This document shows, one piece after another, positions 1-41,821 of a stretch of DNA of 41,821 nucleotides. The stretch covers positions 1-41,821 of the forward strand of contig JAJZWB010000014.1 of the NCBI GenBank assembly GCA_021846845.1, given 5' to 3'. Under the pieces are notes generated by a model. It saw only the letters and a program-made list of their open reading frames with translations, was not told where the DNA came from and made no database searches. The position numbers were made by a program, and so were the translations under genes. Numbering within the stretch: position 1 is the stretch's first letter; the number at the start of each line of letters is the position of its first letter. Origin of the DNA: Actinomycetes bacterium (lineage in GTDB: Bacteria; Actinomycetota; Thermoleophilia; Solirubrobacterales; Solirubrobacteraceae).

Positions 1-364
1 CGTCCGAGAGAGCGGCCGCCCGCAGCCGCTCAAGCCAGCCGGCGGCGACCTCGCAGCCCTCGGCGAGGAGGACCACGTCGGCGGGCGCCGACGCCGCCCC
101 GGCCGCGTCGATGCCGCCCTCGCTCAGCACGTGCACTCGATCCGCCCCTCCCCCGGCGCCCGCCAGGCGCTCGATCGCGTCCCCGGGCAGCGGCGCGCCC
201 CCGGCGCCGTGCAGCAGCACGGGCACGCGATCGGACGTGTGGCGCAGGACGCTGCGCAGCGAGCGGGCGAACGGCTCGAGCCCTCCCGAGACCGCGATGC
301 AAACCACCACCTCGCCGCGCCGGGCGCCGAGGCGCTCCCCGGGCACGATCAAGCGCACGCTCAC
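1..364 (-). CDS. GT2-family glycosyltransferase, N-terminal part (cut by window edge)
   Basis: Read leftward from GTG 364, the product opens with a basic stretch and then a beta strand VVVCIAVSGG, followed by LEPFARSLRSVLRHT. This is the usual first strand and helix of a GT-A fold family 2 glycosyltransferase, where the nucleotide-sugar binds. A second strand ADVVLLAEGCEVAAGWLERL occupies the place of the metal-binding DxD region; here it reads L-A-E-G, so the Asp pair is not obvious. About 121 codons are visible and the C-terminus lies outside the window. It is divergent from the polysaccharide ABC permease, and its likely role is sugar transfer during surface glycan assembly. GTG 364 is favoured because a GATAAT hexamer sits 7 nt upstream and an in-frame stop lies further upstream; a second GTG two codons later is possible. 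Confidence 0.65.
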   Translation of the reverse strand, partial: MSVRLIVPGERLGARRGEVVVCIAVSGGLEPFARSLRSVLRHTSDRVPVLLHGAGGAPLPGDAIERLAGAGGGADRVHVLSEGGIDAAGAASAPADVVLLAEGCEVAAGWLERLRAAALSD

Positions 365-371
365 GAGCGCG

Positions 372-377
372 ATTATC
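372..377 (-). promoter_or_regulatory. Putative leaderless -10 element of the GT2 gene
   Basis: GATAAT on the minus strand ends 7 nt before GTG 364. There is no SD sequence between them, so transcription would start at or next to the start codon. No clear -35 box is seen. Confidence 0.45.
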
Positions 378-413
378 CCGTCGCCGCCGACGGTCGGCGC
401 GCCGCCCTGCTGC

Positions 414-419
414 TAGCTT
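414..419 (+). promoter_or_regulatory. Putative extended -10 element of the ABC permease gene
   Basis: TAGCTT preceded by TGC (extended -10 pattern TGnTAnnnT) lies 11 nt before ATG 431. With the GATAAT on the other strand it makes a compact divergent promoter. Confidence 0.4.
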
Positions 420-430
420 GGCGACCGCAG

Positions 431-1291
431 ATGTCAGCCCGGCACGCGCACGCCTACGGCCCGTCGGCGCTCGGCGACGACGCCCGCCGCTTCTGGGAGC
501 TGACGCTCACGCTCGCGCGCAGCGACTTCAAGCTGCGCTACTTCGGCTCGGCGCTCGGCTACGTGTGGTCGCTGATGCGCCCGCTGCTGTTCTTCGGCGT
601 GCTGTACGTGTTCTTCACCGAGATCCTGCAGATCAGCAAGGGCGTACCCCACTACGGCGTCTACCTGCTGACGTGCGTGGTCCTGTGGAGCTACTTCGCC
701 GAGGTGACCGGGGGCTCGGTCCCGTCGCTGGTCAACCGTGAGGGCCTGTTGCGCAAGATCCGCTTCCCGCGGATGGTGATCCCCCTGTCGGTGTCGCTGA
801 CGGCGGCGTTCAACCTGGCGCTGAACATGGTCGTGGTGGTCGTGTTCGCGCTGCTCAACGGCGTGGATCCGAAGCTCAGCTGGCTGGAGCTGGTCCCGAT
901 CGTGCTCGGATTCGCCGTGATGGCGACCGGGTTCGGCATGCTGCTGTCGGCCGCCTACCCGCGCTTCCGGGACGTGGCCCCGATCTGGGAGGTGCTGCTG
1001 CAGGCGTGGTTCTACTGCTCGCCGATCATGTACGCGTCGACCAAGTACAGCTCGCCGACTGCGATCGCGACGTTCGGCACGGGCCTGGCCCACATCGCGA
1101 TGATCAATCCCGCGGCGATGCTGTTCACCCAGGCGACGCACGCGGTGATCGGCGGACCCCAGCTGCCGTCGGCGCCCGCGGTCGGCGGGTGGCTCGCGAC
1201 CGTGCTGGCGTTCACGGTGATCCTGGCCGCGTTCGCCGTCGGATGGTGGTTCTTCACGCGTGAGGCGCCGCGGGTGGCCGAGAACCTCTGA
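431..1291 (+). CDS. ABC-2 polysaccharide/polyol-phosphate exporter permease (TagG/Wzm-like)
   Basis: This 286-aa integral membrane protein has the ABC-2 permease architecture. A cytoplasmic N-terminal amphipathic segment (about residues 15-40, ending SDFKLRYFGSALGYVWSLMRPL) is the coupling motif conserved in TagG/Wzm/KpsM permeases. About six hydrophobic helices follow, with the typical GLLRKIRFPRMVIPLSVSL loop at about residues 105-125. Such permeases pair with an ATPase (TagH/Wzt) to export undecaprenyl-linked glycans. No ATPase gene is adjacent in the window; it may lie elsewhere. ATG 431 is chosen because the conserved N-terminus begins just after it and a -10-like element precedes it; the reading frame is open further upstream, but that part has no family resemblance. 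Divergent from a glycosyltransferase, consistent with a surface-glycan locus. Confidence 0.88.
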   Translation: MSARHAHAYGPSALGDDARRFWELTLTLARSDFKLRYFGSALGYVWSLMRPLLFFGVLYVFFTEILQISKGVPHYGVYLLTCVVLWSYFAEVTGGSVPSLVNREGLLRKIRFPRMVIPLSVSLTAAFNLALNMVVVVVFALLNGVDPKLSWLELVPIVLGFAVMATGFGMLLSAAYPRFRDVAPIWEVLLQAWFYCSPIMYASTKYSSPTAIATFGTGLAHIAMINPAAMLFTQATHAVIGGPQLPSAPAVGGWLATVLAFTVILAAFAVGWWFFTREAPRVAENL

Positions 1292-1332
1292 CGACCCTTC
1301 CGGCGGGGCTCATGAGGCGCGCGGACACGGCT

Positions 1333-1416
1333 GATGAGGGCGCGCCCGGCCGGCCGATGAGGGCACGACCGGCCGGCCGATGAGGGCGCGCCCGGCCGGC
1401 CGATGAGGGCGCCCGG
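1333..1416. repeat. Tandem repeat, 23-bp unit, 3.6 copies
   Basis: Units begin at 1333, 1356, 1379 and 1402 (partial). Units 1 and 3 are identical; unit 2 differs at two positions. Each starts GATGAGGGC and ends CCGGCCGGCC, so each carries a GGCCGGCC palindrome. The array lies between the permease stop and the 3' end of the convergent membrane-protein gene. Confidence 0.85.
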
Positions 1417-1496
1417 CGGGGCTCCCGGCGGCGGGACCCATCCTGTGCTGCAGAGGACCGGCCGGGGAATCCCGGACGCGCCCGGCGGCCTGGGCG

Positions 1497-2705
1497 TCAG
1501 ATCCCCGTGATCACCCAGGGCAGGAAGAGGCTCATCGCCCCCGCGGCCGCCGCGAGCGACCTGGCGGTCCGCGAGCGCTGCTCCAGGCCCGAGATCAGCA
1601 GGGCGCCGAACAGCGGGGCGGTGTAGCGCGCCAGCACCCACTGGTCGTCGAACGGCACCAGCAGCAGCACCGCCGCGAGCCCCAGCGCCGAGACGCCGGC
1701 GGCCAGGCCCCGCCGCGCCAGCCAGACCGAGAGGGCCATCGCCGCGAGCATCAGCGCCGCGTAGACCAGGTCCCAGCTGGACACGGCACTGCCGAACCCG
1801 TGGAGCATCGGCGCGAGCTTCGAGAGGAAGGCCAGCGGCGAGCCGGCGGGCGCGGCCGTCGCCGCGACCGACACCGAGCCCGGGATGTGTGGGACCGTGA
1901 GGCGCACATAGGCCTGCCAGGCCGCGTAGGCGGCGGTCGGGACCACGACCGGAGGCCAGGCGAGGCGCACCAGCGCCAGCACCGCGCGACGGTCGCGGCG
2001 GGCGCGGGCGCAGCGGACGAGCGCCTCCAGCAGGATCGCGGCCACCGCCACCGCCCCGGTCTCACGTGACAGGACCGAGATCGAGAGAAGCAGCGCGGCC
2101 GCCCAGCGGCGCTCGGAGCGCCACGCCAGCAGCGCACCCAGCATCGTCGCAGTCGCCAGCGGATCGGTCAGGTCGCGCAGCGTCGGCATCAGCAACCCCG
2201 GAAGCGCCCCGACCGCGAGCGCCCACCACACCGACCACCCGCGCCGGCGGCAGAAGACCGCGAACGCCGCGGTCAACCCGAGCACCGCGAGCACGTTGAC
2301 CGCCAGCATCGCCCACGGCAGCGCCGCCCGCCTGCCGAGCGCCAGGAGGTAGGCGAGCGCCGGGTACGCCGGCCGCTGGAAGTGGTATCCGGCGGGGCCG
2401 ACCATGTCGGCGACCGTCGACCGGCGCAGCAGGAGCGGGTCGCCGGCCTCGATCCAGTAGAACTGGCCGTCGTAGCCCTGCGGCGAGAGGACCGGCGCGC
2501 CCGCCGGCGGATGCGTGTAGCGCGCGAAGCGCTGGCCGAAGAGGATGAAGCCGGCCGGGTTGCCGTGGTAGTCGCCGAGCCGCGAGCCGATCAGCATCGC
2601 CAGGACCAGCGCCACGACGAGCACCGGTGCGGCGACCGTCAGGCGTCGCGCGGCGAGCCGGATCCCCGCGGCCGTGGCCGGCGCGTTGCGTTGCGCTGAG
2701 TACAC
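1497..2705 (-). CDS. Polytopic membrane protein, GT-C-type glycosyltransferase-like
   Basis: A 402-aa protein with about 9-11 hydrophobic helices. After the first helix (about residues 27-44) a periplasmic loop carries GYDGQFYWIEAGDPLLLRRS, and then YHFQRPAYPALAYLLALG. An acidic D-G-Q-F motif in the first large loop followed by a R-P/A-YP motif is the layout of GT-C enzymes that use polyprenyl-phosphate sugars. A second charged site, LRDLTDPLAT, lies near residue 190. Polyprenyl-sugar donor use is inference. The gene lies among glycan genes but is oriented against the permease. The start is GTG 2705; no SD sequence is obvious. An alternative reading is an uncharacterised cell-surface polymer assembly protein; substrate unknown. 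Confidence 0.7.
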   Translation of the reverse strand: MYSAQRNAPATAAGIRLAARRLTVAAPVLVVALVLAMLIGSRLGDYHGNPAGFILFGQRFARYTHPPAGAPVLSPQGYDGQFYWIEAGDPLLLRRSTVADMVGPAGYHFQRPAYPALAYLLALGRRAALPWAMLAVNVLAVLGLTAAFAVFCRRRGWSVWWALAVGALPGLLMPTLRDLTDPLATATMLGALLAWRSERRWAAALLLSISVLSRETGAVAVAAILLEALVRCARARRDRRAVLALVRLAWPPVVVPTAAYAAWQAYVRLTVPHIPGSVSVAATAAPAGSPLAFLSKLAPMLHGFGSAVSSWDLVYAALMLAAMALSVWLARRGLAAGVSALGLAAVLLLVPFDDQWVLARYTAPLFGALLISGLEQRSRTARSLAAAAGAMSLFLPWVITGI

Positions 2706-2875
2706 CCAGGCGGGATATCGGCAGCTGCCGGCGTGCTCTGTAGCTCCGGTCGAGACGGGAGATCGGCGCCCGCCGTCGCGATCTCCGGCAGCGGGCGTCC
2801 GGAGATGGTGCGGGCGCCCGCCGAGCCCGGCGCAGACCGTTGGCAGGCGCGGGCGACCGCCGAGCCCGGCGGCGC

Positions 2876-3805
2876 TCAGAGACCGGCCAGGATCGTGCGC
2901 AGCCCGTCGCGCAGCGAGACGGTCGGCCCCCAGCCCAGCTCACGCCGGGCGCGGGTCACGTCGAGGCAGCTGCGGCGCACCTCGCCCGCGCGCTCCGGCT
3001 CGAACAGGGGCGCCAGCGGCGCGTGCCCGCCGGCCACGTCGTTGAGCGCCTCGATCAGGTCCAGCACCGAGGTCTCGCGGCCGTGGCCGATGTTCACCGG
3101 CCCGGTGATCGGCGCGTCGGCGGCCAGGAGGTTGGCGCGCACCACGTCCGAGACGTCGACCCAGTCGCGCGTCTGGCGGCCGTCGCCGAACACCGTCGGC
3201 GCGCGCCCCTCCACCAGGCAGCCGCAGAAGATCGCCACCACGCCCGCCTCGCCGTGGACGTCCTGGCGCGGGCCGTAGACGTTGCCGTAGCGAAGCGAGA
3301 CGGTCGACAGGCCGAACAGGCGCGCGAACAGATCGCAGTAGCCCTCGGCGGCCAGCTTGCTCTGACCGTAGGGCGCAAGGGGGACGATCGGATGCCCCTC
3401 CGGCGTCGGCAGCAGCTCGGCGTCGCCGTACAGGCCGCCGCCGGTCGACGTGTTGACCAGCCGCCGCGCGCCCGCGCGGCGGGCGGCCCCCAGGACGTTG
3501 ATCGTCCCGAGCACGTTCACGGCTGCGTCGGCGTCGGGGTTATCCACGGAGTGGCGCACGTCGATCTGCGCCGCCATGTGGAACACGACCTCCGGCCGTG
3601 CCGCGGCGAGCGCCTCACCGACCGCGTCCGCGTCGCGCACGTCGATCTCGTGCAGGATCGCCCCGGCCGCGAGCGCGCCCTCGAGGTTCGCCCTCCGGCC
3701 CGTCGAGAGGTTGTCGATCACGGCCACCCGGTCCCCGCGCGCCAGCAGCGCGTCGACCAGGTTAGAGCCGATGAATCCGGCTCCGCCGGTGACCACGCAG
3801 TCCAT
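2876..3805 (-). CDS. NAD-dependent sugar epimerase/dehydratase (GalE-like extended SDR)
   Basis: This 309-aa protein is an extended short-chain dehydrogenase. The Rossmann NAD-binding motif GGAGFIGS is at residues 7-14, and a D-N-L-S-T motif at 31-35 selects NAD. The catalytic pair Y146-x3-K150 (YGQSK) is present with a Ser/Thr cluster at 119-121. The C-terminal domain contains RYGNVYGPRQ and the substrate-side FGDGRQTRDWVDVSDV signature of UDP-sugar 4-epimerases. It probably supplies a UDP-hexose for the adjacent glycosyltransferases, though 4-epimerase versus dehydratase cannot be settled. ATG 3805 is used because the first beta strand begins at residue 2; a TAACCT hexamer lies 10 nt upstream and no SD is seen. 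Divergent from the WecG/TagA transferase gene. Confidence 0.88.
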   Translation of the reverse strand: MDCVVTGGAGFIGSNLVDALLARGDRVAVIDNLSTGRRANLEGALAAGAILHEIDVRDADAVGEALAAARPEVVFHMAAQIDVRHSVDNPDADAAVNVLGTINVLGAARRAGARRLVNTSTGGGLYGDAELLPTPEGHPIVPLAPYGQSKLAAEGYCDLFARLFGLSTVSLRYGNVYGPRQDVHGEAGVVAIFCGCLVEGRAPTVFGDGRQTRDWVDVSDVVRANLLAADAPITGPVNIGHGRETSVLDLIEALNDVAGGHAPLAPLFEPERAGEVRRSCLDVTRARRELGWGPTVSLRDGLRTILAGL

Positions 3806-3815
3806 CGCGGGCCCC

Positions 3816-3821
3816 AGGTTA
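3816..3821 (-). promoter_or_regulatory. Putative leaderless -10 element of the epimerase gene
   Basis: TAACCT on the minus strand, 10 nt before ATG 3805, with no SD in between. One of a family of similar hexamers in this window. Confidence 0.4.
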
Positions 3822-3983
3822 GCCGTGCCCCCAGCGCGACGCCCGGTCGCCGTGCCGGCGCGAGTCGCAGCGCCGGTCGCGCGGGCGCTTCCACAACGGC
3901 GTAACTTGAGCCGTCGAATCGCGTTCATATGCGCGACCGTCGCCATGCCCGGCACCCATTCGCCAGGAGTCAGACCCAGCCCG

Positions 3984-4799
3984 ATGCAGACCCGGGGCTC
4001 GACCGAGCCGCTGCCACCGCCTCCGCGCCGCGCCCCGCGCACGGCCCTGCTGGTCGACGTCCCGATCGGGTTGATCGACTACGAAGGCGCGCTGGACCAG
4101 ATCGACGCGATGGTGGCCGCCGGCGAGCGCGGCTACGTCTGCGTCTGCAACGTGCACACCCTGATGGCCTCGGCCGAGGAGCCCGAGCTGCGAACCGCGC
4201 TGATGGGCTCCTCGCTCAACGTCCCCGACGGCCAGCCGCTGGTCTGGGCGCTGAACCTGCTCGGCAACCCGCTTCGCGACCGGGTCTACGGTCCCGAGCT
4301 GATGTCGCGCAGCTGCGCCCGCGCCGCCCGCACCGGTCAGCGGATCTACCTGTACGGGGGGCGCGACCAGGGCGCGCTCGTGCAGCTGACCCTCAACCTC
4401 CGGCGCCGCCATCCCGGGATCCGGATCGTCGGCGGCCACTCCCCGCCCCACCGGGAGCTGACCGACGAGGAGCGCGCCGCGGTGATCGCGGACATCAACG
4501 GCTCGGGCGCCGACATCGTCTGGGTCGGGATCGGCGTACCCAAGCAGGAGAAGTGGATGGCGAGGATGCGACCGCATCTCGACTCGCCCGTTCTGGTCGG
4601 CGTCGGCGCTGCGTTCGACTTCCACGCCGGAATCGTCCCCCAGGCGCCCGGCTGGATGCAGCGCGCCGGCCTGGAGTGGGCTTACCGTCTGGCGCACGAG
4701 CCCCGGCGGCTGTGGCGGCGCTACCTTCGCTACAACCCGCGCTTCGTGCTCGCGTTCGCCGGCCAGCTGCTCGCCAGCCGCACGGCGGCGCGGGGGTAG
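3984..4799 (+). CDS. WecG/TagA/CpsF family glycosyltransferase
   Basis: Enzymes of this family (GT26) transfer N-acetylmannosamine(uronate) or another sugar to a lipid-linked acceptor at the cytoplasmic membrane face. The 271-aa product shows the family motifs in order: N56-V-H-T, the catalytic V-P-D-G-Q at 80-84, GIGVPKQEKWM at 183-192, FDFHAG at 211-216, and the basic C-terminal membrane-binding tail QRAGLEWAYRL..EPRRLWRRY. ATG 3984 gives a normal family length with a proline/arginine-rich leader of about 20 residues; ATG 3945, in frame, is the alternative. It is followed 67 bp later by a glycosyltransferase on the same strand, making it first of a four-gene glycan operon. The acceptor is not predictable. 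Confidence 0.9.
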   Translation: MQTRGSTEPLPPPPRRAPRTALLVDVPIGLIDYEGALDQIDAMVAAGERGYVCVCNVHTLMASAEEPELRTALMGSSLNVPDGQPLVWALNLLGNPLRDRVYGPELMSRSCARAARTGQRIYLYGGRDQGALVQLTLNLRRRHPGIRIVGGHSPPHRELTDEERAAVIADINGSGADIVWVGIGVPKQEKWMARMRPHLDSPVLVGVGAAFDFHAGIVPQAPGWMQRAGLEWAYRLAHEPRRLWRRYLRYNPRFVLAFAGQLLASRTAARG

Positions 4800-4866
4800 C
4801 GCCTCGCCATGCGCCGACAGGGCGAGCGCGAGCCCCGCGCGCGACCCTGCCCCAAGCCAAGCTCCC

Positions 4867-6579
4867 GTGCCGGCCAAGCCGACAGCCTCGATCGTGATCC
4901 CCACCCGCCGCCGCGCGGACTACCTGTCGGTGGCGCTGCGCTCGATCGAGGCGCAGGCGCAGGCGCTCGGCGCCGAGGTGATCGTCGTCAACGACGGCGA
5001 CGACCCCGCAACTCGTGAGGTGGCCCGCAGGCACGGTGCGGCCGTGATCTCGCTGCCGCCGCCCGGGGGCGCGAACGCCGGGCGCAACGCCGGGATCGAC
5101 GCCGCCGCGTCGGACCTGATCGTGTTCTGCGACGACGACGTCGAGGCTCCCGACGGGTGGCTGGCGGCGATACTGGAGGGAGCTCGCACGGCCCCGCACG
5201 CGGGCGTGTTCGGCGGCCCGATCCGCGCCCGGCTGGAGGGCGGTGGACCGCGCGCCTGCGGGCGCGAGCCGGCGCCGATCACGACCCTGGACCTGGGCCC
5301 GGAGGACCGTGACGTGGAGCTGGTGTGGAGCGCGAACATGGCGATCCGGCGCGCGGCGATCGAGCGCGCCGGACGCTTCGACGAGTCGATCCGCGGCCGC
5401 GGCGAGGAGGAGGAGTGGGAGCGCCGCTACGCGGCGCTCGGCGGGGTCGTGCGCTACCTCGCGGGCGCCGGGCTAGACCACAGGCGCACCGCCGCGGACT
5501 CGACGGTCGCCGGGCTGGCCCGCGCCGCCTACCGACACGGCCGAGACGCGCGAGCCTACGACGCCCGCAAGGGCGTCGCGCCCGCGCTCGCCGGGGAGCT
5601 GCGCACGCTCGCGGGCTGCGGCTGGCACACGGCCCGGCGGCGGTGCGCATTCGGGGTGGCGATGAGCGCGCACTCGGCCGGGCGGCTCAGGCAGGCCCTG
5701 GCCGGCGCGAAGGGGCCCGCGGACGCGCTCGGCGCGGCGCGGACGGTTGCCGGGGACGCGGCGCCGGGGGACTTCCTCTCAGGCGAGAGCGGTCTGGTGA
5801 CCGGGATCCGCGCCACCACCCGCGCGGTGATCCGGGACGCCGCCGCCGACTCGATGCGCCTGCTGAGCGCGGAGCCCCAGCGCCTGCGCCGGGCCGCCCG
5901 GGCATGGCCGCGCAGGCGCGTGCTGGTGCTCGCGGTCGAGCGCGCCGGCGAGCCCAACCTGCTCGCGGCCGCCCGAGCCGAGCTGCTGCGATCGCGCCAC
6001 ATCGTCTCGCTGGAGACCTGCGACGCGGGCCGGCGCGGCAAGTTCGAGAACCTCAACCTGCTGCTGGCACGCGCCCGGCCGTCCGACCACGACTGGCTGA
6101 TCGTGCTCGACGACGACGTCCGCCTCCCGCGCGACTTCCTGGACTCGTTCCTGTTCCTGGCCGAGCGCTTCGGGCTGAACCTCGCGCAGCCCGCGCACCG
6201 CGCCCGCTCGCACGCCGCCTGGCGCGTCACGCGGCGACGCACCCCGAGCGTCGTCCGCGAGACGGCGTGGGTCGAGATCGGCCCGGTCGTCGCCTTCCAC
6301 CGCAGCACCTTCGAGACGCTGCTGCCGTTCCCGCAGCTGCGGATGGGCTGGGGCCTGGACTCCCACTGGGGGGCCGTCGCGCGCGAGCGCGGCTGGCGGC
6401 TCGGGATCGTCGACGCCACCGCGATCGGGCACGGCCTGCGGCCGATCGCCGCCGGGTACGACCACGGCGAGGCCGTGGCCGAGAGCCGCCGCTTCCTGCA
6501 GGACCGTCCCCGCATCACCGTGGAGGAGGCGCAGCGCACGCTCGCCACCCATCGCGGCTGGAGCCGAGCGCCGCGTTGA
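4867..6579 (+). CDS. Two-domain glycosyltransferase (GT2 domain plus second GT-A-like domain)
   Basis: A 570-aa fusion. Residues 7-230 form a GT2 domain: ASIVIPTRRR, VIVVNDGDDP near 40, GANAGRNAGI near 70, the metal-binding CDDDVEAP at 88-95, and WSANMAIRR..ERAGRFDE..RGRGEEEEW typical of inverting GT2 enzymes. A helical linker (about 230-350) leads to a second domain with VLVLAVERAGEPN, LIVLDDDVRLPRDFLDSF near 410-425 and GWGLDSHW near 494, which looks like a second nucleotide-sugar site. Two active sites in one chain could build an alternating polymer or add two sugars in sequence; this is inference. GTG 4867 is the only good start near the domain; its SD is weak, so coupling to the upstream gene is possible. 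The stop overlaps the next start. Confidence 0.82.
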   Translation: MPAKPTASIVIPTRRRADYLSVALRSIEAQAQALGAEVIVVNDGDDPATREVARRHGAAVISLPPPGGANAGRNAGIDAAASDLIVFCDDDVEAPDGWLAAILEGARTAPHAGVFGGPIRARLEGGGPRACGREPAPITTLDLGPEDRDVELVWSANMAIRRAAIERAGRFDESIRGRGEEEEWERRYAALGGVVRYLAGAGLDHRRTAADSTVAGLARAAYRHGRDARAYDARKGVAPALAGELRTLAGCGWHTARRRCAFGVAMSAHSAGRLRQALAGAKGPADALGAARTVAGDAAPGDFLSGESGLVTGIRATTRAVIRDAAADSMRLLSAEPQRLRRAARAWPRRRVLVLAVERAGEPNLLAAARAELLRSRHIVSLETCDAGRRGKFENLNLLLARARPSDHDWLIVLDDDVRLPRDFLDSFLFLAERFGLNLAQPAHRARSHAAWRVTRRRTPSVVRETAWVEIGPVVAFHRSTFETLLPFPQLRMGWGLDSHWGAVARERGWRLGIVDATAIGHGLRPIAAGYDHGEAVAESRRFLQDRPRITVEEAQRTLATHRGWSRAPR

Positions 6580-7340
6580 CCGCCGCCCGCGAAAACGCGC
6601 AGGCCGCGGCGCACCCCGCCGGCGGCTCGGAGCCCTACGAGACCGACAACCTGCTGGACCGCGCGACTCGCGAGTCGACGCTAGAGCGCCACTACCGCCG
6701 GATGGAGCAGCGCGAGCGCGAGCTGCTGTCACGCCGGCTGCCGCTCACCGGCGGAGACGTGCTGTCGGTCGGCTGCGGCTGGCACCCGGGCCGGCACCTC
6801 TTCCCGGCGCCGGCGTTCCGGCTCGTCGCCGTCGACGCCGACCCCGCATGCGCGCCCGCCGTGCTCTCCGCGGGAACCGCCGACGAGGCGCTGACCGGTC
6901 ACGCCGGAAGGCTCAAGCTCGCGCCGGGATCGTTCGACGTGGTGCTCTACCGGCTGGTGCTGCATCACATCGCCTACCAGGGCCCGCTCGCGCCGTGCTT
7001 CGCGGAGGCGGCGCGGCTGCTGGCGCCGGGCGGGGCGCTGGTCGCGGTCGAGCCCGGGCTGTGGCACCCGGTCGGGGCCGCCCTGGCGCTCGCCAACGCC
7101 ACCGGGCTCGCGACCCGCCTGCACGGGACGCCCGACGACGTGCCGCTCTCCCCCCGGCGGCTCGTCGCCGAGGCGCGGGCGGCGGGCCTCAAGCCGGAGC
7201 TGCACGCGGTCACCTACGGCTGGCGGCGCCTGGCTCCGGCGCTCCAGCGCGCGCTCGCGCCGCTGGACGCGCTCGGCTCGCGGCGGCGGCTGGCGCCGCT
7301 TGGACACACGCTGATGCTGATCGCGCGCGCGGAGGGCTGA
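6576..7340 (+). CDS. Class I SAM-dependent methyltransferase
   Basis: A 254-aa protein with a Rossmann methyltransferase core. Motif I is DVLSVGCGWHPG (61-72), the acidic strand-2 residue is in VAVDAD (85-89), motif post-I/II is FDVVLYRLVLHHIAYQGP, and the LLAPGGALVAVEPG strand follows. Helices after this may form a lid. A conserved-looking N-terminal segment (SEPYETDNLLDRATRESTLERHY) precedes the fold, which supports the TTG start at 6576; this start overlaps the preceding stop (TTGA), so translation is probably coupled. ATG 6703 would remove that segment. It probably methylates a sugar or lipid-linked intermediate in this glycan operon; the substrate is unknown. Confidence 0.82.
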   Translation: MTAARENAQAAAHPAGGSEPYETDNLLDRATRESTLERHYRRMEQRERELLSRRLPLTGGDVLSVGCGWHPGRHLFPAPAFRLVAVDADPACAPAVLSAGTADEALTGHAGRLKLAPGSFDVVLYRLVLHHIAYQGPLAPCFAEAARLLAPGGALVAVEPGLWHPVGAALALANATGLATRLHGTPDDVPLSPRRLVAEARAAGLKPELHAVTYGWRRLAPALQRALAPLDALGSRRRLAPLGHTLMLIARAEG

Positions 7341-9484
7341 TGGTCGCCGACGGACAGGCCCGCGGGCCGGCGGTCGGCCGGCTCGACGCGGCGCTCGCGC
7401 TGCTGCTGGCCGGGGGCGCGGTGACGCTCGCGTTCATCACCAACTCCAGCTCGGACCCGAGCGTGCCGGTCGCCGGGGGGTTCGCCTGGTCGGAGATCGC
7501 CGCGACGGCGCTCGGCGCGATCGCGGTCGCGGTCGCGGTCGCGATCGGCGGGCGCGGCCGGCTGTGGGGCGCGGGGACGGTCGCCCTGTTCACGGCCTTC
7601 ACGGCGCTCGCGGCGCTATCGATCGCATGGTCTGTGGTGCCGGACTGGTCCTGGTACGGCGCGGACCAGCTGCTCTGCTGCCTGAGCGCGTTCGCGGGCG
7701 CCGCGGCGCTCGCGCGGGTGTTCCCGCAGCGGTGGCGCGCGCTGGTCGGATCGATCGCGATCGCGTCCACCGCAGTCTGCGGCTGGGCGCTGCTCGTCAA
7801 GGTCTTCCCGGGGACGCTCGGCGACCCGAACAACCATTACGGACGGCTGCTGGAGCCGTTCGGATACTGGAACGCGCTCGGCCTGGCGGCCGCGATTGGG
7901 CTGCCGGCCTGCATGTGGGCCGCGGCCAGGCGCGAGGGCCCGCGGGCCGCGCGCGCGCTGGCGGTGACCGCGCTGACGATCGGCATCGCGGTCGTGGTGC
8001 TGTCCTACTCACGCTCGGCCGCGCTCGCGGCGGTGGTGGGGATCGTCTGCTCGCTCGTGCTCGGACGCAGGCGCCTGAGCAGCGCGCTGATGCTGGGCCT
8101 CGGCGCGGTCGGGGCGGTGCCGCTGGTCGCATGGGCGCTGCACGACCACTCGCTGACCAGCGACAACGTGGCGCTCTCCAGCCAGCGCGTGGCCGGCCAC
8201 GGGTTCGGACTGGTGCTGATCGCCGTCCTGGCGCTCGTCACGGTCGCCGGCTGGCTCGCGGCGCGTGAGACCGATCGACGGACCCTGTCGCCCTCGCTGC
8301 GCCGGCGGATCCACAGGGGACTCGCCGCGCTCGGAGCGCTGGCCGTGCTCGCCGTGCTCGGCGCCCTGGCGAGCTCCCACCGGGGTCTGACGGGCGAGAT
8401 CTCGCACGAGTTCAACCGGCTGACGAGCATCCAGAGCAATGTCGGGGACACGTCCGCGCGGCTCACCCAGCTTGACTCGAGCCGCCCGCTCTACTGGCAC
8501 GAGGGCATCGAGGTCGGCGTCCACAACCTGCTGGCCGGCGCGGGCGAGCTCGCCTACGGGGTCGCGCGGCTGCGCTACACGACCAATCCCGACGTCGTCC
8601 ACCAGGCCCACAGCTGGCTTGTGCAGACGTTCGCCGACCTGGGCCTGATCGGGCTTGTGCTGACGCTCGCGCTGCTGGCGGCATGGGCGCTGGCAGCCGC
8701 CCGCCCGCTGGGCCTGCGGGGCGACCCAGCGCCCGCGCGCGGCGACCCCGCGCCCGTCGACCCCGCGCCCGCGCCCGGCGGTCCAGCGACCGCGCCCGGC
8801 GACCCCGGGCCCGGGGACCGCGGCGGGCCGCGCGCGATCGCCACCGAACGCGAGGGGATGGTCGCGCTCGCGGCGATCGCCGTCTGCTTCGGGGTGCAGT
8901 CGACGCTCGACTGGACGTGGTACTACCTCGGCGTCACGCTTCCGGCGCTGGCCTGCGCCGGCTGGCTGGCTGGGCGCGGTCCGCTGGCGGCACCGGTAGG
9001 GCGGCGACCGGGGCGGGCGGCGCTGCTGGACCGCATGGGGGCGCTTGCCGCGATCACGGCAGTGGTGGCGGGCGCGGTGATCGCCGGCTGGCTGATGTGG
9101 GAGCCGCTGCGCTCCGCGCAGGCCGCCTCCGCCGCGATCGACTCGCCCACCTACGCGCAGGCGCTCGGCGACGCTCGCACCGCGGCCAACAGCAACCCGC
9201 TCTCGGTGGCGCCCCTGTTCCTGCTCTCGGACCTCTACGCCGGACTTCACGAGGGTGCGGCCGCGCGCGCGCAGCTGGTCGACGCGACCCGTCTGCAGCC
9301 TGAGAACCCGCAGACGTGGTGGCAGCTTGGGACGTTCGACCTGCACGCCGGCCGGCCACGACCCGCGCTCGCCGAGCTGCGGCGCGTGCTCACGCTGGAC
9401 CAGGCGCCGCTGGACACATGGAGGCGCCAGGCGGCTGCCGAGATCCCGCAGGCCCAGGCCGCGATCGCCGCCGCGCACGGATAG
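7340..9484 (+). CDS. O-antigen ligase/polymerase-like membrane protein with C-terminal TPR region
   Basis: A 714-aa protein with about 12 transmembrane helices. The large periplasmic loop (about residues 340-430) contains SSRPLYWHEGIEVGVHNLLAGAG and HQAHSWLVQTFADLG, the Wzy_C/O-antigen ligase signature in which Arg and His residues act on undecaprenyl-linked glycans. A Gly/Asp/Pro/Ala-rich linker at about 455-495 (nt 8724-8830) is built of degenerate GDPAP repeats and divides the helices. The last 120 residues are soluble and helical, with NPLSVAPLFLLSDLYAGLHEGAAARAQLVDATRLQPENPQTWWQLG typical of tetratricopeptide repeats. The start ATG overlaps the previous stop (TGATG), with GGAGGG as SD. 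Last gene of the plus-strand glycan operon. Ligase versus polymerase cannot be decided. Confidence 0.88.
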   Translation: MVADGQARGPAVGRLDAALALLLAGGAVTLAFITNSSSDPSVPVAGGFAWSEIAATALGAIAVAVAVAIGGRGRLWGAGTVALFTAFTALAALSIAWSVVPDWSWYGADQLLCCLSAFAGAAALARVFPQRWRALVGSIAIASTAVCGWALLVKVFPGTLGDPNNHYGRLLEPFGYWNALGLAAAIGLPACMWAAARREGPRAARALAVTALTIGIAVVVLSYSRSAALAAVVGIVCSLVLGRRRLSSALMLGLGAVGAVPLVAWALHDHSLTSDNVALSSQRVAGHGFGLVLIAVLALVTVAGWLAARETDRRTLSPSLRRRIHRGLAALGALAVLAVLGALASSHRGLTGEISHEFNRLTSIQSNVGDTSARLTQLDSSRPLYWHEGIEVGVHNLLAGAGELAYGVARLRYTTNPDVVHQAHSWLVQTFADLGLIGLVLTLALLAAWALAAARPLGLRGDPAPARGDPAPVDPAPAPGGPATAPGDPGPGDRGGPRAIATEREGMVALAAIAVCFGVQSTLDWTWYYLGVTLPALACAGWLAGRGPLAAPVGRRPGRAALLDRMGALAAITAVVAGAVIAGWLMWEPLRSAQAASAAIDSPTYAQALGDARTAANSNPLSVAPLFLLSDLYAGLHEGAAARAQLVDATRLQPENPQTWWQLGTFDLHAGRPRPALAELRRVLTLDQAPLDTWRRQAAAEIPQAQAAIAAAHG

Positions 9485-9541
9485 ACCCCCGCGGCCCGCA
9501 CCGGCATGGCCCACACGGGCAGCGTGCCCACCCGGCGACGC

Positions 9542-10249
9542 TCACCGAACCGCGCTGGCCAGCAGCAGCCGCCGCAGCAGCGGCGGACCGCCGGCCGTCC
9601 GCACGCGCACGTCGCCGAATTCGAACTCCTCCAGCAGGCGCCGCAGAGAGCGGGCCGTGTACAGGTGCAGATGGTCGCCGAGCGGCTCGCTGAAGCGCTC
9701 CATCCCACCGATCAGCAGCCGCAGCCGGCCATGGCTGGGGGTCGTCAGCAGAAGCCGGCCGCGGGGAGCCAGGACCCGCCGCGCCTCCGATAGCCAGCGC
9801 TCGGTGTCGGCGACGTGCTCGATCACCTCGCTTGACCACACCACGTCGAAGGCCCCGTCCTCGAACGGGAGCGCGGCCTCGATCTCGACCAGCCGCAGAG
9901 CGAGCTCCGGATGGCGAGCACGCGCGCGCCGGAGCGCCGCGTCCGCCACCTCCGCGCCCGTCACCGAAGCTCCTGCGGCCGCGATCCGCGCGGCCAGATC
10001 GCCCTCGCCGCAGCCGAGATCGAGCACCCGGTCCCCCGCCGCCACGTGCGCGAGCGCGAACCGCGCGCGCAGCTCCAGATCGGGCGGGCGCAGGTCGCCG
10101 GGCAGTCGCTCCCACAGCTGCTCGTAGTAGTCGCGCACGGCGGGACCGTAACGCGGAGGCGCGCCGCCGGGAACCGCCGCGGGCCGGCGCCGCACACGGC
10201 GCGCCTCGACCCGCACGCGGCCGCTGCCCGGGCGAGGGCCGCCGGTCAT
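9542..10249 (-). CDS. Class I SAM-dependent methyltransferase (UbiE/BioC-like fold)
   Basis: A 235-aa protein. Motif I VLDLGCGEGD is at residues 75-84; then come AEVADAALRRARARHP, FDVVWSSEVIEHVADTERWLSEARRVLAPRGRLLLTTPS and a C-terminal HLHLYTARSLRRLLEEFEFGDV, the layout of Methyltransf_11/23 enzymes that often modify sugars or lipid intermediates. It lies convergent to the O-antigen ligase gene and is probably part of the glycan locus. Its ATG overlaps the stop of the HicB-like gene (ATGA), so it would be cotranscribed with a toxin-antitoxin pair, which is odd. About 40 basic/proline-rich residues precede the fold; a start further in is possible. Confidence 0.82.
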   Translation of the reverse strand: MTGGPRPGSGRVRVEARRVRRRPAAVPGGAPPRYGPAVRDYYEQLWERLPGDLRPPDLELRARFALAHVAAGDRVLDLGCGEGDLAARIAAAGASVTGAEVADAALRRARARHPELALRLVEIEAALPFEDGAFDVVWSSEVIEHVADTERWLSEARRVLAPRGRLLLTTPSHGRLRLLIGGMERFSEPLGDHLHLYTARSLRRLLEEFEFGDVRVRTAGGPPLLRRLLLASAVR

Positions 10250-10476
10250 GACGGCGGCCACGCCGGCAGCGGCGTGGCCACGATCGTGAGCTCGCCGGGG
10301 CGATCGAGCGGGCGGTCGAGCTCCGCGGGGAGATCCCACAGGTACATCCCGATCGCCTCCGCCAGCGCCTCGTGAAGCTCGCTCAGCGTTCGGCCTGTCG
10401 CGAGGCATCCCGGGAGGTCCGGGACCTCAGACCAGAAGCTCCCGCGCTCCTCGCGGACGATGACCTTGAGCTCCAT
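10246..10476 (-). CDS. hicB: HicB-like antitoxin, minimal form
   Basis: A 76-aa protein with the HicB partial RNase H-like fold: MELKVIVREERGSFWSEVPDLPGC, then LATGRTLSELHEALAEAIGMYLW. The motif pattern W-x-E-V-P-D-L-P-G-C with T-L-x-E-A is typical of the family, which binds and neutralises HicA. There is no C-terminal ribbon-helix-helix or HTH DNA-binding domain, so autorepression through HicB itself is unlikely. ATG 10476 lies inside the end of the hicA reading frame. The stop overlaps the next gene's ATG (ATGA). Function is from family knowledge; activity is untested. Confidence 0.78.
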   Translation of the reverse strand: MELKVIVREERGSFWSEVPDLPGCLATGRTLSELHEALAEAIGMYLWDLPAELDRPLDRPGELTIVATPLPAWPPS

Positions 10477-10679
10477 TGCGTCTCCTCCAGTCCGGCGCGC
10501 TTGAGTATCTGATGGGTCACCCCGGGCGTGTAGTCGCGACCTCCGTGGCGCGGAACGACGGCGCGGTCGCCGCCTCTCACCATCATCGTGCCGTGCCTGG
10601 CCTGGCGGTGGACGGCGAAGCCCTTCGAGCGAAGCAGGCTCACCGCCCTGCGGTGGTTGAGCATCGGCTCTGGGGACAT
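10383..10679 (-). CDS. hicA: HicA-like mRNA interferase toxin with extended C-terminal tail
   Basis: A 98-aa protein. Residues 7-66 match the HicA dsRNA-binding fold: RRAVSLLRSKGFAVHRQARHGTMMV, then VVPRHGGRDYTPGVTHQILKRAGLEE. H29 in R-H-G-T sits where the catalytic His of HicA (GSH motif) is found. HicA proteins normally end just after this helix (about 60-70 aa), but here the frame runs on about 30 residues into hicB, adding a Ser/Arg-rich tail and a 94-bp overlap. ATG 10679 is chosen because TACGGT lies exactly 6 nt upstream; ATG 10664 is an alternative. HicA toxins cleave mRNA and are blocked by HicB. Confidence 0.75.
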   Translation of the reverse strand: MSPEPMLNHRRAVSLLRSKGFAVHRQARHGTMMVRGGDRAVVPRHGGRDYTPGVTHQILKRAGLEETQWSSRSSSARSAGASGLRSRTSRDASRQAER

Positions 10680-10685
10680 GGATCG

Positions 10686-10691
10686 ACCGTA
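10686..10691 (-). promoter_or_regulatory. Putative leaderless -10 element of hicA
   Basis: TACGGT on the minus strand, 6 nt before ATG 10679. No SD. The spacing equals that at 30101, 35900 and 22217. Confidence 0.4.
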
Positions 10692-10805
10692 GGCGCGGGA
10701 CCCGCTGCCGTGGGAGTCGCCCGCCGGTACCGGCACACAACCGGCACCGTTCGTGACGGTGTCGTCACAGACGGCCCGCAGGCCGCCCCGCCGACGTCAT
10801 GGACG

Positions 10806-10905
10806 CGATCGGCAGCCCCGCGGGGGACGGCGATCGGCAGCCCCGCGGTGCACCGCGATCGGCAGCCCCGCGATGCACCCCGATCGGCAGCCCCGCGGGG
10901 GACCT
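10806..10905. repeat. Tandem repeat, 25-bp unit, four copies
   Basis: Units at 10806, 10831, 10856 and 10881 share the 16-base core CGATCGGCAGCCCCGC and vary in the last 8-9 bases (units 1 and 4 GGGGGAC-type, units 2 and 3 TGCAC-type). The array ends one base before the CATACT hexamer of the phosphodiesterase gene, so copy number could change promoter spacing to upstream DNA. Confidence 0.88.
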
Positions 10906-10911
10906 CATACT
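10906..10911 (+). promoter_or_regulatory. Putative leaderless -10 element of the phosphodiesterase gene
   Basis: CATACT ends 7 nt before GTG 10919. It directly follows the 25-bp repeat array. No SD is present between hexamer and start. Confidence 0.4.
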
Positions 10912-10918
10912 TGAGTGC

Positions 10919-11674
10919 GTGGATGCCCACCCGAACGTCCGCGCCGCGCTCGAGGCCGCCGCCCGGCCGCGCACGTCGCCAGTCCGGCGCGTCGGCCATG
11001 CGATCGTGCGGGCCGGCGACGACCTGGAGTCGCTCGCGGAGCGCCTGCGGGGCGCCCGCTGGGAGATGGTGGAGCTGGACGTGCTCGAGCACCGGGGAGA
11101 GCTGGTGGTTGCACACGACGCCGGCGACCTGGACCATCCTCGACCGGTCCGGTTCGCCGACGCGCTCGCGAGGCTGCGCGAGCTGCTGGCGAGCGAGGTG
11201 CAGCTCGACGTGGACCTCAAGGCGACGGGCTACGAGCTCGCCGCGCTGGACGCGCTGCGCGAGGCGGGCCTGGTCGACCGCACGCTGGTCTCGACGATGA
11301 ACCCATCCACCCTGAGGGCGCTGCGCGCCGCCGAGCCGTCGCTGCGACGCGGGCTGTCGGTGCCGCGGGCGCGGCGGGATCACCTGTCGCACCCGCTGAC
11401 GCGACCGCTGGCGCTCGCGGGGCTCGCGGCGCTGCGGCGCGCGCTGCCGAGGCGGGCAGCGGCCGTCGTCGCGAGCGGGCTGGCGAGCGCGATCATGGCC
11501 CACTGGGCCGTGATCACGCCGGGGCTCGTGGCCGCGGTGGCCGCAGAGGGCGGCGAGCTCTACGCGTGGACGGTCGACGATGCCCGGCGCGCGCGCCAGC
11601 TCGAGGCGCTCGGCGTCACCGGCGTGATCGCCAACGACGCGAGGGTGTTCGAGCGCGCCGGGGCTCCCGCCTGA
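10919..11674 (+). CDS. Glycerophosphodiester phosphodiesterase-family protein
   Basis: A 251-aa TIM-barrel protein of the GDPD family, which hydrolyses glycerophosphodiesters to glycerol-3-phosphate and an alcohol. The catalytic pattern is visible: GHAIVRAGDD (His of the usual HRG), EMVELDVLEHRGELVVAHD (Glu and Asp metal ligands plus the second His), QLDVDLK on the next strand, LVSTMNPSTLRALRAAEP, and a C-terminal ELYAWTVDDARRARQLEALGVTGVIANDA (W-T-V/N-D signature). The HRG motif is altered to GHAIVR. GTG 10919 is preferred because the frame upstream runs through tandem repeats with no family resemblance. No signal peptide is seen, so a cytoplasmic role is likely. Confidence 0.82.
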   Translation: MDAHPNVRAALEAAARPRTSPVRRVGHAIVRAGDDLESLAERLRGARWEMVELDVLEHRGELVVAHDAGDLDHPRPVRFADALARLRELLASEVQLDVDLKATGYELAALDALREAGLVDRTLVSTMNPSTLRALRAAEPSLRRGLSVPRARRDHLSHPLTRPLALAGLAALRRALPRRAAAVVASGLASAIMAHWAVITPGLVAAVAAEGGELYAWTVDDARRARQLEALGVTGVIANDARVFERAGAPA

Positions 11675-11719
11675 CCCACACTGACACGGCGGCGGCCGTC
11701 ACCCCCAGCGGCGAGCCGG

Positions 11720-12142
11720 CTAGGAGCTCGTGTCGAGCAGCAGCGTGACCGGCCCGTCGTTGACGAGCGAGACCTGCATGTGGGCGCCGAACACGCCCCG
11801 CCGCGCCCCGGACAGCTCGCAGAAGCGCTCGTAGAGCGGTTGCGCCTGACCGGGCGGCGCAGCCGCGACCCAGCTGGGGCGGTTGCCGCGCCGCACGTCG
11901 CCGTAGAGCGTGAACTGGCTGACGCACAACAGCTCACGGTCGCCGAGCGGCTCGTTCATCCTCCCCTCCTCGTCCTCGAACACCCGCAGCGCCCGCACCT
12001 TCGCCGCCAGGCGCCCGGCATCGGCCTCGGTGTCGTCGTGCGTCACGCCGAGCAGCACCAGCAGCCCGGGCCCTATCTCCGCCACCCGGTCGCCGCCGAC
12101 GTCGACCGACGCCCGGCTGACGCGCTGCACGAGCGCGCGCAG
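11720..12142 (-). CDS. dtd: D-aminoacyl-tRNA deacylase (Dtd), probable CTG start
   Basis: Dtd hydrolyses D-aminoacyl esters from mischarged tRNA. The product begins (start)-RALVQRVSRASV, exactly the family N-terminus, and carries SQFTLYGDVRRGNRPSW (SQFTL active-site motif) and VNDGPVTLLLDT (the NxGPVT motif). With the CTG at 12142 it is 140 aa, close to the usual 145. No ATG, GTG or TTG exists in frame at this point; the next canonical codon, GTG 12130, would delete the first beta strand. GGGAGG ends 6 nt before the CTG, a textbook SD distance. It is last in a minus-strand operon, starting 1 nt after the upstream stop. Confidence 0.9.
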   Translation of the reverse strand: MRALVQRVSRASVDVGGDRVAEIGPGLLVLLGVTHDDTEADAGRLAAKVRALRVFEDEEGRMNEPLGDRELLCVSQFTLYGDVRRGNRPSWVAAAPPGQAQPLYERFCELSGARRGVFGAHMQVSLVNDGPVTLLLDTSS

Positions 12143-12143
12143 C

Positions 12144-12989
12144 TCACGCCTCCCGCAGCGCCGCGGCGGCGATCTCCGGAGCGATCGGGTTGATGCCGAC
12201 GCCGGTGCCGAGCTCGAAGCCGCGGCGCTCGGGCCCGGCGTCACCGGCCGCGGGGGACCCATCGCCGGCGGCCGCCCGCTGCGGCCTCGGCAGCACGTCG
12301 ATGCGCCAGCAGAAGTGCTCCGCGCCGCTCGGGGCCGTGCGCACCCAGAGGCTCAGCGGCGGACTGCCGCCCAGCACCCGGCGCAGGCGGGCGAGACCTT
12401 CACGCAGAAGCGCCGCGCCGGTCGGCCCGTCGTCCTCGAAGCGCATCCGCGGCACCCGGGGAGCGAGCAGCAGCTGGTATGGCGCGCGACTCCCGAACGG
12501 CGCCATCAGCACGGCCTCGCGATCGATCGCCACGATCCGCTCGCGCAGCCTCACCTCATGCTGGACGAGGTCGGCGAGCAGGTTGCCGCCCATCGTGCGC
12601 GTCGCGTAGGCGCCGAATCGCTCCCGCTCACGCGCGATCGCCGCGGGCACGAAATCAAGCGCGAACAGCTGCGCGGTGGCGGGCGCGTCGCCCTCGTCGA
12701 GGCTCAGGTGCAGGCACGCCGCGTCCCGGTGGGCTCGCATCCGCTCCCGCCAGCGCTCGACCGCGGCGACGACGCCGGGCTCGTCCAGCTCGGCGAGCGA
12801 GCTCACGGGCTCGCCCGAGGGCTGGATCAGCTCATGCGCGCCGCGCGCGGCGCCGCTCCAGAAGAGGTCCGGGTACGCCCCCGGCGGCGGCGTCGGCGAC
12901 TCGCCGTCGAGCAGCGGCGCCGGCACCTCCGAGGCGTCCGCCACGATCGCGCGGTGGCCGCTGAGCGGATCGATCCGGATCTCGGCTAT
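12144..12989 (-). CDS. GalT-like (HIT superfamily) nucleotidyltransferase paralogue, possible ATA start
   Basis: A 281-aa protein with the galactose-1-phosphate uridylyltransferase layout. The N-terminus is EIRIDPLSGHRAIVADASE (GalT: DPL-G). The core is PATAQLFALDFVPAAI, aligned to the GalT stretch ending HAQLYALPFVP, and YQLLLAPRVPRMRFED follows. The C-terminus has EHFCWRIDVLPR and GFELGTGVGINPIAPE. The first His-containing segment of GalT (H-x-H-A-Q) reads P-A-T-A-Q here, so usual GalT chemistry is doubtful, while the HFxW-IxxLPR His remains. The conserved N-terminus lies upstream of GTG 12944; the only codon well placed before it is ATA 12989, which overlaps the GNAT stop (ATAG) and follows GGAGAAGG by 7 nt. 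Confidence 0.72.
   Translation of the reverse strand: MAEIRIDPLSGHRAIVADASEVPAPLLDGESPTPPPGAYPDLFWSGAARGAHELIQPSGEPVSSLAELDEPGVVAAVERWRERMRAHRDAACLHLSLDEGDAPATAQLFALDFVPAAIARERERFGAYATRTMGGNLLADLVQHEVRLRERIVAIDREAVLMAPFGSRAPYQLLLAPRVPRMRFEDDGPTGAALLREGLARLRRVLGGSPPLSLWVRTAPSGAEHFCWRIDVLPRPQRAAAGDGSPAAGDAGPERRGFELGTGVGINPIAPEIAAAALREA
12149..12154 (-). promoter_or_regulatory. SD sequence deciding the dtd start
   Basis: GGGAGG on the minus strand, 6 nt upstream of CTG 12142 and 19 nt upstream of GTG 12130. The spacing supports the CTG rather than the GTG. Confidence 0.6.
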
Positions 12990-13429
12990 GGCAGCACCTT
13001 CTCCATCGCGATGTGCTCGATCCCGGCCTCCATGAACGTCCGCCCGCGCGGCTCGTAGCCGGCGGTCTCATACAGCTGCCGGGCGTAGGTCTGGGCGTGC
13101 AGTACCAGCCGCCGCGCGCCGCCGGCGCGCGCCTCGATGTCGGCCTCGCGCAGCAGCGCAGTGGCGATCCCCCGGCGGCGGTCGGCGCGGCGGACGGCGA
13201 GACGGCTGAACTGGACGGTCGGTCCGACGAACAGCAGCCGGCAGGTCGCAAGCACCTCGCCGCCCGCGACCGCCACGAGGTGCAGTCCCTCACGGTCACG
13301 GCCGTCGCGCTCCTCGTGCTCGGGGACCCCCTGCTCGACGCAGAACACGTCGTGGCGCAACGCGAGCGCGGCGTCAAGCTCCTCCCTGCCTCGCGCGCGG
13401 CGAACCTCGTAGCTCGGCGGCTCGGTCAT
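12986..13429 (-). CDS. GNAT-family N-acetyltransferase (ElaA-like)
   Basis: A 147-aa single GNAT domain that would transfer an acetyl group from acetyl-CoA. The fold order is visible: RGREELDAALALRHDVFCVEQGVPEHEERD (the first helix and loop seen in ElaA-type enzymes), LVAVAGGEVLATCRLLFVG, and the CoA pyrophosphate-binding segment FSRLAVRRADRRRGIATALL. LVLHAQTYARQLYETAGYEPRGRTFMEAGIEHIAME ends the fold. The substrate is unknown. The ATG overlaps the stop of the thioredoxin gene (ATGA), and the stop overlaps the putative ATA of the next gene. Confidence 0.88.
   Translation of the reverse strand: MTEPPSYEVRRARGREELDAALALRHDVFCVEQGVPEHEERDGRDREGLHLVAVAGGEVLATCRLLFVGPTVQFSRLAVRRADRRRGIATALLREADIEARAGGARRLVLHAQTYARQLYETAGYEPRGRTFMEAGIEHIAMEKVLP
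12997..13004 (-). promoter_or_regulatory. SD sequence in front of the galT-like ATA start
   Basis: GGAGAAGG on the minus strand lies 7 nt upstream of ATA 12989, inside the last codons of the GNAT gene. No SD precedes the alternative GTG 12944. Confidence 0.5.
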
Positions 13430-14007
13430 CCGAGGAGATAGCGGCGGACGTCGCGCTGGAGCGCCTCCGCGGAGCCGTATGGCCCGGAGTGGGCGTCGAC
13501 CACCGCGCCGCGCGGATCGATGAACACGGCCTGAGGGTATCCCCCGGCGCCGCCCAGGGAGCGTGCGATCGCCCCGCTCTCGTCAAGCCAGCTCGGGTAG
13601 CTGACCGGGAACCTGCGCAGGAGGTCGGCCCCGCCGGGCGGCCGGTCGCGCGCGTCCACCCCCAGGAACGCCACGCGCCGACCATCCGCCACCGAGACCC
13701 GCTGGTAGCTCGGGAGCTCGGACCGGCAGGCCCGGCACCACGAGGCCCAGATCTGCACCAGGACCGGATGGCCCCTGAGCGAGCGCAGCTGCGCTTCGAA
13801 CGCGCGCAGGCCGCCTCCGAGCAGCCGTCCCCCCTCCGCGTGCAGCGCGGCCAGCGGCGCGGGCGAGCCGGCGAAGGCGGCCGCGATCGCCGCCCTCGAG
13901 GGCTCCGCGCTCTGGGGTCCGGCACCGCTCCTGAGGGCGCCCACGACGACCACGAGCGAGACCAATGCGACGGCCAGCAGCAGTCTCGATCTGCTGCGCA
14001 GGCTCAC
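13426..14007 (-). CDS. Membrane-anchored TlpA/ResA-like thioredoxin
   Basis: A 193-aa protein with one N-terminal transmembrane/signal anchor (about residues 9-25) preceded by arginines. It has a thioredoxin fold: VLVQIWASWCRACRSELPSYQRV, with redox cysteines C91 and C94 (CRAC), then VAFLGVDARDRPPGGADLLRRFPVSYPSWLD and GGYPQAVFIDPRGAVV with the cis-Pro loop. Such proteins reduce extracytoplasmic disulphides, for example in cytochrome c maturation, and a Ccm set lies about 14 kb away; the link is inference. GTG 14007 is the likely start, with CAAGCT 6 nt upstream. Its stop overlaps the GNAT ATG. First long gene of the operon. Confidence 0.87.
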   Translation of the reverse strand: MSLRSRSRLLLAVALVSLVVVVGALRSGAGPQSAEPSRAAIAAAFAGSPAPLAALHAEGGRLLGGGLRAFEAQLRSLRGHPVLVQIWASWCRACRSELPSYQRVSVADGRRVAFLGVDARDRPPGGADLLRRFPVSYPSWLDESGAIARSLGGAGGYPQAVFIDPRGAVVDAHSGPYGSAEALQRDVRRYLLG

Positions 14008-14013
14008 GCCGAC

Positions 14014-14019
14014 AGCTTG
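14014..14019 (-). promoter_or_regulatory. Possible leaderless -10-like hexamer of the thioredoxin gene
   Basis: CAAGCT on the minus strand ends 6 nt before GTG 14007. It is a weaker match than the others, but the spacing is the same. A separate A+T-rich TATTTA lies about 40 nt upstream (14046-14051). Confidence 0.25.
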
Positions 14020-14055
14020 ACAGAAGGTCGTCCAGGGGATCTGCTTAAATAGGCC

Positions 14056-14169
14056 TCAATCCCTGAGCCGCTTCGGCCGGGGACGCTTCTGAGGAATCTC
14101 CCGCTGTGCTCGGTCTCCGTTGCGGCCGACACTGCCGAAGCCGCCCGAGCGGTCTCGCGGCTCGCTCAT
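14056..14169 (-). CDS. Small basic protein of unknown function (37 aa)
   Basis: An unrecognised 37-aa ORF starting MSEPRDRSGGFGSVGRNGDR and ending in a Lys/Arg/Pro-rich tail. A good SD (GGAG, 5 nt before ATG, within GGAGGTGGAG) precedes it. It is predicted disordered and highly charged. It reads in the same direction as the thioredoxin operon, 48 nt upstream of that gene, and is divergent from the helicase gene only 24 bp away. The helicase promoter must therefore overlap this ORF. Support is the SD plus the lack of another explanation for this segment; coding is not proven. Confidence 0.5.
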   Translation of the reverse strand: MSEPRDRSGGFGSVGRNGDRAQREIPQKRPRPKRLRD

Positions 14170-14193
14170 CCTGACTCCACCTCCAATCACCTG

Positions 14194-17100
14194 ATGGGTG
14201 TTCACACCCCCTTTCCAAGCCCTGAGGCGATCGCGCGCGCCGAGCTGCTGACTCGCGAGCGCTTCGTATACGACGGCGAGACGCTCGAGGAGGCCCTCGC
14301 CCCCGGCTCAGCGCGACGCCGCGCGCTCGACGCGGCGCTGACCGAGGTCCAGGAGGGGCGCAAGGTTCCCTCGGTGCAGTGGCGCCGGCAGTTCTCGCTG
14401 CTGCTAGGGCTGGAGCGGCTGCTGTCCGAGGACGAGCCGCGCCTCGTCGACGGGACCGTTCTGTCGGCCCACCAGGTGGACGCGCTCTCGGGCACGCTGA
14501 CCGCGCTGCTGGCGGAGAGCCAGCCGCAGGCGAGTGTCGGCGACGGCGCCGACCACGGCGCGGGCGAGGAGGCCGGCGGCGGCACCGCGGAGGGAGCGGG
14601 CCACGGACCCGGTGGGCCGCCGGACGGCGGCGCGGAGGAGCGGACCGAGCGCGACCGGGCCGGCCTGGATGGCCGCGGCGACGAGGACGAGCTGGCAGCC
14701 CTGGACGAGGAGGAAGACGAGGTCGAGGAGGAGCCGCAGGACTGGCAGGATCACGACGACGAGGACAGCCAGCTCGCCGAGCAGCCCGAGGATCCCAACG
14801 CCGCGCGGCGGTTCTGGTTCGAGCACGCCACCGGGGCGGGCAAGACCGTCGCCGCGCTCGGCTTCGTGGAGGCCTCCCGGACCGGTGGCGTGCTGATCCT
14901 CACCCACCGGCGCAACCTGGTCGACCAGTTCCATGGGGAGCTGCGCGACCGCGGCTACCGGGACCGCATCAGCGCCCCGATGCTCGACGGCCAGGATGCC
15001 GCGAACGGCCCCGTGACCGTGGAGACCTACCAGTGGTTCGTGCGCAACGCCGGCCGCATCTCCGACGCGTACGCGATCGTGATCTGCGACGAGGCCCACA
15101 CAGCGCTGGGCGAGAAGACGTCGGCCGCGATCCGCGCGTGGGCCGGACCGGTCTTCATCGGGATGACGGCGACCGGCGCCCTGATCGCACGCCATGTCAC
15201 CGACCTGTTCCCCACCCAGACCAGCCGCTTCGACCTCGCGCAGGCCGCCCGTCGCGGTGTGATCGCGCCGCTGCGCTGCATCCGCATCCCTCCGGGACCG
15301 GGCGTGCGCACGATCGCGAAGGTGCCGCTGCGCCGCGGAGAGGTCGACACCGAGTTCGACCAGGAGATGCTGGCCGAGCTGCTGGACCAGACGCCGTTCA
15401 ACCTCGCGATCGCCGATCTCTACAAGACGCGCTTCAACGGGGTGCCGGGGGTCGTCTACGCGGCGGGCGTCAAGCACGCCTACAACGTCGCGCAGGCGTT
15501 CCGCGACCTCGGGATCAAGGCCCAGGCGGTCTCGGGCGAGACCCCGAAGCGAGAGCTCGCCCGGGTGCTGGCCGACTACGAGTCGGGGAAGGTCGACGTG
15601 CTCGTCAACGCCCAGCTGCTCGCCGAGGGCTGGAACAGCCCTCGGGCGACCATCTGCATGCACCTCGCCCCGACCGCCTCCAAGCGCATCTACCAGCAGC
15701 GCGTCGGCCGCGTCACCCGCCGGCACCCCGGCAAGGAGGCGGGGATCGTGATCGACTTCGTGCACCCGGCGACCAAGCACGACGATCCGGTCGTCACGCT
15801 GCACTCGCTGCTGGACAGGGACGTCTACCGCGGCGGCGCGATCGTGGTCGGCCCCGTCCGGCGGGGGCGCGGCCGGCGCGTCAGGGTCGAGCGGCGCGTG
15901 CTGCCGGTGACCCCGGACCCGGAGCGGCGCGCGGAGGTCTTCGAGCGCGAGCTCTGGAGGATCGCGGTCGAGCACCTCGACTACGGCGAGCAGCACGTGT
16001 GGGCGGCCCTGGCGGGAGCGCGGGTCGCGCCCAACGGCTGGCGCCGCGCGAAGGCGATGCTCCACTTCGACCGCGGCGGCGAGCTGAAGCGCCGCTTCCT
16101 GCTGACCGCCGTGCAGCGCAACCGCAACGCCCAGCTGCGGCTGCGCGCGCTGCAGGAGATCGCCGCCGGCCGCGACGCCGAGGCGTTCGACACCTCGATC
16201 GACATCATGGCCGGATGGCCCCGTGACGAGCGGCGCGAGGGCGTCAAGATCATGCTCCAGGCGCTCGCCGAGCGCCGGATCGGTCGCCGGGACCAGGCCA
16301 ACGCCTGGATCTGGCGGATGGCCGAGTACACGCGTGATGTCCACGAGGAGTACGCGGTCGCGCGCTGGCCCGAGACCAAGCGCCTGCTCGGTCTGCTGGT
16401 CAACTCGTCGGGCTCCGCGCACGCCCGCAACGCCCGCCGGCTGGTGCACGCCGCCCGCAAGGAGGACCGGCGCCTGTCCGCCGCGCTCCTGGCCGCGGCG
16501 CTGGCGCACTCCCCCGAGGCTGAGGAGGCGCTGCGCGGCGCGCGCACGCGGCTGGCCCGCAAGCCGGCCGCGCTCGCGCGCGAGCTGCTTCGCAACTTCC
16601 CCAAGGCGCGGCGCGGGGGGACCAAGCGGCGGCGCCGCAGGGGCGAGGGCGAAGGCGAGAGCGGCGAGCTTGAGACGACGCTTGAGCTGGTCGGCGGCGC
16701 CCCCGACGACGAGCGGGACGCCGAGGGACCCGACATCGACGAGCTGGAGGACGGCAGCCCCGAGGACGACATCGACGACGATCTCGGGGACGACGATCTC
16801 GGGGACGACGAGCCAGAGGCAGACGGGCCAGAGGCCGACGAGCCAGGGGCCGAGGCGCCCGACGCCGCGGACGAGCCGCTGGACGCGCCGTTCCTCGCCC
16901 TCGGAGCCGGCGCGCCGGGCCAGGCCGGCGAGCGGGAGGGCAGGCCGGCCGCCAGGAGGACCCGCAGGCGCGCGCAGCCCAAGCCGGCCGCCGCCACCGA
17001 GGTCGAGGCGCCCGCCGACGCCCGCGAGCCCCGGGACCAGCCGGCCACCGGCCCCGCGCCCGACGCGCCCGCCGCCACCGGCCCCGCGCCCGACGCGCCC

Positions 17101-17358
17101 GCCGACGCCGGCGAGCCCGGGAAGAGGCCGGCCGCCAAGAGGACCCGCAGGCGCACGCAGCCCAAGCCGGCCGCGGGCGCGCCCGAGCCGATCGCCGCCG
17201 GCGAGCCCGGGCCGGCCGCCACCGGCGCGCCCGAGCAGCTGGAGCTGCCGGTCGCCGAAGCCACCGCCGAGCCGGAGGCCCGGGTCGGCGAGATCAAGCG
17301 CCCCCGCCGCGCCCGAACGCGCCCGCAACCGCCACAGGACGCCGAGGAGGCTGCCTAG
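14194..17358 (+). CDS. Large SF2 DEAH-box helicase with acidic insertion and low-complexity C-terminal tail
   Basis: A 1054-aa protein. Residues 1-110 contain an N-terminal domain and a Q-motif-like VLSAHQVDALSG. About 100 residues of Gly/Glu/Asp-rich sequence follow before motif I HATGAGKT (211-218). Then come motif Ia LILTHRRNL, motif II CDEAH near 300, motif III GMTATG, and the second RecA domain with GVVYAAGVKHAYNVAQAF, LLAEGWNSP and QQRVGRVTRRHPGKE (motif VI). A helical domain spans about 560-800. The tail has an acidic block (DDLGD repeats) and then alternating Ala/Pro and Arg/Lys-rich blocks with an exact 30-bp duplication. It resembles COG1061/RAD25-type helicases in the core only. 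The role is unknown; DNA repair or RNA remodelling are both possible. ATG 14194 lacks an SD. Confidence 0.85.
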   Translation: MGVHTPFPSPEAIARAELLTRERFVYDGETLEEALAPGSARRRALDAALTEVQEGRKVPSVQWRRQFSLLLGLERLLSEDEPRLVDGTVLSAHQVDALSGTLTALLAESQPQASVGDGADHGAGEEAGGGTAEGAGHGPGGPPDGGAEERTERDRAGLDGRGDEDELAALDEEEDEVEEEPQDWQDHDDEDSQLAEQPEDPNAARRFWFEHATGAGKTVAALGFVEASRTGGVLILTHRRNLVDQFHGELRDRGYRDRISAPMLDGQDAANGPVTVETYQWFVRNAGRISDAYAIVICDEAHTALGEKTSAAIRAWAGPVFIGMTATGALIARHVTDLFPTQTSRFDLAQAARRGVIAPLRCIRIPPGPGVRTIAKVPLRRGEVDTEFDQEMLAELLDQTPFNLAIADLYKTRFNGVPGVVYAAGVKHAYNVAQAFRDLGIKAQAVSGETPKRELARVLADYESGKVDVLVNAQLLAEGWNSPRATICMHLAPTASKRIYQQRVGRVTRRHPGKEAGIVIDFVHPATKHDDPVVTLHSLLDRDVYRGGAIVVGPVRRGRGRRVRVERRVLPVTPDPERRAEVFERELWRIAVEHLDYGEQHVWAALAGARVAPNGWRRAKAMLHFDRGGELKRRFLLTAVQRNRNAQLRLRALQEIAAGRDAEAFDTSIDIMAGWPRDERREGVKIMLQALAERRIGRRDQANAWIWRMAEYTRDVHEEYAVARWPETKRLLGLLVNSSGSAHARNARRLVHAARKEDRRLSAALLAAALAHSPEAEEALRGARTRLARKPAALARELLRNFPKARRGGTKRRRRRGEGEGESGELETTLELVGGAPDDERDAEGPDIDELEDGSPEDDIDDDLGDDDLGDDEPEADGPEADEPGAEAPDAADEPLDAPFLALGAGAPGQAGEREGRPAARRTRRRAQPKPAAATEVEAPADAREPRDQPATGPAPDAPAATGPAPDAPADAGEPGKRPAAKRTRRRTQPKPAAGAPEPIAAGEPGPAATGAPEQLELPVAEATAEPEARVGEIKRPRRARTRPQPPQDAEEAA
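16777..16806. repeat. In-frame 15-bp duplication in the helicase acidic tail
   Basis: GACGATCTCGGGGAC occurs twice in succession (16777, 16792), encoding D-D-L-G-D twice. It keeps the frame. Confidence 0.85.
17044..17103. repeat. In-frame exact 30-bp tandem duplication in the helicase tail
   Basis: Two identical 30-bp copies (17044-17073, 17074-17103) encode ATGPAPDAPA twice. They lie between two Lys/Arg-rich blocks ending RTRRRxQPKPAA that also look duplicated (about 16960 and 17135). Confidence 0.88.
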
Positions 17359-17475
17359 CCTCGCCGCGGCCCGAGGCACCCGCTTTCGGGCCGTCCGCTC
17401 AGGGCCGCGCGCCGCGAAGAGGCTCGGCACGCATCCGCCGCCCACGTTAGAGTCGCCGCATCGGTGTTCGGAGCC

Positions 17476-17502
17476 GGGGTGAGGCGCTCTGCGCGGCACC
17501 CC
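17476..17502 (+). promoter_or_regulatory. Strong two-step hairpin between the helicase gene and the Fe-S/FAD operon
   Basis: GGGGTG (17476-17481) pairs with CACCCC (17497-17502). Inside, GCGC (17484-17487) pairs with GCGC (17491-17494) around a TCT loop, separated by a 2x2 internal loop (AG/GG). It lies 118 nt after the helicase stop and about 120 nt before the next start. No T-tract follows, so it could be a helicase terminator or a 5'-UTR element of the operon. TAGAGT at about 17449 could be a promoter just upstream of it. Confidence 0.4.
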
Positions 17503-17624
17503 TGAGGAGAGCGATTGACGGACCCGTCCATGGCACAAGACGTCGGGAAGGCCGGCTCGTTGTCGCACGGAGTCAGATCGGGTCGACCACGATCGCTCGC
17601 GTGCCAGGATTGAGAGGAGAGCAG

Positions 17625-18866
17625 ATGTCGGACACGACCGCGTCGGAGCGGGAGACGGACGGCAACGGGCGCAGCACGCTGCCCGCGGAGTTCCTGGAGC
17701 GGTGGCGGGACGTCGCCTACAACTGCTTCAGCTCGGGGCACAAGTTCTGTCGCGAGGTGTGCCCGGTGATGCAGGTCACGCGCGACGAGCGTCACACGCC
17801 GACGGCGTTTCAGGCGAACGTGGTCGCGATGGAGAAGGGGCACCTCACGCTCGAGGACGTCGCCGACGACTACGTGCACTGCACGATGTGCGGCGCGTGC
17901 GAGCTGCGCTGCCCGAACACGCTGTTCACCGGCGACTTCTACCGCTTCCGGCAGCGCACGATCGACGTCGTCAAGGCGATGCGGGCGCTGGCGGTGCAGA
18001 ACGGGATCCATCAGAGGAACTGGAAGCGCTGGGCCGAGCTGACCGACAGGTGGGGCAACGAGCCGGTACTCGGGTGGACGCGTGAGACCTCCGGCGCCAG
18101 GGTCAGGGCATGGGCGGCCGGCCTGGACCTCCCGACGGGCGGCGAGACGGTGCTGTTCGCCGATTGCGAGGCGGCGTTCAAGCGCCCGTCGGTGCCGCGG
18201 TCGGTCGCGCAGCTGCTGCGGGCATGCGGGATCGAGTTCGGGCTGATGGAGCAGCAGTGGTGCTGCGGCGGTCCGATGTGGGAGACAGGCTACGTCGATA
18301 TCGCGCACAGGATGGCCGAGCACAACATGCTCGACTGGCGGAGGACCGGCACCAGGCGGATCATCTGCCCCGACCCGCACGACTACATCACGATCGTCGA
18401 GCACTATCCGGAGCTCGACGACGGCTTCGACGAGTTCGAGATCGTGCTCGCCCTGGACGTGATCGCCGAGGCGCTCAGGGATGGCCGCCTGAAGCTGACC
18501 GTGCCGATCGAGCGAACGGTGACCTATCACGATCCGTGCCGGCTCAACAAGCGCCTGGGGGTGTGGCAGGCTCCGAGGGAGATCCTGCGAGCCGTCCCGG
18601 GGCTCACCTTCGTCGACGTCGACCATGTGACGCAGTGGTCCTACTGCTCGGGGGCGGGCTCGAACCTGTGGGTCGAGAAGCCGGAGATCACCGCGCAGAT
18701 CAGCTCACGAAGGATCGCCAAGGCCAGGGAGCTGCCCGGCGTGGACGGGCTCGTGAGCGCCTGCCCATGGTCGGAGCGGCCGCTGAGCGAGCAGGGCGCC
18801 GCGCAGGGCATGGAGGTGTTCGACATCTTCGAGCTGGTCGCCGAGGCGGCCGGATTCGAGGTCTGA
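17625..18866 (+). CDS. CCG-domain Fe-S oxidoreductase subunit (GlcF/HdrD-like)
   Basis: A 413-aa protein likely to pass electrons from the adjacent FAD oxidase. The N-terminal ferredoxin region has C34-x7-C42-x3-C46-P as first cluster, which departs from the usual CxxCxxCxxxCP. A normal second cluster, CTMCGACELRCPN, lies near residues 86-98. The C-terminal half has two CCG-type domains: WCCGGPMWETGY near 213 and YHDPCRLNKR...WSYCSGAGSNLW near 305-350. The second has a single Cys instead of CCG. These domains bind a [4Fe-4S] or noncubane cluster in heterodisulphide reductase and glycolate oxidase relatives. ATG 17625 follows AGGAG by 5 nt. The next gene begins one base after its stop. The substrate is unknown. 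Confidence 0.85.
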   Translation: MSDTTASERETDGNGRSTLPAEFLERWRDVAYNCFSSGHKFCREVCPVMQVTRDERHTPTAFQANVVAMEKGHLTLEDVADDYVHCTMCGACELRCPNTLFTGDFYRFRQRTIDVVKAMRALAVQNGIHQRNWKRWAELTDRWGNEPVLGWTRETSGARVRAWAAGLDLPTGGETVLFADCEAAFKRPSVPRSVAQLLRACGIEFGLMEQQWCCGGPMWETGYVDIAHRMAEHNMLDWRRTGTRRIICPDPHDYITIVEHYPELDDGFDEFEIVLALDVIAEALRDGRLKLTVPIERTVTYHDPCRLNKRLGVWQAPREILRAVPGLTFVDVDHVTQWSYCSGAGSNLWVEKPEITAQISSRRIAKARELPGVDGLVSACPWSERPLSEQGAAQGMEVFDIFELVAEAAGFEV

Positions 18867-18867
18867 G

Positions 18868-20370
18868 ATGGCGATCGCGCTGGAAGGTTCGGTCGTCGAC
18901 GAGCTGATCGCGATCTGCGGCCCCGAGGGAGTGTTCACCGGCCGCTCGGCGCTGTTCAACCGCGCCCGGGTTCCGGCGCCGTTCCCGGCCCATCGCTGGG
19001 AGGACCACATTCCCCAGGCCGTGGTTCTGCCGACGAGCGCCGAGCAGGTCTCGGAGGTGGTCAAGCTCGCCAACCGCCACGGCATCCCGGTGGTGCCACG
19101 AGCCGGGGGCACGGGCCTGACGGACGGCGCCGTCCCGCTCAACCACGGGATCCTCGTCGATGTCAAGCTGATGAACCGGATCATCGAGATCGACCACGGC
19201 AACCGAACGGTCACGGTCGGTCCCGGGATCAACATGCTCAAGCTCAACGAGGAGCTTCGCAGGCACGGCTACTTCTATCCCGACGATCCGGCGTCCTATC
19301 CATGCTCGCTGGTCGGCGGGCGGATCGGCACCAGCGGCTGGTCGCTGATCGGCGCGCGCTACGGGCACACGCGCGACCTGGTGGTCTCGTTCGAGATCGT
19401 CCTGCCCACCGGGGAGATCATCCGCGTCGGCGATGGGGGCGGGCGCAGTACGCGCAAGTCCTCCAGCGGCTTCCAGCTCAAGCACCTGTTCATCGGCCAT
19501 CAGGGCACGCTCGGGATCGTCACCGAGGCGACGCTTGAGCTGGCGCCCCGGCCGGAGGCCGAGTTCTCGGCCTTCTTCTCGTTCAGCGACTACATGGGGG
19601 CCCACCGTCTCACCGGAGACCTGTCGCGCTCCGGCGTCGCGACCCTCGGCGGCGTGGTGCTGTTCGACGAGATGAAGATCGCCTACCTGCGCCGCGACGA
19701 CGAGGCCTACATCCCGCAGGACGAAAGCGTCAGGGCCGTCGTCGCCTGCGCGTCCTACGGCAACGCCGACGAGGTCAGGGCGGGCGCGAAGCGGCTGCTG
19801 CGCATCGCCCGCGCCTCGGACGGCTCCTACATGGGCGACGAGATCTCGCAGGGCGACTGGTGGTCTCGCCACGACCGCTACGCGACCCCGCAGCACGGAC
19901 GCACCCGCGACGGCCAGGTGGCGCTGATGAGCTGGCACTGCGAGGACGCGGCGATCCCCTACACGGAGCTTCCAGCGGTGCGGGAGAAGTGGCACGCGAT
20001 CGCATCGGACCTGATCCAGCGGTTCGACATGTTCGACGATTGGGGGATGTTCGCCTACACCAACGGCGCTCACAAGGCGTGGGGCGACTACCTGACCGAG
20101 ATCGACATCGGCATCTGGGAGTCTCGGTGGACGGACGAGAGCTGGGCCGCGTGGGTCGACGCCAAGCGCGAGATCGGACGCGTCGCGCTCGAGCACGGTG
20201 GCTCGCTGACGGCCTGTCACGGCTCCTGCCGGGCGGGAGAGGTCGACCTGGTCCCGGTCGAGCTGGGCGGCGGCTTCGAGGTGATGAAGAAGATCAAGCG
20301 GGCGCTGGACCCCAACAACATCATGAACCGCGGCAAGTACCTGCTTGACCAGGCCTACGAGGAGGAGTGA
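18868..20370 (+). CDS. FAD-linked oxidase (GlcD/PCMH-VAO family)
   Basis: A 500-aa flavoprotein. The PCMH FAD-binding domain shows PQAVVLPTSAEQVSEVVKLANRHGIPVVPRAGGTGLTDGAVPL (about 50-90) and ILVDVKLMNRIIEID..RTVTVGPG. Then come GGRIGTSGWSLIGARYGHTRDLVVSFEIVLPTGEI and HLFIGHQGTLGIVTEATLEL. The C-terminal catalytic cap ends HGSCRAGEVDLVPVELGGGFEVMKKIKRALDPNNIMNRGKYLLD, the ALDPxxIMNPGK signature of D-lactate/glycolate/2-hydroxyacid dehydrogenases. It would oxidise a 2-hydroxy acid or related substrate and hand electrons to the Fe-S partner. ATG 18868 sits one base after the Fe-S stop. A small third gene follows 4 bp downstream. Confidence 0.88.
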   Translation: MAIALEGSVVDELIAICGPEGVFTGRSALFNRARVPAPFPAHRWEDHIPQAVVLPTSAEQVSEVVKLANRHGIPVVPRAGGTGLTDGAVPLNHGILVDVKLMNRIIEIDHGNRTVTVGPGINMLKLNEELRRHGYFYPDDPASYPCSLVGGRIGTSGWSLIGARYGHTRDLVVSFEIVLPTGEIIRVGDGGGRSTRKSSSGFQLKHLFIGHQGTLGIVTEATLELAPRPEAEFSAFFSFSDYMGAHRLTGDLSRSGVATLGGVVLFDEMKIAYLRRDDEAYIPQDESVRAVVACASYGNADEVRAGAKRLLRIARASDGSYMGDEISQGDWWSRHDRYATPQHGRTRDGQVALMSWHCEDAAIPYTELPAVREKWHAIASDLIQRFDMFDDWGMFAYTNGAHKAWGDYLTEIDIGIWESRWTDESWAAWVDAKREIGRVALEHGGSLTACHGSCRAGEVDLVPVELGGGFEVMKKIKRALDPNNIMNRGKYLLDQAYEEE

Positions 20371-20374
20371 TCCG

Positions 20375-20635
20375 ATGCTCGGCTTCCGATTGTCAGCCCA
20401 GACGCCGCCACCCGCGCGGCCCGTGACGGACGGGGTGGTCAGCCGCTTCGAGCACACCTACGAGGTGGATCCGGCGCTGATGACCGAGCACGTGCGCCAG
20501 CAGCAGATCCCCAACTGGGACTTCAGGCGGATCGTCGACAGTCGCTGGGAGCACCTGCACTGGATGCGAGACCACTTCGCCGACCAGGTGATAGCCGCCT
20601 CGGAGCTGCTCGCGGAGCTCGAAGCCGAGGGATGA
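20375..20635 (+). CDS. Small protein of unknown function in the Fe-S/FAD oxidase operon (86 aa)
   Basis: An unrecognised 86-aa, Trp- and His-rich soluble protein. After a Pro-rich N-terminus it has VSRFEHTYEVDPALMTEHVRQQ, then IPNWDFRRIVDSRWEHLHWMRDHFADQV and a C-terminal acidic helix ASELLAELEAE. There are no cysteines, no membrane helix and no signal peptide. The GGAGGAG SD lies in the end of the FAD gene, and the spacing of 4 bp makes cotranscription near certain. A third subunit, assembly factor or substrate-specificity factor of the flavoprotein complex is plausible by context only. Confidence 0.72.
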   Translation: MLGFRLSAQTPPPARPVTDGVVSRFEHTYEVDPALMTEHVRQQQIPNWDFRRIVDSRWEHLHWMRDHFADQVIAASELLAELEAEG

Positions 20636-20654
20636 CGGGCCCGTCGGCCGGCGC

Positions 20655-22205
20655 TCAGGCCGCGCGCAGACGGGCGAAGAGCTCGGCCTCGGACCGGCCG
20701 AGCTCCGACGCCGGCGGGCCGCCGTGAAGGTACTCGGCGGCGATCGCCCCCCAATCGGCCCGCGCACGCAGCTGCCCGAGCACCATCGCGACGATGCCGT
20801 GCATCCTGCGGATCAGCACGGCATCCGCCGGCAGCGTGAACCGGTTCACCTGCTCTCTGGCGGCGGCGCGCCGTCCGGGGTCGACCGGGTCGCGCCTGCG
20901 AGCGTGACGCGGCCCTCCGGCTGGGATGCGCGACTCCCCGGGCACCGCGTACCACCCGGTGGCGCGGCGCATGATCCGCAGCACGATCTCGGCGTCGGTC
21001 GCCCCGGCGTCGTCGATGGGCAGATATCCGCCCGCCACCAGAGCTGCCTCCAGGCCGCCGGCATCCTGGTCGCGGACCGCCGAGGCGATCTCCCGCTCGG
21101 CGCCGATCCGCCGCGCGGAGACATCGCGCAGCAGCCCGTAGTCCAGGAACGCGACCGAGCCGTCGCGGCGCAGCAGGTAGTTGCCCGGGTGCGGGTCGCC
21201 GAGCGCGATCCGATCCCGGTACAGGAGGCCGAAGAAGAACCGGAACACGATCTCGCCGTAGCGGTCTCGCTGCGACTGGGGCAGCTCACGGACCGCATCG
21301 AACCGATCGCCGTCGACGTAATCGCTGACGAGCATCCGCCTGGTCGAGAGCTCGCCGTGCACGCGCGGCACGAAGATGAACGGGTGACCTCGCAGCAGCC
21401 GCTGGACCCGTCGCTGGCTCTGCGCCTCCAGCTCGTAGTCAAGCTCCTCCCCGATCCGCTCACGCAGCTCCGAGAAGAGCGCCTCGGTGTCGAGGCCCGG
21501 AGCGAGCCGCCTCAGCAGCGGCAGCAGCAGACGCGCGTTGCCCAGGTCGGTGTCGACCGCCTCCGCGACGCCCGGGTACTGGATCTTGACGACCACCTCG
21601 TCGCCCTCCACGGTGACCGCTCGGTGGACCTGGCCGATCGACGCCGCGGCGAACGCGCGCTCGTCCACGTCGGAGAAGAACCGGTTCAGAGGGCCTCCCA
21701 GCTCATCGCGCATGAGCCGCTCCAGCCTGGCGAACGGCACCGGCGGGATGTCGTCGCGGAGCTTGGCAAGCTTGGCCTGAAGCTCACGCCGCTGCTCCTC
21801 CGGAACGTCCTCGAACTCCACCATCGACAGCATCTGGCCGACCTTCATCGCGGCCCCGCGCATGCGGCCGAGCTGCTCAACCAGCTCCTCGACGAGGGCC
21901 GTCGTGCGCTCGTGGCGCGCGGCCGTCGCGCGCTCGGGACTCCGCAGCCGGTTGGCCGTCTGCATCCCCGCCCAGCGCAGCCCCTGGCCGGCGACCAGGC
22001 GCCCCACCCGGGCGGTCCGCGACACCCGCCCCGCCGGCACCTCTCGCGCGTCGACCTGGGAAGCCTCGCCTGTGCCGGGCCGCCGGACCTCACCCTGATC
22101 GAGCGCCTCCGCTCCCGGCACCTCGCGCCCGTCGAGCGGGGAAGCCTCGCGCCCGTCGAGCGGCGGGACCTCGTGCTGATCGAGCGCGTCTGCTCGCATG
22201 GCCAC
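20655..22205 (-). CDS. AarF/UbiB (ABC1/ADCK) family atypical kinase
   Basis: A 516-aa protein of the ABC1 family. Hallmarks are the KxGQ motif in AAMKVGQMLSMVEF (near 115-128), the A-rich loop FAAASIGQVHRA that replaces the Gly-rich loop, VVVKIQYPGV (the ATP-binding Lys), EELDYELEAQSQRRVQ, GDPHPGNYLL, and FLDYGLLRD (equivalent of DFG). Members support isoprenoid quinone or lipid metabolism; the target here is unknown. Residues 5-60 are a low-complexity leader with repeats of LDGREASP/VP type. GTG 22205 is favoured over ATG 22199 because a TAGCCT hexamer ends exactly 6 nt upstream of it. Convergent to the Fe-S/FAD operon. Confidence 0.9.
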   Translation of the reverse strand: MAMRADALDQHEVPPLDGREASPLDGREVPGAEALDQGEVRRPGTGEASQVDAREVPAGRVSRTARVGRLVAGQGLRWAGMQTANRLRSPERATAARHERTTALVEELVEQLGRMRGAAMKVGQMLSMVEFEDVPEEQRRELQAKLAKLRDDIPPVPFARLERLMRDELGGPLNRFFSDVDERAFAAASIGQVHRAVTVEGDEVVVKIQYPGVAEAVDTDLGNARLLLPLLRRLAPGLDTEALFSELRERIGEELDYELEAQSQRRVQRLLRGHPFIFVPRVHGELSTRRMLVSDYVDGDRFDAVRELPQSQRDRYGEIVFRFFFGLLYRDRIALGDPHPGNYLLRRDGSVAFLDYGLLRDVSARRIGAEREIASAVRDQDAGGLEAALVAGGYLPIDDAGATDAEIVLRIMRRATGWYAVPGESRIPAGGPRHARRRDPVDPGRRAAAREQVNRFTLPADAVLIRRMHGIVAMVLGQLRARADWGAIAAEYLHGGPPASELGRSEAELFARLRAA

Positions 22206-22211
22206 GAATCG

Positions 22212-22217
22212 AGGCTA
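22212..22217 (-). promoter_or_regulatory. Putative leaderless -10 element of the AarF/UbiB gene
   Basis: TAGCCT on the minus strand, 6 nt before GTG 22205. It supports GTG over the in-frame ATG two codons later. Confidence 0.42.
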
Positions 22218-22277
22218 GCGACCGCTCCGCGCGGCTAGCTCCGGCCACCGGCCCGGACGCGAGGCGGACGGGGCGTC

Positions 22278-22988
22278 CTACAGCAGGTGCACGTCGCCGG
22301 CGCTGAGCGCCGCCCGACCTCCGTCGAGATCGACTAGCAGCCGGCCCTCATCGTCGATGCCGGCGGCCACGCCCCGTCCCTCGGCCCACCCGATCGTCCG
22401 CCCGAGCAGCGCGTCCCGGGCGCGCAGCGCGCCCAGCACGACCCCGGGCTCGGCGCTCAGCCAGCGACCGAGCTCCTCCAGCAGCGATGCGAGCACCGTC
22501 TCCACGGACCCGGGCTCGAGACCGAGCGAAGCGGCCCGGTCGCGCAGCTCCCCCTCCAGCTCCCGCACCCGCACCGCGACGTTGATGCCGATCCCGAGCA
22601 CCACCCAGCCCTCCTGGGGCCGCCCCTCGACGAGGATCCCGGCGACCTTTCGCCCGCCCACCAGCACGTCGTTGGGCCACTTCACGCGCGCGGGCCCGAA
22701 GCCCGTGCGCTCCCCCCCTGCGGCGGCGTCCACCAGGTGGGCGACCGCGACGCCGGCGCGCAGCGACACCAGCGGCGGCGGCTCGCGGATGACCAGCGAG
22801 CAGAGCAGCGAGCTCCCGGCGGGCGCCGACCAGCTGCGCCCCTGCCGGCCCCGCCCCGCGGTCTGGACGGCGGCCGTGACGAGCGTGCCGTGCGGCGCGC
22901 CTGCGGCGGCCAGCTCGCGGGCGCGATCGTTCGTGGACCCCGCGACCCGCAGGTGCAGCCGCGGCCTTCCGAGCGCGGCAGCCGTCAT
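22278..22988 (-). CDS. birA: Biotin--[acetyl-CoA-carboxylase] ligase (BirA, no repressor domain)
   Basis: This enzyme activates biotin to biotinyl-AMP and attaches it to the carrier domain of biotin-dependent carboxylases. The 236-aa product has STNDRARELA, the nucleotide-binding loop GRGRQGRSW (45-53) in AVQTAGRGRQGRSWSAP, VKWPNDVLVGGRKVAGILVEG with the catalytic Lys, and GIGINVAVR. A short C-terminal SH3-like domain (GRTIGWAEGRGVAAGIDDEGRLLVDLDGG) completes it. The N-terminal HTH of E. coli BirA is absent, so it is not a repressor. It lies 72 bp upstream of the AarF gene and 188 bp downstream of the CobA-HemD gene on the same strand. Confidence 0.93.
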   Translation of the reverse strand: MTAAALGRPRLHLRVAGSTNDRARELAAAGAPHGTLVTAAVQTAGRGRQGRSWSAPAGSSLLCSLVIREPPPLVSLRAGVAVAHLVDAAAGGERTGFGPARVKWPNDVLVGGRKVAGILVEGRPQEGWVVLGIGINVAVRVRELEGELRDRAASLGLEPGSVETVLASLLEELGRWLSAEPGVVLGALRARDALLGRTIGWAEGRGVAAGIDDEGRLLVDLDGGRAALSAGDVHLL

Positions 22989-23176
22989 GGAGCGATCCCG
23001 AGCCCGTCGCCGTGCCCGCAGCCGGATGGGAACGTTGGGACGTGGCTTCTCCGATGGTTCACGGGTGCCCTGGTACCGCCTTCCCGCGCCGATCGAAGGC
23101 GCTCGGCGGTCTCCCCGAGACGTCAGCGGGCCGGCATCCCCATGATCGCCACCCGAGGTCCGGGAGGCGGCGGCGA

Positions 23177-24667
23177 TCAGGCCTCTCCGGCACCCCGACG
23201 TCCAGCGCGAGCGTCGGACAACAGCGCCTCGACGAGCCCGTCGATGTCGTGTCTCGACGCCTCGACGTGCGGCTCCAGGCCATGGTCGCGCAGCGCCTCG
23301 CTGGTCACGGGCCCGATGCTGACCAGGCGAGCGCCCTCAGGGAGCCCGCGGCCAAGCGACTCCAGCAGGAAGCGAACCGTCGACGAGGAGGTGAAGGTGA
23401 TGTAGTCAGCGCGGCCCAGCGCGACGCGTTCCGCTTCGTCGAGCCGCTCGGCCACCGTCTCGTACAGCGCCATCACGTCGACCTCGGCGCCGCGTTCGCG
23501 CAGCGCGTCGGGCAGCACGTCCCGAGCCTGCGCCGCGCGCGCGATCAGCGCCCTGCGAACCGGTACGCCCGCGAGCGCCTCCACCAGTCCCTCGGCGACG
23601 AAGCGCTCGGGGACGATGTCGGCGATCACCCCGCGCTCACGCAGCGCTCTGGCGGTGCCCGGTCCGATCGCGGCCACGCGCGCGCCCGAGAACGCGCGCG
23701 CGTCCAGGCCCGCGGCAAAGAGGCGATCGAACAGGCACGAGACGCCGTTGGGACTCGTGAGGCACACGAGGTCGTGGCGCCCTGGCTCGGGCGGCGGACC
23801 GTCGAGCGGCGCGATCCGGATGCTCGGGGTTTCGATCGCCTCGGCCCCGAGGGCCCGCAGCCTCGCCGCAAGGCCGCTCGCCTGCGCACGGGCGCGCGTC
23901 ACCGCCACCGACAACCCGGCCAGCGGTCGATCCTCGAACCAGCACAGCTGGTCGCGCAGCTCGGCGACCTGGCCCACCAAGGCGACCGCGGGGGCGCGGA
24001 TGCTCGCCTCCTGCGCGCGCTGAGCGATCGTCGCGAGCGTTGCCACCACCGTGCGCTGGCCCGGGAGAGTTCCGCGCTCCACCACCGCCGCCGGCTCGTT
24101 CGCATCCCGGCCGCACTCGATCAGCCGCGCCGCGATCGCGTCCAGCCGACGAACGCCCATGTAGAACACCAGCGTTCCCGGGAAGCGGGCCAGCGCAGCC
24201 CAGTCAAGCGCCGAATCGGGTTTGGTGGGGTGCTCGTGACCGGTCACGAACGCCACCGCGCTGGCGGCATCGCGGTGCGTCACGGGGATCCCCGCGTACG
24301 CCGGCGCCGCCACGCCCGCGGTGACCCCGGGCACGACCTCGAACGGGACACCGGCGTCGCGCAGCGCCTGCGCCTCCTCGCCTCCTCGTCCGAACACGAA
24401 CGGGTCGCCGCCCTTGAGCCGCACCACCTCCGCCCCGGCAGCGCCGCGCTCGACCAGCACCCGGTTGATCTCCTCCTGCGAGACGGACTCGCCGCCGCCC
24501 TCCTTGCCGACGTAGATCAGCTCGGCCTCGGCCCGCGCGTCGTCGAGCGCCGTCGCGGGGATCAGCCGGTCGTAAACGATCACGTCGGCGCGGGCGAGCA
24601 GCTCGAGCGCGCGCGCGGTCAGCAATCCGGGGTCGCCCGGGCCGGCGCCGACCAGGTGGACGGTCAT
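23177..24667 (-). CDS. Fused uroporphyrinogen-III C-methyltransferase / uroporphyrinogen-III synthase (CobA-HemD)
   Basis: A 496-aa bifunctional enzyme. Residues 1-250 are a SUMT domain that methylates uroporphyrinogen III to precorrin-2. It shows [45 protein letters not shown], the [23 protein letters not shown] stretch and FYMGVRRL. Residues from about 255 on are HemD, which cyclises hydroxymethylbilane to uroporphyrinogen [78 protein letters not shown]. The fusion places the branch point between haem and siroheme/B12 in one chain. ATG 24667 overlaps the HemC stop (ATGA). The separate dehydrogenase for precorrin-2 lies at 31382-32125. Confidence 0.93.
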
Positions 24668-25548
24668 CCGGCCCGCTCCCGGACCGCGGCCGCCCGCGCG
24701 AGCAGCTCGGCCGCGCCTGCGGCCAGCATCCGCCGGGCGCACTCGGGCCCGACCGCGTCCGCAGCGCCCACGACCTCGTCGCGCAGCCACTCCGACCCGT
24801 CGGGCAGCCCGACCCAGCCCACCAGCTCCAGACGCCCATCGGCGAGCGCTCGCGCGTGCGCGCCGACCGGCGTGTCGCACGAGGCGCCGAGCGCGTGGAC
24901 GAGCGCCCGCTCCGCCCCCAGGCACATCTCGGCGACCGTGTCCCTGACCGCCCCGAGCCGATCGCCGCCCTCGCCGGCGCGCGCCTCGACCGCCAGCGCT
25001 CCCTGCCCGGCGGCTGGAACCAGCTCCGAGAGAACCGCCCCGGCCGAGGCGGCGCGGCCCAGCCGCTGCAGCCCGGCGAGCGCCAGGACCAGCGCGTCCG
25101 CCTCGCCGTCCGCGAGCTTCCGCAGCCGGGTGTCCACGTTGCCGCGCAGCGTCACGATCTCCAGGTCCTCGCGCAGCGCCCGCAGCTGCGCCGCGCGGCG
25201 CAGGCTGCTGGTGCCGACGCGGGCGCCCGGCGGCAGCGCCGACAGAGAGCCGGCTCCGCACAGCGCGTCCCGCGCGTCGGCGCGAGGCGGCACGGCGGCC
25301 AGCTCCAGGCCATCCGGCAGGACGGTGGGCACGTCCTTGGCGGAGTGGACCGCGAGGTCGATCCGCCCGTCCAGCAGCGCGCGCTCGAGCTCCGAGACCC
25401 AGCGCGCCTTGTCGCCGCGCGCCGCGCCGCGGTCCCCATCGGTCCTGACCTCGACGATCTGCACCGTCTCGCCGGCCTCCGCGAGGCGCTCGGCGACCCA
25501 GCTCGCCTGCACCAGCGCAAGCGCGCTGGCCCGCGTGCCGATCCTCAT
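24664..25548 (-). CDS. hemC: Porphobilinogen deaminase (hydroxymethylbilane synthase)
   Basis: HemC joins four porphobilinogens into hydroxymethylbilane. The 294-aa protein starts directly at the first strand, MRIGTRASALALVQASWVAE. HSAKDVPT (68-75) contains the catalytic Asp72. ARVGTSSLRRAAQL and LEIVTLRGNVDTRL form the substrate-binding arginine set. GASCDTPVGAHA carries Cys224, which attaches the dipyrromethane cofactor. Length is typical. The ATG shares one base with the hemA stop (TGATG), and the stop overlaps the cobA-hemD start, so hemA-hemC-cobA/hemD are translationally coupled. Confidence 0.95.
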   Translation of the reverse strand: MRIGTRASALALVQASWVAERLAEAGETVQIVEVRTDGDRGAARGDKARWVSELERALLDGRIDLAVHSAKDVPTVLPDGLELAAVPPRADARDALCGAGSLSALPPGARVGTSSLRRAAQLRALREDLEIVTLRGNVDTRLRKLADGEADALVLALAGLQRLGRAASAGAVLSELVPAAGQGALAVEARAGEGGDRLGAVRDTVAEMCLGAERALVHALGASCDTPVGAHARALADGRLELVGWVGLPDGSEWLRDEVVGAADAVGPECARRMLAAGAAELLARAAAVRERAG

Positions 25549-26978
25549 CAGCCTCGCCGGACGCGTGCTGGCGCGGGCCGGTCGGGAACTGCGCGCAGAC
25601 GCCGCGCCGGCGATCGCTCGGCGGCGGCCGCCCGGGCGGCGCCGCCATCCGCGTTGCCGCCATCATCGTTCAATCGCGCGCGATCCGCCTCCGAGCGCTG
25701 CTCGGCGCCATCATCGACGTCAAGCCCGAACAGATCCCGGACGACCGCCATCCGCGCGTGCATCCGATCGTCCTGCATCTCCTTGATCCGCGCCGTCGGC
25801 TCGTGCAGGAGGCGGTTGACGACCGCGCGGGCCAGCGCCTGGATGCGCTCCAGGTCCCGCTCGGAGGCGGACTCCCAGCGGCCGCTGTTCTCCTCGACGA
25901 CCGCGTCGGCGATCGCGGTCGCGTGCGAGCGCAGCGCCGCGAGCGTCGGCAGCGCCTCAAGCGACCCCAGCCAGGTCGCGAACCGCTGGATCTCCTCCTC
26001 GACGATCCCCTCCGCATGCCGCGCCTGCGCCTGGCGCACCTTGCGGGTTCGGGCGGCGACCGCCTGGAGATCGTCGATGTCATACAGCGTGACGCCGTCG
26101 ATCGCCGCGCAGGCGCCGTCGATGTCCCGCGGGACCGCGAGGTCCAGGAGCAGCATCTGCCGGCCGCCGCGCTCGTCCATCACGTCGCCGATCTCGCGCT
26201 CCTCCAGCAGCAGGTGCGGGGACGAGGTCGCGGCGACCACGACATCGTGCTCAAGCAGGGCCTGGGGCAGCTCGTCGAGCGGCACGCTCGTTCCGCCGTA
26301 GCGGCGCGCGAGGCTCAGCGCGCGGTCACGTCGCCGGTTGGCGACAAACACCGGCACCGCGCCGCTGTCCGACAGCGCCCGGGCCGCCAGCTCGCCGGTC
26401 TCGCCGGCGCCCACGATCACCACGCGGCGGCCCTGGAGCGACCCCAGGTGCTCGCGCGCCAGCGACACCGCCGCCGCGGGCAGGCTGATCTGACCCTCCC
26501 CGATCGCGGTGTCGGTCCGCACGCGCTTGCCGGTAGCCAGCGCCGCCTGGAACAGCCGGCTGGTGAGCGGTCCCGTCGTCTCATGGCGAAGCGAGGACTC
26601 GTAGGCGCGCTTGACCTGACCCTGGATCTCGGACTCGCCGACGAGCATCGAGTCAAGGCCCGAGACCACGCGGTAGAGGTGGCGCGCGGCGTCGCAGTTG
26701 CGATGCGAGTAGATCCTGCCGGCCAGCTCCGTGGGGCGGATGCCCGCCTGGCCGGCGAGCATCGAGAGCACCGTCGACTCCGCCTCCACCGGGTCGCCGA
26801 CGACGAGGTAGAGCTCCGTGCGGTTGCAGGTCGAGACCGCGACCGCCTCGTGGACCTCGGACGCGCCGCGCAGGTCGCGCACGAACTCCGCCGCCCGAGC
26901 CTCCGGCAGCGCCAGTCGCTCGCGCACCTCGACGGGCGCCGTCTTGTAGGAGATCCCGATCGCGAGCAGCTCGCTCAC
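25548..26978 (-). CDS. hemA: Glutamyl-tRNA reductase
   Basis: The first enzyme of C5 tetrapyrrole synthesis reduces glutamyl-tRNA to glutamate-1-semialdehyde with NADPH. The 476-aa product has the catalytic C51 in VAVSTCNRTELYLVV, SGLDSMLVGESEIQGQVKRAY, VVIVGAGETGELAARAL (NADPH-binding Rossmann motif), FVANRRRDRALSLARRYGG, and the C-terminal dimerisation helices (ERIQALARAVVNRLLHEPT). A poorly conserved Arg/Asp/Ala-rich tail of about 45 residues follows. The start is GTG 26978, overlapping the ccmD-like stop (GTGA). Direct coupling to the Ccm genes suggests coordinated haem production and export. Confidence 0.95.
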   Translation of the reverse strand: MSELLAIGISYKTAPVEVRERLALPEARAAEFVRDLRGASEVHEAVAVSTCNRTELYLVVGDPVEAESTVLSMLAGQAGIRPTELAGRIYSHRNCDAARHLYRVVSGLDSMLVGESEIQGQVKRAYESSLRHETTGPLTSRLFQAALATGKRVRTDTAIGEGQISLPAAAVSLAREHLGSLQGRRVVIVGAGETGELAARALSDSGAVPVFVANRRRDRALSLARRYGGTSVPLDELPQALLEHDVVVAATSSPHLLLEEREIGDVMDERGGRQMLLLDLAVPRDIDGACAAIDGVTLYDIDDLQAVAARTRKVRQAQARHAEGIVEEEIQRFATWLGSLEALPTLAALRSHATAIADAVVEENSGRWESASERDLERIQALARAVVNRLLHEPTARIKEMQDDRMHARMAVVRDLFGLDVDDGAEQRSEADRARLNDDGGNADGGAARAAAAERSPARRLRAVPDRPAPARVRRG

Positions 26979-27190
26979 GCCACGTGCTCCGTCTCCTCCG
27001 CCGCGGCGGCGCGGGCCGCCTCGACGTCCCGGCGCAGCTCGGCGAGCTCACGCTCGAGCCGCTGCGCGCGGGTGGCCATGATCGTGACGTACACCAGGAT
27101 CAGCGCCACGAGCACGATGTAGGCCGCCGCGACGTACTTTCCGGCCTTGCCGAGCGGGAGCTCGGGCGCGACCGCGAACAGCAGGCTCAT
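26975..27190 (-). CDS. ccmD: CcmD-like small haem-exporter protein
   Basis: A 71-aa protein with one transmembrane helix (about residues 20-37, YVAAAYIVLVALILVYVTI) followed by a charged coiled-coil-like helix (RAQRLERELAELRRDVEAARAAAAEE). The layout (short extracytoplasmic N-terminus, the pattern K-Y-V-x-A-A-Y at the helix start, basic cytoplasmic tail) and the position between ccmC and hemA match CcmD, which helps release haem-loaded CcmE from CcmABC. Sequence identity to CcmD is intrinsically low, so the call rests partly on context. ATG 27190 has GGAGAG 8 nt upstream. No ccmE, ccmF or ccmH gene is in the window. Confidence 0.75.
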   Translation of the reverse strand: MSLLFAVAPELPLGKAGKYVAAAYIVLVALILVYVTIMATRAQRLERELAELRRDVEAARAAAAEETEHVA

Positions 27191-27218
27191 CGCTTCATCT
27201 CTCCATTCGACATGTGGC

Positions 27219-27956
27219 TCACCTCGGGGCGGCGCTGCGGCCGACCGGCCGCACGAGATCATCGCCGAGCAGCGTCCGGCGCAGCCGCCGCACCTGCGAG
27301 CGGGCGTTCTTGGACGCCATCTCGTACTTCCACAGCGTCACATAGAGGAGCACGAACGCCAGCAGCGAGACGACGAACACGAAGCCCATCGACGGCGGCA
27401 GGTTGGCGCCGCCCAGGGTCAGCACGCGCGGGTGCACGTAGGCGGTCGCCATCTGGACCGCGACGTAGTTGAGCGGCACGAACGCCCCCGCGACGATCGC
27501 GAACACGCTCGCGTAGCGCGACTGGCGCTCCGGGTCCTCGATCGAGAAGCGCATCGGCTGGTAGGTGCAGAACAGGAGCAGCACGATCAGGAATGAGACC
27601 AGCGTCGGCTCGTTCCACACCCACCAGTGGCCCCATGAGGCCTTGGCCCAGATCGAGCCGGTGATCAGCCCGCCGATCCCGAAGATCAGCGCCATGTGGA
27701 TCGCCACGTACGAGCGCATGTCCCACTTGCGGTCGCCGGTGCGCAGGTAGCCGATCGCCATCGCGCCGCCGAACATGAATCCGCACAGCGAGACGATCGC
27801 CAGCGGCACGTGGATGTAGAAGATCTTCTGCACGAAGCCCTGCGTGACGTCGAGCGGCGCGTAGAAGAACACGAGCGCCAGAGCGGCGACGAACGTGATC
27901 AGCGTGGCGAGCGAGAGGCCTCTCAGGCCCCGGCCGTAGGTTGATTGCGACGGAAC
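27219..27956 (-). CDS. ccmC: Haem exporter membrane protein CcmC (start codon uncertain)
   Basis: CcmC binds haem and loads it on CcmE during cytochrome c maturation. Six helices are expected and visible. The haem-handling WxWD-type motif reads WGHWWVWNEPTLVSF, with Asn in place of the usual Asp. Conserved histidines lie in IFYIHVPLAIVS and YVHPRVLTLGG. The first helix, LSLATLITFVAALALVFFYAPLDVTQG, is encoded upstream of the first canonical start (GTG 27872), so translation must begin earlier. In frame there are only CTG 27926, GTT 27956 (7 nt after a GGAGG) and other non-starts before the ccmB stop. I give the SD-supported 27956 as the start, with low certainty. Confidence 0.82.
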   Translation of the reverse strand, partial: VPSQSTYGRGLRGLSLATLITFVAALALVFFYAPLDVTQGFVQKIFYIHVPLAIVSLCGFMFGGAMAIGYLRTGDRKWDMRSYVAIHMALIFGIGGLITGSIWAKASWGHWWVWNEPTLVSFLIVLLLFCTYQPMRFSIEDPERQSRYASVFAIVAGAFVPLNYVAVQMATAYVHPRVLTLGGANLPPSMGFVFVVSLLAFVLLYVTLWKYEMASKNARSQVRRLRRTLLGDDLVRPVGRSAAPR

Positions 27957-27958
27957 GG

Positions 27959-28630
27959 CTAATCCTCCAGGAGGAAGTCGAACACCGCGTAGGCGAGCAG
28001 TGCGAACACAAGATCATAAAGCGCCAGGATCAGAAGCCACCGTCCGGAAGGGGACGAGGCGCCGTGGACCGACAGCAGCGGGCCGGCCGCGCGCGCGGTC
28101 GCGATCAGCGCGGGGATCAGCAGCGGCAGCCCGATGATCGGCCCGATCAGGTCCCGGGCGCGGGTGTGGACCGCGATCGCCGACACGAGCGTGCCGATCA
28201 CCGACAGCCCCAGGTTGACGAGCAGCAGGATCAGGATCATCCCCGGCAGCGCGGGGCCGAGCGGCGGACCGAGCAGCAGCAGCGCGAACGCCGGCAGCGC
28301 GATCACCTCCAGCACCACCAGGAACGCGAACATCGCCGCGGACTTGGCCACCAGCATCGCCGAGCGGTCCACCGGAGCCAGCAGGAAGGCGTCGAAGCCG
28401 CCCTGCTCGCGCTCGGAGACGAACAGGCGGTTGATCCCGAGCATCGCCGAGAACAGCAGCGAGACCGTCAGCACGCCGGCCGCGAGCTGTCCGTCGATCG
28501 CGTCGCGATCGAGGCCGAAGTGGAAGATCACGAAGGTCACCAGCGCCAGCAGGACCATCGCCGGCACCGTCTCAAGCGTGCGCATCTCCAGCCGCAGGTC
28601 CTTGCCCAGCAGGACCATCGCGGTTCTCAT
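27959..28630 (-). CDS. ccmB: Haem exporter permease CcmB
   Basis: A 223-aa ABC permease with six helices. It begins LLGKDLRLEMRTLETVPAMVLLALVTFVIFHF, the CcmB N-terminus (K-D-L-R-x-E-x-R). It continues with SLLFSAMLGINRLFVSEREQGGFDAFLLAPVDRSAMLVAKS (the ER-E-G-D-A-LLAP coupling region contacting the ATPase) and a C-terminal PLLIPALIATARA segment. With CcmA it forms the transporter that drives haem release from CcmC/CcmE. ATG 28630 overlaps the ccmA stop (ATGA). The stop TAG lies next to the ccmC SD region. Confidence 0.94.
   Translation of the reverse strand: MRTAMVLLGKDLRLEMRTLETVPAMVLLALVTFVIFHFGLDRDAIDGQLAAGVLTVSLLFSAMLGINRLFVSEREQGGFDAFLLAPVDRSAMLVAKSAAMFAFLVVLEVIALPAFALLLLGPPLGPALPGMILILLLVNLGLSVIGTLVSAIAVHTRARDLIGPIIGLPLLIPALIATARAAGPLLSVHGASSPSGRWLLILALYDLVFALLAYAVFDFLLED
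27964..27968 (-). promoter_or_regulatory. SD sequence before ccmC
   Basis: GGAGG on the minus strand, within the last codons of ccmB. The codon 7 nt downstream in the ccmC frame is GTT (27956), not a standard start. It shows that initiation near here is intended. Confidence 0.45.
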
Positions 28631-29322
28631 GCGTACAGCTCCCGCAGCCGCTCGTCGCCCAGCCCGGCAGGCTCGCCGCAGTACGCCGGACGCCCGTCGC
28701 GCAGCGCCAGCACCAGGTCGGCCTCGGCCAGAGCCGCCTGAGGGTCATGGCTGGTGAGCACCCGCGTGGCGCCGCTGGCGCGGCCGATCAGGGGCTCCAC
28801 CAGCTCGCCCGCGGCCGGGTCCAGGTTGGCCCGCGGCTCGTCCAGCAGCAGCACGCTCGGCCGGTGCAGCACCGCGCGGCAGACCGCAAGCCGCTGGACC
28901 ATCCCGCGGGAGAGCAGGCGCACCGGCTCATCGGCGCGGCGCTCCATCCGAACCGCCACGAGCACCTGTTCGACGCGCTCGGGCGCCACCCGGTGGAGCC
29001 GCGCGTGGTAGAGGAGGTTCTCCCGTCCCGTCAGCTCCCGGTACAGCAGCGGCTCATGGCTGAGAAGACCGACGCTCGCTCGGACCGCGAACGCCCGCCG
29101 CGGGAGCGGCTCCCCGAGCACCCGCGCCTCGCCGGCATGCGGTCGCAGCAGGGCGGCGAGGATCCGCAGCAGCGTCGACTTGCCGGCGCCGTTGCGGCCG
29201 AGCACCGCGAGCGTCGCCCCGGCCGGAACCGAGACGGTCACGTCGCGCAGCGCGGCCCGCTCCCCGAACAGGCGGGTCAGGCCGCGCAGCTCGATGGCCG
29301 GGGATGCGGGGTCCACGCTCAT
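28627..29322 (-). CDS. ccmA: Haem exporter ATPase CcmA
   Basis: A 231-aa ABC ATPase. Walker A GRNGAGKST follows VSVPAGATLAVL; the Q-loop region is SVGLLSHEPLLYRELTGRENLLYHARLH, with His-Glu in the place of the usual Gln. The signature LSRGMVQRLAVCRAVLH has R-G-M instead of S-G-G, as in known CcmA proteins. Walker B is VLLLDEPRANLD, and the switch His is in VLTSHD. The start ATG 29322 overlaps the stop of an upstream mini-ORF made by duplication of the first 44 bp of this gene. It belongs to the run mogA-ccmABCD-hemAC. Confidence 0.94.
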   Translation of the reverse strand: MSVDPASPAIELRGLTRLFGERAALRDVTVSVPAGATLAVLGRNGAGKSTLLRILAALLRPHAGEARVLGEPLPRRAFAVRASVGLLSHEPLLYRELTGRENLLYHARLHRVAPERVEQVLVAVRMERRADEPVRLLSRGMVQRLAVCRAVLHRPSVLLLDEPRANLDPAAGELVEPLIGRASGATRVLTSHDPQAALAEADLVLALRDGRPAYCGEPAGLGDERLRELYA

Positions 29323-29366
29323 GCGCCGCGCAGCTCGATGGCCGGGGATGCGGGGTCCGCGCTCAT
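29319..29366 (-). CDS. Mini-ORF B, duplicated ccmA start (15 aa)
   Basis: ATG 29366 opens MSADPASPAIELRGA and stops at TGA 29319-29321, which overlaps the ccmA ATG (ATGA). It is an out-of-frame copy of the ccmA N-terminus. It may act only to couple translation to ccmA; the peptide itself is probably unimportant. Confidence 0.35.
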   Translation of the reverse strand: MSADPASPAIELRGA

Positions 29367-29410
29367 GCGCCGCGCAGCTCGATGGCCGGGGATGCGGGGT
29401 CCGCGCTCAT
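29323..29410. repeat. Two exact 44-bp copies of the ccmA 5' end placed upstream of ccmA
   Basis: Copies at 29323-29366 and 29367-29410 are identical to each other and differ by one base (GTG to GCG in codon 3) from ccmA codons 1-14. On the left the array runs into ccmA itself. On the right it stops 12 bp before the mogA stop, in a stretch (GGCCACTGAGCTGCGCGGC) very like the repeat's GGCCATCGAGCTGCGCGGC, which probably served as the duplication site. Confidence 0.93.
29363..29410 (-). CDS. Mini-ORF A, duplicated ccmA start (15 aa)
   Basis: ATG 29410, 12 nt after the mogA stop, opens the same MSADPASPAIELRGA peptide and stops overlapping the ATG of mini-ORF B (ATGA). Together they form a chain of stop/start overlaps from mogA to ccmA. 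Confidence 0.35.
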   Translation of the reverse strand: MSADPASPAIELRGA

Positions 29411-29422
29411 GCGCCGCGCAGC

Positions 29423-29911
29423 TCAGTGGCCGGGGGTGCGGACCCCGCGCTCGCGCTGGAGCGTCTCCACGACGTGGCGCAGCGTCGGCGCGATCACGGG
29501 GAAGAGCTCGCCGATCGCCTTCGGGTTGCCAGGGAAGTTGACGATCAGCGAGCGCCCGGCGATCCCCGAGACGCCCCGGGTCAGGATCCCCATCGGCGTG
29601 TGCCTGGTGGACTCCGCGCGCATCGCCTCCGCGAAGCCGGGGGCGTGGCGGTCGATCACCGCCAGCGTCGCCTCCGGAGTCACGTCATCGTCGGTGAAGC
29701 CGGTCCCGCCGGTCGTGAAGATCAGCGGCTCGCCGGCGGCCGCCTGGCGGCGCAGCCACGCCTCGATCGCGTCCCTGTCGTCGGGGACCACGTCACGAGC
29801 GACGACCTCGGCTCCCGCCGCCACGCAGTGCTCGGCGAGCACGGCGCCCGAGCGGTCCTCGGTCTCGCCGGCGGCCACGGAGGTCGAGACGGTCAGGATG
29901 GCGGCGCGCAT
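29423..29911 (-). CDS. MogA/MoaB-like molybdopterin adenylyltransferase
   Basis: A 162-aa protein of the MoCF-binding fold. It starts RAAILTVSTSVAAGETEDRSG, has FTTGGTGFTDDDVTPEATLAVID with GGTG at 68-71 and the catalytic Asp74, and ends GRSLIVNFPGNPKAIGELFPVIAPTLRHVVETL (P-G-N-P-K-A motif). It would adenylate molybdopterin before metal insertion. It is the first gene of the run leading to ccmA, and MoaC lies nearby at 30846. ATG 29911 has TATCCT 8 nt upstream and no SD, suggesting a leaderless transcript. The MogA versus MoaB assignment is open. Confidence 0.88.
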   Translation of the reverse strand: MRAAILTVSTSVAAGETEDRSGAVLAEHCVAAGAEVVARDVVPDDRDAIEAWLRRQAAAGEPLIFTTGGTGFTDDDVTPEATLAVIDRHAPGFAEAMRAESTRHTPMGILTRGVSGIAGRSLIVNFPGNPKAIGELFPVIAPTLRHVVETLQRERGVRTPGH

Positions 29912-29919
29912 GCGACAGC

Positions 29920-29925
29920 AGGATA
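29920..29925 (-). promoter_or_regulatory. Putative leaderless -10 element of mogA and the ccm-hem run
   Basis: TATCCT on the minus strand, 8 nt before ATG 29911. No SD. Confidence 0.45.
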
Positions 29926-29995
29926 AGCGGCCGGCCGCCCCGGCCCGGGAGGGCGGTCCCGGAAGTCGGAGGGCCGGTGCGGGAGAGCGGCCCTG

Positions 29996-30049
29996 GAGGG
30001 GAGCACGGGAGACACGCCCGGGGAGGGGAGCACGGGAGAGCCGCCCGGG
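29996..30049. repeat. Tandem repeat, 27-bp unit, two copies
   Basis: Copies at 29996 and 30023 share GAGGGGAGCACGGGAGA and CGCCCGGG, differing at three positions. Degenerate GGAGGGC/GGGAGAGC motifs extend upstream to about 29945. The array lies between divergent mogA and a methyltransferase gene. Confidence 0.7.
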
Positions 30050-30100
30050 GTGACTTCGGAGATGACCGTCGGAGATGGCCGTCGGGGGCGACTCGGTGGT

Positions 30101-30106
30101 TAGGAT
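30101..30106 (+). promoter_or_regulatory. Putative leaderless -10 element of the methyltransferase gene
   Basis: TAGGAT exactly 6 nt before GTG 30113, with no SD. Confidence 0.45.
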
Positions 30107-30112
30107 CGGCCG

Positions 30113-30838
30113 GTGAGGTTCCCCGGACGTGAGATCCAGGCGCTGCTCGGGTCGGCGATCCCGACCGACCACGCCCGTCAGACCCTGGCGGACGCCTACA
30201 TCGACATGGGTCTCGGACGGCGGCCGGGTCAACCGTGGCGAGTGCTCGACCTCGGCTGCGGCGCCGGCGGATCGGTCGACGCGTTCCGAGCCGCCGACCC
30301 GGAGGTGGAGTGGATCGGCCTCGACGTGCCGGGCTCGCCGGAGGCCCGCGAGCGGACCCGCACCGACGCCATGTTCGAGACCTTCGACGGCGTCGCGATC
30401 CCCTTCGCCGACGGCCACTTCGACCTCGTGTACTGCAAGCAGGTGATGGAGCACGTCCGCCGGCCGGAGCCCCTGCTGGCCGATGTGTGCCGGGTGCTGG
30501 CCCCGGGTGGCTGGTTCGCGGGCTCGACCTCGCAACTGGAGCCGTTTCACTCGCTGAGCATGTGGAACTTCACGCCGGTGGGGTTCGAGCGCCTGCTCCG
30601 GGACGCGGGCCTGACCGCGACTGAGCTGCGGCCGGGGATCGACGGACCGACGCTGATCGCCCGTCGCCTCGTCGGCGACCGTCGCTGGTTCGCCGACTGG
30701 TGGGGCAACCGGTCGCCGCTGAACCGTGCGATCGACGGCTACGGCGCGCTGCGACGTCTGGATCCGCGCTGGCTCAACGCGACCAAGCTGCTGTTCTGCG
30801 GGCAGTTCGCCTTCCTGGCGCGCCGCGCCCCGGCGTGA
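30113..30838 (+). CDS. Class I SAM-dependent methyltransferase
   Basis: A 241-aa protein. Motif I RVLDLGCGAGGS is at residues 43-54, the acidic strand-2 residue is in EWIGLDVPGSPEA, and IPFADGHFDLVYCKQVMEHVRRPEPLLADVCRVLAPGGWFAGSTSQLEPFHSLSMWNFTPVGFERLLRDAGL follows. The form is that of Methyltransf_11 enzymes acting on small molecules or glycan intermediates. The C-terminal 60 residues, rich in Trp and Arg, resemble substrate-binding tails in sugar methyltransferases, but the substrate is unknown. The GTG start is supported by the 6-nt spacing to TAGGAT. Convergent with moaC, 7 bp apart. Confidence 0.84.
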   Translation: MRFPGREIQALLGSAIPTDHARQTLADAYIDMGLGRRPGQPWRVLDLGCGAGGSVDAFRAADPEVEWIGLDVPGSPEARERTRTDAMFETFDGVAIPFADGHFDLVYCKQVMEHVRRPEPLLADVCRVLAPGGWFAGSTSQLEPFHSLSMWNFTPVGFERLLRDAGLTATELRPGIDGPTLIARRLVGDRRWFADWWGNRSPLNRAIDGYGALRRLDPRWLNATKLLFCGQFAFLARRAPA

Positions 30839-30845
30839 AGCCCGG

Positions 30846-31355
30846 TCAGGCGTCCTCGGCCGGCAGGCGCCACGCGCCCGAGCGCCCGCCGGACTTCTCC
30901 AGCAGCGTCACAGACGCGATCCGCGCCCCGCGCTCGATCCCCTTGATCATGTCGTAGACGGTCAGCGCGGCGACGGAGGCGGCCGTCAGAGCCTCCATCT
31001 CGACCCCGGTCGGACCGGTCGTGCGAGCCTCGGCCAGCAGCCGAACCTCGCCCGCCTCGACATCGATCTCCCCCTCGACGCCCACGTAGGAGAGCGCCAG
31101 CGGGTGGCAGAGCGGGATCAGCTCCGACGTGCGCTTGGCCGCCTGGATCCCGGCGATCCTCGCCACCCCGATCACGTCGCCCTTGGGCGCGTCGCCGGCG
31201 GCGACCCGCACCGCGGTCTGCGCCGTCACGCGCACTACCGCGCGGGCGACGGCGCGGCGCTCGGTGGCCGGCTTGTCGCCGACGTCGACCATCCGGGCCG
31301 AGCCGCTCTCGTCCAGATGGGTCAGCTCTCCGGGACCGGTCACGCTGCCCCCCAT
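30846..31355 (-). CDS. moaC: Cyclic pyranopterin monophosphate synthase
   Basis: MoaC converts the MoaA product to cyclic pyranopterin monophosphate in molybdenum cofactor synthesis. The 169-aa product has LTHLDESGSARMVDVGDKPATERRAVARA, GDAPKGDVIGVARIAGIQAAKRTSELIPLCHPL (the family signature with catalytic Lys and His), and VEMEALTAASVAALTVYDMIKG with the conserved Asp-Met-x-Lys. Length is typical. ATG 31355 is used; GTG 31343, four codons later and after GGGGGG, is an alternative. It lies 26 bp downstream of the siroheme dehydrogenase gene on the same strand, so the two are probably cotranscribed. Confidence 0.95.
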   Translation of the reverse strand: MGGSVTGPGELTHLDESGSARMVDVGDKPATERRAVARAVVRVTAQTAVRVAAGDAPKGDVIGVARIAGIQAAKRTSELIPLCHPLALSYVGVEGEIDVEAGEVRLLAEARTTGPTGVEMEALTAASVAALTVYDMIKGIERGARIASVTLLEKSGGRSGAWRLPAEDA

Positions 31356-31381
31356 CGGCGGTGCCCGGTCACCGCCGGACC

Positions 31382-32125
31382 TCAGGCGACGGCCGGCTCG
31401 GCCGCCCGCTGCGCGGACTCGATCAGCCGCCGCACGGCCTGCGCATCGCCCGCGCGCAGCAGATCGATCGGGTCCGGATCGCCGTTGACGATCTGCTCGA
31501 AGAACGCCTTGCGGTCCTGGTAGGTCGGCAGCGTCGACTTCGCCCAGCCGCGCGCGTCGTTGAGCAGCACCGCCAGCTGCGCGTAGGGCTCGCCGAACAT
31601 GTCGCCGATCTCACGCTTCATCCGCTTGGCCAGCGCGGGTGACGCGCCGGCGGTGGAGATGGCGACGGCCAGCGGTCCGGTCCTGACGATCGCCGGCAGG
31701 ATGAAGTTGCACAGCGGCGGGACGTCGACCACGTTGACGAGCATCGCGCGCGCCTCCGCATCCGCCGAGACCGCGATGTTGACCTCGGTGTCGTCGGTCG
31801 CCGCGATCGCGATCAGGCAGCCCTCCAGGTCGGCGGGCGCGTAGGCGCGCCGCTCCCAGCGGATCGAGCCCTCGGCCGCGAGCTCCGCGAGATCCGGATG
31901 GGCCTCGGGCGCGACGATCGTCACGTCGGCGTCGCACGCCAGCAGCCCCTCGACCTTCTCCATCGCCACGTCGCCGCCGCCGACCACGAGCGCGCGCCGA
32001 CCCGAGAGTCGAAGGCAGGCGATGTAGAACGGCGTCTCCAGCATCCCCTGCACGCAGGACTGGTCGCAGATCCCTCTGCGCAGCTGGCAGACGCACTCCT
32101 TGCCGGCATAGGCCTGAGCGGGCAT
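31382..32125 (-). CDS. Precorrin-2 dehydrogenase / sirohydrochlorin ferrochelatase-like, Cys-rich N-terminus
   Basis: A 247-aa protein of the CysG-N/Met8 family, which oxidises precorrin-2 to sirohydrochlorin using NAD. The Rossmann motif [19 protein letters not shown] is at about 44-62, then [85 protein letters not shown]. These are all standard; the usual catalytic Asp region is present. Before the fold an extra about 28 residues contain Cys11, Cys13, Cys20 and Cys24, unusual for the family. ATG 32125 is supported by TACGCT 7 nt upstream; a start at Met28 would give the ordinary family N-terminus. It uses the product of the CobA domain at 23177-24667. Confidence 0.88.
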
Positions 32126-32132
32126 GCGGGTA

Positions 32133-32138
32133 AGCGTA
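32133..32138 (-). promoter_or_regulatory. Putative leaderless -10 element of the siroheme dehydrogenase gene
   Basis: TACGCT on the minus strand, 7 nt before ATG 32125. It supports translation of the Cys-rich leader. Confidence 0.4.
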
Positions 32139-32174
32139 GTGCAGCGGAGCGGTCGACCGGCCACAGCAGGCGGG

Positions 32175-33509
32175 TCAGGAGCCGCCGTCCAGACCCCGCG
32201 CGCGCCGGATCGAGGCCAGGCGCTCGCGCAGCGCGGCCTCGGCATCGTCCGGCTCGTAGAAGCGTGCCCGCACCAGGTCGGGCAGCAGCTGCTGGCCGGA
32301 GAGGTGCCCCGGCCGCCGGTGCGGGTTGTCGTAGTTGCCGTCGCTGCGATTCGAGGAGCGCAGGTGCGGAGGCGGCGGCTTGGCGCCCCACTCGCGGACG
32401 TAGCCGCGCGCGGCGCCGATCGCCCGCTTGGCCGCATCGGACTTGGGCGCCAGCGACAGGTAGACCGCGGCCTGGGCGAGTGCGTACTGGCACTCCGGCA
32501 ACCCGACGTGCTCGACCGCGTCGGCCGCCGCCGTCGCGACCGTCAGCGCTCGCGGGTCGGCGTTGCCGATGTCCTCGGACGCGAGCACGACCATCCTGCG
32601 GACGATGAAGCGGGGGTCCTCGCCGGACTCGAGCATCACCGCCAGGTAGTAGAGCGACGCGTCCGGATCGGACCCGCGGGTCGCCTTGATCCACGCCGAG
32701 ATCGTGTCGTAGTGGCGGTCGCCCTCACGGTCGTAGACCAGCGCCCGCCGCTGCAGCGAGTCCTGCGCGTGGGCAAGCGTCACGCGCTCGTCGTCGCCGA
32801 CGGCCTCGCAGGCGAGCGAGAGCGCGTTGAGCGCCGAGCGCGCGTCGCCTCCGGCACGCTGGGCGATGAACTCAAGCGCGTCGCCGTCGACGCGCTCCGG
32901 CCGCCCGCAGTGGCCGGCCGCGAGCGCGCGGTCCAGCAGGCGTCGGATGTCGGCCGGCGCCAGCGGCTGAAGCTCGTACAGGCGCGTGCGGCTGATCAGG
33001 GCCGAGTTCACCTCGAAGTAGGGGTTCTCGGTCGTCGCTCCGATCAGCGTCACGATCCCCTCCTCGACCGCGGGCAGAAGCGCGTCCTGCTGGGCCCTGT
33101 TGAAGCGGTGGATCTCGTCCAGGAAGAAGACCGTGCGCCTGCCCGCGCGCAGACGCTCACGGGCGCGCTCTACCACCGCCCGCACCTCGGCGCGCCCGGC
33201 CGAGACGGCGCTCTCCTCCTCCAGTGCCGCGCCCGACGCGCTGGCGACCAGTCGCGCAAGGGTCGTCTTGCCGCTCCCCGGCGGGCCGTGAAGGATCATC
33301 GAGTGCGGGTGGCCGTGCTCGATCGCCCGCCTCAGGGCGGACCCCGGCGCCAGCAGCTGCGCCTGGCCCACCAGCTCATCAAGGGTGCGCGGGCGCATCC
33401 GCGTGGCGAGCGGCGCGTCCGGCGGCAGCGCGTCGGCGCCCGTGGCGCGGTCGGGCGACGGCGCCGTCGAGCCGACCACGCCGTCAGCCTCGTCGAACAG
33501 GCTCTCCAT
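32175..33509 (-). CDS. rarA: Replication-associated recombination AAA+ ATPase RarA (MgsA)
   Basis: RarA acts at stalled forks and DNA ends and resembles clamp loaders. The 444-aa product has [56 protein letters not shown] (Walker A), [26 protein letters not shown] (Walker B), [29 protein letters not shown] (sensor 1 and Arg finger), [14 protein letters not shown] (sensor 2) and the C-terminal tetramerisation domain with [33 protein letters not shown]. About 35 variable residues precede the fold. ATG 33509 is 15 bp after the HisN stop, so the two are likely cotranscribed. Confidence 0.95.
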
Positions 33510-33524
33510 GTCGCCGTCGCGGCC

Positions 33525-34331
33525 TCATCGCCCGAGCACTGCCAGGACCGTCTCGTGCAGCAGGCCGTTGGTCGCCACGGCCGACCCCCCGGACGGCGTG
33601 ACGGCACCGCCGAGGTCCGTGAAGCGACCGCCCGCCTCCTCCACGATCAGCATCGGCGCCGCCAGGTCCCACAGCGACACGGTCGGGTCGCAGCCGATCT
33701 CGACCGCGCCCTCAGCCACCAGCATGTAGCTCCAGAAGTCGCCGTAGCCGCGCGTCCGCCAGCACCACGAGCTGAGCTGGACCAGCGCCTCGAGCCGTCC
33801 GGTCAGGCGCCACTCCTCCAGGCCGCCGAAGCACAGCTGCGCGTCGGCCAGCTCCCGCACCGCCGAGACGCGGAGCCTGCGCGGCTCGCCGTCGAGCACG
33901 TCCCGTGAGAACGCGCCCGCGCCCCGCGCGGCCCACCACCGGCGGCCGAGCGCCGGCGCCGAGACGACGGCGGTCGTCACCTGGCCGCCCTCCTCCAGCG
34001 CCAGCAGCGTCGCCCACGCGGGAACGCCGCGCACGTAGCTCTTGGTCCCGTCGATCGGGTCGACGATCCAGCGACGTGCGCCCTCGGCGGCGCCGCCGTC
34101 GCCGTACTCCTCGCCGAACACCCCGTCGCCCGGCCTTCGCGCCGCCAGCACCTCCCGCATGGCCTGCTCGACGGCCCGGTCGGCCTCGCTGACCGGGGTC
34201 AGATCTGGCTTGGTCTCGACGACCAGATCGTGAGCGCGAAAGCGCCGGCGGGTGATCTCGTCGGCGGCGTCCGCGAGCGCGAGCGCAAGCTCGAGGTCGC
34301 TCTCCTGGGTTGAGGCCGGCACGGTGGCCAT
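33525..34331 (-). CDS. hisN: Inositol-monophosphatase-family phosphatase, probably histidinol-phosphatase HisN
   Basis: A 268-aa Mg2+-dependent phosphatase. Metal-binding motifs are visible: GDGVFGEEYGDG (Glu-Glu), RRWIVDPIDGTKSYVRGVPAWATLLAL (the WIxDPIDGT signature) and VSLWDLAAPMLIVEEAGG (WDxAA). The sequence SYVRGVP and RGYGDFWSYMLVAEGAVEIGCDP are typical of actinobacterial HisN, which dephosphorylates histidinol phosphate; inositol or other sugar phosphates are alternatives. No other his gene is in the window. ATG 34331 lacks an SD. It is divergent from the M20 peptidase gene, with 127 bp between them. Confidence 0.87.
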   Translation of the reverse strand: MATVPASTQESDLELALALADAADEITRRRFRAHDLVVETKPDLTPVSEADRAVEQAMREVLAARRPGDGVFGEEYGDGGAAEGARRWIVDPIDGTKSYVRGVPAWATLLALEEGGQVTTAVVSAPALGRRWWAARGAGAFSRDVLDGEPRRLRVSAVRELADAQLCFGGLEEWRLTGRLEALVQLSSWCWRTRGYGDFWSYMLVAEGAVEIGCDPTVSLWDLAAPMLIVEEAGGRFTDLGGAVTPSGGSAVATNGLLHETVLAVLGR

Positions 34332-34444
34332 GCTACGGGGGACCTCGGACCCTGCAGGGGGAGACCGCCGGCGCGAGCCGCTCGGAAGCGGGCGGCATCC
34401 GCGCCCCGGGTGCCATCCCGCATACGGCCTCGCGGTGCTTCATC

Positions 34445-34450
34445 TAGCCT
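34445..34450 (+). promoter_or_regulatory. Putative leaderless -10 element of the M20 peptidase gene
   Basis: TAGCCT, 8 nt before ATG 34459. The following GCAGGCGG is not a good SD. Confidence 0.4.
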
Positions 34451-34458
34451 GCAGGCGG

Positions 34459-35772
34459 ATGCCCGACCTCCAGCAGCAGGCCGTCACGCTCCTGCAGGAC
34501 CTGATCCGCTTCAACACGGTCAACCCCCCCGGCGCCGAGCGGGCGGCGATCGAGCACCTGGAGCGCTACCTCTCCGAGGCCGGCTTCCAGACGCAGATCC
34601 TCGCCGCCGAGCCGGCTCGACCGAACCTAGTGGCCACCCTGCGCGCGCCCGACGGCGCCCCGGAGCACCCTGTGATGGTGCTGCTGGGTCACGTCGACAC
34701 GGTGCTCGCCGATCCGTCCGAATGGCTGCACGACCCTTGGTCGGGCGAGATCGCCGACGGCTACCTGTGGGGGCGCGGCGCGCTTGACATGAAGAGCCAG
34801 GTCGCTGCCGAGGCCGTCGCGGCGGCAACGCTGGCTCGTGACGGCTGGCGCCCCGCACGCGGCGCGCTGAAGCTCGTGTTCGTCTGCGACGAGGAGACCG
34901 GCGGAGACCTCGGCGCCCACTGGCTGACCGCCAACCACCCGGACGCGGTCCGCTGCGACCTGCTGCTCAACGAGGGCGCCGGCGAGGTCTTCGAGTTCGG
35001 GGGGCAGCGGCGGTACGGCGTCTGCTGCGCCGAGAAGGGGATCTTCCGCTTCAACATCACCGCCCGCGGCGAGGCGGGCCACGCCTCGCTGCCGCGCACC
35101 GGCGACAACGCGCTGCTGAAGCTCGCGCCGGTGCTCACGGCGCTGGCGACACAGCCGGAGTCCTTCGCCCTGACCGAGGCGCCCGAGGCGCTGCTGCGCG
35201 CTCTCGGCCAGGACCCGCGGGACCCGTCTGCGGCGATGGCCCGGCTTGAGGCGGCGCACCCGAAGCTGCGCACGCTGATCGAGCCGATGTTCAGCGTGAC
35301 CCTGACGCCGACGATGGCGAGCGCGTCCACCAAGATCAACGTGATCCCGTCGCGGGCGCAGGTCCGCGTCGACTGCCGGGTGCCCCCGGGGCTTGGCCGA
35401 GACGCGGTCGATCGCCGGATCGCGCAGGTTCTGGGCGAGCTCGAGGGCCGGTTCGAGATCGAGTTCACCGAGCAGACGGTCGGCAACGCGTCGCCGGTGC
35501 AGTCAGATTTGATGCAGGCGATCGACCGCTGGGTGCAGGCCAACGAGCCCGGAGCGGCCGCGGTGCCGGTCATCCTGCCCGGGTTCTCGGACTCACGGTG
35601 GTTCCGCGACGCGTTCCCCGAGTGCATCGCCTACGGCTTCTTCCCGCAGCGCCACCAACCGCTGATCGAGGCGGCGCCGCTCGTGCACAGCGCCAACGAG
35701 CGGATCGACGTGCGCGACCTCGGGTTCGCGGCCAGCTGCTATCGGGACCTGGCAGCCGAGCTGCTCGGCTGA
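34459..35772 (+). CDS. M20-family metallopeptidase/deacylase (ArgE/DapE/ACY1-like)
   Basis: A 437-aa zinc hydrolase. Metal ligands and catalytic residues are in order: VLLGHVDTV (H78, D80 catalytic), GRGALDMKSQVAAE (D110 bridging), VCDEETGGDLGAHWL (E145 general base, E146 ligand), then the dimerisation/lid domain with CAEKGIFRFNITARGEAGHASLPRTGDNAL and the C-terminal His ligand in PLVHSANERIDVRDL. It would cleave an N-acyl amino acid or dipeptide; the exact substrate cannot be told. ATG 34459 matches the family start and has a -10 hexamer 8 nt upstream. It is followed after 139 bp by the nicotinate phosphoribosyltransferase gene with its own promoter. Confidence 0.9.
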   Translation: MPDLQQQAVTLLQDLIRFNTVNPPGAERAAIEHLERYLSEAGFQTQILAAEPARPNLVATLRAPDGAPEHPVMVLLGHVDTVLADPSEWLHDPWSGEIADGYLWGRGALDMKSQVAAEAVAAATLARDGWRPARGALKLVFVCDEETGGDLGAHWLTANHPDAVRCDLLLNEGAGEVFEFGGQRRYGVCCAEKGIFRFNITARGEAGHASLPRTGDNALLKLAPVLTALATQPESFALTEAPEALLRALGQDPRDPSAAMARLEAAHPKLRTLIEPMFSVTLTPTMASASTKINVIPSRAQVRVDCRVPPGLGRDAVDRRIAQVLGELEGRFEIEFTEQTVGNASPVQSDLMQAIDRWVQANEPGAAAVPVILPGFSDSRWFRDAFPECIAYGFFPQRHQPLIEAAPLVHSANERIDVRDLGFAASCYRDLAAELLG

Positions 35773-35899
35773 CCCAGTCCGGAACGCCGATCAGCGGCGC
35801 GCCGCGAAGACGCCGCCGAGAACGCCGATCGGCAGCACCGACCGCCCCGCTCCTCGGATCGGGCTCCCGGCTCGATCCCCGGCCTCCGGCCACTGGCCA

Positions 35900-35905
35900 T
35901 ATCCT
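35900..35905 (+). promoter_or_regulatory. Putative leaderless -10 element of the nicotinate phosphoribosyltransferase gene
   Basis: TATCCT exactly 6 nt before ATG 35912, with no SD. Confidence 0.48.
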
Positions 35906-35911
35906 CTGCCG

Positions 35912-37003
35912 ATGCCCGCCCAGGTGGCGACCCGCCTCGAGCCCTCGGTCTTCCGGCTTCCGATCGAGCGGATCCGCCAGGGCTACTACTCCGACGCCTA
36001 CTTCGTGCTGACCAAGCAGCTGCTCGAGGCGGAGGGCGAGCACCCGCACGTCACGCTTCAGGTGTTCCAGAAGCACGACTCGATACTCGGCGGGATCGAC
36101 GAGGCGATCGCGGTGCTCAAGACCTGCGCCGGACGATCCGAGAATGGCAGATGGGTCTCCGGGTGGGAGGGTCTCACGGTGCGCGCCCTGCACGAAGGGG
36201 ATCGCATCGCACCGCGGGAGACGGTCATGACGATCGAGGGCGACTACAGCCTGTTCGCCCATCTGGAGACCGTGTACCTGGGATCGCTCGCGCGGCGCTC
36301 GCTGATCATGCGCAACGTCGCCGAGGTCGTGGCCGCGGCCCGCGGCAAGCAGATCTTCTACTTCCCAGCCCGCCACGATCACTGGCTGGTGCAGACCGGG
36401 GACGGCTGGAGCGCCCACGTCGCCGGGGCGATCGGGGTCTCGACCGACGCACAGGCGTCGTGGTGGGGCGGGCGCGGCATCGGCACCGTTCCGCACGCCC
36501 TGATCGCAGCCTACGGTGGCGACACGGTCAGAGCCGCGATCAGGTTCGCCGACCACTTCCACCGTGACACGAACATCACGGTGCTCGTGGACTTCGAGAA
36601 CGACTCGGTCGCAACCGCCCTGAGGGTCGCCCAGGCGCTTGGGGACCGCCTGTGGGGGGTGCGGCTGGATACCTCCGAGCACCTCGTCGATCGCTCGCTG
36701 CTGGACGAGATGGGAGGCTTCGACCCGACCGGCGTCAACCCGCGCCTGGTCGAGAAGGTCCGCGCGGCGCTCGATGCCGCCGGCTTCGAGGCGGTGAAGA
36801 TCGTCGTCAGCGGCGGCTTCACCGCAGCGCGGATCGCGCGGTTCGAGTCGCTCGGCGTGCCGGTCGACGCCTATGGCGTCGGCTCGTCGCTGATCCGCGG
36901 CGAGAACGACTTCACCGCCGACGTCGTGCTGCTGGAGGGTCGACCGTGCGCGAAGGTCGGGCGCGGCTACGCGCCCAATTCGAGGCTGGAGCCCGTCACC
37001 TGA
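35912..37003 (+). CDS. pncB: Nicotinate phosphoribosyltransferase
   Basis: This enzyme makes nicotinate mononucleotide from nicotinate and PRPP in NAD salvage. The 363-aa product has the N-terminal YYSDAYFVLTKQLLE (YxD-Y motif), VTLQVFQKHDSILGGIDEAI, EGDRIAPRETVMTIEGDYSLFAHLETVYLGSLARRSLIMRNVAEVV, FPARHDHW with the conserved His region, and SSLIRGENDFTADVVLLEGRPCAKVGRGYAP. The barrel carries VRLDTSEHLVD and IVVSGGFTAARIARFE, the phosphate-binding SGGF loop. It is shorter than E. coli PncB and looks like the compact bacterial/archaeal form. A palindromic hairpin follows its stop. Confidence 0.9.
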   Translation: MPAQVATRLEPSVFRLPIERIRQGYYSDAYFVLTKQLLEAEGEHPHVTLQVFQKHDSILGGIDEAIAVLKTCAGRSENGRWVSGWEGLTVRALHEGDRIAPRETVMTIEGDYSLFAHLETVYLGSLARRSLIMRNVAEVVAAARGKQIFYFPARHDHWLVQTGDGWSAHVAGAIGVSTDAQASWWGGRGIGTVPHALIAAYGGDTVRAAIRFADHFHRDTNITVLVDFENDSVATALRVAQALGDRLWGVRLDTSEHLVDRSLLDEMGGFDPTGVNPRLVEKVRAALDAAGFEAVKIVVSGGFTAARIARFESLGVPVDAYGVGSSLIRGENDFTADVVLLEGRPCAKVGRGYAPNSRLEPVT

Positions 37004-37016
37004 GCACGCCTCCGCT

Positions 37017-37038
37017 CCGGCCGGCCCACGCCGGCCGG
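37017..37038 (+). terminator. Hairpin after the nicotinate phosphoribosyltransferase gene
   Basis: CCGGCCGG (37017-37024) and CCGGCCGG (37031-37038) form an 8-bp all-G:C stem with loop CCCACG, 13 bp after the stop. No T-tract follows, which is common in very G+C-rich genomes. Confidence 0.45.
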
Positions 37039-37052
37039 GCCCGCGTGCCCGC

Positions 37053-37241
37053 CATCTCCCCTTCCGGGCGCGCCATCGCCCCTTCCGGGCGCGCCATCGC
37101 CCCTTCCGGGCGCGCCATCGCCCCTTCCGGGCGCGCCATCGCCCCTTCCGGGCGCGCCATCGCCCCTTCCGGGCGCGCCATCGCCCCTTCCGGGCGCGCC
37201 ATCGCCCCTTCCGGGTGCGCCGTCGGCCCCTTCCGGCCCGC
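37053..37241. repeat. Tandem repeat, 21-bp unit, nine copies
   Basis: Units start every 21 bp from 37053. Six (37074-37199) are identical (CATCGCCCC then TTCCGGGCGCGC). The first has one change, the eighth one change, and the ninth is degenerate. Because 21 is a multiple of 3, the array is open in several frames on both strands, giving spurious reading frames. It lies between the pncB hairpin and the FtsH-like gene. Confidence 0.95.
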
Positions 37242-37294
37242 CGTCCGCACCGGCTCGCCATCGGTTCAGCCGGGGGCCACGCGCGCCGATAACC

Positions 37295-38860
37295 GTGTTG
37301 CTGACAATGCTCCCGCCTGCGTTCATGGGGGACCCCACGCTGTACGCGTGGGTCCACGACTGGCTCCCCGTCATCCTGATGGTGGCGCTGATCCTGCTGC
37401 TGTGGGGCATGGTGCGCTCGATGCCGCGCACGCGGCCGTCCGAGATCAGACCCCAGGAGACGCCGCCGATCGCCTGGGAGGACATCGCCGGCGTCGACGA
37501 GGCCAAGGCGGAGCTGCGGGAGGTCGTCGACTACCTGCGCAGCCCGAAGCGCTTCGCCCGAGTCGGCGCCCAGGTGCCGAGCGGGATACTGCTCCATGGG
37601 CCGCCCGGCACGGGCAAGACCCTGCTCGCCAAGGCGGTCGCACACGAGTCGGGCGCGACCTTCTTCACGCAGTCGGCCTCCTCGTTCGTGGAGATGTTCG
37701 CGGGCCTGGGCTCGGCGCGGATCAGGCGCCTGTTCCGGGCCGCGCGAAGCCATGCGCCGGCGATCATCTTCATCGACGAGCTGGACGCGGTCGGCGCGAC
37801 TCGCACAGGCGGCTCCGGCGGCGACCGCGAGCACGACCAGACCCTCAACCAGCTGCTGGTGGAGATGGACGGCTTCAACGCCCGGGGAGCGGTGGTGGTG
37901 ATCGCCGCATCCAACCTGCTGGAGAAGCTGGATCCTGCGCTCCTGCGCCCCGGACGGTTCGACCGTCAGATCTTCGTCTCGCCCCCGGACGTGGCCGGGC
38001 GCGAGCGGATCCTGCGCGTGCACACGCGGCGCAAGCCGGTCCACGAGGGCGTCGACTTCTCCCTGCTGGCGCGGCAGACCGCCGGGCTGACCGGCGCCGA
38101 CCTGGCGAACATATGCAACGAGGCGGCGATCAATGCCGTCCGCCGCGGCGAGGTGGTGATCGAGACCGGCGACTTCGATCACGCGCTGGAGCGCGTCGTG
38201 GCCGGCATGCAGTCCCGGCGCCGGATGACCGAGCGCGAGCGACGCGTTGTCGCCTACCACGAGTCGGGTCACGCGATCTGCGCGTGGCTGCTCCCCTCCC
38301 TGGACCCTGTGCACCGGATCTCGATCGTCCCCCGCGGCCGGGCGCTCGGCTACACGCTCAACCTGCCGGCGGAGGACCGCTACCTGCGCAGCCGGGAGGA
38401 GCTGATCGACATGATGACGATGCTGCTGGCCGGCCGGGCGGCCGAGCAGCTGGTGTTCGGATCGGTGACCAACGGCGCCACCGACGACCTGATGCGCGTC
38501 GCCGAGATCGCCCATTCGATGATCGACGAGTACGCGATGGGCACCGAGGTCAGATCGCTTCGACTCGCGGGCCACCCGCGGTCAGAGGCATCGCAGCGCC
38601 TCTACGACGCCGAGGTGCGCGAGCTCTCCGACGAGGCCTTCCGCGCGGCATCGCAGATGCTTGAGCGCCACCGTCCGCAGCTGGAGCAGCTCGCGGCGGC
38701 GCTGCTGGCCAAGGAGACACTCGAGCGCGCCGAGATAGAGGCCGTGATGGCAGGCCAGCCGCACGCGCGGCCGGACCGCCGTCCCGGCAGCCACCTCGGT
38801 CTCGCGGCCGCGCGCGCGTCGTTCCCGGCCGACGACGGCCGGCAGCAGCCGCGGAACTGA
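37295..38860 (+). CDS. Short FtsH-like AAA+ membrane metalloprotease, one transmembrane helix
   Basis: A 521-aa protein with FtsH order. One membrane helix is at about 22-40, then IAWEDIAGVDEAKAELREVVDYLRSPKRF, Walker A GPPGTGKT (102-109), pore loop FVEMFAG (131-137), Walker B IIFIDELDAVG, second region of homology, and the peptidase motif HESGH (322-326) with the third zinc ligand in NGATDDL near 397. FtsH normally has 600-650 residues with two helices and a periplasmic domain; here the N-terminal domain is missing and only one helix remains. It is therefore an FtsH paralogue rather than the housekeeping copy. GTG 37295 or ATG 37307 may be the start. The tandem array upstream is not part of it. 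Confidence 0.87.
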   Translation: MLLTMLPPAFMGDPTLYAWVHDWLPVILMVALILLLWGMVRSMPRTRPSEIRPQETPPIAWEDIAGVDEAKAELREVVDYLRSPKRFARVGAQVPSGILLHGPPGTGKTLLAKAVAHESGATFFTQSASSFVEMFAGLGSARIRRLFRAARSHAPAIIFIDELDAVGATRTGGSGGDREHDQTLNQLLVEMDGFNARGAVVVIAASNLLEKLDPALLRPGRFDRQIFVSPPDVAGRERILRVHTRRKPVHEGVDFSLLARQTAGLTGADLANICNEAAINAVRRGEVVIETGDFDHALERVVAGMQSRRRMTERERRVVAYHESGHAICAWLLPSLDPVHRISIVPRGRALGYTLNLPAEDRYLRSREELIDMMTMLLAGRAAEQLVFGSVTNGATDDLMRVAEIAHSMIDEYAMGTEVRSLRLAGHPRSEASQRLYDAEVRELSDEAFRAASQMLERHRPQLEQLAAALLAKETLERAEIEAVMAGQPHARPDRRPGSHLGLAAARASFPADDGRQQPRN

Positions 38861-38879
38861 GCGATCCCGGACGGGCCGT

Positions 38880-38885
38880 TATCCT
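38880..38885 (+). promoter_or_regulatory. Putative leaderless -10 element of the methylmalonyl-CoA epimerase gene
   Basis: TATCCT, 9 nt before ATG 38895. Same hexamer as at 35900 and, on the other strand, at 29925. Confidence 0.42.
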
Positions 38886-38894
38886 GATCGCCGG

Positions 38895-39314
38895 ATGCTG
38901 TCCGCCATCGATCACGTCGGCGTCGCCGTCGAGAGCATCGACGCCGCCCTGGCGGTCTACCGTGACACGCTCGGGATGGAGCTCGTGCACCGTGAGACGG
39001 TCGCCGAGCAGGGGGTCGACGCAGCGCTGCTGGATGTCGGCGACAGCCACATCGAGCTGCTCGAGGCACTGGGTCCCGACACCGCCGTGGGCCGCTTCCT
39101 CAGCCGTCGCGGCGCGGGACTGCACCACATCGCCTACCGGGTGCAGTCGATCGACGAGACGCTCGCCACCCTCGCCACGGCCGGGGTGCGACTGATCGAC
39201 GAGCGGCCGCGGGTCGGGATCCGCGGCTCCCGCGTGGCCTTCCTGCACCCCGCCGCCACCGGCGGCGTATTGACCGAGATCGTCCAGCCAGCCGAGGAGC
39301 ACCAGACGAGATGA
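38895..39314 (+). CDS. mce: Methylmalonyl-CoA epimerase (VOC superfamily)
   Basis: It interconverts (R)- and (S)-methylmalonyl-CoA in propionate and branched-chain metabolism. The 139-aa product contains paired beta-alpha-beta units: SAIDHVGVAVESIDAALAVYRDTLGM (His7 metal ligand), EQGVDAALLDVGDSHIELLEAL, RRGAGLHHIAYRVQSIDETLATL (His77/78), and RIRGSRVAFLHP-type strand ending GGVLTEIVQP (Glu128 ligand). These match methylmalonyl-CoA epimerases closely. No methylmalonyl-CoA mutase gene is in the window. Its stop overlaps the ATG of the next small gene. Confidence 0.92.
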   Translation: MLSAIDHVGVAVESIDAALAVYRDTLGMELVHRETVAEQGVDAALLDVGDSHIELLEALGPDTAVGRFLSRRGAGLHHIAYRVQSIDETLATLATAGVRLIDERPRVGIRGSRVAFLHPAATGGVLTEIVQPAEEHQTR

Positions 39315-39532
39315 GCGACGAAAAGCCACAGAAGGTCACGATCGGCTTCGCGGGCGGCCCGGTGCTCTCGGCGCGCGTGGGTCCATCCGCGCTGGCCGGG
39401 CTGCGGCAGGCGCTTGGCGGCAGCGGCTGGCACGACCTGGAGGCCGAGGACGCGACGATCGCGCTGCAGCTGGAGAAGGTCGTCTACGTGCTGGTCGACT
39501 CCGATTCGCACCGGGTGGGGTTCGGCGGCTGA
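39311..39532 (+). CDS. Small protein of unknown function coupled to the epimerase gene (73 aa)
   Basis: A 73-aa, probably beta-rich protein: KVTIGFAGGPVLSARVGPSALAGLRQALGGSGW, then EDATIALQLEKVVYVLVDSDSHRVGFGG. It has no Cys, membrane helix or recognised motif. Its ATG overlaps the epimerase stop (ATGA), so the two are translationally coupled. The stretch of alternating hydrophobic residues before a conserved-looking HRVGF end suggests a small barrel or sheet; no function is assigned. Its last codons and stop are included in the downstream 59-bp repeat. Confidence 0.78.
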   Translation: MSDEKPQKVTIGFAGGPVLSARVGPSALAGLRQALGGSGWHDLEAEDATIALQLEKVVYVLVDSDSHRVGFGG

Positions 39533-39664
39533 CGCCGTCACGCCCCGTCGGCCGCGCGGGCCGGCCGCACCAGACCATGTCCGGCAGCTGACGCCGTCAC
39601 GCCCCGTCGACCGCGCGGGCCGGCCGCACCAGACCATGTCCGGCAGCTGACGCCGTCACGCCCC
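39523..39664. repeat. Tandem repeat, 59-bp unit, 2.4 copies, starting inside a gene
   Basis: Copies at 39523 and 39582 differ at two positions; a partial third spans 39641-39664. The unit begins with the last codons and TGA of the 73-aa gene (CGGCGGCTGACGCC), so the gene's end has been duplicated downstream. A further GGCTGACGCCG echo occurs at about 39674. Confidence 0.92.
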
Positions 39665-39708
39665 CGGCTCCGCGGCTGACGCCGCTTGGAGAGCTTCAGT
39701 AGTTGTCC

Positions 39709-39724
39709 GCAGCCCCAGGGCTGC
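39709..39724 (+). promoter_or_regulatory. Perfect inverted repeat upstream of the cytochrome b operon
   Basis: GCAGCCCCAGGGCTGC: a 6-7 bp perfect stem, ending 48 bp before ATG 39773, in a stretch less G+C-rich than its surroundings. It could be a terminator for the epimerase operon or an operator of the cytochrome operon. Confidence 0.35.
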
Positions 39725-39772
39725 ATGCTCCTGATGGCGGTGGCTTGACTCCCGTCCGAAACTATCTCGGTT

Positions 39773-39937
39773 ATGGGAGCAATCATTGATCTCAACCACG
39801 TGCCGGACTATCTGTCCTGGCACTTCATACAGGTCTCACTGCCAAATCTGATCGTGGTCATCGTGATGCTGGTGGTTTTCGCGGCGGCGATCCTGCTGCC
39901 GTTCCCGCACCACGACGACCAGGAAGGGGAACGATGA
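39773..39937 (+). CDS. Small single-span membrane protein of the cytochrome b operon (54 aa)
   Basis: A 54-aa protein. Residues 1-22 (IIDLNHVPDYLSWHFIQVS) look amphipathic. A single helix covers about 25-43 (NLIVVIVMLVVFAAAILLPF), followed by PHHDDQEGER, an acidic tail with two histidines. The stop overlaps the cytochrome b ATG (ATGA), so it is the first gene of a coupled three-gene operon. A small accessory subunit of the cytochrome complex, comparable in size to small subunits of bc1/b6f complexes, is inferred from position. No SD is clear. An AACTAT stretch 7 nt upstream may be a -10 element. Confidence 0.75.
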   Translation: MGAIIDLNHVPDYLSWHFIQVSLPNLIVVIVMLVVFAAAILLPFPHHDDQEGER

Positions 39938-40644
39938 GCGTGCAGTCCGAGAGCAGGTCCGTGGACCATTCGTGGACCGGCGGCCTGCGCGAACGGTGGG
40001 TGGCCCTGCTGCCGCCCGAGAAGCTGCTGCCCGACAAGCAGCCGTCGTACGTGTCATCGTGGATCTACGTGTTCGGGGCACTGTCGATCGCGTCACTGAC
40101 GACGATCATCCTCACGGGCACGATCCTCGCGCTCGGCGGGCCGGCGTGGTGGCACGTTTCCAGCCTCGGGCACTTCTTCAACAGCATGCACCTGTGGGCC
40201 GTGGAGCTCTTCTTCTTCTTCATGGTCATCCACATGTGGTTCAAGTACTGGATCGCTGCCTGGCGCGGCGGCCGCAAGCGGACCTGGGTCACCGGCGCGA
40301 TCACATTCCTCGTGGCTGTCCCGTGCGCGCTGACCGGTTACGTCTCGCAGCAGAACTTCGACGCGCAGTGGATCTCCACGCAGGCCAAGGACGCGATGAA
40401 CTCGGTCGGAGTCGGCTCCTTCTTCAACCTCCTCAACTTCGGCCAGATGTACTCATTCCACGTTCTCCTGCTGCCGGCGGCGGTGGTGGCCCTGGTGGTC
40501 GGCCACATCCTGCTGGTGCGGCGCCACGGCGTCGTGCCGCCGTTCGAGCTTCGTGAGCTCGCCGTCGCGTCGGGCGGGCCGAAGGCCGACGGGACCAACG
40601 GCTCGCCCACGGGGTCCAAGCCCGCGCAGGAGAGCGCGGCATGA
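39934..40644 (+). CDS. Cytochrome b6-like diheme membrane subunit
   Basis: A 236-aa protein with four membrane helices, equivalent to the N-terminal half of cytochrome b. Two His pairs bind two haems b: H86-x13-H100 in HLWAVELFFFFMVIH and H176-x14-H191 in HVLLLPAAVVALVVGH. The x13/x14 spacing is that of cytochrome b6 rather than mitochondrial b. VPCALTGYVSQQNFDAQW matches the LTGYxLPW turn at the quinol site, with QQN in place of LPW. A disordered Gly/Ser-rich tail of about 30 residues ends it. It should oxidise menaquinol. Overlaps on both sides (ATGA) couple it to its neighbours. Confidence 0.9.
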   Translation: MSVQSESRSVDHSWTGGLRERWVALLPPEKLLPDKQPSYVSSWIYVFGALSIASLTTIILTGTILALGGPAWWHVSSLGHFFNSMHLWAVELFFFFMVIHMWFKYWIAAWRGGRKRTWVTGAITFLVAVPCALTGYVSQQNFDAQWISTQAKDAMNSVGVGSFFNLLNFGQMYSFHVLLLPAAVVALVVGHILLVRRHGVVPPFELRELAVASGGPKADGTNGSPTGSKPAQESAA

Positions 40645-41687
40645 CCCGCCAGGAACGCAGGGCGCTCGATGAGCGCTACCGCGAGTGGAAGGGCGGCTAC
40701 CGCCCCTATGACGTGGTCAAGGAGGTCACGATCGCACTCGGAGCCGTCCTTGGGCTGGTGCTCGTTCTGACGATCCTGTTCTCGTCCCCAGACGATCCGC
40801 CCAGCACCGTCAAGCAGTGGGCGCGCCAGATGCCGGTCGACTTCGTCACCACGGCGACGACGGAGTTGGAGGGCACGAGCGGCACCGCGTCATACGGACC
40901 CCCGTACAACCACGCGTCCGAGGGCCAGCACATGGCCTTCATCCACCTGCAGGACTGGCTCGGCGTCACCCACCCGATCCACGCGGCGCAGGACTTCGTG
41001 CTCGCCCCGCTGCGCTCGATCACCGGCCAGCCCGCCGTGCAGGCGGCCGTCAACGCCTACGACGCCGCGTCGGCGAAGCAGCAGGCCGCGTGGACGGGAG
41101 CCTACGAGCAGGCGCTCGGCAAGGCCACCGTCGCCAGCAGCGGAGCGGTCGTCGTTCCGGGTGTCGTGTCCGGCACACCGTCCAAGGAGTCGGCCGACAG
41201 CAAGCTGAGCAGGGAGAAGGACATCACGGGCGGCAGCTATGGCCCGCTGCCTGTGATGATGAACGCGCTGCTCAGCTTCGCTCAATCGGGTGGGCTGGAC
41301 GGAGCCCTGCTGACCAACAAGCAGTTCTACCAGACCAACTACACCAAGCCGCTGATGTTCCTCGCCGACGGCGGGATGCTGGCCAGCCGCGCCCAGAACG
41401 ATCACCTGCTGGGGAACCAGTGGGGGATGATGAACGAGACCGGCAGCTGGCCCGGTCAGGTGTGGCTGTGGCTGTACACGTTCTGGTATCAGATCAAGCC
41501 GTTCTCCACCTCGGCCAACGCCGACATCCTCGTGATGGCCATGATGGGCGTTCTCAGCGTCGCGTTCGTGCTGATCCCGTTCATCCCGGGGGTCAACGCG
41601 CTCCCGCGCTGGATCCCTCTCTACAAGGTGATCTGGCGCAACCACTACGCAGCCCAGGCGCGCCGCGCCGGGGCGGCCAGCAGCTGA
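40641..41687 (+). CDS. Cytochrome b complex partner: subunit IV-like ends around a large extra-membrane domain
   Basis: A 348-aa protein. The N-terminus RPYDVVKEVTIALGAVLGLVLVLTILFSSPDDPP (about 21-54) resembles the start of cytochrome b6f subunit IV or the C-terminal half of cytochrome b. About 230 residues of soluble sequence follow: GPPYNHASEGQHMAFIHLQDWLGVTHPIHAAQDFVLAPL, an Ala-rich stretch, and TNKQFYQTNYTKPLMFLADGG. A final helix (about 296-314, VMAMMGVLSVAFVLIPFIPGV) ends in a basic tail. No haem-binding motif (CxxCH) or Rieske motif is present. It is not a normal subunit IV, which has three helices. It overlaps the cytochrome b stop and is followed by a strong hairpin. Function unknown; a structural partner of the cytochrome is likely. 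Confidence 0.72.
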   Translation: MTRQERRALDERYREWKGGYRPYDVVKEVTIALGAVLGLVLVLTILFSSPDDPPSTVKQWARQMPVDFVTTATTELEGTSGTASYGPPYNHASEGQHMAFIHLQDWLGVTHPIHAAQDFVLAPLRSITGQPAVQAAVNAYDAASAKQQAAWTGAYEQALGKATVASSGAVVVPGVVSGTPSKESADSKLSREKDITGGSYGPLPVMMNALLSFAQSGGLDGALLTNKQFYQTNYTKPLMFLADGGMLASRAQNDHLLGNQWGMMNETGSWPGQVWLWLYTFWYQIKPFSTSANADILVMAMMGVLSVAFVLIPFIPGVNALPRWIPLYKVIWRNHYAAQARRAGAASS

Positions 41688-41701
41688 GCGGCTCCCACGC
41701 A

Positions 41702-41732
41702 CCGTCCGCTCCGCCACAGGCGGGGCGGACGG
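41702..41732 (+). terminator. Strong hairpin terminator after the cytochrome b operon
   Basis: CCGTCCGCTCCGCC (41702-41715) pairs with GGCGGGGCGGACGG (41719-41732), a 14-bp stem with one G-U pair and loop ACA, starting 14 bp after the stop. No T-tract, as is usual at this G+C content. Confidence 0.7.
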
Positions 41733-41775
41733 TCGCGCGGGGTCATGGGCCGCCGCTCCGGGGCTTCTTGAGACC

Positions 41776-41792
41776 GCCCGTGGTGGACGGGC
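41776..41792 (-). terminator. Small hairpin at the end of the convergent partial gene
   Basis: GCCCGT (41776-41781) and ACGGGC (41787-41792) form a 6-bp stem around a 5-nt loop, right after the stop of the minus-strand reading frame. Confidence 0.35.
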
Positions 41793-41821
41793 TAACGCGT
41801 GAACAGGGTCGAGAGGACCAC
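41792..41821 (-). CDS. C-terminal end of a gene extending beyond the window
   Basis: The minus strand enters the window reading VVLSTLFTR and ends with TAG (41792-41794), followed at once by a hairpin. Only nine codons are visible, so nothing can be said of function, and coding status is a guess based on the stop-plus-hairpin layout opposite the cytochrome operon terminator. Confidence 0.3.
   Translation of the reverse strand: MVLSTLFTR

What the first reader, a model, noticed from the sequence alone, without database searches (positions are those of the whole stretch)
29319..29425. Self-copied gene start: tandem mini-ORFs with ATGA overlaps in front of ccmA
Two exact 44-bp copies of the first codons of ccmA stand between mogA and ccmA. 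Each copy has its own ATG and encodes MSADPASPAIELRGA. Because 44 is not a multiple of 3, each runs into a TGA that overlaps the next ATG (ATGA). The result is a relay mogA stop - ORF A - ORF B - ccmA. Any number of copies keeps ccmA intact while adding one more termination/reinitiation step, so copy number could tune haem-exporter output. The near-identity of the mogA end (GGCCACTGAGCTGCGCGGC) to the unit suggests how it arose.
Basis: partly seen in the sequence, partly recalled or inferred. Interest (0 to 1): 0.66.

Follow-up and report, generated by a model that had tools for sequence, protein, structure and literature searches.

The report
Duplicated gene junction relaying ribosomes
A 44-base stretch where two neighbouring genes meet has been copied in tandem, leaving two tiny reading frames that probably hand the ribosome on from the first gene to the second; the same arrangement recurs at other gene junctions in this genome, and it resembles the MIRU repeats of mycobacteria but is home-made at each site.

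Summary
On the minus strand, mogA (stop 29425-29423), ORF A, ORF B and ccmA (start 29322) lie in series. A and B are exact 44-bp copies linked by ATGA overlaps. The mogA 3' end is a fourth, diverged copy (36/44), so what was copied is the gene junction, not just a gene start. In most relatives mogA and ccmA overlap out of frame. Duplication pulled the pair apart: unit 1 kept the mogA stop and lost the ccmA start; ccmA kept the start and lost the mogA stop.

The pattern recurs. In 1.13 Mb of this genome, all six arrays spanning a same-strand stop/start junction leave an unbroken mini-ORF chain between the two genes (mreD-PBP2, hutU-hutI and others); another species has one before hemA. Simple -4 cases have periods 44, 59, 41, 32 and 53, all 2 mod 3, the only phase giving a relay. 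Best reading: slippage duplication filtered by selection to keep termination-reinitiation coupling. The architecture is like mycobacterial MIRUs, but each unit is locally derived. Tuning of haem export by copy number is untested and seems unlikely. No strain comparison or expression data were available.

The parts
29423..29911 (-). mogA/moaB-like gene (MoCF_biosynth domain), upstream gene of the junction
29411..29454 (-). Unit 1: diverged copy that holds the mogA 3' end and stop; codon aligned with the ancestral ccmA GTG start reads GGG
29411..29422 (-). 12-nt gap between mogA stop and ORF A start (first relay step)
29363..29410 (-). ORF A (MSADPASPAIELRGA*), unit 2
29319..29366 (-). ORF B (MSADPASPAIELRGA*), unit 3, ATGA overlap with ORF A and with ccmA
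29279..29322 (-). Unit 4: true ccmA start; keeps the ancestral GTG-GAC (codons 3-4), has lost the ancestral mogA stop (ATTGAG to ATCGAG)
28627..29322 (-). ccmA-like haem exporter ATP-binding protein (best ccmA model just under its curated cut-off; ccmB and ccmC follow)
29281..29452 (-). Whole tandem array, 44 bp x 3.9, as TRF reports it

Best explanation
The array is a tandem duplication, probably by replication slippage, of the overlapping mogA/ccmA junction. Shown: relatives, outgroup families included, carry an out-of-frame overlap at this junction, so the overlap is ancestral. Shown: unit 1 kept only the mogA stop and the last unit only the ccmA start, so two jobs of one stretch were split between copies. 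Shown: the middle copies are open reading frames that start at one ATGA and end at the next because the period is 2 mod 3. Inferred: ribosomes finishing mogA restart at ORF A (12 nt on), then at ORF B and then at ccmA, so ccmA stays coupled to mogA although its start now lies 100 nt past the mogA stop. Inferred: selection keeps those junction duplications whose phase leaves such a chain, in the same way that it keeps multiples of three inside genes.
For: Relatives carry the overlap, including outgroup families; the window and G011, its nearest relative, form a supported pair that has lost it. Six of six junction-spanning arrays in 1.13 Mb of the genome give complete chains, and a 53-bp array before hemA in another species does too, even across a 1-bp deletion, through an ATGAGTGA -8 overlap. 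For hutU-hutI the two nearest relatives have a single -4 overlap and no repeat. L009 shows an independent 64-bp duplication of the mogA/ccmA junction itself, whose mini-ORF repeats the original 26-nt start-to-stop geometry exactly. Simulated duplication of 109 real -4 junctions gives a relay in 6171 of 6213 cases at period 2 mod 3 and never otherwise. Observed simple -4 periods 44, 59, 41, 32, 53 are all 2 mod 3 (Fisher p = 0.003 against intergenic arrays). In native E. coli pairs a +14 nt gap cuts reinitiation by 40-80% and +38 nt nearly abolishes it (PMC10666635), so a 100-nt gap without the relay should uncouple ccmA. No promoter-like or terminator-like site lies in the junction.
Against: No expression data. 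The sample is small: counting the two irregular arrays (L157, period 31; L242, period 76) as failures gives 5 of 7, p = 0.03 (Fisher) or 0.045 (binomial), and the window case itself prompted the test. NTGA chains also occur in non-coding arrays by chance. The first step in the window is a +12 gap without an evident Shine-Dalgarno motif, which is only moderately favourable. ccmA could be initiated independently, perhaps at the old GTG (29316).
Confidence: 0.66

Rival explanations
1. Neutral minisatellite: slippage in a repeat-prone genome happened to hit a gene junction. The mini-ORFs are by-products, ccmA initiates on its own at ATG 29322 or GTG 29316, and the phase is chance.
For: The genome has 8.3 arrays per 100 kb, most in non-coding DNA or in frame inside genes; NTGA chains arise by chance in non-coding arrays; A and B are too alike to show selection.
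Against: All junction-spanning arrays found keep a complete chain, and all five simple -4 ones have the relay phase; ccmA has no evident ribosome-binding site in the sequence.
Confidence: 0.25
2. Copy-number tuner: unit number varies between cells or strains and sets ccmA output through the number of reinitiation steps.
For: Exact copies imply recent or ongoing expansion; any number of units at 44 bp keeps ccmA intact, as the sequence shows.
Against: No copy-number comparison within the species was possible; relatives have one copy, or in L009 a different duplication; -4 overlaps are described as tightly coupled, so extra steps may cost little; the same pattern occurs at unrelated junctions, which argues against a haem-specific control.
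Confidence: 0.06
3. Assembly artefact: the exact copies or their number are wrong in this short-contig metagenome assembly.
For: 219-contig draft genome; exact repeats are error-prone; no reads were available.
Against: The longest self-repeat at a 44-bp shift is about 62 bases by my own count, within reach of ordinary reads; the outer units are marked by unique substitutions; assemblers tend to collapse, not add, repeats.
Confidence: 0.03

Closest known systems
Mycobacterial interspersed repetitive units (MIRU; Supply et al. 1997, as cited in PMC12548453 and described in PMC4473831)
   Same: Repeat units between co-directional genes; small ORFs in the direction of the genes whose ends overlap the neighbouring ORFs, with -4 spacing; read as a way to add DNA with minimal effect on gene expression.
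   Different: MIRUs are a repeat family dispersed through the genome and thought to be mobile; here each array has its own unit, copied from the local junction.
Translational coupling by termination-reinitiation at ATGA/GTGA overlaps (PMC6728339, PMC10666635)
   Same: The links A-B and B-ccmA are standard -4 overlaps.
   Different: Serial relay through two 15-codon ORFs with no evident product; the first link is +12.
Bacterial minisatellites / VNTR loci
   Same: Tandem units of tens of bases with near-identical copies.
   Different: The unit spans a stop and a start, and the period is 2 mod 3.
Short upstream ORFs and bicistronic-design leaders that deliver ribosomes (PMC12548453)
   Same: A short ORF delivers ribosomes to an overlapping gene.
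   Different: Natural, duplicated, and fed by an upstream gene instead of its own strong start.

Membership tests
MIRU | Small ORF in the direction of the genes whose ends overlap the contiguous ORFs | tested here: inconclusive
   Met on the downstream side (ATGA to ccmA); on the upstream side the window has a +12 gap. Both sides overlap in L140, L143 and L161.
MIRU | One homologous sequence dispersed at many loci | tested here: not met
   No good matches between the units of different loci in the 1.13 Mb sampled; one weak 30-nt match in the whole genome.
MIRU | Mobility, insertion at start codons | tested here: not met
   The unit is made of the ancestral mogA/ccmA overlap, so this is local duplication, not insertion.
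Termination-reinitiation coupled genes | Stop and start overlap or lie within a few nt | tested here: met
   -4 for A-B and B-ccmA, +12 for mogA-A.
Termination-reinitiation coupled genes | Translation of the downstream gene depends on the upstream one | not testable with these tools
   Needs reporters or ribosome profiling.
Minisatellite / VNTR | Tandem near-identical units of 10-100 bp | tested here: met
   TRF: 44 bp x 3.9, 94%.
Minisatellite / VNTR | Copy number varies among strains | not testable with these tools
   One genome per species held; no reads.

The most novel reading that the evidence does not exclude
A general rule of genome evolution: tandem duplication of overlapping gene junctions is tolerated mainly when the period has the phase that leaves a continuous stop-start relay (2 mod 3 for -4 overlaps). 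Translational coupling would then act as a reading-frame-like constraint on DNA between genes, and families like MIRU would be specialised cases of it.
Probability: 0.4. Interest if true: 0.75.

Novelty: new variant of a known kind. Interest (0 to 1): 0.56.

Why it matters
If the phase rule holds, genomes contain natural experiments showing that termination-reinitiation coupling is under selection, measurable from sequence alone. It would help separate local reinitiation from long-range scanning in non-model bacteria, explain how overlapping genes can come apart without losing coupling, and show how MIRU-like architecture can arise from scratch. It also warns that tiny ORFs between operon genes may be ribosome relays and not peptide genes.

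Tried and rejected
Promoter or terminator inside the array: none found. Special RNA structure: fold no stronger than shuffles (z 0.35). Dispersed family: no good matches between units; the one other genome hit (C38) is a 30-nt GC-rich partial match at the mogA end. Same 44-bp duplication in relatives: not found; only G005/L009 shows a clear junction duplication (64 bp), while G011/L084 has lost the overlap without a significant repeat. Literature searches for tandem duplication of overlapping gene junctions returned nothing relevant. The gene calls in the survey come from a home-made codon-usage caller, so starts are approximate.

Full report
Observation. On the minus strand the order is mogA (29911-29423), 12 nt, ORF A (29410-29363), ORF B (29366-29319), ccmA (29322-28627), ccmB, ccmC. 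ORFs A and B read MSADPASPAIELRGA* and end in a TGA that overlaps the next ATG. TRF scores 3.9 copies of 44 bp with no indels. The four units differ as follows: A and B identical; ccmA one base different inside the shared part (GTG for GCG); unit 1, which holds the mogA 3' end, 8 of 44 different.

Origin. tblastn of mogA and ccmA against loci from Solirubrobacterales shows that in most of those where the two genes are neighbours they overlap out of frame...GGCCAT[TGA]GCTGCG is mogA G-H-stop and at the same time ccmA A-I-E-L, with ccmA often starting at a GTG about 23 nt before the end of the mogA stop. This is found in other families too, so it is ancestral. In the window, unit 1 keeps the mogA stop (CACTGA) but the codon aligned with the old GTG start reads GGG; the ccmA unit keeps GTG-GAC (codons 3-4) but ATTGAG has become ATCGAG, which removes the mogA stop. 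One stretch that did two jobs became two stretches that each do one. G011, the nearest relative (a clade with the window at 99/89 support), has also lost the overlap (stop, 5 nt, ATG), so separation may predate the recent expansion of A and B. G005/L009 shows an independent duplication at the same junction: 64 bp, 38-bp copies with 3 mismatches, and a mini-ORF that overlaps mogA and ccmA with the original geometry, 26 nt from start to stop both times.

Context. The genome carries many tandem arrays: 94 in 1.13 Mb sampled (8.3 per 100 kb), against 0.5 to 1.3 in three congeners and 5.4 to 5.9 in two others. Inside genes 33 of 34 periods are multiples of three; intergenic ones are mixed (25, 15 and 15 for 0, 1 and 2 mod 3). 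The raw material is therefore ordinary slippage.

Recurrence. I asked what arrays look like when they contain both a stop and the next same-strand start. In the sampled genome there are six (for L157 the upstream stop lies 23 bases outside the array), and every one leaves an unbroken chain of linked ORFs from the upstream to the downstream gene: the window (44 bp); mreD-PBP2 (59 bp; L140 10748-10875); hutU-hutI (41 bp; L143 17327-17454); an unnamed gene and a TudS-like gene (32 bp; L161 10541-10606); a gene before a diaminopropionate ammonia-lyase-like gene (irregular, period 76; L242 1225-1371); and a 31-bp array at L157 152-268 whose mini-ORFs mostly span two units. All links are NTGA overlaps except the 12-nt first link of the window. 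Among 1.39 Mb of relatives one further case turned up, a 53-bp array before hemA in another species, where one unit has lost a base and the chain continues through an ATGAGTGA -8 overlap. For hutU-hutI the two nearest relatives have a plain -4 overlap with no repeat.

The phase argument. If an NTGA overlap is duplicated with period n, the mini-ORF is n+4 nt long, so it ends on the next NTGA only if n is 2 mod 3. Simulation on the 109 real -4 junctions confirms this: 6171 of 6213 duplications at 2 mod 3 make a relay and none at 0 or 1 mod 3. The simple -4 cases have periods 44, 59, 41, 32 and 53, all 2 mod 3 (Fisher p = 0.003 against intergenic arrays), and L009, whose long overlap needs 1 mod 3, has 64. 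Counting the two irregular arrays as failures weakens this to p = 0.03 (Fisher) or 0.045 (binomial), and the window case prompted the search, so I call it suggestive and not proven. Chains also appear in non-coding arrays by chance.

Mechanism. In native E. coli gene pairs reinitiation falls by 40-80% at +14 nt and is almost abolished at +38 nt, and the last 15 nt of the upstream gene suffice (PMC10666635). The ccmA start is 100 nt past the mogA stop; without the mini-ORFs coupling should be lost, with them the gaps are +12, -4 and -4. No promoter-like or terminator-like site and no unusual fold is present, and I see no Shine-Dalgarno motif before ccmA. I therefore infer that the mini-ORFs act as a ribosome relay whose peptide products are incidental. 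Copy-number tuning of haem export is possible but has no support here.

Known relatives. The architecture matches MIRUs of mycobacteria, whose small ORFs overlap their neighbours and which are thought to insert at start codons with -4 spacing and minimal effect on expression (PMC12548453; PMC4473831). The present units fail the defining test of a dispersed homologous family and are locally derived, so this works like a MIRU but is not one. Hence: new variant of a known kind.

Noticed in passing
L063:3354-3520: 53-bp x 3.2 array in front of hemA in another Solirubrobacterales MAG forms a three-step mini-ORF relay; one unit has lost a base and the chain is kept by an ATGAGTGA (-8) overlap.
   Followed up: yes
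L140:10748-10875 and L143:17327-17454 (same genome as the window): Mini-ORF relays between mreD and PBP2 (59-bp unit) and between hutU and hutI (41-bp unit).
   Followed up: yes
whole genome G000 (1.13 Mb sampled): Tandem-array density is about six to sixteen times that of three congeners; the cause (repair, habitat, assembly) is unknown.
   Followed up: partly
window 37050-37236: 21-bp unit repeated 8.9 times, 97% matches, between a nicotinate phosphoribosyltransferase-like ORF and an FtsH-like ORF (names by eye from the translations, not tested).
   Followed up: no
window 39523-39664: 59-bp x 2.4 array, 97% matches, that starts at the end of a predicted ORF; its minus strand also has NTGA-linked ORFs although the stretch looks non-coding.
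   Followed up: no
window 1328-1412: 23-bp x 3.7 array with tandem ATGA mini-ORFs (MRARPAGR) in apparently non-coding DNA, a useful chance control.
   Followed up: partly
L004/L087 and L097, mogA 3' end: mogA C-terminus lengthened before the conserved overlap in these relatives (in L004 a weak, non-significant repeat at a 27-nt shift), so the overlap with ccmA is kept: possibly an in-frame counterpart of the window's duplication.
   Followed up: partly
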